Of a stretch of DNA of 64,000 nucleotides, positions 1 to 64,000 are shown in pieces. Origin of the DNA: Paralichthys olivaceus (lineage: Eukaryota; Chordata; Actinopteri; Pleuronectiformes; Paralichthyidae); the NCBI RefSeq assembly GCF_024713975.1, contig NC_091112.1:330001-394000 (forward strand). Reading direction: 5' to 3'. Numbering within the stretch: the stretch's first letter is position 1; every line of letters begins with the position of its first letter. Position numbers and translations under genes: made by a program. A model generated the notes under the pieces. It did not search any database. It saw nothing but the letters and a program-made list of their open reading frames with translations, and was not told the origin of the DNA.

Positions 1-349
1 TCTTTGCTCTTGTCCGGAGACATTTTGATTTTATTGTTGTGATTTTCAGTTTGTTTCCTGTTACCTGTAGTTTTGTCCTCACTCAGCAGGGCGGCTCCAA
101 ACACTCTGAAACACAAGTTGTAACACACTGGATCGTGTTACTGTTTTCTACTTTATCTCTGGTCTCCTTCACTGACGGAAACATCTGTCTGCAGCTGTTT
201 GAACCATGTGAAGAACTTTGTAAATGTGTGCAAAGTTCATTATTTCATATTTCTATAAGTTTGACGCCTCACTGTACCATGACATTGTATATCTCAGATA
301 ATAACACTGCCATCTTGTGGTGATAATGTTACTCGCAGTCTGTGCAGTA

Positions 350-645
350 CTGATCGTGGTATCGAGGTCCTGTCTCAGGGTCAGCTGTCAATCATGACGT
401 CTCCGCCTGTTTTTATATCATCAATAACTAATTAAACCAAACGGATGAGAAACACTTGAACAAACATCAGTGAGATGAGAACGAGCTGAAATGTATTTAA
501 CATCTACTTTGAATTTTCATCCCATTTACTAACACGGAGGAGGGATTTAAGACCTATACTGCATGCAGCCACCAGGGGGCGATCAAGATACTAGGGCTTC
601 ACTTTTGTTAGCTGTCACGTCGTCCATCTTTGTGTACAGTTTATG
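350..645 (+). repeat. Dispersed repeat, copy 1 (also at 42335-42690)
   Basis: This copy shares a long ordered series of words with 42335-42690: GGTATCGAGGTCCTG, then CAGCTGTCAATCA, then TTTTTATATCATCA, then AACACTTGAACAAACATCAG, then a GAGGAGGG..TTTA..ACC/GACC..ATACT segment, and finally CATCCATCTTTGT. The similarity is collinear and runs through non-coding DNA, so I call it an interspersed non-autonomous element. The class is unknown and I see no clear terminal inverted repeat. Confidence 0.75.
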
Positions 646-1479
646 ATTCAGAGTCAGCGTCCTCAACAATCTAACGGTTAGTGGTTATATTCTGCAACTG
701 TGACCTCGGCGTACGGACTGACCTCAGGGAAACGAGACCCCAGAAAAGAGCGTGGAGGACGAGAACTCGGGGACGACAACACGCCACAGGGATCCGACAG
801 TCGCTCTCCATTAGACTACTCCTCCACCAGGACGCCGCGGCAGCCACCCTGACACCGAGCGATACTGTTCACTGATTCCTGTCAGTCTGTTTACATGATG
901 GATCCACTGACCTGTTTACTTCTGGCTCCAGGCTGCTGGAACCTGAAACATGACATAGATCAATCAATGGGTTGGATCATTCACATGTTCACATTTTCAG
1001 CCTCAGCAACACAAACATCACACATTCAATCTGATTAAAACTTAAAACGATCAGAAAGAAGATCTTATGTTGGATTCGTGTAGTTTTTCTACTTAAATGT
1101 CTTTAAGTTTAAATTAAATGAACTCTGACGTAGTTTTCTGTGATCAATAAAAGAACTTGTGTTCTGAACAGAAGATAAACTCTGAGGTTCGATCCATGAA
1201 ACCGATGATGTCATCAAACGTTTCTCTTCTGCAGACTCAAAACAAAGGCGTTAGCACGTTGGCTAAGATGCTAACACAGCTGCAATGATGTTCTACAGTT
1301 TATTAATAATTACAATGACACATTTTATTTAGTTTGAAGCTGAGGGAACAACCGACAATAAACCGGTTTCAATAAAAGATGTGAACAGTCCAGCTGCTTG
1401 CCTGCTAATGCTAACAGTTAGCCTCTTACCATTGTACTCCGATGTATGCTAACGTTAGCTAGTTTAGCTCCAGCTCAGA

Positions 1480-1640
1480 ACACACGGTAATCCGCTGAAA
1501 CAGCCGCCATTTTGAATCCAGCGCGGGAACCGAGAAGAAGAAGTTTTCACCGGTTTAACGATTTAACGATTCAACGAAGCGACTCAACGTGAACCGGATC
1601 AAAGTACCGACTGTTACCGAAAGTGTCCGCGGCCTCACAC
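1480..1640. promoter_or_regulatory. Putative promoter segment with a YY1-type motif
   Basis: GCCGCCATTTTG at 1503-1514 is a full YY1 consensus (its complement is CAAAATGGCGGC). YY1 sites of this kind usually lie within tens of bases of a transcription start. CpG dinucleotides are more frequent here than in surrounding DNA. No exon follows on the + strand before 3241, so it may serve a gene leaving the window to the left on the minus strand. The motif is seen directly. The promoter role is inference. Confidence 0.35.
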
Positions 1641-2666
1641 CGACATGTTCCCGTTAAACACACCGTACACTTCCTGCAATCCCTCTTCAGAATAAAAGCA
1701 CTGCTTCATTACGTATGTATATAAACACTCTAGATTATAACTAATGTCAACAAATCACGTAGTGACTCACATAATATATATTTATATACATACATATATT
1801 TAACCGCAATATTCCTCGTCCAGTTGCCTTCGTACGTCTGAAAACACACTGACCTGTTTGAGAATCTTCAGATTTATTTTCATAGCTTTTACTTTGAAGA
1901 CAAACGTGCGTCACCTCCTGTCCCCGTCTTGTTATTTCCGGTGTGTTGGAAACGGAAACGTCAGACTGACACAGAGGTTGACGTCATCAGAGTGACTCCT
2001 GCACATTACACAGATCTGAACTTTTTATCATCAGAATCATTTTATTTTAAAATTTACACACGAAGACAAAGAGACGTAGATGATGACGTTATTACTTTTA
2101 TTCAACTTTCAACTGTTTGATACAAAGAGGCAGAAAATAAGACGAGTTTCCTGTGACGTGATTGGTTCAGAGACTGTGGACAAAGAAATGAGAACATCTG
2201 GATCCACGAGGACAACGACACACCTGACCGGACTGACTCCGCCCCTGACCCCGCCTCCACCAACAGAACTTCTCCAGGTTGCACTGAGAAAGGGGGGGGG
2301 GGGGACAGGGGGACAGGTTATTTCCTGTGTCTCTTGTCTCTGGTCTCTGCTGAATCAAGCGGTGAGGTTTTACCAGGACACTGATTCTTCGTCTCTTCAG
2401 ACGTCGACAGAGTCCAGGAAGTCGACTGACGTCATTCTTCATCAAGACGTTGACGACCTGTGACTCAGAGTTCACAGATTCCTCAACCTGATGGACACAA
2501 CGACACTTCAACCACTTCAACCAGAGCATGGATTCATTTGTTCCCAGCATGCACCTGTCCTACCTGCAGCAGAGGGGTTGCAGGTGTGAAGTCGGGCAGA
2601 CTGCAGCCGACTCTGTGACGACAGAGGCAGCAGATCAGCAGCAGAATCACATGCAGCTTCATCTGT

Positions 2667-2677
2667 CAATCAATCAG

Positions 2678-2711
<34 letters not shown>

Positions 2712-2727
2712 CATCCATCCATCCATC
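2667..2727. repeat. ATCA/ATCC microsatellite
   Basis: Tandem four-base units read CAATCAATCA and then change to CATCCATCC at the 3' end. This is simple-sequence DNA with no coding value. Confidence 0.9.
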
Positions 2728-3110
2728 ATCCTCTCATTCACAGTTTGTTCTTCTGTGTGAATGAAACCAGCAGCTGAAGAGGAAACACAATAATCCTCTT
2801 AGTCTGCTGTAGGAGTCACATGACATCACACTGATCTCCTCCAATCAGGAGATACGTCACAGTTACGACTTCAAGCGGTCAACGACCTCAAGTTTCACAA
2901 ACTAAATAAAGTTACTGGTAAAACTTGTAAACTTTATTTATATATAACTTATGATAATTACACTTTTATTCCATTGTTGATAAGTTAAAGCTATTTTGAG
3001 TGTTTCAGCTCTTCATCATCTGTTCGATGTCTCCTCTTCATCATCTGTTCGATGTCTCCTCTTCATCACAATTCTCAATATATAGTAGTCATCAGCTGTT
3101 TTATTTTGAA

Positions 3111-3240
3111 ATCCACCCCGGAAGTGAGAGCGGATGTTTCCGGCAGCTGACGCTGCTAGCGGTTAGCAGAGTGAACCGTTGTCCGGATGTAAACACGGAC
3201 AGAAAACCCGTCAAGGTTCCGTTTAGTGTCGCGATGAGAG
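3111..3240 (+). promoter_or_regulatory. Probable promoter and 5' UTR of the zinc-finger gene
   Basis: CCGGAAGTG at 3118-3126, a strong ETS/GABPA-type site, and a second TTTCCGG near 3136 lie about 105-125 bp upstream of the ATG at 3241. I see no TATA box. ETS-type CpG promoters are typical of housekeeping zinc-finger genes. Assigning it as the promoter is inference from position and motif. Confidence 0.5.
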
Positions 3241-6200
3241 ATGGAGCAACACGCCGAAGAACCGGATGTAGATTTAAAAGCGGAAGTTGAGCTGAGAGCA
3301 ACAGGTTGGTTCTGTTTCTGACGTGCTGCTAATGATGCTAAGCTGCTGTTAGCCGTTTCTGGTCAGGTGACTCAGGCTCCTGCAGGTAGAACTGACGTCA
3401 TCAGAGAGAATCTGTCACAGAACATCTGTAATAAAACACATGTAGAGAACCGAACATCTGTAGAGAACGTGCCTGGGGTCCTGTCGGAGACTGGTCGTCC
3501 ATGAGGATCCACAAAGTGGATCTGGTTCTTGTGTTGAAGGTTCTTGTGTTGAAGGTTCTTGTGTTGAAGGTTCTTGTGTTGAAGGTTCTTGTGTTGAAGG
3601 TTCTTGTGTTTGTTGTCTTTAGCTTGGTTCTCCTGATGGTTCTGGTTTTAGAACTGAGCAAAGATGTTTGTGTGTTTACGGTTCTCTGCAGATGTCAAGC
3701 AGCTGCTGGTGAATAAAGACAATGTTCTGTCTGAGCAGTGGAACCCCAGTCCGGAGCTAGAGGTCCAAACTCAGCCCCCCCACATTAAAGCGGAGCAGGA
3801 GGAACAGTGGAGCAGTCAGGAGGGAGAACAGCTGGAGGATGTAACTGGTGTGAAGAGTGAGGAACATGAACGTTCAGGTGGGAACAACACGACGAGAACA
3901 GAGGAACCATCTCAGAGTCGATAAAACAAAAGTTCTCGAGGACTCTTAAACATTTGAGAGAACGTGTTAACGTGTCACCTTCATCTGAGCATGATACAAA
4001 GAACCGAGATGTAAGAGGTTCTGTTGGTGGTTCTTGAAGAACGTCTCCTCCAGCAGCTGTGACACGACAGCAACGTGATGTTTAACCCTTCAACATCTAA
4101 AACTGAGGCTTCGACCGACATTTACAAAAACTTTCATTTCTCACTTTCAAACATTCAACTTCAAATCTTTTCCTCCTGAGTCTCGTTCAGCAGCAACATC
4201 GTCTTTATTAACGTTTTCATATTTATAAACTGATGTATTTCATCAGTCACATGTCTGGAGAATGATGACATCATATTAAATGCACACGTCTCATCTGGTT
4301 CTAAAAAGGAGGAGAATGCAAACACCAGCTCTGATATGGTTACACACACAGACGTTGCATCAGCTCTAGATGTTACGAGACACTTCGCTCTCAAGCGGAG
4401 ACTCATCAAAAGTTTCTGTAGATAAATAATAACTTTCATTGTATCTCTGAGGTTCTTCTAGTCCTTTAGACGGTTCGACTGTTTGATTAAGTTCTGTGGT
4501 TCCTGTGTTCTATTTTCCATTAATCTGCAGAAAATGGTCAAAGATTAAAAGAGGATTAACCAGTTGAACTTGTCTCCGTGTGTTTCCTGTTCTCTGCAGA
4601 CGTCCTGCAGCTGATGGTGACTGAAGAAGAGGTTCCTGGTGTGGAGCAGGAGAACCCAGAGCTCCCCCACTTTAAAGAGGAGCAGGAGGAACCGTGGAGC
4701 AGTCAGTCAGAATCAGTTTGTGGACTGAATCCAGATAAATGTTCACGAGTGGACGCTGTGACAGACTCAGCATTAAAGACGGAGGTTGGTGAAGTAAAGC
4801 CAAGTGAACCTCAGTTGGTTTTAAAATCCCTGAAGATCATTGAAGTCCCTGTGCCCGAGGTGAGAGGAAAGAAAACCTACAACTGCTCCCAGTGCGGGAA
4901 AATATTTGGCCGCAGTCCACACCTGAAGATACACATGAGAACTCACACGGGAGAGAAACCATTCAGCTGCCCGGTGTGCAGGAAAAGTTTCACACAGAAA
5001 GTAAATCTGACTTATCACATGTCCGTCCACACGGGAGAGAAACGATTCAGCTGCCGCTTCTGCGACGAAAGGTTCACTTGGTACACGCAGCTGAAGAGTC
5101 ACCAGTGTGTCTGTGAGTCGTCGCGTCACAGTCGGACGGAAGAGAACAGGGAGGCTGATCCTGGAGAGAAATCATTCAGCTGCTCCGAGTGTGGGAAAGT
5201 GTTCAGCCGCAGAGACAATCTGAACATTCACATGAGGATCCACACGGGAGAGAGACCGTTCGGCTGCTCCACGTGTGGGAAAAGCTTCAAACATGGAGGA
5301 CACCTGACGCAGCACATGTCCGTCCACACGAAGGAGAACAGGTTCAGCTGTGATGTTTGTGACAAAAGGTTCACGTGGCTTTATCAGCTCAAAAGACACA
5401 AGTGTGGCGGTGAATCCTCGCAGCTTCAACAACTGGAGGAGGCTGACATCAAGTTCACGTTGACTCCTGTCGCTGTGAAGAATGAAGAAGATGGAGAGAA
5501 ACCTCAGCCGTCACAGCTTCATCAGAGTCCGACTGAGGACAACAGAGCGGACTGTGGAGGACCAGAACCAGCCAGGAACTCAGGTCCTGATGGACATTTA
5601 CAACCAGGTCCTGAGGACAAGACCTCAAACTGCTCTGAATTTAAATTGAAAGTGTTTGAGAGAAATGAATCATGTTTAAATTTTGCAAATGATTCGGGAT
5701 GTAACGCTGTTAAAAAATCCTTCAGCTGCTCCCAATGTGGGAAAATATTTGGCCGGAAGGAACATCTGCAGAGTCACGTGAGAATTCACACAGGAGAGAG
5801 ACCCTTTATCTGCTCTGACTGCGGGAAAACATTCGGCTGCAAGAGGTCGCTGCTGGGTCACATGACGAGTCACACGGGAGAGAAACCGTTTAGCTGCTCT
5901 CGATGTGGGAAACGATTCGGCCGTATGGTGAATCTGAAGACACACGAGAGGCTTCACACGGGTGAGAGACCATTCAGTTGTCCTTTCTGTGGTAAAGGTT
6001 TCACACAGAAGGTGCACATGACTCAACACATGGCCGTCCACACGGGAGAGAAACAGTTCAGCTGCAGCGTGTGTGATAAAAAGTTCACGTGGCTGTCAGG
6101 GTTCAGACGACACAAGTGTGGCGGCGAGCAGTCGGAGCGGGATGAAACCGAGGAGAGCGCAGAGGTAGAACCGGGCGATAAATCGTTTCGCTGTCGTGAG

Positions 6201-6557
6201 TGTGGAAACAGATTCAATCACAAACACAACCTGAAAGCTCACATGAGAATTCACACGGGAGAGAAACCGTTCAGCTGCTCTGTCTGCTGCAAAGGCTTCA
6301 TCGCGAGCGGAGCTCTGAAGAAACATTTGAGGACTCATTCGGGTGAGAAGCCGTTCAGCTGCCACGTCTGCTCTGTGAGATTCACACAGGGAGGGAATCT
6401 GAAACGACACATGGCGCAGCACACGGGAGAAGCACAAGAGAAACCTTTCAGCTGCTCGGTTTGTGGAAAAAGCTTCACTCAAGTGTCAAATATGAAACGA
6501 CACATGACGAAACACACAGAAATGATTCTGTCTCAGGAGGCGGGAAGTGAAGTGTAG
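3241..6557 (+). CDS. Poly-C2H2 zinc-finger transcription factor (15 fingers, fish type)
   Basis: Three coding exons are supported by splice consensus and frame: 3241-3304, 3692-3877 and 4600-6557 (stop at 6555-6557), giving 735 aa. All junctions are phase 1. The N-terminal third is acidic. Exons 2 and 3 each open with the same leader (D-V-x-Q-L-x-V..E..P..P-H-x-K-x-E-Q-E-E-x-W-S-S-Q), a motif seen at the start of many teleost zinc-finger proteins. Fifteen C2H2 fingers begin near residue 177 (nt about 4878) and run to about nt 6525, most joined by HTGEKP-type linkers. Fingers 3, 6 and 11 end in H-x-C instead of H-x3-H and carry an F-T-W core, so they punctuate the array. The protein is probably nuclear and DNA-binding. 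The target is unknown and no orthologue name is claimed. An AATAAA lies at 6776-6781. Confidence 0.9.
3524..3610. repeat. 15-bp minisatellite in zinc-finger intron 1
   Basis: GGTTCTTGTGTTGAA is repeated nearly perfectly about 5.8 times. It lies in the intron before exon 2 (3692) and gives open frames on both strands (leucine/valine on one, threonine/arginine on the other) that are artefacts of the repeat. Confidence 0.9.
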
Positions 6558-7925
6558 ACCTGAGAGAGACGGGACGACTGAAGACGTCAAACTGTTGATG
6601 ATCACGTGACCTTTGACAGAAGATATTTATTTTTAATGTATTTTATTGTATCAGAGCTTTAAATGAATTTAGCTTTTATTAAAAAATAAGACTCTCACTA
6701 AAAAGAGACTCCAGCTCTTTGCTCATCTCGTTTTAGAAAGTTGTTTTTACCCATAAACTAACGATCAATGATGTAAATAAAGACAACTCGTCTCCACTTC
6801 CTCCTGAAATTACACTAAAATATGTCAGATACCAACAGGTCCCATCTGCTAACACAGAGGAGGGTTTATGATCTATACTGCAGCCAGACACCAGGGGGCG
6901 ATGGAGATGTTTGGGCTTCCCTGTTTATTTACAGTCTATAGCTCCGCGAAGGCAGAACTGAAATCAGACGATTTCTCATCTGCATCACCAGCTTGTCCCG
7001 ATCGTAGCGTCAGCTTTGATCAGTTTTTAACAAACTGTCAAACTGGATTTTAATTTTTTTTGTTGTCAGCGTCTTTCCCTTGATCTGTTTGTTTCCTGAA
7101 ATGTTTCAAAATCAAACCCCTCATGAAGTTCTGTTTCTTAAAATGTGGTTTTGTTCATCAAACAAAAACCCAGAAATCTTCAGTTGCCTGTGATTTGAAG
7201 AGAAAATGTTCTGAAACTGAAGTCAGATTATTTTCACTATTAAAAATGAGACGAATCTCAAAGTGTCTGATCCATAAAAACCTGCTTCTCCATTTTGTCG
7301 ACAGCTGAAGCTTCCGTTTCATCTGAATATCTAAACACACATTTGTGAGTCAGTGGAGAGAAGCTGAGGTTCTTTAAAATCTCTTTCTCTATTTTTCTTG
7401 TTTGTCAGTGAATTTTTTAAGTTTTTTAATTTAATTATTTTATGATTTTTTAAAATGTAATGATTTAATGATTGATCAAAAAACAGAAAGATTATTTCCT
7501 TTTAATCTTAAAGATCATTTTCTGTACAATAAAAGTTTCAGGCACTTTATTGGCTTCACTTTCTACTCAGTCAGTTTTATTTGTAAACTCCCGACACGCG
7601 ATCTTTAGTTTTATCTTTACGTTGTGAGGTTGAGATACCAAAGTTTTATTTATGTTTGTCTTCATGTTGTGTTTTTGGTTTGAATGTGTTTTAAGTTAGT
7701 TTGTTGTGAAGTGTTTTTAAATGTTGTTAGTTTAGTTCTCATTGGTGGTGGATGTGTTCAGTGAGCTGTCAGTGCGCCCCCTGCCGGTGGTGTGTGAGAT
7801 AATCTGTTTCTATCTTCGGCTGCAGGACTATGTTTAGCTCTGTCCACGTGACCAGCTGATCTTTGTTGTGCGTAACGTCGTCACCCCCCCCCCCCCCCTC
7901 CCCCGTCCGTGGAGGATTTATTTAT

Positions 7926-7976
<51 letters not shown>

Positions 7977-8404
7977 CTCTTGCTCCTCCTCCATTATCAA
8001 CGTGAAGTCCGAGGAGCTGCAGCGGGACTCGCAGGAGGCCTGACCGGGGAGGAGACAGGATGAGAGCCGCCGGGACGGAGAGGAGACCGGAGCCGCCGCC
8101 GCTGAATCCCGGAGGAGACGACATGACAGCGGAGTGAAGAGAGGACGGTGAGGAGGGGGGACGGAGGCGTGATGGAGGAGGGGTGGAGGATAAACAAGCG
8201 GGTGTGTGGATGGTGTGATGGCGGGTGAAGGTGCAGACACAGCGGCTCTCTGACCGGTGCAGTGTCCGGTCCACACACCTGGAGGAGGAGGAGGACAGAA
8301 TACTGTGAACAGGCTGCATTGTCCTTCATCATCTTCTTCTTCATCATCTTCTTCGTCATCTTCACCTCCTCCATCATCTCTCTCTTCCAGCGGCTACACT
8401 CAGG
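6558..8404. other. Zinc-finger 3' UTR, then intergenic DNA and rims2 5' region
   Basis: The polyadenylation signal AATAAA at 6776-6781 lies about 220 bp after the zinc-finger stop. At 6850-6945 a fragment repeats the core of the dispersed element seen at 536-640 (GAGGAGGG..TTTA..ATCTATACTGCAGCC..CACCAGGGGGCGAT). The remainder to about 7850 is AT-rich with no supported exon. From 7850 the sequence becomes GC-rich with a poly-C run (7883-7898) and a CTT/CCT tract (7925-7992). The segment 8000-8404 is probably rims2 promoter and 5' UTR. Confidence 0.6.
7850..8404 (+). promoter_or_regulatory. rims2: Probable rims2 promoter and 5' UTR
   Basis: A CpG-rich block starts after a homopyrimidine stretch (poly-C, then CCT/CTT repeats at 7883-7992) and continues to the rims2 ATG at 8405. 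Several upstream ATGs occur (for example 8060 and 8122), so short upstream frames may temper translation. No TATA box is obvious. Position and base composition support a promoter. The start site itself cannot be placed. Confidence 0.45.
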
Positions 8405-10188
8405 ATGTCTGGCCCGGCCGGACCGGCACCGCCCGCCGGATCGGGACCGGGGCTCGGGCCGGAGCCGGGACCGGACCTGAGCCACCTGACGGAGGAGGAG
8501 CGGAGCATCATCCTGTCGGTGGTGGAGAGACAGAAGAAGGAGGAGGAGAAGGAGCAGAGCATGCTCAAGTAAGGAGGGAGGTACCAATCACCAATAATCC
8601 ATAATCACCGACTGATCATGGAGGTGACGTCAGTCCAACAATAATCAACAAGCACTCCTGATCAGAATACTACTACAGAGATACAGTACATGTACACAGT
8701 GATCCGCTTCCTGTCACAGCACCACAGTACAAGTACTTCACTCTGTGACTCGCTGGCACCAGATTTGAAGTGAATTAATTCAGAAGAGTCAGTCTCTCTA
8801 ATGCTAAGCTAACATTAGCATTGGTTTCCTGTGCAGTCACAGTCTTTGTCTCCATGGAAACACAACTCCAGATGTTTTCCATCGGAGTTTCCAGATGTTA
8901 GACCGCAGGTGTTTCTGTGAGGGAGGTCGCCTGATGTCATCTGTGCATTGTGGGTAACTGAGGGGTTTCTGGTTCAGGGGCCTATTACCCATCAGCCCCT
9001 GGGAGCTTCACAGCGAAAACACCTGTTGTGACATCACTGGTTGGGGGCGGGTCAGGTGTCATGACGGACCGTTTAGACCTGGTGACGTCTGCATGTGTCA
9101 TTTTATTTTGAAGTCTTGTCCCTTTGTCTCATTCATGTAGCTTGATTTTATTTTTTACACGTACACAGATGTTTGTGTTCTGTAGTTTTTTATTTAAAGC
9201 TCAGTTTTTCTGATGTCATTTTTATTTTCATTTCATCGTCGTCATCGTCATGTGTCTGCAGGGATCAGGAGGGAATCAAACCTCCGTTGGCCTCGTAAGT
9301 ATCTCAGTCTGAACAATGTCTCCGTTAGCGCACCTGTCCCGGTCTCACCTCCCTCCTAAACCGCACTGAACCACTTCCTGGTTCCCAAACTGGCCAAAAT
9401 CCAAATGTCTGCACTTCACAGTGGAACAGTTCCTCATCCAGTCCACAGGAGGCGTCATTTAGCTTCTGCAGATGTCCAGGTGCAGTCTTCACCTGATTTC
9501 ATTACCCACAAGTCACTGCAATGTGGACATGATGTTGTAGTTCTTCCACTGACTGAAAATAAAGACTATCTCCATGACAGCTCCCTAAAGTGAAGCCAAA
9601 CAATCTCAATGGCTTCATTTCTGAACAACAGGAAGAAGTGGAGACGTGTCATCCATCTTTATTTAAAGTCTACGTTTGAATTAAATTAGTAACATTACTG
9701 GAAATTATTGGTCCGAATATTATCCAACCACATCATGACACAGAATGTTGACCAACAGCTGTTGGGGTCAAAGGTCATTAAAATGTAATTTGTTAGTGAA
9801 GTGGACAAAAATACATCAGATACAAAATGGCTGCAAAACCAGAAAAGGGGATGATTATTAACAAGAGTTACTCGTTACTCCAAACGTTTCCACGGCAACG
9901 AGTCAAACCAACGTCAGGCCCGTCACGTCGAACACGTCACGAAACAGACAAATGAAGTGTGTGGGTGATCAGTCCAGAGGGTGGACATTTGGATTCAGCC
10001 TCAACTTCAGTCAAACTACTTCCTGTTTCCCAAATCCCCCCCCCCTCCTACTTCCTGTCAGCTGATTCTCTGTGTCACCTGGACAGGTGGAATCTGTTGT
10101 CGGGGTTCAGTCAGTTGGTCAATAACGTTGCCGCCAATGTGTCCGAAGTTCTGCTGGTTAAAAGTCCAACTGACGACGAGTCGCAGAC
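8405..10188 (+). other. rims2: rims2 exons 1-3: N-terminal Rab3-binding helix
   Basis: Exons are 8405-8568, 9262-9294 and 10087-10188. Exon 1 starts M-S-G-P-A-G, passes through a Pro/Gly-rich leader and reaches D-L-S-H-L-T-E-E-E-R-S-I-I-L-S-V-V, then Q-K-K-E-E-E-K-E-Q, the RIM helix that binds Rab3. Exon 3 encodes W-N-L-L-S-G-F-S-Q-L-V-N-N-V, which corresponds to the human RIM segment after the first helix. Exon 2 is only 33 nt. Phases are 2, 2 and 2. Confidence 0.85.
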
Positions 10189-12730
10189 GTGAGTAGAAAA
10201 AACAGAAACCGATCAGAAGTCTGGTTCACACCTCTGCACAGTTTCCTTCATGTTCACACGGAGGACGATCAGAACCTCGAGGATCCAGGTCGAGATCAGG
10301 TGACACGAAGCTGCAGTCAGAAAGAAACAGGAAGTCACAGAAACGTTCACATCCTCTTCCTGTGTCTTTGCAGTAAAATGTTCTGTAATCAGTTTTTATT
10401 TAAACAGAATGTTTGGAGGCAACAGACTCTTGTTGGAGTGACGTAATCTGCAAAGCAAAGATCACGTGACCAATGGAGGGAGAGTCCGCAGATAAACATC
10501 TTAAGCTCGGTGTTCATCCCTGACTTCAAAATATCGACAAGTCAACTTTGAAAACCACACCTTCAAACTTGCCATGCTAGTTCAGCTAATGCTACATGTC
10601 ACATACCTATCAGTCGAAAGTCTCCTAAACGAACTGCCACCTTTAACCCCACACAGGAAGTTACATCAGCAGTTCGAGATGTACAAGGACCAGGTGAAGA
10701 AGCTGGGGGAGGAGCCTCAGGCCGCTCAGACAGCGAGGGCGGAGTCTCCGACCTGTGGCATCTGTCGCAAAACGAAGTTCGCCGATGGTTGCGGCCGAGC
10801 GTGCTGCTACTGTCAGAGCCGCTTCTGTGCCCGCTGCGGGGGGCGGGTTCCTCTCAGAGCCAATAAGGTAAATGACACTAATGTTTAAACTGAACCAAAC
10901 ATCAGGAAAAACTTATTAATGAGGGTTGGATAAAAGTATCACAGATCTGAGATGAATTAATGTCAAGGTTTTATGATTCACTAGAAAATATTAAAGGTGC
11001 TATGTGTCCTTTTTTGCCAGTGCTACATGCCTGATGTTAGCAATAGCATGAGATCAGAAATGTTATTCTAAGTGTCAAAGTGGATGAGTCAAACTCAGAC
11101 TCAGCTTCACATTAACTCGATTATGATCATAATAATAAACCTGAGCTTGTTTCTGACAAACTGTGTTGACGAGTTAATCTATGAAAAACCTGGTCACATG
11201 CTCATTTGGACACGGGACTTAAAAACCTGTCCTGATCACGATGAAGTGAAGTTTCCATTTTAATTAGTGTTTAAATGACATCATTAAAAAGTGGTTGTAG
11301 TAGTTACTGTGTCTGAACACTGGGTGGTGCCACATATGTAGAAACATCCCAGCAGCTCCTTCAACACTTAGTTTAAAAGGATCGTTTTTAGCCTAATTGT
11401 CTCCGATGTCCTCTGGTGCCACGTTCACACAAGCTCTCGCCCAAGGGCGCGCGGTAGCATTGCTACGTCCGGTGGAGGACTTTTAGACTGAAACATAATT
11501 TATTGAGTCTGTTCAGTTTTGTAGAAAATTCAGTTGCAGCTCGTTGAATAAACGATCTTGTTTCTGTCGTGTTTCAGGTGATGTGGGTTTGTAACGTGTG
11601 CAGGAGGAAGCAGGAGATTCTCACTCAGTCGGGCGAGTTTCATTCCAACTCAACATCGCTGTCTGTCAACCACACGTCACAGGGGGTTCCACACCCACCA
11701 ATGCAGGGGTCGCCGGGGGGCACAAGACCCCTGAGCAACGGAGCCACAGAGCGGTCAGTTTCAAAGTGATTTGTTTTGATCTGTTTTTCTGGATCTTCTC
11801 CTGCAGCCTCTAGTAAAACATCTGGAACATGTCAGAGTGAGTCCCTGAGAGAAAACATCTGGAACCTTCTCAGTGAGCGAGTGGGCGTGTCTCTGAGGTT
11901 TCTAACACGTGACGGACGTGAAACTGAAGAACACAAATGTCTCAGGATGAAGAAGAGGAGCCGTACACGTAGAAGACGAAGACGTCCACTTGGAAAGACG
12001 AGGAGGTTCCAGATGTTTTGGTGATGAGGGCCGACGCCGTGTGGACGAGCTGTAAACAACAACACTGATCTTTACACAGTTTAGACGCCATGTCCCGCCT
12101 CCTCCTCCAGGCTCCACCCCTCACCTGAATGTCCCCCACATGTCTACACAACATGTCTACACAACATGACTACACAACATGTCTGGACAGAGTTCATGTG
12201 TTCACCACTAGATGTCACTGAATATCTTGCATATGTGACACGTCTGTACATCTACAGCTCTTGGCCTTTAAAGGACATTGGGCGAGAGGCGGGGCTCACC
12301 CTGGACAGGTCACCAGCCAATCACAGGTCCAACATACAGAGACAAACAACCAATCAGTCTCCGGTCCAGTCTGCATGTGTCTGGACTGTGGGGGGGAAGT
12401 GGGACAGAGACACATGAGAACATGTTAACTCCACACAAAGAGAAATTGGGATTGAAACTGGCAACTTTTCTGATAGTGGAGTTGTGACAGAAACCTGTTC
12501 TGTGGTTTGAAGTGAGACGGACTTTTAATTAGTTTGGTTTGTTGTTAATTACAGAATGAGACCCCCCCCCCCCCCCAACACACACACACACTCACACATA
12601 CACACTCACACACACACACACATAATCTGATTAACAGATTTATAATCCTGCAGTTCAGAGATTTACTGCTGCTGCTAAATACAGACGCACGCTAACACAC
12701 AGCAGGCTGATGGAAGCTAACAGGCTAACC

Positions 12731-12821
<91 letters not shown>

Positions 12822-15800
12822 TGTCCCTACCTGTGTGGGTGGAGCTAGAGAGAGACAAGGAGGGGTTGGGAGGGTGAGGGACTCTAGATGGGGTGGAGTC
12901 TGATCATGTGTGGGTGTGTTTTCAGTTATGATCCAGATATTAGTTATAAAGCTGCTGACTGTGTGTGTGAGTGTGTGTGAGCGTGTGTGTGAGGAGGTTG
13001 AATGATTCGTGTGTTGAGTCGATGTGAAGCTTCAAACATCCGACAGCTGAAGGAAAGAGTGTAAGAGACTGAAGTTTGTTTGTTTGTCAGCAGGATGTTG
13101 AAGTGATGAGGAACCGAACTCATTACGTCCAGTTCAAGATTGTTGTCAGGAAAATATTTAGATCTTGATAATCTGTATTTCTGTTGTTGACGTCACAGAC
13201 GTGTGTGGGATTGTTTGTCACTCTGGTTCTTTCATTCATTTCTGTTTGTGGAATGAAAAGGTAGATTTATGATGCTTTGATTTAAAACTCAAACCTTTAT
13301 TTGTGTTGCTTGCTTGCAGTCAGATTCACGTCCTGTGTGGAAACAGTCGGCTCATCACTGTGTAATGTCAGCTTTCACTTTGGTTCATTGATGTGATTGA
13401 CAGGAGGCGGAGCCCCTCGGGGTCTTATTTTGATGGTGGGGGCGACCTCGGTCTGGACTACTCCACTCACTTGTCACATGGTTACCATGGCAATGGGGAG
13501 GCGGATCTGCAGGGTCAAAGGCGACCAATCAGAGACAGGCGAGGCCGCTGGCACTCACAGGTGAGTCTTTTATTGTTCATTTAATTTATGAGTAATTCGA
13601 ACAGTTTTTATTCATTATTCATCATAGTTTGACTCATAAACACAACAACACTAACAGGACTTGATGTTGTTGATGATGATGATGGTCCTTGTTTCTCCTC
13701 CTGGATCAGGACCATCCTCTGGACAAGGACCTGGACGCTCACGAGTTGCGGCGGCGACAGGAAGAAGAGTTTCAGGCCCGTTACCGCAGTGACCCAAACC
13801 TGGCTCGTTATCCGGTGAAGCCGCAGCCAAGTGAGGAGGCCATGAGAATGTTAGCTCAAGTCGGCAGAGTCCGCCACCAACGTCGCCACAGTGATGTCTC
13901 CCTGGCAACGGCTGAGCCTGACCACCTGACCCTGAGACACACAGGTAGGAATAAAACTGACAATCTGTTAATGCCTTGCCAAGGGCACTCAGTCTGATAT
14001 TTTTTCTTTCCTGTTAGTTCTCCGTCAGCATCGACCTCAGGGATTGATCAGATCTGAAGGTCAGAGGTCATTCTCTGTGGACCGGGCATCTAATCACATG
14101 AGCCCCACGTCTCCCCGCCGCAGCCCATTACCACAGCAACACCTGGACCCGAGCTCCGCCCATAAGAGGAAGTCAGCCAATGAGAGCGTGGTGCAGAGAG
14201 GGCGGGGGATGGGGAAGATGCACGTGATTGGTAGCTTCAGCAGCTCTGAGGAAGAGCTAGTGACCACTCCAGAGTACACCAGCTGTGACGAGCCTGACAG
14301 TGAGTGTCCACATGCCAAGTGCTAACGAAATGTGGCTATGTGGCTAAATGCTAACTGTCACATAATGAAGGTAAAGGCTAAATGCCTTCATGCTAACAGC
14401 TAAATACATGAGGCCAGGTGGTGTTCACACACCTGATGCAATCACTGTTGTGAATGTGTCCAATCATTTGTTTTAGAAAGGTGTAGGTGAGAGGAACCAG
14501 GAAGAGTCCAGTGACATTGAGTTCTCTCTGATGGTAATTAGCTCAGTGTGATAATCCTCTTTCAGCTGAACTCGGTCTGAACAGCTTTACCCTGCACTTC
14601 CTCAAGCAAACACCAGAGGGTTCCTACTAGTCCTCAGAGAACCCAACATGCCGACAGAACACAGTAGAACTCTGACTTCTGAACACTGAAACAGGTTCTG
14701 TGTCTGGGTGGTTCTTAAATGGTTTCAGAATTCCGTCTTATCTGTAAGGTCCTACATCTGCTGTGATGGCTGGTAGAGGGGTTCGTCCACTAATGATAAC
14801 GTTGGCGGTTTGATCCCCGGCTCCCTGACATCTGTTCTTGCATTGTGAGGATTGGATGTATGATACGGAAGCACAATAAATAGAAGTCCTGCTGTTCTGC
14901 AGGGATCCACAACTGTTCTATGTGGGCTCTTGTCTGTTCTGTAGGGTTCTGCTATTGTTGCAGTGGATTCCATCTGTTTTTCAAGGTTCTGCTCCAGTTC
15001 TGTAGGGTTCTCCTGCTGTTCCATGGCAATTGTTCCCCTTGAATCAGCACATGTTCCATGCAGGATTCTGCTTCTGTTCTATTGTGTATGACTTGTCGTT
15101 TATGGTTTCCCTTGCTTTTCTTGAACGCTCTGTAGAACAGTGTTGGGTCACTGCTCTCTGAGCACCCACATGGTTCTGTTCTGTTCTGCTGCCCAACGTG
15201 TTGCAGATAAAGTTGATGAACGTGTTTCTGCAGGTCGTCTCAGGAAATCAAGCGTCATGCTGACGAGTTAATCTGCTGTGTCCATGTCATTGGACCAGAA
15301 GTCACGTGATCAGAGATTATGAACTCTAACTGGCTCAGAGGCTTCTTGGCTCCTTCTCTCAAGTCTGGAGGTGACGGAGCAGCTCAGAGTCTCTTTCTCT
15401 GCCGCCCTGAACATACCTGCTCATAAATAAGAACCAATACAACTTCCAACAGACCTTCAACCCTAACGGATCCTGGCCCAGAGGATCTTGGAGGATCTAA
15501 GATAACGTGCATGATCCAGATTTGAAGAGAACATCTATGCGCGGCTGCTCCTGTGCTGCAACAGAAGCACCTACTCCACCTTCGTTAAATTGGATTAAAA
15601 GAGGAGAGTGTGGATTACTGGCCTACCTCAGGAGTCACTGTAGACACAAGGTTGCAGGAGTCGCTGACAGAGTGGGTTGGTCAATGTCATCGCAACTGCT
15701 GGATCCCTGGTGATCTGGAGGTTTGATCATTTCTTGATGATCTACTGGATTCCGCTGACTGTGATCTGGTGAAAAGGTGGAGGAGAGGGAAGGTTTGAGC

Positions 15801-18800
15801 AATGTTGGCCCCAACCTGCCAACCTCCACCAGCGTCCTGTTTACAGCTTGACAAACCAGATCACTTTTAGACGTCCGAACCATCTGGACGTGGAGCTGCA
15901 GCCCAGGAAATCAACAAGCTAACAACTCTCTGAGCTATTAGCGAAGTCTGCAGTGAAAGGGAAGCTAGCTCTGTCACAAGAGAACAAGGGAATCATAGCC
16001 AACAGATTTGCTCAGTGCTTTGACTAATCTTATTACAGACAGGTATGAACTGCTCTGCAGCCTGCAGCCAGAGCTCAGGGCAAACAGCACCCAAAGATAC
16101 AGAGAGGAGGAGGAGGAGAAAGGAGCTGCAGGTTCACCTCCTTCTCTTCATCTTCCTCCTCTTCCTCTGCTGAAGCCTCCTCCTCCTTCATGGCGTTCAC
16201 ACAGACCTGTGAGTACTGAAGTGTGCGTGTTTAAAGCTGCTTTGACACGTGTAAAGACGGATTACTGTTTGCTGGAAGGTTCAGACCCCCCCACGTCCCC
16301 AACCAAGATTCAGAGACCTTCGTCTGATTGTTCAGAAATCCATAAAGAACCCGGCTCCTCTACCTCTGTTGAGTGTTGCATTGTGGGATACAAGGAAACT
16401 TATTTTGTTGCAGTTTTACAACATGGCTGCTTCAGGCGTTGTTCCCTGTTTACACTGAGCAGAGTTAAGTCCACACTTTCTTAACTCCAGTCGAAGAACA
16501 GATGAGTTGGAAAAGTACAGACTGAAACTCTTTACTCCAATAAACGGACATTTACTCAAATTATAAAAGTTAAACGTTTACTTGATATCTGTGCAAAGCA
16601 AAGAGAGACTCATTCATTTAGTTCAAAGATTGTCTCACTCACTCTGATTTTAAATCAACTGAAGACAATTTAGAGCAAAAAAAGATTTGTGACATGGAAA
16701 ATGTTCCAGGAGGATGAAATGTGTGTCGTCGTCATCAGGGACGTTTTGTGATTCTTCACTTGATGTCGTCCTCGTCACGGACATGTGTGCTTCTTCTCCA
16801 CGTCTTCATCTTTTACGTTGTGAAACGTCTGTTGTGTGTGAAAGATTCACAACCTGGAATCATCTCATCTGTGTTTATGTGCATTTAGACTCGATGATGA
16901 ATGAAAATGTAAATTTGAAAAAAAGTCGAGAGTAGAACAAATACCTGATAAAGTAGATACCTGAAAAAAACGTATGTACACTAAGTGTATATATTCATAT
17001 ATATGTATGGATACACTTAGTTAACTATAGAATAATGTCTTACTATAATGTGTCACTTACATCAACATGTTTTACCTGAACCTTCTGGGTGTTTAAACTC
17101 TGTTTTAATCACGTTTGACCTCTGACCTCCACTCTCTCCTCCTGGATGTCTGGTTGCTAGGAGACATGGACAGCCAATGGTGGGATCATGGTTCCTGGCA
17201 TGGAGAGCCTGTGCCCATGTCTATGGTAGGACTGAGATCAGATCATCCTCCAGCTCATTGAAGTGAACTACTATTTGCTTATATTACTGTTGCTGAGCAA
17301 CCACATATATGTCCACTGTGACTCCTCAGCATCCGGTAACATGGCAACCGTCCAAGGATGGAGAGCGTCTGATTGGTCGAATTCTTCTGAACAAGAGGAT
17401 GAAGGACGGGACGGTTCCTGCGGATACCGGAGCGCTGCTGGGACTCAAGGTGACGAACTCTTCTTCCCCTTCATCCTGTTATTGAACGTCAGCGGTCAGA
17501 TCAGTGCCTTGCTCATGGGCAGTGTGCTCTCAGGTTGTTGGTGGGAAGATGACGGAGTCTGGTCGTCTCTGTGCGTTCATCACCAAGGTGAAGAGAGGAA
17601 GTCTGGCTGACACTGTGGGACACCTGAGACCAGGTAATCCATCTTCTTAATGTTCTTTGATTCCTGAAGGTGTTGATGCTTTTATCACTTTAAAGTGCTC
17701 TGAGCGGTCAGTAGTCACGTTGTTGACAGGTTTTGATATTTAACCTGCGGCTCAGGTTACAATGGTGATCTACAGTGATGATCATGGTACAAGCCCTGAC
17801 AGAGAAATGCCAATGAGTGTAACATAGCTTATTTCAACTTCTTCATCTCCTCCATGGTTCAGGTGATCAGGTTCTGGAGTGGAACGGCAGGGTTCTTCAG
17901 GGAGCCACGTTTAATGAAGTTTATAACATCATCCTGGAGTCTAAACCAGAACCACAGGTGGAGCTCGTGGTGTCAAGACCTATCAGGTGGGTCAAAGGTC
18001 ACACAGGGGTCACATTACAGAAACTAAGTAGTTTTAAAAATATGACAAGAAAGTTTTTCAGATCTTCTAAATGGCCTCTAACCAGTAGGTTGGCATTTCG
18101 AAACCCAGTTTTCCTCATTCAGCCAAAGTGTCCTTGGGCAAGATGCTAAACCTCAATTGCCCCTGATGGCTGTGCGGTTCCCACGGAAACTGTGTGTCAA
18201 TGATTATCACGACTAGATAAGCACTTTAAAAACAATTCTGATGTTCTACAGAGAACTTGAGGTTCTGTCATTTTAACAACTTGCTTGTGATTTTTGTTCA
18301 TCAGAGACGTTTCCAGGGCAGCAGATGGTTCCCATGTCCAGCTGGACTCCAGTGAGTCAATAACATACAAATCAAAAATCAGGGCTGATTCTGAGACTGT
18401 ACGACTGTGTTATAAACTGTAAGTTCTGTGTTCAGGTTCCAGTTCCTTCGACTCACAGAAAGTTGGCCCGTCCATTTCAGTCACATCTCCCATGAGCCCC
18501 AGTGTTCTCTCCGGACAAGTCTCGGTACGTTTACACCAGCATGCTCTGCACACGGCCCATGGCCAATCAGCTGTTGGTTGACAGCTGTCTCCATGGTGAT
18601 GTGTGTGTGTGTTTCAGACTGTGAACAGGCGTCCTCTGGTTCCCAGAATTCAGGTAAACTGTAGAACACAGAGAGAAGTGCGAATGTCCTCTGTAGTTAT
18701 TAGTTATTAGTTAAATTGACTCTCTCTAATTCTTCGCTCGTGTCAATTACGCCAAACCTCTGCCGACCAACTGCAGCTTTAAAATAAGTAGTGAAGTAGA

Positions 18801-21800
18801 ATGTTTCCTCATTGATGAATGAGGTTCTTTTTCTGTTCCACTAAGCTAACAGGTTCTGTCCTATTTCATTTACACACAAGGTTCCACATCTGTTCTCTGT
18901 GCTTCTTTTAGCGCTGTAGTGCTCCTCTGTGTTATCAAGGTTATAATAGTTTTGGATTTTTCATTTTGGTTTAGTTTTATTTCGTTTTGACTTTTTCCCT
19001 CCATTTCAGTTAGTTTTAATTAGTTTTTAGTGTGGGTTTGCTAGTTTTTATTAGTTTTTATATTTTCAAAAATGTTTAGTTTTAGTTGAGTTTTTATTAG
19101 TTTTAGTTTTTTAATACTTTGGGTTATTTGTCAGGTGCAGGATTAAAAAATGTATTGTGCTGGCATAAATTCTCAGATGGCGGGAGACCGGGAGTGTAAC
19201 ACATGTTGTGGGCGGTAATGGTCAGAAATTCAGCGGGAGCAGGATGGTGCTCTAAGGTGCTCTTAGGTGCAGTAAGGTGCTGGTGCTGCTGCTGCCAGCT
19301 GGTGTAAAACTGCCAGAGCGGAATATATCGATCATATGAATCCAACCAATTGAGGAGCTCCTGCTGCCCTATATTACGGCCTTTGTTTGGTTTTTTGTTC
19401 TTTGGGGTTCAGCAGATGTTGTACAGAGTGCGCCTGTTGCCCCTTGGCTAGCTCGGTAGTAAGCGAATGGATGGATGGATGGATGGATGGAAGGATGAAA
19501 CTAGTCCTTAGGTGTATCTAAGTCTTTACTGTTGTGCCAGGTTCTCCTGCTGTTGATTGGGTTTCCTCAGTAGTTCTTCAGTGCTGTATTTTTTATGTGG
19601 TTTGCTAGTGTCTACTAGGGTTCTTTCTCTGATTGTTGGAGTTCTAATGTTCTGCGGGTTGCAACCATTGCGTCGGTCCTCTTTTCCTGTTTAGTGTTTG
19701 GTTTGATTTAAAATCTGTTCTACAGGTGAAGCTCTGGTACGATAAAGTCGGTCATCAGCTAATCGTCACAGTTCTTGGAGCCAAAGAACTTCCCTCCCAA
19801 GATGACGGCCGACCCAGGAACCCTTATGTCAAGATCTACTTCCTGCCTGATAGAAGGTAAATAAAAGAACCAAACTGCTTCCTTGTTTCAGTTTTGCGAT
19901 TCATTGGGTTCTGCTGTATAACCTGCGGAACCTCTGATCTGGTTCTTTAGAACTGGAGGTGGTTGCCTCGTTATGATTGGCAGTTACTTCTCTCCTTGCA
20001 GTGATAAGAGTAAGCGGAGGACGAAGACGGTAAAGAAGTCATTGGAACCTCGGTGGAATCAGACTTTCATGTACTCTCCGGTCCACCGGCGGGAGTTCAG
20101 AGAACGAATGCTGGAGCTGACAGTCTGGGATCAGGCCCGGCTCAGAGAGGAGGAGAGTCAGTTCCTGGGAGAGGTCAGAACACATGGAGAACTTTCAAAA
20201 ACATCTGAAGTGAAGTTGTCCCAACAGAAACTCTTTAAAACCAGTCTGTTCTCCCTGTTCAGGTGCTGATTGAACTGGAGTCGGCTCTGTTGGACGATCA
20301 GCCTCACTGGTACAAGCTACAGCTTCATGATGTTTCCTCTCTGCCACTGCCCAGTGCCTCCCCCTACCTGCAGAGGAGAGGACTGCAGCCTGAACACAGT
20401 CAGGCCAGCAGGAGGCTGCAGAGTGAGAAAATAACACTGATTACACCCTCTGATCCTCTGTGACTCCCACAACGTGAATCCCTGTTTTATCATCATGAGT
20501 TCTACAGATACTTCTTTTTTCGGCTTTTTTTCTTTTCAGTTCAACATCTTGTTTTGATTGAAATTTGTTTTTGTCAATTTTACTTTCCTCCCATGATGCT
20601 TAACCAGATAAAGGTCCTTACTGTAACTCAGGTAATAACAGCTCTGTGTGTGTCTGTTGTGGCTGCTGACCTTCTGTAGCTTATTCTTCCTCCTTTGGCT
20701 TTTCCCGATGCTAAGCTAACAGGCTTCCTAACAGGCGCAATGATGTTACTGTAATGTCATCAGTCTTTGCTGAGTGGAGGTGTACATTTTTTAAATTGTG
20801 GTAGTTTAAGGAGCAGATGGGTCTAAAAAGGCAGCACTCACTCAGAAGGTGGTCCATGTTCTGGTCCAGGCTCTGGTCACCTCACGCCTAGACCACTGCA
20901 CCTCCCTTCTGGCTGGTCTGCCTGCTGGTGTTATCTGACCTCTGCAGCTCATCCAGAATGCAGCAGCTCGACTGGTCTTAAACCTAAATTCACTCACACT
21001 ACTCTGCTCCTCTGCTCCCTTCACTGGTTACCAGTAGCTGCCCGCATCCGCTTCAAAACACTAGTACTTGTGTACCGTGCTGTGAACGGATCGGATCCAG
21101 GACATGGTTAAACCTTACACCCCAGCCCTTACATGTAGCACTTTGTAGTTTGGCTTTTTTTGAAGCTAATGTTCTGACATGATTCTTGTTGTTCCATGTT
21201 TGTTCCCTCATGGCTGATGAACTTAATGTCAGCTGAATGTAATCTAATATCAGAAGTAGGTTCCGGGGTTCCTCAAGGGATTTGCTGTTGTTCTCAAGGC
21301 TGCACTGAATGGCTGTTTGGATTTCAAGTTCCTTTCGATGTTCTCTGTGGTCCTTGGTGGGGGCTCCAGTAATCATTTCAGATGTTTCAGTGATGTTTTT
21401 TTTTCTAGGAGGTGCTGGTTGTCCTGTATAGGTTCCTCTGGCTTTATTATAGAGTTCCTCCAAATGTTTAGGCACCCTTGTGGGTGTTTAGATGCTTTAT
21501 CATCCATTAGGTCTAAGAAAGGCTCCAACATTTAGTAAGAGTTCCATCTGGTTTCAAAGTTGTTCCATGGTCACTGATGGAATTTCAGGATGTTACAAGT
21601 TCTTTGGTTCCTCAAGGAGTTTCTTGTTGTTTTTTGAGAGGGTGACAGAGGTTTGTGAAAATGTTGGAGTTGTACATTTAGAGACTAAGTGTGTCCCAGG
21701 TTCCCATACTTGAAAGAAATTCACAAAATCATTGTGGGGGTTCTGCAGATCAACCCAGAGGTCTTAGGGTTCTACATATTCCAGCTGTCTCAGAGGAAAT

Positions 21801-22284
21801 CCAACAGGTCTTTACGAGATTGATGTGATTGCCAGGAGTTCTAAAAGGTTCTTGAAGTAATCTTTTTTGAGGTGGCCCTAATGATTATGAAGGACTAGCA
21901 GAGTTCTGTGAAGATGTTTTAGTGGACTTTAACAACCTCTAAGGGGGTTCCTGAGTCTCCTTCAAGGATATATATGTCCCTAAGGATGTCCAGGAATCCT
22001 GTGTGGGATTTTAAAGGTACTTCAGAGAATCCTGACTTTCACAAGTCATTGTGGGTAAAAACCTGAATGTTGCCCTGTGACCTTTAATTTTCCAGCCCCC
22101 AATTATCATCATGAAGCTATTTCTGAAGTTTGTCAAATGAAATATATGAATCTTTTAATGTTGCTGTGTAAATTCAGTTGTTTCTTGTCTTCCTGTACTG
22201 TTTGTGTGTCAGATTAGTTGACCTTCCTGTCGAGGATTACAGAAGAGCTGCTTATAGGCTTAAACGTCCTCTCTGTGTCTCAAT

Positions 22285-22315
<31 letters not shown>

Positions 22316-25300
22316 AGGGTCTCAGAGGATCAGTGACAGTGAGTTTTCAGATTACGACTGTGAAGACGGCATCGGGGTGATATCAGGTGAACTTCATGTC
22401 CCATCATGCACTGCAGCCCTGTCTGAACACATACCAGAAAATAGAACACATTTCAGCACTATTTGTCCTTGTTTTAATTTCAAATGTTCCCTTTAACAAT
22501 CTCGTCAGTGTTCTCCTAGAACCACTGAACTGACTGGCTCTGGTTCTTTGTGTGCAGACTACAGACAGAATGGGCGGGACTTCCACAGTTCCACCCTCTC
22601 AGTGCCAGAGCAGGTGATGTCGACCAATCACTGCTCCCGATCCGACTTGGTCAGGATGAGGTCACGGTCACCGAGCCAACCGCCTCCGCACAGGTAACAG
22701 CTGCTACTGAGCACACGTTTTAAAGAATGAGAGCTGAGGAGTTGAGGTAGTTTTTCAGAAAGATTAGGATGATAATATGAGATGACTTCATAATTGGATC
22801 ATGTGATACAAGATAATTCCCGATGAGAACAATGAAAAGAAGAACTCAGATGATAGAAGACGAGAACAGATGTTATGAGATTCCAAATGAGATGGAATTA
22901 AATAAATGTTCCATTTTTGTTCATTGATTCAGGTCTCAGCTTCATTTTACCACCACTCACTGTTATTCTTTTCATACCTCACTAACCTTAACCATTTGCT
23001 GACACCTGATCCCTGACCTTTGACCTCCGACCACCTCTATCCTGTGAACCCTCCTGACCTTTGACCTGTGGATACCAGTGGCAACCCTCTGTACCCGTTG
23101 TATCGGGAAGACGCTGTGCGGCTATTGCGAGGTTCAAAGCTGAGCCGAGCGTATTCTGACGCCGGTCAGTACAGCAGTCTGGACAGGTAACCATGTTAAC
23201 ACATGGCACAACACCTGACCTGGGTCACCTGGACAGCAGTAAATCAGCACACAATTATTGTGTAATATTGTGCTTAAGGGGGAACATAAGGAAATCATGA
23301 AATGATCAATAAACATCATCCTGAATTACTAGATACACCTGTTCTGTCACATAAACCACGCCCCTCTGTTGCTGCTGCTGAACCAATCAAACAACATACT
23401 GCTCTATCTCAGGGCTGGACCAGGACCCAGGTCTGGAGTGGATTTTGTTTTGTAGTTCTGGTTCTAGTACTGGTGGTAGTTCTGTTGCAGTACTGCTCTT
23501 TGTACAATTGCTATGCTTGTTATATACAAGTTATAGTATTTGTTGTACTACATCTACTACTGGTATTTGTAGTAGCGGCGCTGGTTTCTGTACTGGTTGT
23601 ATCAGATGTCTCTTGTAAAGGTCATATTTCTTCTTGTAGTACCAGTCATAGTGGCTTTAGTTCTGGTTTTCAGAACAGGATAATCCACTGCTACTGGACA
23701 CAACACTGGCTAGTCATGCTCATAGTTTGGGCTTGCTGGATACTGCTAGTCTTAGTTCTAGTTACTAGCACCTAGTACCAGTTCTCATAGTTCTAGTTGC
23801 ACTGGCAATCAAACTGGCGATGCTGCAAATTATTGTTATTATACCACTATATGACTTGTAGTACTGCTTGTACCAGTATTGGTTTGATTTCTGGGTGTGG
23901 TGCTGGTTTTAGTTCGCATTCTATCCTGGTTGTTGGTTGTGGTGCAGATTGTTGGTCAGTTGTGTCTGACTGTCTGTTTCTGTGTATTCAGGAGTCCACT
24001 GAGGAAAATGTCTGTTACCAACTCTCTCGATTCTCATGACAGGTACTGAAACTATTGGATGAAGATTTACAGGAGTAGTGTTTGTTGTAGTAGTAGTTGT
24101 GCCTCTATTACCATGAGTTGCGGTAACCGCGTTCTCATCTCCATTCGTGCTTCTATGTGTAAGATATATGAATGGTCCGAACCACGCTCCCTGGACAAAC
24201 CCCATGATGAATGGGAACTGTGAGGACTACAGGTGAGCCCCAGAGTTTGTGGGTAATGTAGTGTAGAGGGTGAAGTTTACGTAAGATTCAACGTGTTGTG
24301 AAGTTGATACCTCTCTGTTCTTCAGTCAGGACTTCATCCCAGACTTCCCCTACGAACCTGATGCGTACGATGAGGAACTGCACAGGTAACGGACTGACAG
24401 ACAGTTTGACTTACAGACAGATAGACTAGGACATATGTAGATGTAGAGGACAGTCGTAGTCCTTCTGTGCCTCCTTCTTATCATCCCCCATCAATGCTTG
24501 AGGTGTCTTTCAGTCCAGAGGACAACAGTTTCAATTTGTGGTCCTTGTTTAAAGTTTGTAATTTCATCTGGAGTTCTCTGTATTTGAAACAGCCTCAGAA
24601 CTTCCTGTTTCTCTCTCCCAACATTCTTCATTGTCCTCTATATCACTGAGGCCTTCTGGGACATGTAGTGTCAGAACCCTGAAGGTTTTCTTTTAGGATT
24701 TCTTCTTCTTTGTTTTTTTATTTACAGCCGTCAGTGCCTTACATTTCCTGATAACCTGACTTGCAAACTTCCTTAGGGATGACCGATCAACCTCTCCCAC
24801 AGGTGCAGTGGTTGTGTTGGTGAGGGTGGGTGATTGTTGTCATGGTGATGTGCAGGTACAGTCGGGGAATGGACCGGCGGTATTACTACAGTCGCTCTCG
24901 GTCAGCTGACCAGCGTGCAATGGCAGACCAACCGCTTTACACACGCTCACACTCCACAGACCGATCTGACTTCGTCCACTTGAGGTCGGGACGCTCCGCC
25001 CCCCCCTCACCTGCCTGCACCAGGTGACTGGCAACTGACCTATCAGTAACCAACTTCGTCTCTGTTGTGTTTGTTGAATGTGGTTTTTATCCAGGAGAAT
25101 GACGTCTAGCTGAAGACTGACCACACCCATATTCTAACCCCTCCCCCTGCTCCCTGATTGGCTCACAGTGACATCACACCACTAAAAACTTGATGTTGTC
25201 TTCCATTAGGGTTAACCCACATGATTTCTGTACTGCTGGTATTCATTTGTTGAATTAATCCTATTTTTTCCCACCCTCATATCTGAGCTTCGTCTTCTTG

Positions 25301-28300
25301 TTTTTCTGATTCATGTTTATTTAACAGCATGTTGGCATCGCTTGTTGGTTGCATGAGTTTCTTGATTCCTAAGGTCACTTTGTTTTTTCTCTCTTAATCC
25401 TTGGTAGTTGAGTCGTAATCCTGCTGTGAACTCAGGTTGAATCCAAACCTCCAGCTTCTAGACTTAAAGACTGAGCCCTGAGCAGATTTTGGTCGTACAT
25501 ACTGATCCTGGGAAAAAAAGGGATACAATTAGCTAAGAAACAGAACCTCAGAAGTTTTGTTTCCATGGAAATTAATCAAAGCTCTTGGCCTTGTAAAGAC
25601 GACTTCAGTCACGAAAACGTGAAAAAAGTTGAATTTACAAATATAGTTAGGGTTAGGGGAGGGGATAGGTGTGGTCGTAGCTGGAACCTCCTCCTCAGTA
25701 ACACGTCTGTTAATTTGTGAGTTTTCAGGATCAGAAAAGTCTGGACTTTTGGATTGAGCCCGAGAATTGAGTATCTGTGCTAATTACCCTGCTGGACAAA
25801 CTCAATCAAATCAATTACTGTAACCATGGAGACAGTGTATCGATTGATTGAAGGCATTTTAATGGTGTTAGCCATTAGCTTGTTGTTTGTACATTGTGCA
25901 CAAATTTACATCAACAGAACCATTAATCTTACTAATGACAATTTAATCTCTGACCTTTGACTCAAGTCCTCCCGTGACATTGGTAGTTTGATTTTTTACT
26001 TTGTCAAACAGAGCAAATCCTCAAAGTGGATCGACCCAGACGAGTCCGTCAGGAACACCGGTCTGTGGCCGCAGAGTACGCCAGTTGCCCATTGTCCCAC
26101 CCAAAGGAACGCTTGACAGAAGTATGTACCTGTTTTACACCAAAATTAGCAGGAATACACAGGGTTTTTTTAAATGCAGGGAAACCTGCTTAAAAAGCCG
26201 GATGATGATTCGGTCTTTTTGTTTATTTATTGACAGACAAGTGAAGTTTTCAGGTTTTATCTTGACATAACTTTGGATCATCTGCATAAAGATGGAACAC
26301 CTTGTGTCCCAGGATGGATCGCTAGTGATCTAACAAAGAGTCGTGTCTTTCAGATGGAGAACTCCCTGACACTGTGCAGACAGGTACAGATTGTGACCTG
26401 TGTGTAGTTTAACACCCGAGTGTTGTGTACCTACTCCGGGTTCCTTTAGTTTAGAACTAGAACAGTTCTAATCCTTTCTTGCACTTTTGAAAAATTTACT
26501 TTCTAGTAATTGTAGCGATGGTCACGCACTGATCTGAATTTTTAAACTGTTGACGAGAGGTCACAGTTGGGGGTGTTTTAAAGGAAACATTCTACTTAAT
26601 GTGTCACATTTTAGGTGAATCTTGTGCATGCTGGGAAATGTAGTCAAGTCAAGTACATTTTATCTCTATAATGCCAAACCATAAGAGAAGTTACAGTAGT
26701 CTCTCCAGCAGGCGCAGGTTGGTCTGAACACATCTTAAACAAAAGTGAATATCTGCTCTGCTGTCATTCTACTCCTGGCTGTGTGCTACTATCAGCTGAC
26801 ATCCTGGTCTTGGTGTATAACCAACTAAGAAAGTACCACAAATGGTGTAGCTCCTCGTGTGGAGATCTCTCTGAGAATCATCAGCTTCATGTGGTGCATA
26901 GCTTGGTCATTGTTGGCTGTTGTTAGTTTTCTAGTAGGTAAACTACCATTGACAAACTGGTCTGAGACTGGTCAGACTGGAGGTTTGTCCAGAGCCCTCA
27001 TAAAGTACCTCACCTGGACTGTGGAGAACAGTGCCATCTCCTGGAGCCAGGTCAGTGAGAGGAGCTTGTTGGCTCCTGTGGTCTACTAACCCTAGTGGAC
27101 CATCAAGAAATGGCATGGGCCTGCATCCTCCTGAGGCAGTGAGGTTTTGGGCAAACAGCTGGAGGCTTTGTCATTCTGCAGCTGTTACTCTTTTCTCTTT
27201 TCAAGGGTCAGTGAAACCTTTAGAAGCGAAACTAGGCATGTGATTGGTCAGCTCTTGTCACAGGTCATTTGATCATTCATCAACGCATTGTCTGTCTTCC
27301 TTCATCTTTGATCACCTTTTCTTTTTCTCCTTGATCTTTCATTTTCCATCAGTTTTGACCACGCCTACCACAGGAGCACCACCAGCAGCCCTTCTCCCTG
27401 CCAACATACAAACCCCTCCGACTGGCAATCACCCATTACCTCCTCTCATACGAATCCAAGCCCCGCTTTCTCCTGGACCTGTCCAGCCTCACCCACCACC
27501 TGCATCTGTACATGCACCTGCACGGGCACCAGCACCTGTACATGCACCTGCACCTGGTCCTGCACCATTTGTGGGAGCGCCATCACCAGCTCCTGCAATT
27601 TTACCTATTTTTACACCAGCACCTGTTGCAGCCACACCCCCAGCTTCCCCAGCCCAACCAACACATACAACGACTGCCCAAGCCCCACCCCCTGTGCTTG
27701 CACCTATGCCAGCCCCACTCCCAGCCCCACTCCCAGCTCCTGTAGTCCAATCACAGTCACATGTTGAACCAGCCCTGGCCCCTGTACCCACTCCAACACC
27801 TGCCCCCTCACCCACCCCCACACCTGCCCCCTCCCCAGCCCCGCCCCCACAGACTCCAGGTGTGTACATGACATTTTGATGTGTCATTCGTGGTAAATCA
27901 GTCAGTCACATTTGGATATTTCAGTCATCAACATCATCTCTCATTTCATTTATTCATTCATGTGTTTATCTCCGCTACTTCGTGCTGATGTCATCATACC
28001 TGTCGTGTCAGAGCCTGAGATACGCTCAGCAACACCTGGAGGGACCAGAAAAGGCAAGTTAGTCTTCAGTGGATGTGATGATGCGTTCAAATGATCCTCT
28101 TCAGATTGTACTGATCCGGTGTAGTTGTCCAGGTGTGTGAGGTATTGTGAAGTACAAGGTTTTGACTCCTGCTGGTTTAACTGGTTTGACGTCAGATGGA
28201 TCACCTGAACAGTTTAGAGTGTTGCTGAAGTCTGACCAATCACCTCTCTCTGCCTGCAATGATGTAGAGGTCACATGGGAGGACCAGCAAAAGAAAACTG

Positions 28301-31159
28301 CCAATGGTAACGTACCACCTGTTAGCTACGCCCACCTTTAGACAGGTAGCTCCTGGACCATGTGACACACTTGTCACCTGAGTCTGTGACGATATTAATG
28401 TAAATGGGAATAATCCACCACAGGCTACAAGAATTCAACAAAGTGTTTTTAACCAGGCTAACCAGGCTGAAGGTTAAGATACAGTTTCACTTTTTAGCTC
28501 TAACTTCTCAATCAGAGCGATTAACGATCGGCATGTTGATCTTTGTAAAACTGTTAACGACGATACACTGAAGCCACAGGTGTTTGATTCCTGCAGATTT
28601 AATGTCTCCATGGTTGTTAGATTTATCTTGTGTTGTCAGCGTAGATTCGATTCAGATGTCGCTCTGTACTTTGATCCCTGAGTTCTTCTGACTTTCTCTG
28701 TTTTAATTGTTTTGAATGTGAAGCTCCGCCCTGCTCTTGGTTGAATGAAACTCTCTGTGATTTCTTCATTATGATGTCGTCCTTGTCTTCAATTAGTCAG
28801 AAACCCAGCAACTAGTTTTATTTTCTCATGTATTTTCTCATGTGTTATATTTTTATTGTTTACATGCAAAAGCTTAATATTTGAATTTATTTAAATACAT
28901 CACCACTTGATTTGATGACATCACTGTCCAACATCAAGCAACTGATGACCTCACAATGTTGTAATAAACTACCTCTGCTCCTGTGTCTCTGCAGGTGTGA
29001 TGAAGGATCCATCAAAGGTGAACACACAGAAACACGTTACAACATATGACACAGAACATACCTTGTACATACATCACTGATAATGTCACCTGCTCACCTG
29101 CTCTGTGTCCAGATGAGGGACAGCTTGTCCTTCAAATCGTCAGACAGTGACGTCAGCGACGTGTCGGCCATGTCCAACGCCTCCGACACTCGATCTGTCT
29201 GCAGAATCAGGTGAGTCCAGGAACCAATCACAGAGCAGCACAGCCAGATGGTTGAACGAAAGGTTTTTAAGAACTGATGAATGTTAACAGCACGATTTAT
29301 ATTTGTGGTTTTCAAAATGTCCATTTAAATACGTTGACGTTAGTGATGTTAACGTGTTTTTCATTTACCATCTTTTCTTGTGTTTGATTCGTCTGCATGT
29401 TAACTCAGCATGCTCTTTCTGTTAGCTTAAAGAGCTAGCATGTTAGCATGTCTTTTGCTGCATGTCTTTGTCTGCATGCTCCTGTTCTCTCCTCTCATTG
29501 GCTGACGCAGCCAGTCGGAGGCCCTAGAAGGTCAATCAGTGGAGTTGGGGGCGGGGACAGAGGGAACACAGGAAGTAGCGGCAGCGGGTGGAGCCTCACT
29601 GCAGAAGAGTGAATCAGTGGAGGAGGGCGAGGAGGAGGAGGTGGCCGTGCCTTCAAAGTAAGGGAGCAACAGTCTGGAGTCAAACAACTCGTCATAGCAA
29701 CAGTGTGCCGCCGCCCACTTCCCTTGTGTGCTGGTGTAACCCACCCCTTTTATGCCCCCACCTCCTTGGAAAATGATTGACAGGCATGTGTTTTTCCCCT
29801 CCCCCTCAGGTAACTGAGAGGTGTGAGTGTCACTGTCCCTCCCCCTCTGGGTGATTAACAGGCGTGTCCCTCTCTCTCGACCCCCCGCAGGCCGGCACCT
29901 GCGGCCGGAGCTCCTCTCATGAAGTCCTCAAGTGTCGGGGGGGAAATCTGTTCGTTGGGCAGGAATGACGACGACGACGATGAAAAGAAGCGACGCTCGA
30001 GTTTCGGAGCGAGGATGATGGGGATGGTCGGACTGGGAAAGAAGAGTCAGAGCGCCTCGCAGCTCAACCCAGAGGGTCAGACCCAGTTTAGACTTCTCAT
30101 GTTGATCATCCGCTGCACTGCCCTCTACAGGCATGAAGACTCTACTGCAGATACTCAGTGTTGATTTGCCCATATTCAAACCCCTGTGTTCTCTCTGTTG
30201 ATCTCTCCATCCATCCAGAGGAGGAGAAGAAGAAGAAGGTGGTGAGACTTCCTGTCCAGAGGAGCATAGAAACTGGTTTGGCTGTTGAGTTTAAATCTCG
30301 TTTCACGAGACAACCGAGTCGTGACCCGGACGCCGAGGACCCCAAACCTGGAGCGTAAGAAATTCTGTCGCTCCTCTTTTTGACTGTCGCTCCTCTTTTT
30401 GACTGTCGCTCCTCTTTTTGACTGTCGCTCCTCTTTACTCCTCTGATTTGTCATTTCTTTAGTTTTTATCCTCTCAGAAACTTTTATTTGTTTTCAGGCT
30501 GATATTTCCGGGTGTGAAATTGGCAACGGACCAACAGTTCACTGGCTTCCTGGAAGGATTAGGCCCCGCCCAGCTGGCTGGACGGCAGACTCTGGCCACG
30601 CCCCCCATGGGTAATGACCAATCAAAACTTTATTAAAATGATGTCTTGTATTTATTATTTATTTTATAGCTTCATACATTCATACATTATATATATATAA
30701 ATACACACATACATATATTATATTGAAAAATCAAGAAATGATTTATCCTCATATTATAATGTTTACATCTATTCAAGTATTAAGTGTTTACTTTTATATT
30801 ATACACATTAGTTCCTACATTTAAATAATTTTTGTACATATTAGTATGAATATAGTAAATATATAAGTATTTTAAACACTGTGGTATTTACATGATTGTT
30901 TGTTTATTGATCAGGTGACATCCAGATCGGGATGGTGTACAGAAAGGAGCGTCTGGACGTGGAGGTGATTCGAGCCCGGGGGCTTGTGGGTAAACAAGGC
31001 AACAAGAACACTCCAGGTGAAAACACTATACTGTGCTACACACAACACAATAACACAATGACAATATATCTGAGTGCAAGCACAGTCCGTGCAGAAGCGG
31101 AGCACATCTGTGCAAACAGGAGCTGCTGGAGGAGTCATTAACTATACAAACTGTCTTTC

Positions 31160-31210
<51 letters not shown>

Positions 31211-31650
31211 CTCCGTACGTGAAGGTGTACCTGATGGATAACGGGAAGTGTGTTTTGAAGAGAAGAACTCGTCTGGCAAGAAAAACACTTGATCCTCTTT
31301 ATCAACAGCAGCTGCAGTTTGAGGAGAATCCAGAGGGAAAAGTCCTGCAGGTCACACAAAGACACACACACACACACACACAGACATACACACAGACACA
31401 CACTCACAGGTGTACAGCCTGACGCACACACTAACCTAACCTGAAGTTCTAACCTCTGTCTCAGATCATCGTGTGGGGAGACTACGGCAGGATGGACCAT
31501 AAATCCTTCATGGGCGCCGCTCAGATTCTATTGGACGATCTAGACCTGTCCAACATGGTGATCGGCTGGTTTAAACTGTTTCCTGCCACCTCATTGGTGG
31601 ACCCTGCCTTGGCGCCTCTTACCAATAAGGAGACCGAGGGCAAGTCGTAG
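8405..31650 (+). CDS. rims2: RIM-family presynaptic active-zone scaffold (RIMS2 orthologue), 38 coding exons
   Basis: Joining 38 exons by splice consensus and frame gives about 1627 aa with the full RIM architecture in order: an L-T-E-E-E-R helix (about 29-55), an eight-Cys zinc finger (about 120-185), a linker with RYRSDPNLARYP, PDZ (about 503-590), C2A (about 648-790), RIM-BP-binding R-x-L-P-x-x-P (about 1045-1058) and C2B (about 1485-1600). Known family role: RIM tethers Rab3 vesicles, binds Munc13 and Ca2+ channels, and organises vesicle release sites at the presynaptic membrane. The paralogue is called RIMS2 rather than RIMS1 because lrp12 follows. Sequence alone would not settle it, and the a/b co-orthologue is unknown. 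Exon coordinates are in the block entries below. AATAAA lies at 32144-32149. Confidence 0.92.
9262..9690. other. rims2 intron 2 start with repeat-like fragment
   Basis: After exon 2 (ending 9294), 9405-9690 contains words shared with other repeat copies in the window, notably a CCTCATCCAGTCCACAGGAGGCG stretch and GTCATCCATCTTTATTTAAAGTCTA. The latter matches the closing part of fragments at 6905-6945 and 33295-33345. I read it as a degraded interspersed element. Confidence 0.4.
10657..11753 (+). other. rims2: rims2 exons 4-5: RIM zinc finger (Munc13-binding)
   Basis: Exon 4 (10657-10867) encodes the second helix (L-H-Q-Q-F-E-M-Y-K) and most of the FYVE-like finger: C-G-I-C, then G-C-G-R-A-C-C-Y-C, then F-C-A-R-C-G-G-R-V. 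Exon 5 (11578-11753) completes it with W-V-C-N-V-C-R-R-K-Q-E-I-L. Four CxxC-type pairs are present, enough for two zinc ions. In RIM proteins this finger binds the Munc13 C2A domain. Exon 5 runs on into a short linker. Confidence 0.92.
12562..12818. repeat. Poly-C and (CA)n microsatellites in rims2 intron 5
   Basis: A run of 15 C residues (12562-12576) passes into a CA tract to about 12622. A second, longer CA tract runs 12730-12818. Both lie between exons 5 and 6. Confidence 0.95.
13404..17225 (+). other. rims2: rims2 exons 6-9: linker with RYRSDPNLARYP block
   Basis: Exons are 13404-13560, 13710-13944, 14018-14299 and 17161-17225. They encode the linker between zinc finger and PDZ, including R-Y-R-S-D-P-N-L-A-R-Y-P-V-K-P, R-R-H-S-D-V-S-L-A, the S-S-S-E-E-E-L-V-T-T-P-E-Y-T-S-C-D block and D-M-D-S-Q-W-W-D-H-G-S-W-H, all recognisable counterparts of mammalian RIM linker segments. 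Frame is continuous through all four junctions. Further lineage-specific or alternative exons between 11753 and 13404 cannot be excluded. Confidence 0.85.
14745..14835 (+). mobile_element. tRNA-like SINE fragment in rims2 intron 8
   Basis: The segment reads GATGGCTGGTAGAGG..GTTC..CCACTAATGATAACGTTGGCGGTTTGATCCCCGGCTCC. The GGTTTGATCC core resembles a tRNA B box (GGTTCGATCC), and the phrase is familiar from tRNA-derived fish SINEs. No complete A box, tail or target-site duplication was found, so it is a fragment or an old copy. Confidence 0.5.
17330..17986 (+). other. rims2: rims2 exons 10-12: PDZ domain
   Basis: Exons are 17330-17449, 17534-17633 and 17863-17986. The PDZ reads H-P-V-T-W-Q-P-S-K-D-G-E-R-L-I-G-R-I-L-L, the G-A-L-L-G-L-K-V-V-G-G-K loop, A-F-I-T-K-V-K-R-G-S-L-A-D and then P-G-D-Q-V-L-E-W-N-G. 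In RIM this domain binds ELKS and the C-termini of N- and P/Q-type calcium channels. Lengths of 120, 100 and 124 nt keep frame. Confidence 0.93.
18090..18240 (+). mobile_element. SINE-like fragment in rims2 intron 12
   Basis: CAGTAGGTTGGCATTTCG, then AAGTGTCCTTGGGCAAGATGC, and CCTGATGGCTGTGC..GTGTCAATG..AGATAAGCACTTTAAAAACA form the familiar body of a common teleost SINE. It probably belongs with the head fragment at 14745-14835. It lies between exons 12 and 13 and leaves them intact. Confidence 0.55.
18305..20422 (+). other. rims2: rims2 exons 13-18: PDZ-C2A linker and C2A domain
   Basis: Exons are 18305-18351, 18436-18524, 18618-18653, 19726-19856, 20002-20173 and 20263-20422. The linker carries S-I-S-V-T-S-P-M-S-P. 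Exon 15 is only 36 nt and ends in P-R-I-Q, directly before C2A (V-K-L-W-Y-D-K-V-G-H-Q-L-I-V-T-V). C2A continues through R-N-P-Y-V-K-I-Y-F-L-P-D, E-P-R-W-N-Q-T-F and H-R-R-E-F-R-E-R-M-L. RIM C2A domains are known not to coordinate Ca2+ and to act as binding modules. Confidence 0.93.
18950..19500. mobile_element. T-rich interspersed repeat with GGAT tail in rims2 intron 15
   Basis: Low-complexity TTAGTTTTAGTTTTT-type DNA (18955-19125) is followed by unique-looking sequence and ends in a tandem GGAT tract (19460-19492). A terminal tetranucleotide tract is common at the 3' end of fish retroelements. Class not determined. Confidence 0.35.
20838..21110 (+). mobile_element. Decayed LINE (L2/Rex-like) reverse-transcriptase fragment
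   Basis: One frame reads L-V-Q-A-L-V-T-S-R-L-D-H-C, L-L-A-G-L-P, a stop, then P-L-Q-L-I-Q-N-A-A-A-R-L-V, which is the conserved C-terminal part of non-LTR reverse transcriptases in the L2/CR1 group (S-R-L-D-Y-C-N-S-L..L-Q-x-V-Q-N-A-A-A-R). At least one in-frame stop shows it is dead. It sits in rims2 intron 18, sense to the gene. Confidence 0.7.
22283..22312 (+). repeat. Poly-C tract forming the acceptor pyrimidine tract of rims2 exon 19
   Basis: About 28 C residues run directly into CTGTAG, the acceptor for exon 19 at 22318. The homopolymer is the polypyrimidine tract. Confidence 0.85.
22318..26383 (+). other. rims2: rims2 exons 19-27: C2A-C2B linker with RIM-BP motif
   Basis: Exons are 22318-22386, 22558-22693, 23079-23186, 23992-24042, 24164-24232, 24326-24385, 24856-25023, 26012-26121 and 26354-26383. 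They encode R-I-S-D-S-E-F-S-D-Y-D-C-E-D-G, then S-T-L-S-V-P-E-Q-V-M-S, S-R-A-Y-S-D-A-G-Q-Y-S-S-L, and R-S-A-P-P-S-P. Exon 26 carries R-V-R-Q-L-P-I-V-P-P-K-G-T-L-D-R, the SH3 ligand that recruits RIM-binding protein. Exons 21 to 25 are phase 2 at both ends, so each could be skipped without a frameshift, as RIM genes are known to do. Confidence 0.82.
27353..27859 (+). other. rims2: rims2 exon 28: 507-bp Pro/Ala-rich exon
   Basis: An acceptor CCATCAG (ending 27352) and a donor CAG/GTGTGT (27860) bound an exon of exactly 169 codons, phase 1 to 1, keeping the gene frame. The product is almost only P, A, T, S, V and H with A-P-x-P repeats (for example V-H-A-P-A-R-A-P-A-P). Mammalian RIMs, as I remember them, have no comparable block here. 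It may be an expanded, optional, disordered cassette. Exact use in transcripts is unknown. Confidence 0.65.
28012..30610 (+). other. rims2: rims2 exons 29-35: linker before C2B
   Basis: Exons are 28012-28053, 28995-29017, 29113-29210, 29511-29657, 29891-30075, 30219-30354 and 30498-30610. Recognised RIM segments are K-S-S-D-S-D-V-S-D-V-S-A-M-S, then K-K-R-R-S-S-F-G-A, S-Q-S-A-S-Q-L, the V-Q-R-S-I-E-T-G-L-A-V-E block, and L-I-F-P-G-V-K-L-A-T-D with L-G-P-A-Q-L-A-G-R-Q-T-L-A-T-P. Exon 29 ends AAAAG/GCAAGT, so its donor appears to be GC. Exon 32 is acidic (E-E-G-E-E-E-E) with no counterpart I recall. Confidence 0.8.
31058..31135 (+). repeat. Short repeat shared with 45222-45300
   Basis: TGACAATATATCTGAGTGCA and the bases that follow (AGCACAGTCCG, GCAGAAGCGGAGCACATCTG, CAAACAGGAGCT) match 45222-45300 almost base for base. 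This copy lies in the short intron between rims2 exons 36 and 37. Confidence 0.8.
31162..31208 (+). repeat. (GT)n tract abutting the rims2 exon 37 acceptor
   Basis: More than 20 GT units run straight into the AG at 31209-31210. The exon begins at 31211, so the usual pyrimidine tract is replaced by a UG repeat in the RNA. Confidence 0.9.
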
Positions 31651-32143
31651 TGTCAAGAGGCGGGACTATACCAACACAGTAACGGGCCGAGAGAGGGAGG
31701 AGGGAACATGCTGTTTCCGGGCGGGACCTTAAAAAAGTCCCATGATTCTCCTCTGCTGTTGCATGCTGCATGATGACAATGTGTAACAGCATCATGACGA
31801 TGTCAATGGGAGGAGAAAGGAAGGCTCCACCCCCTGATGGTGACACAAAATGACCCTCACACAGGACAAGGCGGCGTACCAAAGGATGCTGGGAAAAGAA
31901 AGGACAAGAGAGGCCATGTGACCTCCAGTCGCCAGCCAATCACAGCAGCTCCTCAGGAGTCATGTGACTGTTACGAGGCATGTCCAGAACCCATAGACTC
32001 AGTCCGTCACCTGATAGTTTCCATGGCGAAGCAGGAATCGGAGTTCTGGGTCTTTTTGTTTTTGCATGGAACGATGAGTAGATCATAAAAACATCCACTG
32101 TGAAAAACTTTAAAGAATATGAGAACATCGCCTGCAAAGTAAA

Positions 32144-32149
32144 AATAAA
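32144..32149 (+). promoter_or_regulatory. rims2: rims2 polyadenylation signal
   Basis: AATAAA lies about 495 bp after the rims2 stop and just before the AT-rich satellite. Confidence 0.55.
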
Positions 32150-32324
32150 AGATTCTCAAAGATCAGTTGTTCTGTGTGACTTTGGTCCAACCACGCTTGC
32201 ATTGGCATTTGCTGGTTTCCATAACGACGGCTCAGTGACACGCGTCATGGTGAAAGAACCATGAACCTGATTTACTGGGTTCTGTCAACACTGGTCTACG
32301 AGGTTCTGCTGGTTTCAGTATATA

Positions 32325-33000
32325 AAACGTATACTTATATATATAACACTAATACTTATATATATAACACTTATACTTATATATATAACACTAATACTTA
32401 TATATATAACACTTATACTTATATATATAACACTAATACTTATATATATAACACTTATACTTATATATATAACACTAATACTTATATATATAACACTTAT
32501 ACTTATATATATAACACTAATACTTATATATATATAACACTTATATATATAACACTTATACTTATATATATAACACTTATACTTATATATATAACACTAA
32601 CACTTATACTTATATATATAACACTAATACTTATATATATAACACTTATACTTATATATATAACACTTATACTTATATATATAACACTTATACTTATATA
32701 TATAACACTAACACTTATACTTATATATATAACACTAATACTTATATATATAACACTAATACTTATATATATATAACACTTATACTTATCTATATAACAC
32801 TTATACTTATATATATAACACTTATACTTATATATATAACACTAACACTTATACTTATATATATAACACTAATACTTATATATATAACACTAATACTTAT
32901 ATATATAACACTTATACTTATATATATATAACACTTATACTTATATATATAACACTTATACTTATATATATAACACTTATACTTATATATATAACACTTA
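32325..33000. repeat. AT-rich 21-bp satellite with two alternating variants
   Basis: About 30 copies of a 21-bp unit (ACTTATATATATAACACTAAT and a sister ending CTTAT) alternate over much of the block, giving a 42-bp higher-order period in places. Units lack stops in one + frame, producing a false tyrosine/threonine/isoleucine open frame. The array lies between the converging rims2 and lrp12 genes. Confidence 0.95.
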
Positions 33001-34916
33001 CTCTTCTCTCTTTGGAAAATGTTTAAATTGTGACACAGTGAAAGTAGTGTTGTTTGATTTAGTCGACACAAACGAAATGTCAAATTTATTTTTCATATTC
33101 ACCAATCAGACTTTATTATATTCAGTCTCATCCAAACTGATGCAGGAGCTTTTACCTGATGGTGGCGCTGCAACGAACCGAGTGGTTGTCGAGGATGTTT
33201 CTGTTGCTCCAGCTCGATCTTCTCTCTCTGATGTTTCTCATCAGTTCGGTTTGAACACAAGATGGCAGCGTTCATCTGGGATGTTGTGGCTTCTCTTGTG
33301 CAGGAAGTGGTGACACGTCGTCCATCTTTATTTACAGTTGAGCTGTTTCCCTGACTCTGACCTGGAGCTGCAGGCTGTGTGTAACTTTCAGTCTGACCAG
33401 CAGGGGGAGGCAGATGTCCTCCTGCTGTGTGATCTGTAAACTACCTTCCGTCAAGAACACCGTGACGTCACCAGTGAAGATTCAGCCGGAGTTCGTTTGT
33501 TTTAGTTGCAGCGCGAGCTCGTTCCACACAGGGGGGTGGGGCCAACTCGACACACCTGGTGACGACACACCTGATGACGACACCCGGTGCAGCTGCAGCA
33601 GACAGGTGCTGAGCTGACGAGACGGTTCTGACCCGGAGACTCGGAACCTGCAGCCGCGTGTGCGCAGGCCCGGCCCCCGCACAGACCGCGTCCCGGTTCA
33701 CGAGCCCGCTGGTGAAGACGTCGGGAGGTTCTGCTGAAGAGGGTGAGTCCTCCTCCATGTTCTCTGGAGTCTGTTCGTCCACACACGACTGGACGTCTCC
33801 TCGTTATCCTCGTCATTAGTGTTCGATGTGGTGTCAGAAGATAAAGAGTCTCAGATCGATGTGAACCTTTAATCCTTTAGTGCAGTTAAAGTTTTTAATT
33901 TACAGACTCAAAGAAAAACTAACACCAAACCACTTGAATCATGCAGGTCAGAAAAAACAGCTACACAACAGCAACTTAACACAATTATAACCACAGTCAT
34001 ATTATTAATAATAAATATACAGTCACACGAGGTCAGCCGAGAGCCGAGTACCAAAAACTACCAAAGATCATAAATACAGACGTTTGAATGGCTTCAGTCT
34101 GCGGAGGGAGTCGCCTGATCGCTTCTTCTGAACGTCCTCGTAAACACACTCCTCCTCCACGCTCTCTAATTCAGACTCGTTTATATTGAAGAATATTTGT
34201 AAACACTATTCGTGACCTTCGACCATTCAAATGCATAAAGTTTTTCAGTTGATTGACCTTCAGAACTTTAAACTTTGTAATTCCTTTATCGTAGGATCGA
34301 CACATCTACAACTTTTTTCACAGGATCAATAAAACTTTAAGACTTTTAGAATGAACAGCTGTTCTCTGACTGGACGTGTTCCCTTTGGAACCAGTCAGGG
34401 AACAGGTGGAACATCATGAGGGACCACACAGGAACCTGATCCACACTCAGTGTTGAATCACAGTCACACACATGATGACGACCAACAGTCGTCAGGACAC
34501 CGCTACAACAGGCGTGACGAGGGTCATGTGACCAACGGAGGCAGCGAGCACCAAGATAATCCTTCACCTGATCGGTCTGCGGTCATTCCGTGGTTTCTGT
34601 TCTGTTTGCTGAGTTCTGCTTCGTTGGTACGACCACAGGTCATGTGACATGAAGTTGAATGTTATATGACGACATTGAGGAATTAATATCGGGGCACCTG
34701 CTGCCCCTCCCACGTCATTGTCCGCTACTGAGCCTCATGGGTGTTGAAGGCTTTAGCTGATCAGTGATCAGGTACAGAGCCGTCAGCACGAAGGTGTTGC
34801 TGCAGTGATCCAGATGTTCAAGGTGACTGACTCTGATTTACGACATCATCCTGGTGTTTATGTTTGTTTGTGTAGCGTTATATGGGAGCTATATAATTTC
34901 CTATATAAGCAGTAGA

Positions 34917-34964
<48 letters not shown>

Positions 34965-35770
34965 TAAAGATACATTACAGTGCAGTTGACAGGTTTCTAC
35001 ATGAACGATTGAACTTTTGACTTGAAATTCTGTGACGATCAAACTTTAAGGAACTCGATGTTCTTCGAACTTCATTCGTTTTATATAACTGCTCTGCTTT
35101 TATTTGGCTAACTCCACTGGTCACATGATCCTCGTTACTCTCATCATTTTCTTAAACAGCGCAGCGGGGAAATGGAGGAAGGACCATTTAAACTGTTGCA
35201 CATCCACATTTCAGAGGCAGATGAGGTTCCTTGGACTCATCAGCAGGAACCAGCAGTTTGTTCTGTCAGGACTCAGTTTACAGTCGTACCAGGAAGTCTA
35301 TTGAGTAAGCCATACCATAGAGACGTCCAGCTGCTGGGAAGGGGGTGGGGTGTTTTAACGGACGGACAAGGGAATATAAAGGGGTGGGGTTATTGCCATT
35401 AATGGCATCACTCCCCTCAGTTTCTAATTGGTTCATATCAGTGGAGGGCTGCTGAGCGCTCACCTTTAGTCCAACTAACATGCTAACACATGCTGGGGGT
35501 ATGATTATGGCTGGTTTCTCAGTCTGAAGTGTTGGCTAGTAGTCATCCAGTCTGAAGTGTTAGCATGTTGGCTTGCCGTCTAAAATTTAAAGTGTTGTGT
35601 CAGTTTTACTGTTCGCCAATCTGTTAGCATGTTAGCTTACTGAAGGTGTAAGGACAGGTTTGTATTAGCAGTAGTCATGTCAGTTAGCTTGTAAGCTAAC
35701 TTTAGATGATGGGTCTGGGTAGTACTCGTAGTATTTATGTGTCAGTTAGCATGTTAGCCCCCGCAGGTTG
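33001..35770. other. Intergenic DNA between rims2 and lrp12
   Basis: I found no convincing exon of DCSTAMP, DPYS or any other gene. A fragment at 33160-33345 ends with the dispersed-repeat words (GTCGTCCATCTTTATTTACAG). The segment 33480-33830 is CpG-rich, with open frames on both strands but no recognised protein. A GT/TA microsatellite lies at 34917-34962. The block 35460-35765 is dense in GTTAGC/GCTAAC words. A minus-strand AATAAA (35099-35104) is a possible but distant lrp12 polyadenylation signal. Confidence 0.55.
34917..34962. repeat. (GT)n(AT)n microsatellite
   Basis: About seven GT units pass directly into about 15 AT units. Intergenic. Confidence 0.95.
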
Positions 35771-38700
35771 TTAGCAGAGCAGCAGCAGCTCGTCGTCACT
35801 GCTCTCCATCTTGCCTGTGGCCTCCAGACAGGCGTCAGGGATCTGTGCTGTGTGGACGATCCCACAGTGTTCACACGGGCCATCCCGCCCTCGGTGATGG
35901 CGGTGGGCATGGCCTGTGGAGGAGGAGGAGGGGTGTGGCTCCAGCAGCGGTCGATGGACCTCGCTGACCAATGATGAGGAGTCAGAGTCGGACACAGGGA
36001 TGAGAAGCTCCACATCTTCTTCCTCGTCTCTGCTCCCACGTCGCTCAGGAGCTTCAGACCCGTGTCTTCCTGTCTCCAGCTGACGAAGTGGGCTGTGATT
36101 GGTCCAGGTCTGGTTCTGACTGTTTCTGGTCAGGTTCCTAGCGAAACGGTGCAAGTTCTGGGCCAGACGCTGTAGGGCAGAGGTGGGCGGGGCCTGTATC
36201 TCTGAGGTATCATTGTGGCATTCAGGAACTGGATTGGGGGTTGCCATTGTGACAGGGCTGGAAGGGGGCGGAGCTTCTCTGGGCCTGTCACGACACCTAT
36301 CTCTGCCCGGTATTGGGGTCATAGGCGTCGCAGACGTTGTCACAGATACCACTGCCTCAACAGCAGTGGAGGGGGGGGTTTTCTGAGGAAGGGGGGCAAC
36401 AGGCCCGCCCACCGCACCCACACCTCTCTCCCTCCCTCGCTCACCCTCTGTGTCTGTATCGTCTGAGTCCGGAGACAGCAGGTCTGAACCAGAACTCCCA
36501 GTGCTACCAGTACCTGCGCTGTCCTCCAGGTCAGCAGAGACCAGAGCCAAAGAACCTGACCTCCGAGAGCGAGAGAAGGTGAAGAGCCGGCGCCAGAGAT
36601 TGCTATGACGACTGGAGGAAGGGAGTCTGAGGGAGGTGAAACCAAGCTGAGAGCGGACGGCCAGACGAAGGTTTTCAAGGACAGACGCCTGAGGAGACAG
36701 AATAAAAACCAATCAGACATTTCTACACTGACATTTATTTCTACAGGTAGGTGGGGGCGCTGTAACACACAACAAACTCCACAACATGAGCAAGACATGT
36801 TGCAGCTGCTGCTGAGGGAAGTCTGAGCAGGGCGGCCATCACAGTGTTTGGGTCAGAAACTGAAGCTAAGCTTCAAGTAGCACATACAAAAATTATTTCT
36901 ACCTGACTCCCAGAGCACACTGGGAAATCCTCCACAGGTGGGATCAGTCCCTGGGCAATCAGCTGACCATAAGAGGGTGGGGCTTCCCTCCTCAGTAGCT
37001 CCGCCTCAACTCTGGACAACTGAGTCTCAAAAGACCTGAAATGACCAATCAGAGAGCTGCAATCACTGAGAAGAAGTTACCAATCAGAGGAGGTGACAAG
37101 TAAAGGCGTTGCTGCGTCCGCACCTGCGTTCAAACATGCGAAGTGAGTAGAGTTTGCAGGTGCAGCCGAGGGCGATGACCAGGAGGAGGCCGCAGATGAG
37201 GCTGCCGATGACGGCAGCCGTGATGACTCTGGTGGGAACGATGACGGGACAGCTCTCCTCGTCACTGCCGTCTCCACAGTCGTCCTGAGCATCGCAAACC
37301 CACGACTCAAACACGCAGCGGTTATTCTGCAGAGGTCAAAGGTTAAATTGATGTTACTGAAAAATATCAATTTTCTGTCAGAACCTTAGCTCAGACACTT
37401 AATCTTGGTTTTGTTCAGGTTTATGTTTACTCAATTTTCAGTACCTTGCAGTGGAAGTTCCCAGGCTGACAGAAAAAGCAGTTCTTTTCATCAGAACCGT
37501 TGGGGCAGCGGTTTTGGTAGTTGCAACGGTCTGATCGAGGGTAACATGCTCCGTTTCTGGAACAGGGGAACTCGTCCTCCTGACATGAAGAACAGTTCAG
37601 CTCATCCCGACCGTTGGGACAGTGCCAGTAGCCATCGCAGCGCTGCTGCTCTGTGTAACAGCCCCAGTTCCCCCCACAGGGAACCTCCCAGGGCAGGCAG
37701 AACCCGTCCACCTTAAGAACACACACAGAGAGAGAGAGGGAGAGGTTAAACTGAGCCCACAGAAGCACACAATCCACCTTAAAAATGAACTTGAGCATCG
37801 AGTCAGAACCACAACAACAGATAAAGCAGAATCTGCTGATCCCAGGTCAAATCAAGCACACCTGGTACGTGACGTTGAACCCTCGGGCAGCGTTAATCTT
37901 ATCAGCATAGAAGTGAACTCGTAGCTGACCGGAAGATGAAACCACAGCCACCGGCGCTCTGGAGTCGAAGGCAGTCAACACCCTGAGGAGACGGCGAGGG
38001 TTCTCCTCGAGACCGTCGTAGACTTTCACATAGTCTCCATAACCTGTTCCATCGAGTTTAAAGTCTGTGAACCTCAGAATGACCTGCGGGAGGAGGACAA
38101 CATAAGTCCAGGGATGAGCTGGTGGAACTGAAACCCCTGTCAGGCAAATGTGATGAGGTCAGAGGTCAGATGTTACCTTCCTGTGGTCTCCGGTGTCGAT
38201 CAGCCAGGTGCAATTACTCCCTGGAGGATAAAAGTCAGGGTAGTTTGGAGAACTGAAGGAGCCGTAGAAGTTCCTCAACCATTCTCCACAGGTGGGAACG
38301 TCACAATCGATCTCATCACCGAGGTCCTGGGAAAATAAACAAGAGACACTCTAAATACTGTGATCGAGGGCTGGATAAAACACACAGCTCCAGGCGAGGG
38401 TGACTGAGCTGCTGTTACCTGACAGTCGATGCTGCCGTCGCAGCGCAGACTGTGGGGCAGGCAGGTGTAGATGCGAGTGTAGCGGGACAGGCAAGGGAAC
38501 TGGTTGAGGCTGCAGGGCTGGAAGGAGAAGGGCGAGTCCACACACAGCTCCTCGTCTGAGTTGTCACCACACTCATCCATGGAGTTACAGCGCCACCAGT
38601 CTGGGATGCACTTCCCGTTAGAGCAGTGGAACTGGTCCACATCACAGCTGGATGCCTCTGGTTTACCTACAACAAGGCCATATTGATTATTAGTTACTAC

Positions 38701-40565
38701 AACTGATGATGAGTCTTCACTCCTCCTTCATGGATCACCTGACACACAACTGACTGGCGATGGGGGAGGTCCCACACTACATAACCTTAAACCTGAGAGA
38801 ATCCTGAGCCCAACACAAACCCGACAGGCAATCTGTTTGTTCTGAGGGCCTGATGCAGCTAATGAAAGCTGGTCTGACTGTGTGTTACTCAGTCATTACA
38901 CTCAAACTATCAAATTCACACTGCACTAAGAAATATGTGAATCAGCCTCAGGAGGCTGAAACATCCCTGACAGGACCTGTATGTACCGAGTCCTCACCAG
39001 TGATGTAGGACAGTCTGAAGCCTTTTCCTGTCAGACTGTCATCAGAATGGAAGTGGATCCAGACATGGTCCTGGGATGACATGTAGGGTGGGGGCAGTGA
39101 GGAACCACAAACCCTCAGTCCATCCAGGCTCCTATAGCTGCTGATGGACATCCAGTCCGACGAGCAACGATGGGAACCCTGCAGGTCAAAGTCCTGGAAA
39201 CTACCAGAGGACACAAACAGAGAGTCACATTTATTTTATGGCAGAATCTGAAGGTAGTTCTTGGGTCAGATAGTTTCTAAATTTATTCTGATGAATTTAA
39301 ATTGTAAACATATGTTGACCTTAGTCTTTTTAATCCTTGTTGTGTTGAAGGTCGACCGCTGTGTTCATACTGAATTATTTTCTCTGACATCAGCTGTTAT
39401 ATGTTTTCTGTTGCAACCTTTAGCTGATGATGTTTTAATAGTTGTACACATTGGTGTGAGGGCATTAAGAATGACGTCCTGTGAAACTCATGGATATTTA
39501 TTGTGCTGTAACCGTGGAAAGAATCTGCACGTATGTCACCTGATGGTGATGGTGTCTCCAGGTCGAGCTCTGATGTTCCAACTACAGTTCAGTCTGGCTG
39601 GATACTGGAAGGGCCAACCAGGGCTGGTGATGATGCCACTGGATGCCCGCAGGAGCTCGGCCACGTCGCTGCAGGCTGGAAAGACAGAGAGAGATTTGGT
39701 TAGTCAAACTTCTGGTGTTTATTTTGGCCTGAGGGTTTTGTTTTGCAAATTTCTGATGCGTCATTGTGGTTGTGACCTCACCATTGGAAATTCCTGATAC
39801 ATAGACGTTGTCGCTCCTCTGAGAGGCAGCAATGCATCCTTGGAAAGCATTAGTGCACAGATAGTTAACAAGATGAGAACAAGAGCTAACATCACCTAAT
39901 CTCTTCTAGCTAACACAGAAGCTGCATGACAACATCATCGGGTCCAACAATCACAAAACTGAAATAAACTGACAAAGATTTTAATGTGACAACTTCAAAC
40001 AACAAAACAAGCTTGAAATCTAAATAAAATAATTTACCCATTATTATTTTAATTATAAAATTATAAAACAATAGGATTAGTCTTTCTAAACATATGTCAC
40101 ACAATTATATTCCGCAAACAAGCTCAAACTCAGTATGTTCAAGAATAAACCAATTTAACTGAATATGTTCAGATAAATAAGAAAATGTGGAAATTAGCTT
40201 ATTAAATAAACAAGTAATTAATAAGTCAACATGCAATATAAACCCCAGGGACTGTAAAATATGAACAGGATGGAAGTAATGTCTGCAGTGTAAAAGGATT
40301 ACACGTTTAATAAAATCAACACACATTCATCATGATCATTGTTTCCCATTTCTTTATTGAGTTCTTCATATTTGATGCTTCACCAACAAACACTGAAACA
40401 CAACACTACCCCTAAGATCCAGGAACTCGTTTCCTATTGGTTGATCAGTTAATTGATTAATGAGCAGTGGATTATTGACTCCATGTTTGTAACAGCTGGT
40501 CCAGAGTCAGTGGACTCACCTGACAGTATGAGCAGGTAGACGACCCCCGCTGATCTGAGGGCCAT
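35771..40565 (-). CDS. lrp12: Low-density lipoprotein receptor-related protein 12
   Basis: Eleven coding exons on the minus strand: 40565-40520, 39838-39782, 39675-39540, 39200-38998, 38666-38419, 38326-38177, 38083-37862, 37711-37445, 37326-37124, 37035-36903, 36688-35771 (stop at 35773-35771). The product is 860 aa, and human LRP12 is about 859. Order: signal peptide ([15 protein letters not shown]), CUB1 (about 38-150), two LDLa repeats (about 155-250), CUB2 (about 250-355), three LDLa repeats (about 360-470, each ending C-x-x-x-x-D-E-x-x-C), one membrane helix (about 477-500, [17 protein letters not shown]) and a 350-residue cytoplasmic tail ending [11 protein letters not shown] type I plasma-membrane receptor of the LDLR superfamily. 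The ligand is not established. Exon 2 is 57 nt. Confidence 0.95.
39782..39838 (-). other. lrp12: lrp12 exon 2, 57-nt symmetric exon
   Basis: The acceptor AAG before GATGCATTGC and the donor AATG/GTGAGG bound 57 nt, phase 1 to 1, encoding [11 protein letters not shown] just after the signal peptide. Human LRP12 has a 19-residue segment at this place that is absent from one isoform, so this exon is probably alternative here too. A nearer CAG upstream of AGGAGCG would break frame, which decides the start chosen. Confidence 0.75.
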
Positions 40566-41440
40566 GTTGCCTCCGATGGTTCCACTTGATGTCGGGTCGG
40601 ATCGTGGTGATGATCAGTGAACCTACAGTTGCATGTCAGCCTCAAACTCCTCTGAAGTGTCACTAAAGCTGCTCTCAGACCAGTGTTCGCTGGTTAAACA
40701 CACAAACACTAGATCATTGAACTGACTGTCCTGTCTATCATCTACGAGCTAACTAAGCTAACAGCGCTGACCTGCGCTCACATCATAAACCATCAGCTGC
40801 CGATGGAAACAAAGACAACTGATTCCTGCTGGCTAACAGCTAACGCTAGCTCTGCTAGCTAAAAGTACTGGACTGTTTCAACAACATTTCGCTTTGGGAA
40901 CGTGCTCGATGGACAAAACAATCCGATACATGATCAAAACCCGGACTGAAGCTTAAATTAACTGGACTGAGTAACGGGTTAGCTAACTACTACAGCCAGC
41001 AGCTAGCTAGATTAAATAAACAGAGGCTAGCTCTTTGGCTAGCCTGCTTCTTCTATACAAATCAATTGACCACAAACTAGCAGTTGGAGTCCGGCTAACG
41101 CGGCTACCATTAATAACACTGGACGGTTAGCTGGGACATTGTAACACAGCTAGGAGGGGAACCGGTCACCCGGGTTAACCAGAGCTAACCCGAGATAACG
41201 GAGACAAACACTGATGTTAGCGTCAGCCTGACGATATCGTCTGTTAGCTGTTAGCTTCTCCTTGTTTTTCTCATCTGTTAGCTGTTAGCTGGTTCCTATG
41301 ATCTGTTAGCTTCTCCTTGATCTTCTGAGCTGTTAGCTGGTTCCTATGATCTGTTAGCTTCTCCTTGATCTTCTGAGCTGTTAGCTGTTAGCTTTGTGTC
41401 GAGCTGGACAACTACAATGAGACTGTGACGTAATATCCAC
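40566..41440 (-). promoter_or_regulatory. lrp12: lrp12 upstream region
   Basis: The region upstream of the lrp12 ATG (40565) probably contains the 5' UTR and promoter. It is strikingly rich in GCTAAC/GTTAGC and GCTAGC words, and at about 41270-41400 holds two tandem copies of a roughly 48-bp unit (GTTAGCTTCTCCTTGATCTTC..GGTTCCTATGATCT). No TATA or clear ETS motif near the ATG was identified, and a non-coding first exon may exist. Confidence 0.35.
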
Positions 41441-42024
41441 CGACCAATCAACGACGAGATTCTCTTGTTTTTCTCTCTAATCCGCAAGATCAGATTAAAT
41501 AAACACATTAGTTAGAAAACATTTAGTCTTATTTCACATTAAACACATTTGTTTATGTTATAAATCAACTAAACCTTTAAATTATAAATAAACGGAACAT
41601 TTCTTGGTAAATGAATTGATCTGATTCCGTTAATTTCTGTTTTGAATTATAACTTTATTGACTTGTTGTTTTCTTCCATTTGAAAATCATGCAGCAGAGA
41701 TTCAGAGAAACAAGAAACATCCTTTGTTCCTTTGTGTTTTTGATAGTGTAGAAAAAACGAATCAATAATACTCTCTGAAGTGTAGAAGTATAAAGCACCA
41801 GGGTTATTCCACTTCAGTAAAGTTTCATTTAAATCACATACATTTTAGACTAAGTGGATATATAGATGTGTGTGTGTTGCTGTCTTTAGTATCCGTGGTG
41901 TAACCCTGTGTGAACAAGTTGACGTGTGGAACCTGTTTTCAAACACGTGAACGGAACATGTGTTTTCACATCTGTCCTGTGGGTCGGCACTTTCAGCTGT
42001 TCCATTGTTTCCTTTTCTCTGGAC

Positions 42025-42071
42025 TCCCCCCCCCCCCCCCCCCCCCTCACACACACACACACACACACACA
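42025..42071. repeat. Poly-C / (AC)n microsatellite
   Basis: Twenty-two C residues are followed by about 12 AC units. Confidence 0.95.
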
Positions 42072-42334
42072 GTGAAAGTCTCCATCTGCTGCTAGGTCAC
42101 CCCCACCCCCGCTGCATTAACAAATGTTCAGACAGAAGGTCAAACCCTGCCCACTGTGGAACCTGCCCATATGAGCTGATTGTTCCAGAGCGTGGTGGTT
42201 CAGTCTTCATGTTCATTTCATGTTGTTATGCTCCTGATCATTTGTCATCACGACACTAATATCTGATACCAACACTGTTATTTTGCTCTGATGACATCAT
42301 TAAGTCAGTCTGAGCAGAAGTGACGGTGGAGTGG

Positions 42335-42690
42335 AGGCGTGGTATCGAGGTCCTGCTGATACCACACTGGACCAATCCTGAGTCAATGTCAGCTGTCAAT
42401 CAAGACGTCTCAGAAGGTTTTTATATCATCAAAAACGAATTTAAACCAAACTGATCAGAAACACTTGAACAAACATCAGTGAGATAAGAACGAGCTGAAA
42501 TGACAGAAACATCTTTAACAAATATTTATTTGACGTTTACTTTTTGAGATGTTTAGTTTAGTCCATGTCCCACCCGCTCACATGGAGGAGGAGGGTTTAC
42601 GACCAATACTAGTCAGCAGTCAGGGGGTGCTTGATATGACTTGACCTTAGTCTTGCAGTTCTTTCATGACATCCATCTTTGTCAGTCTAT
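42335..42690 (+). repeat. Dispersed repeat, copy 2
   Basis: Collinear with 350-645 over most of its length (shared words listed there), with an insertion after GGTATCGAGGTCCTG and small indels. It closes on GACATCCATCTTTGTCAGTCTATGG, a phrase also echoed at 6920, 33325 and 45115. Confidence 0.75.
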
Positions 42691-43021
42691 GGTTCAAACC
42701 AGGAAATGCTAAATCAGGTTGGAAAAAACCTGATCCAGGAACCGTGTGTGTGCAGGTACAGACGAGTGAGTCGCTGTGTCTGCTCCTTAACATCTTAATG
42801 TTGGGAACGTCCAAACTCTCCTGGGAACAGAACCATCGCACTGGTTTATGTCCTGAAAGAATTCCAACTGCAGGTTTGAATTATTTGTTTATGAGCCTCC
42901 ACTGCTGTTGCTGCTGAAGCTCATTATTTAGTTTTGCAGAAATGCACCATGGCTGAAAGTTTTTATGTCCACATGCGTCTGACTCTTACAAATCAAAAAA
43001 CATGAATGTCTGCAGCAACAG

Positions 43022-44659
43022 CTACGCTGATGATGACACTGATGATGACACTGATGATGACGCTGATGAAGAGTTTTCTGCGTAGCTCCGCAGGAATTGA
43101 TCTAGACTGAGGACCGTCCCCCAGCCGACAGCAGGGTCCATACTGATGAAGTCATCCAGGTTCATGTGACTCTCTGAGGAAGATAGGCAACACAGTATGA
43201 TGTCATCACAAGGTCACATGGTATACAGTACATCATCATGGCATGCTGAGGTGACAGGTGGCGTCATATGACCTGCAGTGTGAATGGGGGGATATGGTGG
43301 TGGCGGCATCTTCCAGGACCCATCAGGTGCTTTCATGTGAGATCGATCAGACGCAAACTTCAACAGGAAGCTGTCAGCAGGAATGACACGCAACTTCCTG
43401 TTAAGAGGAGAAGAGTGAGATACCTGTGGCGTTCAGGTGTGTTTCCTGTGGCGTTCAGGTGTGTGTTACCTGTGGTACTCGGGTCTGATGCTGCGATCGG
43501 AGCGCAGGGCCTTGGCACCGTACAGTTTCAGGCTGCAGGGAAACGACAGCTCAGAGTCCAGATCATAAACTAGAGCGTCCGACTGAAGACCTCTGACCAT
43601 CAAGATCACATGATAGTCCTGAAATACACGGTGATGTCATCAGTAACATGACCATGACATCATTTCTGCTCCATGAGCTGTCTGTGACATCATCAAAAAC
43701 ACAGTAACACCACAGACCCAGATCACCGGCTGGTCTCCACATCCAGACTTCTGTTTCCACAGAGGAACCTGACAGGGAACAGAGAACTTACTGAACTTCA
43801 GCTTTAGAACCAGACAGAGAGCCTGAGAGAAGGACCTGACATTTATAGAACCTGACAGATGTTTTATAGAACCTGACAGATGTGGACGTTCTGTAGAGTT
43901 CCATTCAGTTTTATTTGTATAGCACCAAATCATGATATACATAACATCAAGGCTCTTTACATTGAAGGTCAAGAAGTTAAAAATATATAGAGAAACCAAC
44001 AGTTGCCACAATTCTCACCATTCGGTTCTCATTTGAGATGAAAACCACAGACAGATGTTCCAGTGGTGCGGTTCTCTCCTTCTTGACAAACTCACAAAGT
44101 TTCCAAACATTTTCTTCACTGTAAAACAACAACAGAACCAGTCAGACACCAGCAGAACCCCAAGCATAGTCCGAACAAACTCAAACAATCACCAATCTAC
44201 AGAGACACCTGATGAAGCCTCAGTCATGTGAGGATCAGCACGGACACAACTCTGTGTAGAACCTGATGTCCGGATCAACGCTCAGCAGCCAATCAGGTGT
44301 TAGAAGTCACTGCTGGATTAACAGAGACTCTACTGTGTCAAACTAAAATTCATTCATGTGAATTCATATTTTTTGACAAATGAATGAAGAATAAAAAATA
44401 TGTGCTGCAGCTTTCATCTTTGTTTTTTTACTGTTTGATCTTAAGAACCAACAAGAGTTGCATTTTACTTTGAAAGGAGCTTCTGGCCTCCACACAGGCT
44501 TTTAATTTGAAAGTGTCCAGTCGTTGATCTGCTGATATCGATCCCTGCGCGGATCAGTGATGTGTGTGGGTGATCACACTGATCGATCGGTCTTTACCAG
44601 TAACAGCTGCTGTAAACACAGTTTTCGCGGGTCGGTGTGATTCCGTCTTCACGCTTCAT
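43022..44659 (-). CDS. ntaq1: Protein N-terminal glutamine amidohydrolase
   Basis: Six exons on the minus strand: 44659-44598, 44118-44019, 43768-43718, 43618-43470, 43397-43273, 43173-43022 (stop 43024-43022), giving 212 aa against 205 in human. The enzyme deamidates N-terminal Gln to Glu in the Arg/N-degron pathway, in cytosol and nucleus. The signature V-I-W-D-Y-H-V is present, and the triad is visible as Cys21 (V-Y-S-S-C-Y-C-E-E-N), His74 (D-Y-H-V) and Asp90 (V-Y-D-L-D), corresponding to human Cys28, His81 and Asp97. The Cys21 codon is split TG/T across intron 1. The tail has [15 protein letters not shown], then a serine-rich end made by a 12-bp repeat that human lacks. Confidence 0.95.
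43901..43985. repeat. Fragment of a common fish repeat in ntaq1 intron 2
   Basis: TTCAGTTTTATTTGTATAGC and the following ACCAAATCATGATATACATAACATCAAGGC..TTTACATTGAAGG match a phrase widely seen in teleost non-coding DNA. A weaker relative lies at 26640-26700. Assigned from memory, without a library search. Confidence 0.45.
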
Positions 44660-44747
44660 GTCGACGCTTCCCGGAAGTGGTTGTAATACGTTACATCCTG
44701 TAGAGACTGTGCCCTTTCAAATTAAAAGTACAGGGCGCTTTGTACCC
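44660..44747 (-). promoter_or_regulatory. ntaq1: ntaq1 promoter with ETS motif
   Basis: CCGGAAGTG at 44671-44679 lies 12 bp upstream of the ntaq1 start codon (44659). This is the GABPA/ETS consensus common in TATA-less housekeeping promoters. The motif is certain. The function is inferred. Confidence 0.45.
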
Positions 44748-45084
44748 AACCAATAGAAAGCCAGGTGTCGTTCGCTTTATTTTCAGCGCGTCCCGTGCGG
44801 GCGGTTACTATGAAGGCAAACGACGTCACTTCAATCAAAAGTTTATCGGATCGCCAGCCAACATGCAGCAGCAAAGCCAAGGACCTCAAGTAAGTTTTTA
44901 TTATTTCAATAGTTTCATAACTGGATCAAACTTTGGAGTTAAGTGACGTCGTTTCCCTTCAGAGTAACCGCCCACACGGGACGCACTGAAGTAAAGCGAA
45001 CGCGCCCGCAGCGAGGCAGGTATGGCATGGTCCATTTCATTGGTCGACCAGTGACAACACGACACCTGGCTTTCTATTGGTCAG
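44748..45084. mobile_element. Inverted-repeat (foldback) element upstream of ntaq1
   Basis: ACCAATAGAAAGCCAGGTGTCG at the left (from 44748) is the reverse complement of CGACACCTGGCTTTCTATTGGT at the right (to about 45084). Inside, CGCTTTATTTTCAG..CGTCCCGTGCGGGCGGTTAC..ACGACGTCACTT (44770-44834) pairs with 44941-45003. The right arm carries an extra segment of about 55 bp. The arms could fold as a long hairpin around a loop of about 105 nt. Probably a small DNA-transposon derivative. No target-site duplication was confirmed. Confidence 0.65.
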
Positions 45085-45797
45085 GGACTTTTGACAGAGT
45101 TCTAACTCTGTTTATTTACAGTCTATGGTTGGAAACACAAAACATTCCGAGCCACAGGAGAAATGTGAGCAGACGACTCACGAGGCGCAGACAGCAGCCC
45201 GAGAGTGGAAGAGCAGGAGGTCTGTGACAATATATCTGAGTGCAAGCACAGTCCGAGCAGAAGCGGAGCACATCTGAGTGCAAACAGGAGCTATTTTAGT
45301 GCAAGGCCAGAGTTTTGATTGATTAAAGACGGGACGAAAACTCCATATTCCTTATATACTGAACCTGGTCCAGTCAAATACACACTTCAAAATAAAACTC
45401 TCATCCTATTTTATTGATAGACGGTGCTAAAGTAAACAGTTTATTTATATTCGGTTCGTTTTTTTAAACATTAACTTAACGTTAACTGTCATGTGTCTGT
45501 TTCTGTCGGCAGAATAAAAACAGCAGCTGAAGGAATAGAAAACTGATCTGAAGGACGCCAGCCTCCTGAATCACCACGGTAACAACACACAGCTGATGAT
45601 GCAACAAACTTCACAAAATGAATCAACAAAACAAACAAGTCAGAGAGTTTGAGTTTAATTAAAAACAAAGACAATAATAGTTTTGAGATTAGAGGTGAAA
45701 ACAGTCAAAATGTTTCTACAACAGCTTGTATCCTAGCAACCTCGTTGTTAGCTGGTCATCTGCTGGACAGATTGTTGGTTGGTTGTCGGGCAGGTTG
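45085..45797. other. Intergenic DNA between ntaq1 and bop1
   Basis: No exon recognised. It contains the second copy of the short repeat at 31058 (here 45222-45300, with an internal near-duplicate of ATCTGAGTGCAA) and the words CTGTTTATTTACAGTCTATGG shared with other repeats. The bop1 3' UTR enters from the right. A minus-strand AATAAA at 45410-45415 could end bop1 transcripts. Confidence 0.5.
45222..45300 (+). repeat. Short repeat shared with 31058-31135
   Basis: Near-identical to the rims2 intron 36 copy (TGACAATATATCTGAGTGCA, CAGTCCGAGCAGAAGCGG, CAAACAGGAGCT), and a few bases longer. Confidence 0.8.
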
Positions 45798-48038
45798 CTA
45801 GGTAAATAGGCGAATGGTTGCGTCCGCACCGGAGGAGAACACCCAGGGCTGTGTGGGGTGGAAGGTCACATCCAGAACACCGAGGTCGTGAGTGACCACA
45901 TGACCTCTGAGGACCTTCACCGGGACGATCAGGGGGTTCTGCAGCAGGTCACTGGAGGGGGGAGGGGGGGGTCTTAGTATTTATGTGTGTGTATCTGTGT
46001 ATCACAGTATCGTGTGTATGAGTGTGTGTATTACTTGTAAACAGTCCCGTGACAGACGATCACTGATCCATCATCAGAGGCTGACGCAAACAAAGGGTAG
46101 GCTCTGTGATAGGCCACACCCCTCACCGCCTTTTTATGGTATCTGCAGACAGGAAGTGATCAACATGATCAAAACCAACAAATTTACAAATACACAGAAG
46201 GAACAATCAAAAGCTGATCGATTAATTTAGAAACAAATGATTCATTCACTTGATTATTGACAAGTTCGATGGACAGGTGAGGATTTGATGGACAGGTGAT
46301 TACTGTACCTTAACATCTTGTAGGGTTTGGTTGAGAGGTCGAGATCGAACCAGCTCAGTCTACAGTCGTAACTTCCACAGATCACATGATCACCTGTAGA
46401 CAGAAGGTGAGACAGTGATGTCACAGTGCAGTGATCTGGTGTTGTGGTGAATCTGGTTCTGTGGTGGAACAGTTACGTTACCTCCAGGGTGGACGGCCAT
46501 GCTGGAGATCCACTTGGAGTTTGCCTGTAGTTTTTTTGTCATTTCCTGTTTGACCAGGTTGTAGATCCGGACTGAGCGCTGCGTGGCCACAAAGAAGTAG
46601 GGCCGGACAGGGTGGAAGGACACACACTGAACTAGACCTTTGTTCTTCCTGAAGGGGTTCTGACTCCGTCTCTTGCTCAGCTGGTGGATGAATACCTGCA
46701 GGTGGCTGGAGTGATCCGGCATCACCGACGCCAGGTAGTCTCCCTTAGCGTGCCATGCTACCTGTTGGACAGCCTGATGGATCAACAGTGAGCAGTTAGT
46801 TCAGGTATTGATAAGGATTCTAAAATCAATCAGTGTTTTCTCACTTTGGGATGTTGGATTTTGAGGCGGATCCCCTGGTTTAGCTCCTCCCCCTCAGTGT
46901 CACTCCAGGTAACAGGGCCAGCCTCCTCTGTTGACCCCGCCTCCTGCTGACCTGAGAGGAGTCGCTCTGATGATGACACGACCTGTTTGTCTGCCAGAGA
47001 GGGAGACAGGATCAACACCACGGAGTCCCTGAAACAGAGAGAGAGAGAGACCGGTCCTCGCTCAGTGGTCGATCCGACACAACGGGTCGCAGACGGGTGG
47101 ATGGACAGGCAGACAGGTACTTACATGGCGACAGCCAGCAGACAGACAGAAGGATTTGGGTTCCAAGTGATGCTCTTCACAGCTCCACCCACCTGGACTG
47201 TCTTCATACAGCGAGACGAACACACCTCCCAGAACCTCACAGAACCATCATCAGAACCTGGATAAACACAGAACCAGCACAAGCTGAGCAATCAACTACA
47301 ACTCCCATGGTGCATTTCACTGGCCAACCGCCAATCACAGAACACATACTGTGACAGTTAAATATTTACAGTGAGACACCGGACTGTGTATAGAGTTACT
47401 ATAGCAACCAGCAGCATGATGTCATACAGGTGGAGTGTGTTTTGATTGGTGAGTTACCTGAAGCGAGCCACTGTCCTGATGGAGACACACTGATGGAGCG
47501 AACCAGTCCGCTGTGACCCCGGTACACCTGAAGTCAGATTGAACAGATTACATCAAGGGTCACCTGTTCGCTGGCTGTGGGTGTGTGAGTGCGTGCGTGC
47601 GTCTGTGTGTCACACGTTCTGCGTCAACAGAACAATAAGAATAAAAACACGTTGACGTACCAGAGACTGTGTCGTAGGAAACGGCTGCAGGTCTTTGGGT
47701 TTGGGAAGTTTTGGGATCAAATCCTCTGGATTCACGTTCACCTGAAAACAGACGTACAGACCCATGATCACCTCCACAGGCACACTGTGCTCTGATTGGC
47801 TGCAGGAGCTTTTCTTATAATCTGATGTATCAAGTCTTCTTCAAGGTTTATCACAGGTAACCTGAAGCTAGTTACCCTCATCTTCCTCTGTCTGGGACAC
47901 AGGTAAAGGTCGAGGCAGCGCTCAAACCTCTCGTGGAGGAAACGAGGAAATGCCGGGACCTGACGGAGGCTCGAGAACTTCTTGGGAACAAATGGCAACT
48001 TCCTGTCTGACGGATCCTGCTGCTCCCACAGAGCGAGC

Positions 48039-48072
<34 letters not shown>

Positions 48073-50497
48073 TTCCATCTGTTCTATAACCAGGTGAGTC
48101 AAACAGGTGAGATCCTCATCATGTGACGTACCTCCTCTTCTGTGAACAGATACTCAGGTGGGGGGTTGTAGGACTCATGGTGACCAGGCAGTGGGATCTT
48201 GGGGGCGGGGAGGTGCATCCTATGTTTGGCCAGAATGGACGAGTCCTCACTTGCCCAGAGGTCGTAGAAATGCCCCCGAGTGTCGTCCTGCACCCGTCGA
48301 GGTTTGATCCAGCCCATCTTTATCGCATGGACCAGTTTAGACACCTGGGTAAAGGTGAGAGAGAGGGTGGCAGACAGGTGAGAGGAAGAGGGAGGCAGAC
48401 AGGTGAGAGGAAGTGGGAGGGGGAGGCAGACAGGTGAGATGAAGAGGGAGGGGGAGGCAGACAGGTGAGAGGAAGTGGGAGGCAGACATGTGAGAGGGAG
48501 GGGGAGGCAGACAGGTGTTTTACCTTCTCCTTCTCGATCAGTGACGGGATGAAACTGCGTTTGTCTGCAGGTCTGTTAGTGACGGGATGAAGCATCACGT
48601 CGTTACTGAAGAACTCCACTGTGGGCTGAGGAGGAAGAAGAAAGAGGCAGAGCAGTGATTTAACAACTTCACTGTATCTGATGACGTAATATCGAACTTT
48701 TGGAACTTTGTCCTTAAACAATATGAACTGGTGTCCAGGTGAGTCCTTCCTGTCCAGGACTTAATAAAGGGGTGGAGTCTCATGAGGGACCTGAACGTAC
48801 CTGGTACTCATTGAAGTTGACGTCTCCGAACTGTCCTTTCTGCAGACGGTTAACCAGCGCCACCTGCTCATCTGATAGGACGATGTCACTTCCTGTCTTT
48901 TTGTCGTGGACTGTTCTCCTGCAGAAACATCGCCGTTAGCATCATTAGCATTCTCTTTGAAGCAGTGGAGGAGCTAGTATCATTCTCGCAGGCTCACCAG
49001 TAGTCCGGGTTCTCCATTTTGTCCAGGAATTCGTCGAGTTCGTCCTTGTTCCTGATTGGTTTGAGGATCTTCTTCCCATCCAGATCGTAGCCGATATGAG
49101 GGAAGTCTTTGTACCACTCCATGGGAATGTTCCCAACAGTGTTCCTGATGTCCTGCAACACAACAAGAACGTCAGAAAGTAGAACCATAATGAACCGCTG
49201 ATGGCTTTAGAACCAAATCAATCCAGGATAGAACTCATAACCAGCACAGGACAAACCAAGAGAACTTCAGAGGCCTGATGACAGAGGACCCACAGAACAA
49301 AGACCATAAAGATCATCAACAAACAGAAAGTTCTAAAAACTCTGGAGAACGTGTCAGAAAAGAGACAGAACGTGGCCTCACCTCCTCGTCCGAGGAGTCG
49401 TGTTCGTACTCATCTTCTTTCTTTTCTTCCTCTCCCTCTGTCACTCCTCCCTCCTCCTTCTTCCCCTCCTGTGTCTGCAGGTAGAACAGGAAACAGGTGA
49501 CGTTCTACAGCAGTAGTTTCTCTGAGGTGAGTCACAACCAGCCAATCAATGGACGGATTAAACTCTACCTGCTGAGTCTGCTCTGACTGCAGCGTCACCT
49601 CATCTTCATCATCAGGTCCCTCCTCTTCATCATCATCGCTGTCACTCCCAGAGTCCTCCAGTCCTGAGTAAACACTGTCCTCGCTGTCGGACAGATCTTC
49701 GTCCTCCTCCTCCTCAGCAGGTTTGTTTTTGAGATTGAAGATCTGAAGAAGAAACCGATTTAAATGACCAGATCACACACAAGAGCTTTATTCTATTTGT
49801 CTCTGGGCTGTAGTTTAAAAGTCTGCGTAACAATACTTTACATCAGTTCCAATAACACTGTTGCTAATTCGTGAATATGAGCAACTGTTCATCATCTGGC
49901 ATCACTTCCAGAATGAAAATAAAATGTGTCTTCCGATTTAAACGAAGTCAAACTTCGGGTCATATGAACAACAGCACTATTGATTCCAGTGTCATTTCAG
50001 CTTTAACATGATGAAGCTTGATGGTTCCAGTAGAACAGTCAGAAAATGACTGTTTCAGATAAAGATCGTGGACCGAAGCCTCAGAACAGGAGCCAGACTC
50101 AGTTCATGACGATGTGAGGAGAGCTGCTCTAACTCTGGCTCCAGTGTGTTTAATTACACTGTTATTTAGCTTTAGCTAAGATTAGCCTGTCCATTCATGA
50201 CTCCGTTTAGAATCTGCTCGCGGTATAAACGGCTGTGAGGTTGATCTGGACTCGGTCTGGTTTCAGCTTCACTTCGGCTTCATCCACTTTTTATCTGACT
50301 GTCGAGCAGCAGCGTGTTTTGGTTTAGCATGTTAACAGCTAGCTTCCTGCACCTCCTCAGGTGACCTCCGGTCTCACCTCATCCTCTTCTTCTTCTTCTT
50401 CTTCTTCTTCTTTACTTCTCTTCTTCGTCTTCTCTCGGACTTTCTTCATCCCTTCTTTCTCTTCGATGCTCTGCATGTTCCTGCTTCTACCCTCCAT
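45798..50497 (-). CDS. bop1: Ribosome biogenesis protein BOP1
   Basis: Sixteen exons on the minus strand: 50497-50378, 49742-49569, 49474-49382, 49152-48998, 48918-48801, 48625-48524, 48344-48132, 48037-47876, 47741-47661, 47527-47458, 47257-47125, 47028-46845, 46773-46482, 46393-46309, 46142-46035, 45951-45798 (stop 45800-45798). The product is 747 aa (human 746). It acts in the nucleolus in the PeBoW complex with PES1 and WDR12, needed for ITS2 processing and 60S assembly. A basic/acidic N-terminus with poly-Glu (encoded by a TTC-type repeat) is followed by the BOP1NT domain (about 130-390: [10 protein letters not shown], then [16 protein letters not shown]) and a C-terminal WD40 propeller (about 405-747, ending T-I-R-L-F-T). 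It is divergent from hsf1, with 332 bp between start codons. Confidence 0.96.
48041..48070. repeat. (GA)n microsatellite in bop1 intron 7
   Basis: Fifteen GA units. Read on the minus strand as (CT)n they provide the pyrimidine tract immediately before the bop1 exon 8 acceptor (exon starts 48037). Confidence 0.9.
48348..48515. repeat. Minisatellite in bop1 intron 6
   Basis: Irregular 25-35-bp units (GGCAGACAGGTGAGAGGAAG with GAGGG spacers) repeat about six times between bop1 exons 7 and 6. Most units contain CAGGTGAG, a good 5' splice-site consensus, but on the + strand, antisense to bop1. Confidence 0.85.
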
Positions 50498-50829
50498 TCC
50501 CCCACGTGTGACTCTATATTATCTACGTCAAATACGTACACTTTACGTTTTTCCCCTGCGTCATCGGGCAGCGACGGGCTCTTCGTTACGCAGTTGTTAG
50601 TCTGATGGGATCTGTTGTAATTTTTTTATCGCTGAGTTTCCGTTAAAACTCATTTTTTCTATCCCCGCAGATCCCCGCACACCCCCGCACACCGAGCCTC
50701 CGGTGATCTGGATCACAGCTGTCTGTTCTGGAGTTCTGCTGTTTCTCACACGATGCTAACAGTTAGCACCGATAGCTCAGAGTAACAGCAGCGTTTAACA
50801 GTGCAGGGTGCGTTGGATTGTTTTTCTCC
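50498..50829. promoter_or_regulatory. Shared bidirectional promoter of bop1 and hsf1
   Basis: Start codons of bop1 (50497, minus) and hsf1 (50830, plus) are 332 bp apart. A divergent Hsf1/Bop1 pair with a short shared promoter is known in mammals, so the arrangement is conserved. CACGTG (50503-50508), a MYC/MAX or USF E-box fitting a ribosome-biogenesis gene, lies 6 bp upstream of the bop1 ATG, probably within its 5' UTR. No TATA box is convincing. An imperfect heat-shock-element-like TTC..GAG series near 50725-50740 is too weak to call. Confidence 0.75.
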
Positions 50830-53800
50830 ATGGAGTTTGCCGGAGGAGGGGCGGTGCTGCCCAGTGGGAACGTCCCAGCCTTCCTCACCAAACTGTGGAC
50901 CCTGGTGGAGGACCCGGACACCGACCCGCTCATCTGCTGGAGCCCGGTACTCACAGCCACGATAATCCGACAGTTAGCTGCTAGCCCTAACGAAACTCAC
51001 ATGCTAACAGCAGATCACACACGAAATGACCACCTGTTCACCTGAGTCAATGTGACGTCACAGCCCCTGCTGTTTGTTTGACAGATAATCAGCTGAGAAG
51101 ATTCTGATGCTTTGATGTCACCGCGTTAACGTCAGCGACAGTAACACTGATAACAACAACAACAATACTAATAACAACAATAACAACAGTAATAATACTA
51201 ATAACAACAATAACAACAGTAATAATACTAATAACAACAGTATTAATACTAATAACAACAGTAATAACATCAGTATTAATACTAATAACATCAGTAATAA
51301 TACTAATAACAACAGTATTAATACTAATAACAATGATAACAACAGTAATAACAACAATAACAACAACAACAATACTAATAACAACAGTAATAACACTGAT
51401 AACAACAACAATAATACTAATAACAACAATAACAACAGTAATAATACTAATAACAACAGTAATAACATCAGTATTAATACTAATAACATCAGTATTAATA
51501 CTAATAACAATGATAACAACAGTAATAACACTGATAACAACAATAATAATACTAATAACACTCATAACAACAGTAATAACACTCATAACAACAGTAATAA
51601 TACTGATAACAACAGTATTAATACTGATAATAATAACAACAGTGGTTTACGGTATTGTACCGCTATTACAATGTAACAAACAGTTTCCTTTACTTCCTGT
51701 TTTCAATTTGATTTTTCTGTGTTCTTCTGTTAAAATATTCTCTATGAACAGATTCTTTGTGTGTTTGTACAGAATCTGTCGTGAGGAGACAGATCTTAGG
51801 GCACGAAGCTTCTGGTTTCTGTTGATAGCTAGCAAATAGCCGTAGACAGGATCTAAAACATCTACGAAAACCATCCGTGTTTGTGCGGAGAAACGTTGCA
51901 CTAGTGTGATTAAAGTAGTCTCACTGTAAACAGTGTTTGGACAACATATCACAAAGACGTCTGCTGTCTACACCTGAAGACCCAAAATATAGTCTGTTAC
52001 CCCAAGAGGCTGCTTCACTGTCAGACGATCTCTGATGTCCTGCGAGATTACTTTTAAAATGACTCTCTGTTGATAGTAAAATATATCAGTGTTATGAATG
52101 GAGTGATGGTTCCCTGAAGAAGGAGCGGTCCTGTCGGGTGCTGTCTGTGTATGTCTGCTGGTCCTGGATCATACTGCTGCTTTGGGACATTTACTGTCTG
52201 TGGAAAAGTATTTTGCTTCGGGGGTCACAACTTATCATCTGTATTTGAAAACAGCAAGCGAAACATAAGTCATCTGGCACATAACCTTCATCCACATCAG
52301 TTGTCAACTGACCTGCCGGTGTCTGAAAACACTCTGATCCTGGTTCATCAGGAGCATCTGAGTCTTCTTGTATTTATAATGTTTCTCTGTGTTCTGTTTC
52401 AGAGTGGAACCAGCTTCCATGTTTTTGATCAGGGTCGGTTCTCGAAAGAAGTTCTTCCCAAGTTCTTCAAACACAACAACATGGCTAGCTTCATCAGACA
52501 GCTGAACATGTGTGAGTGTAAAGAGTCTCACGTTACTGCAGCGTTTATCTTCACTGCTCTGAACCACAACATCATTCAGTTGAGTTCATTCCTCCACCAG
52601 TCCAACAGTTTCTTAAATGCAGTCAAGCTGCATCAAACCACACACACCCTCATAGATATCCGTCCTCTAAACATGTCTGATTGTTTTCATCAAGATTCAT
52701 GAATTATTCTCTGAGAAATCAGTGAAAATGTTCAACAAAACATTCTCACAATTTATAAGAAACTGGATCTTCCTTAAGATTTAATGAGTTCTTCCCTGAG
52801 CCCTGTTCCCTCCTTCCACCACGTTTGCTAGTTTTTTCACAATCCTGCCGACAAACAGAGAAACAAACATTAGCTTGCCGGCGGAGGTAATGAACCATTG
52901 ACAGCTCTGACAGTGAAACTCTTTCACCTGTTTGTATGATGATGTTAAATTAGTGGTTTTGCGAATTGGCTTCCGTACAGATGGCTTCCGTAAAGTGGTG
53001 CACATCGAGCACAGTGGTTTGGTAAAACCAGAGAGAGATGACACAGAGTTCCAACATCCGTTCTTCATCAGAGGACAAGAACACCTGCTGGAGAACATCA
53101 AACGCAAAGTCACCAACGTACGTGTTCACACCTGTTCACACACACCTGTTCACACACACCTGTTCACACACACCTGTTCACACCTGTTCACCGAAGTCCA
53201 GATTCAAACCTTTCACATTCTCCATGGTAACCGTCTTTCTGTGCTGTGATTGGTTCAGGTGTCCTCGGGGCGTCAGGAGGAAGTGAAGGTCGCTACAGAT
53301 GAAGTGAATAAAATCCTGAGCGACGTCCAGCTGATGAAGGGAAAACAGGAAACCATCGACTCCAGGATCATTGCCATGAAACAGTAAGACGAGAACCACA
53401 ACCTCTTCAGTCCGGGAGTCACTGAGCACTTTATTAGGAACACCTGCTCACTATAGAGTGCTCTTCATTGAAGACCCCATAAAGTAAAGTAGGGGTTAGT
53501 GAATGAGTGAGTGATTCTGGACACAGCTTTTGACTGTGACAGGATTGAGACTGTTGTTTACCACCAGGAAACAGTCAGACCAGTGAGCAGCAGCTCTGAT
53601 GAGGTCAGAGGTCAGACTGATCGGAGCTGACAGAAAGGCTGCGGTCACTCTGATAACCACTCTTTACATCTCAGGGAATAACACGTCCAAACTTTACATG
53701 AGCGGTTCAAGAGACCACGTCAGGTTCACTCCTGAGACCTGAGGCTGCACTGACACAAACTCACCAGCAGGGGACATTTGAAGACGCTGCTGGTCTAATG

Positions 53801-56800
53801 AATGGTGTCGAGAGAATTCATCCATGGAGCCGAACTTCTTGGTGTTAAAGGAGAACTTTGGTTTTTTTCAACCTGGTCCTTATTTCCAGCATATGGTGTT
53901 TAGATCTACTCACCCATAAAGGTTTGGAGTAACTTTGAGTCCTTCGGATGCTTTTAGATCCACACGCGATCAGCGTATATCCATACAACGCAAGGGTTCG
54001 GGGCATCCACAATACAGCCTCTAAATAACGCATTATCTGCCGTGAAACTCTTTATTTACTATGAATCTCCAGAACTAGTCCCCTGTGAGTCTCGCCAGCC
54101 TCGGAGCTAGCGTTAGCTTAGCGAACCGAGAGCGAGTTGTCTTCCTGTTTAATCAACAAATGGGTTCGCTAAGCTAACGCTAGCTCCGAGGCTGCTCGTT
54201 AGCCCGTTGAAGTTAGCTAGCCTTTAACCGGGTGAATGGCCCGAGCACCAGGACACAGCTGCTTTAAAAGAATCCTGTACTGTGAAGCACCTGATAAGCA
54301 TTCTGCCATGTTGCGCAAAACTAGCATCAGCAAACTCTGTGTAAACAAACACAGTTGATCGTCAGCTGTGATGCGGCTGCGCACCTCAGTGACGTCACCC
54401 CAGTGAAAGCCCAGGATGCAAACAAAGCAACTCGCTAAGCTAACGTTAGCTCCGAGGCTGGCGAGACTCACAGGGGACTAGTGCTGGAGAATCATAGTAA
54501 ATAAAGAGTTTCGCGGCTGATCCAAAGTTACTCCAAACCTTTATGGGTGAGTAGATCTACACAACATATGCTGGAAATAAGGACCAGGTTGAAAAAAACC
54601 AAACTTCTCCTTTAAGCCTGCAGGTGGCGCCCAAGGTTGATAGTTTTCTCAACTCACTTTGGGTCTTTAATGGATCACGGTCTGAATGTCACAGTTCCTA
54701 GTAAAGTGTCATATAAACAGGATATATTTGTTTCTGTGTTGCAGTGAAAATGAGGCTCTGTGGAGGGAGGTGGCCAGTCTGAGACAGAAACACACTCAGC
54801 AACAGAAAGTCGTCAACAAGGTATTTCTCCTCACGTCAGCTCGGATGCTTCCACCACAGTGAGGCTGATCTAATGATAACTCTCTCTCCTCAGTTGATCC
54901 AGTTTCTGGTGTCACTCATCCAAACCAACAGGATCTTGGGAGTCAAGAGGAAGATGCAAGTTCACTACTAATACTACACACTTTGCTATGAACTAGCTGA
55001 GATGTTTTTACCTGTCTAATCCATACACACATGATGGGGAGGGGGGAGGGGTCTCAACAAAACACTATTCCTGTGGTCACCAGCAACTCACCCACCTACG
55101 TCCAGTGACTGTTGAGAAAACCTGATTTATAACGTTAACAAGTTTCTCTCTGCAGTCCTCTGATGCTGAATGACTCCAGCTCCGCCCACTCCATGCCTAA
55201 GTACAGTCGGCAGTTCTCATTGGAGCACATGCAGGTAACATGTCGCCGACTCACCTGCATACCTCAGTTAGTTTGTGATGAGCGGTTCACATGAAGGATC
55301 TTTTCTCGTGCACTTCCTCTTCAGGCTACAGCCAATCTGTTCTCAGCTGACTCCCCAATATCCTCTGGGCCAATCATCTCTGACATCACAGAGGTGGCCA
55401 CACCCATCATTGAGGATGCAGTCCCTGACTGGTCGGACGCAGGGTGAGAACTAATGAAGCCTCTTGTCAGTAACAGTGGTGCAGCAGTCACTTAATTCTG
55501 TCCTCTGCCTCCAGAGAGAGCCAATTCATTAACATAAAAGAGGAGCCAGCAAGTCCTGAGGTGGAGGTGTGTCCTGTTCTGGAAGGCGGGGCTACACATG
55601 GAGACACGCCCCTCTCCCCCACCACTTTCATCAACTCCATCCTACAAGACAACGAGACGCAGCCGACTCCCAACACCTCCACCGCCAACCCTTCACCAGG
55701 TACTAGCTGACAGGAAGTCTGGTTCTCAAAGGTTCCATGTGTTTGGTTCTGCTCTTGAATCTGTTTGTCTCTGACCTGAGACTCTTCTGTCTCTTCTGCA
55801 GGCATCGTTCTGATGAGCCCGGCCTCCTCTGGGACCCTCCCACCTTCACCAACCGGCCAATTACCCGCCTCTATTCCCACCCCAAACTCCAGTCCAGCCG
55901 CAGCTCAGCATCAATGTCAGACCCTCGCCTGTATCGACAGGTACGTTTCCAATCAGTGCTTTTGTCATATGGTGCAGGTGCTACGTGTTACTAACTGCCC
56001 CACTCCAGCCACTAGCTGCCCTGACTCCCGCTCCGACACCTGCCCCATCACCTGCCCCATCACCTGCCCCATCACCTGCCCCATCACCTGCCCGTCACTG
56101 CTCTTGTTTTATTCGTGTATCAGTTTATTGTGTATTTGTACCTTTGCTGTAGGTTGTTGAAGGTCAGGTGTGTCATTAACACCCCTGTGCTTCCCTCAGA
56201 CCCCACCCCCCTCCCTCTGCAGGTGGATTGTCACCTGACGTTTGGCGCTTCGTATCAACACAAACTGACAAGTGAATCATTGAATCTATAATTCACAAAT
56301 AAAACATGTTTTGTTTTGAAGTGTGAGTCTGGAAAGCTAGCACCAGTGAATCCTATCAGAGCCTGATCACTATGTGGATTCATCAACCAAAGAAAATAGA
56401 CCCTAGATGCACAGGAACCAACGGGAAGTCAGAAGAGAAGGTCAGAACAGGAAGTCAGTCAGAACAGGAGGTCAGAACAGGAAGTCAGAACAGGAAGTCA
56501 GAAGAGAAGGTCAGAACAGGAAGTCAGAACAGGAAGTCAGTCAGAACAGAAGGTCAGAACAGGAAGTCAGAACAGGAAGTCAGAAGAGAAGGTCAGAACA
56601 GGAAGTCAGAAGAGAAGGTCAGAACAGGAAGTCAGAACAGGAAGTCAGTCAGAACAGAAGGTCAGAACAGGAAGTCAGAACAGGAAGTCAGAAGAGAAGG
56701 TCAGAACAGGAAGTCAGAACAGGAAGTCAGTCAGAAGAGAAGGTCAGAACAGGAAGTCAGAACAGGAAGTCAGAAGAGAAGGTCAGAACAGGAAGTCAGA

Positions 56801-58464
56801 AAAGGAAGTCAGTCAGAACAGGAGGTCAGAACAGGAGGTCAGAACAGGAAGTCAGTCAGAAGAGAAGGTCAGAACAGGAAGTCGGTCAGAACAGGAAGTC
56901 AGTCAGAACAGGAGGTCAGAACAGGAGGTCAGAACAGGAAGTCAGAAAAGGAAGTCAGTCAGAACAGGAAGTCAGAACAGGAGGTCAGAACAGGAAGTCA
57001 GTCAGAAGAGAAGGTCAGAACAGGAAGTCGGTCAGAACAGGAAGTCAGTCAGAACAGGAGGTCAGAACAGGAGGTCAGAACAGGAAGTCCGAACAGGAAG
57101 TCAGTCAGAACAGGAGGTCAGAACAGGAAGTCAGAACAGGAAGTCAGAACAGGAAGTCAGAACAGGAGGTCAGAACAGGAAGTCAGAACAGAAGGTCAGA
57201 ACAGGAAGTCAGTCAGAAGAGAAGGTCAGAACAGGAAGTCGGTCAGAACAGGAAGTCAGTCAGAACAGGAGGTCAGAACAGGAGGTCAGAACAGGAAGTC
57301 AGAACAGGAAGTCCGAACAGGAAGTCAGAACAGACACGATTGCTTTATTAACAAGAGGAAAAACTCCAGACTGTGGAAGCAGCTTCACATCACATCTTTC
57401 TATCTCTCTGTCTCCTCTGTCTGTCTCTCCTCTGTCTCCCCTCTACCTGTCTCTCTCCTCTGTCTGTCTCTCCTCTCTCTCCTGTTTCTCCTCTGTCTGT
57501 CTCTCCTCTACCTGTCTCTCTCCTCTGTCTGTCTCTCCTCTCTCTCCTGTTTCTCCTCTGTCTGTCTCTCCTCTCTCTTCTGTCTCTCCTCTGTTTCTCC
57601 TCTACCTGTCTCTCTCCTCTGTCTGTCTCTCCTCTCTCTCCTGTTTCTCCTCTGTCTGTCTCTCCTCTGTCTCTCTCCTCTGTCTGTCTCTCCTCTCTCC
57701 TGTCTCTCCTCTGTCTGTCTCTCCTCTGTCTCTCTCCTCTGTCTGTCTCTCCTGTCTCTCCTCTGTCTGTCTCTCCTCTGTCTGTCTCTCCTCTCTCCTG
57801 TCTCTCTCCTCTGTCTGTCTGTGTTTCAGGTCTGAACTGTTGGACCATGTGGACACTATGGACAGCAGTCTAGAAAACCTGCAGAACATCCTCAATACAC
57901 AAACCTTCACCTTTGACACCTCCCCCATCATCGAGGTCAGTCGTCAAATTAACATGTTATGAACACGCCAACTCTATGAACATGTTAACAGTATATGAAC
58001 ATGTTAGTGGTATGTGAACGTGTTGAATCACATGTGTGTTTCCATGTTCAGTTTTTCGGTTCACCCTCTGGAGATTTTGACCTTGACTGTTTGGACAATG
58101 TGAGTTCAACAGACTTTTACTTTGCATCTTCACTTCCTGTCTCATGTTGAAATAAAAGCACCATATTAACACAAACACGTTCATACAGGTATGTTTACAT
58201 GTTAGTATACATGTGAATACAAAGGTGAACACATGTTAGTATACATGTGAATACAAAGGTACACACATGTTAGTATACATGTGAATACAAAGGTGAACAC
58301 ATGTTAGTATACATGTGAATACAAAGGTGCACACATGTTAGTGTTTATGATGTCACAGCCGTCTCACTGTGATGTCTCTGTCCTATCAGCTGCTGGCTGA
58401 AGAGGCTCCGAGAGGAAGTGATGGAAGCAGCCACACAGGTAACATACACACACACACTCTCTCA

Positions 58465-58522
<58 letters not shown>

Positions 58523-58526
58523 CTCA

Positions 58527-58565
<39 letters not shown>

Positions 58566-58686
58566 ATACACACGCTCTCTCACTCACACACACACACACA
58601 CACTCTCTCACTCACACACACTCTCTCACAAACACACACACACACACACACTCACTCACACACACACACACACACTCACACACTCA

Positions 58687-58726
<40 letters not shown>

Positions 58727-58955
58727 CACGCACACACTGGGTGACTCTGCTGTTCTGATTGGTCCAGGGAAACAGCTGGTGCAGTACTCTGCCACACCTG
58801 TGTTGATGTCTGAACCAATCAGCCTCGGGGAGGGCGGGGCTGACCTGCCGTCTCTGCTGGAGCTAGAGGCGGAGCCTTTCCTTACGCCCGACCCATCCAC
58901 TGATGACCCGGCAGCCGACCTGTTGAGCCACACCCACTTGGACTCTGACCTTTGA
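50830..58955 (+). CDS. hsf1: Heat shock factor protein 1
   Basis: Fourteen exons: 50830-50946, 52403-52511, 52981-53117, 53259-53383, 54745-54820, 54894-54955, 55156-55234, 55325-55443, 55515-55699, 55802-55940, 57830-57935, 58052-58099, 58390-58438, 58768-58955 (TGA 58953-58955), giving 512 aa (human 529). Master activator of heat-shock genes: trimerises and binds nGAAn repeats in the nucleus. The DNA-binding domain (about 15-121) has [31 protein letters not shown] and [12 protein letters not shown]. Leucine-zipper trimerisation region about 122-205, then G-V-K-R-K. Regulatory I-K-E-E-P-A-S-P (exon 9) matches the phospho-dependent sumoylation motif. HR-C (about 383-405) is followed by an acidic activation tail. 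Exon 6 has a GC donor. The start is set by homology (M-E-F-A-G), with an in-frame ATG 12 nt upstream. Confidence 0.96.
51122..51645. repeat. Triplet-periodic AAC/AAT/AGT repeat in hsf1 intron 1
   Basis: About 520 bp built almost wholly from AAC, AAT, ACT, AGT, GAT and ATC triplets (for example ATAACAACAGTAATA). It is open on both strands only because these triplets and their complements avoid stops in one phase. Not coding. Confidence 0.93.
53120..53195. repeat. Tandem CACCTGTTCACACA units after hsf1 exon 3
   Basis: About five imperfect units of CACCTGTTCACACA begin three bases inside intron 3, right after the GTACGT donor of exon 3. Confidence 0.85.
53845..54615. mobile_element. T2/Kolobok-type non-autonomous DNA transposon in hsf1 intron 4
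   Basis: The element starts TTAAAGGAGAACTTTGG (53845) and ends CCAAACTTCTCCTTTAA (54615). The ends are inverted repeats of at least 80 bp (left TTTTTTTCAACCTGGTCC..TTTCCAGCATATG..AGATCTACTCACCCATAAAGG) and are flanked by TTAA, the target-site duplication of the Kolobok/T2 and piggyBac groups. TTAAAGGRR termini are typical of T2-family MITEs. Inner arms also pair (54060-54130 with 54435-54495), leaving a centre of about 300 bp with no transposase. Confidence 0.85.
56036..56095. repeat. 12-bp tandem repeat after hsf1 exon 10
   Basis: CACCTGCCCCAT is repeated about four times in the first part of intron 10. Confidence 0.9.
56429..57336. repeat. 0.9-kb minisatellite in hsf1 intron 10
   Basis: Thirteen-base units AGAACAGGAAGTC mix with variants (AGAACAGGAGGTC, AGAAGAGAAGGTC) and four-base AGTC insertions over about 900 bp. 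The units contain no stop, so long false frames (487 and 314 codons) run through, encoding [13 protein letters not shown] series. Each main unit carries CAGGAAGT, an ETS-type core. Confidence 0.95.
57395..57828. repeat. CT-rich minisatellite preceding the hsf1 exon 11 acceptor
   Basis: Units such as CTCTCCTCTGTCTGTCTCTC repeat for about 430 bp and stop at GTGTTTCAG, the acceptor for exon 11 (57830). They give the intron an exceptionally long pyrimidine tract. Long open frames on both strands are artefacts. Confidence 0.93.
58195..58340. repeat. 34-bp tandem repeat in hsf1 intron 12
   Basis: GTTAGTATACATGTGAATAC marks unit starts at 58201, 58235, 58269 and 58303, exactly 34 bp apart, with a fifth partial copy at 58337. 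Confidence 0.92.
58443..58736. repeat. Compound (CA)n/CTCT microsatellite in hsf1 intron 13
   Basis: CA runs interrupted by CTCTCTCACT blocks fill nearly the whole intron between exons 13 and 14. Confidence 0.95.
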
Positions 58956-60326
58956 CAACATAAAAATGCGATGACTCATCAGTAACCATGGCAGCAGGAC
59001 AATCTGAGCACTGACTCAGCAGCAATAGACAATGATGTAATCATCAATCAGCTGCAGTTCATCCGGTCAAAGCTCATGTTTTTAGTTTGCAGATGTTATT
59101 GATCGATATTAACCATTTATAGACCTGCGTCCTTCTTCTATGCTTTTATTTTAGCTTTGTTTTTATTTGAGCTTTTTTCAATTATTTGACAGTCACAAAA
59201 AAAACTCAGAGAACCAGGGTCACGTCTGTACCTGCCCGTCCAATGAGAAGCAGCTCTGAGCTCAGTTGATGATGTCACGTGGACAGGTGAGGTAGGATCA
59301 TGTGATCAGGTTGTTCCGTGTTCTGCATGTTTAAGTCAGATTTGATTTGTCTCTGTTTTCATGTATAAGATATAGATTCAATGAGAAGAATCTGTATATT
59401 TTTGGAAAAGTTTATTATGAATGAGAACACCCCCATCACCTCTGTTACCATGGAGACGACATGAAGGCAGATTGATGGATCTGATCGATTAGAGCAGGTA
59501 TCAGCCATGTTGTTGATGATTGATTAAATAGTTGATCAGTGTGCTCTCGTACCGCTCCGTGTCTTTCTGTTGCTTTAGGCTCATGTTGTGTTCAGGGTCA
59601 CCTGCTCTGATTTTATTTTCTGAACCCAGAGAGTGAACCGAGCTGAACAAACTGAATTTGCGTAAACAGTTTTTTCTGAGTGACGAAGCAGAACGACTGA
59701 TTCATGTAGCATTTCGATGGTTGTCCTGCTCAGAATGTAGCGTGGAGGTAAAGTGTCACAGGTCAGAATAAATCACAGAAACCAGTGAAACAGACGACAC
59801 AGACTTGAACAGATGCTCTGTGATCAAGAAGCTGCCCTTCAATATAAAAGCCTCTGTCGTCAATATGTTTATATTTGTTTGATCATGTTTTAACATTTTT
59901 ATATCGATTACATCAAATTCTAGCTGTTGGATTTATTCTTGCTCTTGGGAGAGGAGGATTGTAATAAATTATAAACATTGAAGACAGGGTCAAAGGTCAG
60001 ATCAAGTGTGAAACTGAAAATGATTTCATCAGATCAGTATTACTAATAAAGATCAATTCAAGTTCCTCTTCATTTTGAATTGAAGACAAATTCTCAGTTT
60101 GATGTTCAAAATAGTCAAAAACATTTATTGTGGAAGTTTAAACATTTCAATCCTGACAGTGAAGATGATGTCACATCCTGTATGATGTCATCAAGTCAAG
60201 ATTCCTCCAAAACGTTTGTATTTCTGCTCAGTGATTCTAAAACAAAATAAAAGTCTATAAACAAACTCCACATTTTAAATATTAAAAAAACATGAGACAC
60301 TGCTGCTGAGAGGGCGGCGTCTACAA
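58956..60326. other. hsf1 3' UTR and convergent 3' ends
   Basis: No coding exon. Candidate hsf1 AATAAA signals lie near 59767 and at 59963-59968. On the minus strand AATAAA at 60124-60129 is placed about 200 bp after the stop(s) of the leftward gene, so the two transcripts may end within about 150 bp of one another or overlap. Confidence 0.5.
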
Positions 60327-60455
60327 CTAGTGGGAGGAGTCATGTTTCCTGGGCCATGCTGATTGGTCGGTACACTGGAATCTGTAGCGCAGGAATCGAA
60401 CTCGTGGCTTAATGTGGAAGTCAGCAGGTATCCTCCAGTTCCACATTTTCTGCAC
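60327..60455 (-). other. Terminal exon of the micro-exon gene, frame unresolved
   Basis: All three frames are plausible. Phase 1 continues the chain and stops after about 11 residues (A-E-N-V-E-L-E-D-T-C). Phase 0 gives 42 residues (V-Q-K-M-W-N-W-R-I-P) ending 60327. Phase 2, reached if the previous exon uses the stronger GTAAGG donor four bases later, gives about 59 residues (C-R-K-C-G-T-G-G-Y) ending near 60275. The chain logic favours phase 1. Confidence 0.4.
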
Positions 60456-60903
60456 CTGTGACAGAAAAACAAAGATTAAAGTCAGATTTGACTTTTTACT
60501 CTTTTAAATCAAAGATATCGATTCATGCTCAGGTTGTGACACTCATAGATTACAGCTGTCAATCACACTGTGGTCTCCACCCCCAACACATCCAGTTCTT
60601 TCTGCTCTGTTTGACTCTAAATGATCTTCAGTGATCAACGAACATCAGCTGTTTGAAGAAGACTTGAAACTAGAGACTGAGACAAAAACTTCTGAGGACA
60701 AAGTTTACTGACGTTAGAAAGTGAGAAGAGACATTTTCTCGAGAAACTACCATGTGAGTCGCCCCCTGCTGGTCAGAGAGAGAATACAGGTTTCAGGCAC
60801 TTCCATATCAATCACTACAAAAATCTTCAGCAAGGGACAGATTTGACCTTCCTCCTCTTTTCAAACAGTCAGTCTTCTCTTGTCTGTGTGTCTGTGTGTC
60901 TGT

Positions 60904-60986
<83 letters not shown>

Positions 60987-63582
60987 CGTGTGTGTGTGTG
61001 TCCTTACAAACCTTCAGGACCCTGACCAGATGGGTTGTACTGTTCAGTGACTGAACCTGCAGAGAACAAGCAGAACCAAGAAAAGAGAAATAACGCGCCT
61101 TCAGCACCTGATCTCAGGTCAGATATAAAGCAACAGGACGAGTCTATCAAGACCCTGAATGAGACCTGATCACAGACCACTGATATGCAGCCGGTCTGTG
61201 GTCTTTTTTATTCATGTAAAAACTGAACATCTGTAAAACTTACCAGCCACCTGTGTGTGGTCTGTCACAGCTGGATGACCTGAAACAAACACACACACAC
61301 AAATGAAACACACGTTTCTACAGAAGAAGAACAATCTGAATTCTTCTTCTGTAGAAATAAAAAGGACTTACTGGAGTCAGATGGACTTCCTGTTCCTGTA
61401 GGATCTGCTGAAACTACAAGCACACAACGTGTTTAACAAACTCTGCAGTACCACTCACTGGTGGCTATATGGGGGGGGGGGGGCTCACCTAAGCCTGTAG
61501 AGTCGGTCGCTGCGGTAACCAGGTCTGTGTGGGAGTAAATGCCTGAAAGTGAAAATCGTGTGTGAGACAGGTAAACAGATACTGAGCGGTGGACGATGGG
61601 GTACGACTGTGACATATGGTCATGTGACAGGAAGTGACACCTCACAGGTCAAATAATCTCCTGATGTTCACATGTGGTTGTCATAGCAACAAGTCTTACC
61701 TGTGACATCATGTCCCAGTCCGAGACCTGGGGTCAGACCCAATCAGAAGAGAGTCATGTTTATGTCAGTGAACAAAGCTAATTGATGGTTTATTGATCAG
61801 ATCAGTTCTCACCTGTCAGATCAATGTGACCCGTCACTGACTCTGCTCCACCTGCTGACATCATCATCAGGTTACTGCTAATTAACTCTTAAACAAACCA
61901 GTCGTTCATCAATTAACTGCAGTTTATCTCCAAGTGATCAATAGTCAGACTGTACCTATAAGATCAGTCTGGAGGTCGCTGAGGGAAACTGGTCTGTCAG
62001 TCACTGCATATATACACACATATATATGAAAGTGACACAAACATATATATATGTGTGTGTGTGTGTGTGTGTATAATCACTGATCAGGAGAAATTAAAGT
62101 TTACCTCCGTTTGCATCTGTCAGTTGAGTCTGTCGACCGTTTCCTGAAAGACACGATGGCCTATGATGAGCGTCTGTTAATAAAACACTACGGTGCTGTA
62201 CAGAGAGCAGCCAGCAGGAGGACGTGGTCGTACAGGTGCGTTTACCTGTGTGTTCTCTGTGATCTTCACTGTGTGATGAAGATGATGAGGCTGCGCCAGC
62301 TGACGAAGAAAGAACGTGTGTCAGAGGAAAATCCGTCCTGATTGTCAAAGTAAAAGACGTTTGTATACCAACCTTCCTTGGCAGCAGAGTGGGAGGAGCC
62401 TGAGACAGAGCTAAAAAGGGATTGGTCAGGTCCTGAGCTCAGAGAGGAGTGGTCTAACCCTGATTGGTCGATGCTGACATGAGCTGGATGAACATGATCT
62501 TCAACAGGACGACACCAGAACAGGTGAGTCTCACAGAAACAAACTTTTTTTAATTGAAATTGAAACAGTCATTGGATGATCCCTGATCACCTGACACCTG
62601 TAGGGGGCGGGGTCAGTACCTGTAGATAAATCCAGACCGGAGCTGCTGCTGTGGTCTGCAGACAGAGCAGCTGTCACACCTGAGCTGAACCCTGACACAA
62701 ACAGAAGCAGACAGAGCAATCGTTCGATCAGCCGACCAATGAGAGACTGGGCTTCATCAGGAGGAGGGTCTTAAAGAGACAGGAGCTAAACCCAAGTGTT
62801 TGAGACAGAGGCTGAGGACAGGAGCTGCAGCGATGGACAGTCTGAGGACACTGATTAAAATAATCAACCTGAAGATGAGCAGATGGTTCATTTAACAATC
62901 AGGACATTTCTTTGAGTTGTGTCTCTGTCATTTACTGAAATATAAATATAATCACCGACATAAATTCAAAACACTCAGGAAGTAGGTTGTCTCCTCTGTA
63001 GTTGGTTGCTTAGTTACAGAAAATCCTCTGAAGGAGGAGCAGTGATGGTGAAAAGTCTTAATAAACGATATAATAAACCTGAGAACTTTCTGTAGAAGTG
63101 ACAGAAACACACCTGGGATGTTGACGTGAACTTCTGGACTAAATGAATCTGCTTCACCTGGAACCATAAACATTAGATTTTGTTAAAAAAACTGTGATGC
63201 TTTTATTTTGAAGTAGTTTTTTGACTTCCTCTTCTTTTGTTGTAGATTGAGACACTGAAACACCTGAGGATCACCTGACCTTAAGTCAGGAAACTTACCC
63301 ATCAGGCCGAGCACGAAGTCGTGATTGGACGGGTCGATGATTCCTGAAGAAGAAGAAGACAGATGAGTAAACACAGTTTTTTGTTTACGCAGAATTTGAA
63401 CCAGACGACTGAAGATGATGTCATGACGCTGTTTGTTCTGTGTGCCGCCGATCATCTGAGGGAACCTTCGTTAACCAATAATCAGAAGTGATCAAGACCT
63501 GATGGTGGCAGACAGACCTCACCTGGACACTCACCTGTATAATCCAGGTGAGAAAATCCTCCCCCGAATGAACCCAACACAC

Positions 63583-63625
<43 letters not shown>

Positions 63626-63918
63626 AACTTCTTTCAGTTCGCAGTATCTCTCATGTTTCTCTCTGTAGCTCCACCCCCTGTAGCTCACCTGTCTGGCCAG
63701 CAGCTCCGCCCCCTCCTCCTCCTCCTCCTCCATTCAGCAGCTTCTGTCCGTTTCCTGAATCCGTCACAATAATCAATAATCAGCTCGATCGATTTCTGCA
63801 GAAAAGTTTGTGCTTTGAATGTGACACTTTTATTTTTCAGTTTATCACTGAGTCATTTATCGACATCAATATTTTTACAGATGTTTACCGTTAGACTGCG
63901 AGTCGACTCCGTCAGAAC
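60327..63918 (-). CDS. Unrecognised gene of short phase-1 exons, 3' part (continues past the window)
   Basis: Minus-strand exons: 63918-63889, 63754-63689, 63582-63535, 63343-63299, 63157-63113, 62691-62620, 62498-62373, 62143-62105, 62003-61956, 61851-61813, 61726-61700, 61542-61489, 61407-61372, 61279-61244, 61056-61012 and a last exon from 60455. The first fifteen are all multiples of three (27-126 nt), phase 1 at both ends with good AG and GT sites, and most junction codons give Gly. The translated chain is Gly/Ser/Thr/Asp-rich (for example G-F-S-S-G-V-T-A-A-L-S-A-D-H-S-S-S-S-G) with one poly-Gly stretch, has almost no Cys and no membrane helix. I recognise no domain. A disordered, perhaps secreted or matrix-like protein is a guess. 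The final-exon frame is uncertain. Confidence 0.55.
60889..61000. repeat. (GT)n microsatellite in the last intron of the micro-exon gene
   Basis: About 50 GT units (with TCTGTGTG at one end and GCGTGCG near the other) lie just downstream, in gene orientation, of the donor of exon 61056-61012. Confidence 0.95.
62036..62076. repeat. (AT)n(GT)n microsatellite
   Basis: ATATATATAT passes into about ten GT units between two exons of the micro-exon gene. Confidence 0.9.
63585..63622. repeat. (GA)n microsatellite forming an acceptor tract
   Basis: About 19 GA units lie directly upstream, on the minus strand, of the exon that starts at 63582. As (CT)n it supplies the pyrimidine tract. Confidence 0.9.
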
Positions 63919-64000
63919 CTGCCGACACAAATGTTTCTCGTACATTACCCGATGTGACCCGATGCAATGCTACGCTACAATATATCAAATCACTGAACGT

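Follow-up and report, generated by a model that had tools for sequence, protein, structure and literature searches.

Beside hsf1, the minus strand carries what looks like a complete fish gene made up of some two dozen tiny exons, almost all of them frame-neutral. In the final gene model, an exon chain read by hand in the parent genome (588 Mb, 25 contigs), 24 minus-strand exons encode 398 residues and, once joined, form an open reading frame to the stop. The number of symmetric exons that share one phase in this chain far exceeds that in the controls. Judged from its sequence features, the locus is fairly probably a complete gene, convergent with hsf1 and lacking any second copy that the genome search could detect, for a secreted, disordered, and acidic protein of approximately 400 residues that is rich in Ser, Gly, Thr, and Asp.

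Architecture of the gene

The window, which is the whole stretch of DNA that was analyzed, spans 64 kb (C20:330001-394000) and harbors 17 exons of the chain on its minus strand (63918..60421), namely 16 internal exons and the terminal coding exon. Every internal exon in the window measures 27-126 nt, is divisible by three, and takes phase 1-1. An earlier sequence-only reading had recognized at least 15 minus-strand exons with this size range and divisibility, a count that is borne out by the model, for which the minus strand was inspected directly over 58000-64000 and each exon located in turn. The gene span continues past the window edge (63919..64000, inside intron 7) into the adjoining bases of the parent genome and reaches about 67.6 kb in extended window coordinates, in which the window numbering is carried on beyond position 64000. 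Seven further exons lie in this upstream part (64154 to 67537), for which the same reading had proposed a signal-peptide prediction, and hydropathy points to such a peptide there.

The first intron of the model is in phase 2 and the other 22 of the 23 introns are in phase 1, so that skipping or duplicating any one of exons 3-23 would leave the reading frame intact. Exon skipping may adjust the length of the protein. The GC content is 54% in the exons versus 39% in the introns. The 21 internal exons contain no stop in 341 codons of the model frame, which was picked as open, compared with 13 in 362 and 21 in 341 codons of the other frames.

The 5′ end of the gene is given in extended window coordinates on the minus strand. 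A TATA box (TATAAA, 67601-67596) is located ~60 nt ahead of the ATG in exon 1 (67537-67527), which lies beyond the window and would supply a short 5′ UTR and the start codon. Exon 2 (67199-67135) carries a hydrophobic leader and likely encodes a signal peptide, as judged from hydropathy. It contains a second in-frame ATG, and a start at this position would still leave a leader. Exons 3 (67046-66978) and 4 (65847-65812) are acidic and are followed by the Gly/Ser exons 5 (65523-65473), 6 (64871-64818), and 7 (64213-64154), the last of which is given other borders by the unrestricted search described below.

Inside the window, the minus-strand chain resumes with exon 8 (63889..63918, 30 nt, SDGVDSQSNG), which has weak splice sites and enters the unrestricted chain at a cost of 3 only. 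Exon 9 (63689..63754, 66 nt) encodes a poly-Gly run between a weak acceptor and a strong donor, and exon 10 (63535..63582, 48 nt) is strong at both sites; these two exons as well as exons 11 (63299..63343, 45 nt) and 12 (63113..63157, 45 nt) are also part of the unrestricted chain. For exon 13 (62620..62691, 72 nt), the unrestricted search favors another donor, which gives 62591-62691 (101 nt). The border of exon 14 (62373..62498, 126 nt) is uncertain and exon 15 (62246..62299, 54 nt) is never returned exactly, as the search favors a segment at 62246-62399 that overlaps parts of both. It also favors another acceptor for exon 16 (62105..62143, 39 nt), resulting in 62105-62173 (69 nt, again divisible by three). 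The splice sites of exon 17 (61956..62003, 48 nt) are among the weakest of the chain. Exons 18 (61813..61851, 39 nt), 19 (61700..61726, 27 nt), 20 (61489..61542, 54 nt), and 23 (61012..61056, 45 nt) are shared with the unrestricted chain. Exon 21 (61372..61413, 42 nt) has a weak acceptor; it appears as 61372-61404 at a cost of 3 and is missing at costs of 5 and 7. Exon 22 (61244..61279, 36 nt) is exact at a cost of 3 and stretched to 61348 at costs of 5 and 7. The terminal coding exon 24 (60421..60455, 35 nt) follows a strong acceptor and encodes AENVELEDTC and the TGA stop, and an AATAAA poly(A) signal (60124..60129) is found ~290 nt past the stop. TATA box, ATG, hydrophobic N-terminus, stop, and AATAAA thus follow each other in the correct order.

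Splice sites were scored with vertebrate-average weight matrices that are not fitted to this species. The sequence-only reading had called the sites good, which holds for some exons such as exon 10 and fails for others, with an acceptor score below zero in 6 of the 21 internal exons (8, 9, 14, 17, 18, and 21). The final model omits a 15-nt candidate (60765-60751) on account of its weak donor, and a possible exon near 66077 was excluded by eye because its exit is not in phase 1. Inspection of six longer introns among the 23 revealed several open pieces and no convincing extra exon; three further introns (191-604 nt) were covered or left aside.

Comparison of the exon chain with chance

The sequence-only reading had picked its exons partly by phase and had cautioned that a few of them could be false. 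For this reason, a dynamic-programming search for exon chains was run that is informed solely by the scores of splice sites, by open frames, and by the consistency of phase from exon to exon, with no particular phase imposed. The best chain of this unrestricted search contains 16 of 19 exons in phase 1-1 at a cost of 5, 14 of 22 at a cost of 3, and 15 of 17 at a cost of 7, and the claim of one phase throughout is upheld. Borders identical to those of the 21 symmetric internal exons of the model are returned in 12, 14, and 12 cases at costs of 5, 3, and 7, respectively. At a cost of 3, exons 3-5 keep their borders but are assigned phase 0-0, as an exon this short frequently has several open frames. 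The caution remains justified for some borders, with competing ones at exons 7, 13, 14/15, 16, and 21 or 22, and for exon 17, which occurs in no unrestricted chain. An earlier run on the window part only, with a stricter polypyrimidine matrix and score floors, gave 9 exons at a cost of 7, 7 of them in phase 1-1.

The number of symmetric exons sharing a phase separates the target from everything it was compared with. The same unrestricted search finds at most 9 such exons per chain elsewhere in 70 kb (35 segments) and at most 7 in 80 control segments, which overlap and derive from two strands and two offsets at a single site per contig in 20 contigs. Among 100 dinucleotide-shuffled versions of the target, the maximum is 6 and the mean 2.3. 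The total chain score by itself does not single out the target (117.2), as the bop1 region reaches 108.8 with 21 exons, 5 of which are of one symmetric phase; scores do not exceed 64.5 in the 80 control segments and 44.3 in the shuffles. When a phase is forced at a cost of 5, the target scores 113.5 in phase 1 versus 72.1 in phase 0 and 77.5 in phase 2, and the best of 105 other tests scores 52.6.

Junction glycines and relatedness of the modules

The sequence-only reading had noted that most residues at the exon junctions are Gly. This is correct in number, as the junction codon is Gly at 15 of the 22 phase-1 borders, and it provides no independent evidence for a Gly repeat. At these borders, G closes the exon in 21 cases and follows as the next base in 16, and the splice consensus AG|G spells Gly when it is split in phase 1. 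Junction Gly is therefore largely a by-product of the splice consensus. Outside of the junctions, exons 3-23 encode 18% Ser, 13% Gly, 9% Ala, and 9% Asp. A collagen Gly-X-Y pattern is absent from the model on inspection. Exon duplication was rejected as the origin of the chain because the peptides encoded by exons 5-23 resemble each other no more than their shuffled versions do: their mean similarity is 13.3 versus 13.2 after shuffling (reached by 80 of 200 shuffles), and the maximum of 30 is reached by 62 of 200 shuffles.

The predicted protein

The product is predicted to be secreted, disordered, and acidic. The N-terminus is hydrophobic, with a KD-19 maximum of 2.3 at residue 6, and the KD-19 value stays at or below 0.84 in every window that begins after residue 30. 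A hydrophobic leader that is not followed by a membrane-spanning stretch makes secretion likely, without a membrane anchor. Residues 25-398 have a calculated mass of 36.9 kDa, a pI of 4.16, and a GRAVY of -0.48. Across residues 21-398, 58 D+E face 9 K+R, Ser+Thr amount to 24%, and there are nine Ser-Gly dipeptides, some of them close to acidic residues. The model contains 15.8% Gly, 4.8% His, 2.9% Pro, 1.3% Lys, and 0.3% Met, and Tyr is present. N-glycosylation sites, Trp, and RGD are absent from the model protein. It contains two S-x-E sites, a number that does not indicate heavy phosphorylation of the Fam20C type. The low-complexity character proposed in the sequence-only reading is supported.

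On this basis, a division of labor along the chain can be proposed. Exons 3-4 encode a strongly acidic segment (net charge -17 across residues 23-60) that would act as a calcium-binding N-terminus. Exons 5-23 would form a chain of low-complexity modules of 9-42 residues, the Ser/Thr body of which may be glycosylated or phosphorylated. Exon 24 would provide a C-terminal tail, and the sole Cys, which is the last residue of the protein, perhaps dimerizes it.

Relatives and genomic neighborhood

The sequence-only reading matched the chain to no family, and searches with the joined translation agree. The Pfam profile search returned a single row (E 6.3) and nothing above the cut-off. The PDB sequence search gave ten rows with E values of 0.51 and up, the best in the Gly/Ala-rich part, and these are probably chance matches. 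In a whole-genome search with the model, each of the 16 matches (E up to 10) falls inside the gene's own span, and consequently no paralogue was detected by this search, which works exon by exon and could let a diverged gene copy composed of micro-exons escape. One of the 16 matches contains a stop, having overrun its exon. A search of viral contigs with six peptide patterns yielded 53 stretches that matched a pattern, and 189 stretches were obtained from bacterial and archaeal genomes; none was confirmed as a relative in either set, as expected of a fish gene. Five model peptides had no match in the open literature, and titles and abstract openings do not name the gene among the best open-literature matches listed. 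The gene may well be labeled "uncharacterized protein" in fish annotation.

The position next to hsf1, also part of the sequence-only reading, is confirmed by an HSF DNA-binding domain on the plus strand, which places the two genes in convergent orientation. This domain was identified in a Pfam scan of nine neighborhood frames, one of which had no match. On the minus strand, the scan additionally located BOP1NT, LDL-receptor A, and CUB domains; a C2 domain is encoded on the plus strand, and past the window edge there is an mRNA cap methyltransferase domain. The gene with the LDL-receptor A and CUB domains is presumably lrp12-like, and we take the C2-domain gene to be rims-like and the methyltransferase gene to be rnmt-like.

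Just upstream of the promoter (extended window ~67960-69530), ~1.5 kb consists by eye mostly of purines of the GAGGAG type, with two copies of a ~110-nt segment that carries AATAAA. In the hsf1 region, a 13-bp tandem repeat of ~65 copies (56420-57333) gives rise to long open frames on the plus strand (502 and 520 codons), which are probably repeat artefacts. The same region holds, at 57395-57820 and 58442-58737, a TCTCC-type minisatellite and 148 copies of an AC repeat. Exactly 5000 N (extended window 75001-80000) mark a possible assembly gap.

Alternative explanations and significance

Going by its composition, the product most likely belongs to the extracellular matrix or is associated with mineral. 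It is conceivable, though tentative, that it represents an undescribed secreted fish matrix or biomineral family that is unrelated to SCPPs and elastin and in which the one-phase micro-exon chain evolved independently; the number of modules would then be changeable by splicing or by exon gain and loss. A small secreted mucin or a glycosaminoglycan-bearing proteoglycan core of the epidermis, gut, or egg surface is an unlikely alternative, in which the Ser/Thr modules would be glycan scaffolds and their number would be set by the exons. The Ser+Thr share of 24%, the nine Ser-Gly dipeptides, and the leader without a later membrane-spanning stretch would suit such a protein, but Pro reaches just 2.9%, there is a single Cys, and fixed-unit tandem repeats are lacking in exons 5-23, where shuffling attains the observed mean similarity in 80 of 200 cases. 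That the array arose by chance from splice-like sites or is a decayed pseudogene is scarcely credible: the tiny exons and several weak splice sites speak for it, but same-phase symmetric exons lie far above control segments and shuffles, both gene ends are plausible, and the 24 joined exons remain open to the stop.

Membership in known groups of acidic secreted proteins is improbable to different degrees. An acidic otolith or tooth protein of the Starmaker, Starmaker-like, or OMM-64 kind is a doubtful candidate, which shares secretion, acidity, disorder, and size (36.9 kDa and pI 4.16 here, 39.65 kDa and pI 3.81 for medaka Stm-l in PMC4260845). As the same paper describes stm and stm-l as highly similar in genomic structure and without obvious sequence similarity, sequence alone does not decide against kinship (PMC4260845). 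The composition speaks against it, since Stm-l is portrayed there as clearly poor in Gly and His and devoid of Tyr and Cys (PMC4260845), and the present protein has 15.8% Gly and 4.8% His. An SCPP-type gene would suit the likely exon-2 signal peptide, the small one-phase exons, and the acidic disordered composition and is nevertheless highly improbable, given that SCPP introns are virtually all in phase 0 according to PMC6732285, compared with 22 of 23 in phase 1 here, and that there are no Pfam match, no RGD, and just two S-x-E sites.

If the exons of the favored secreted-protein gene are expressed, the locus would offer a small natural experiment on whether selection keeps intron phase uniform to permit the gain, loss, and skipping of modules in disordered secreted proteins, and a phase-1 counterpart to the phase-0 logic of SCPPs. 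Its location beside hsf1 should make it simple to locate in further fish genomes. Should it prove to be no more than an annotated uncharacterized gene with one constant isoform, it would be an ordinary case.

Comparison with known systems

On paper, the gene works like the elastin, SCPP, and Starmaker-like genes, and it could be assigned to none of them. Secreted epidermal proteins of the suprabasin/dermokine type combine a signal peptide with a Gly/Ser-rich disordered body, a likeness by description to the model, which itself lacks any Pfam match. Tropoelastin is a secreted low-complexity protein encoded by many small one-phase exons with a split Gly codon at their borders, and small one-phase exons with Gly at the borders are also found in this gene. 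Elastin carries hydrophobic and Lys/Ala cross-linking modules, whereas inspection of the present protein reveals neither VPG-type hydrophobic nor Lys/Ala cross-link modules and it is acidic and Ser-rich. Elastin membership was rejected on composition (Lys 1.3%, Pro 2.9%) and for want of a Pfam match above the cut-off.

Genes of the SCPP/SIBLING family, such as AMBN, encode the signal peptide in exon 2 and continue with small exons that are frame-neutral, and their proteins bear clusters of S-x-E phosphorylation sites or RGD. A likely exon-2 signal peptide, frame-neutral small exons, and a predicted secreted product recur in the present gene, but the intron phase differs (virtually always phase 0 there, according to PMC6732285, and phase 1 in 22 of 23 introns here), and membership was rejected on this rule together with the two S-x-E sites and the absent RGD. 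Starmaker-like membership was likewise rejected on the composition profile: PMC4260845 describes an abundance of D, E, K, S, and Met in Stm-l, and the present protein is rich in Gly and His, poor in Lys and Met, and contains Tyr and one Cys. Stm-l is, in that account, a secreted, acidic, and disordered fish protein of similar size to this one, but its reverse in Gly, His, Lys, and Met (PMC4260845).
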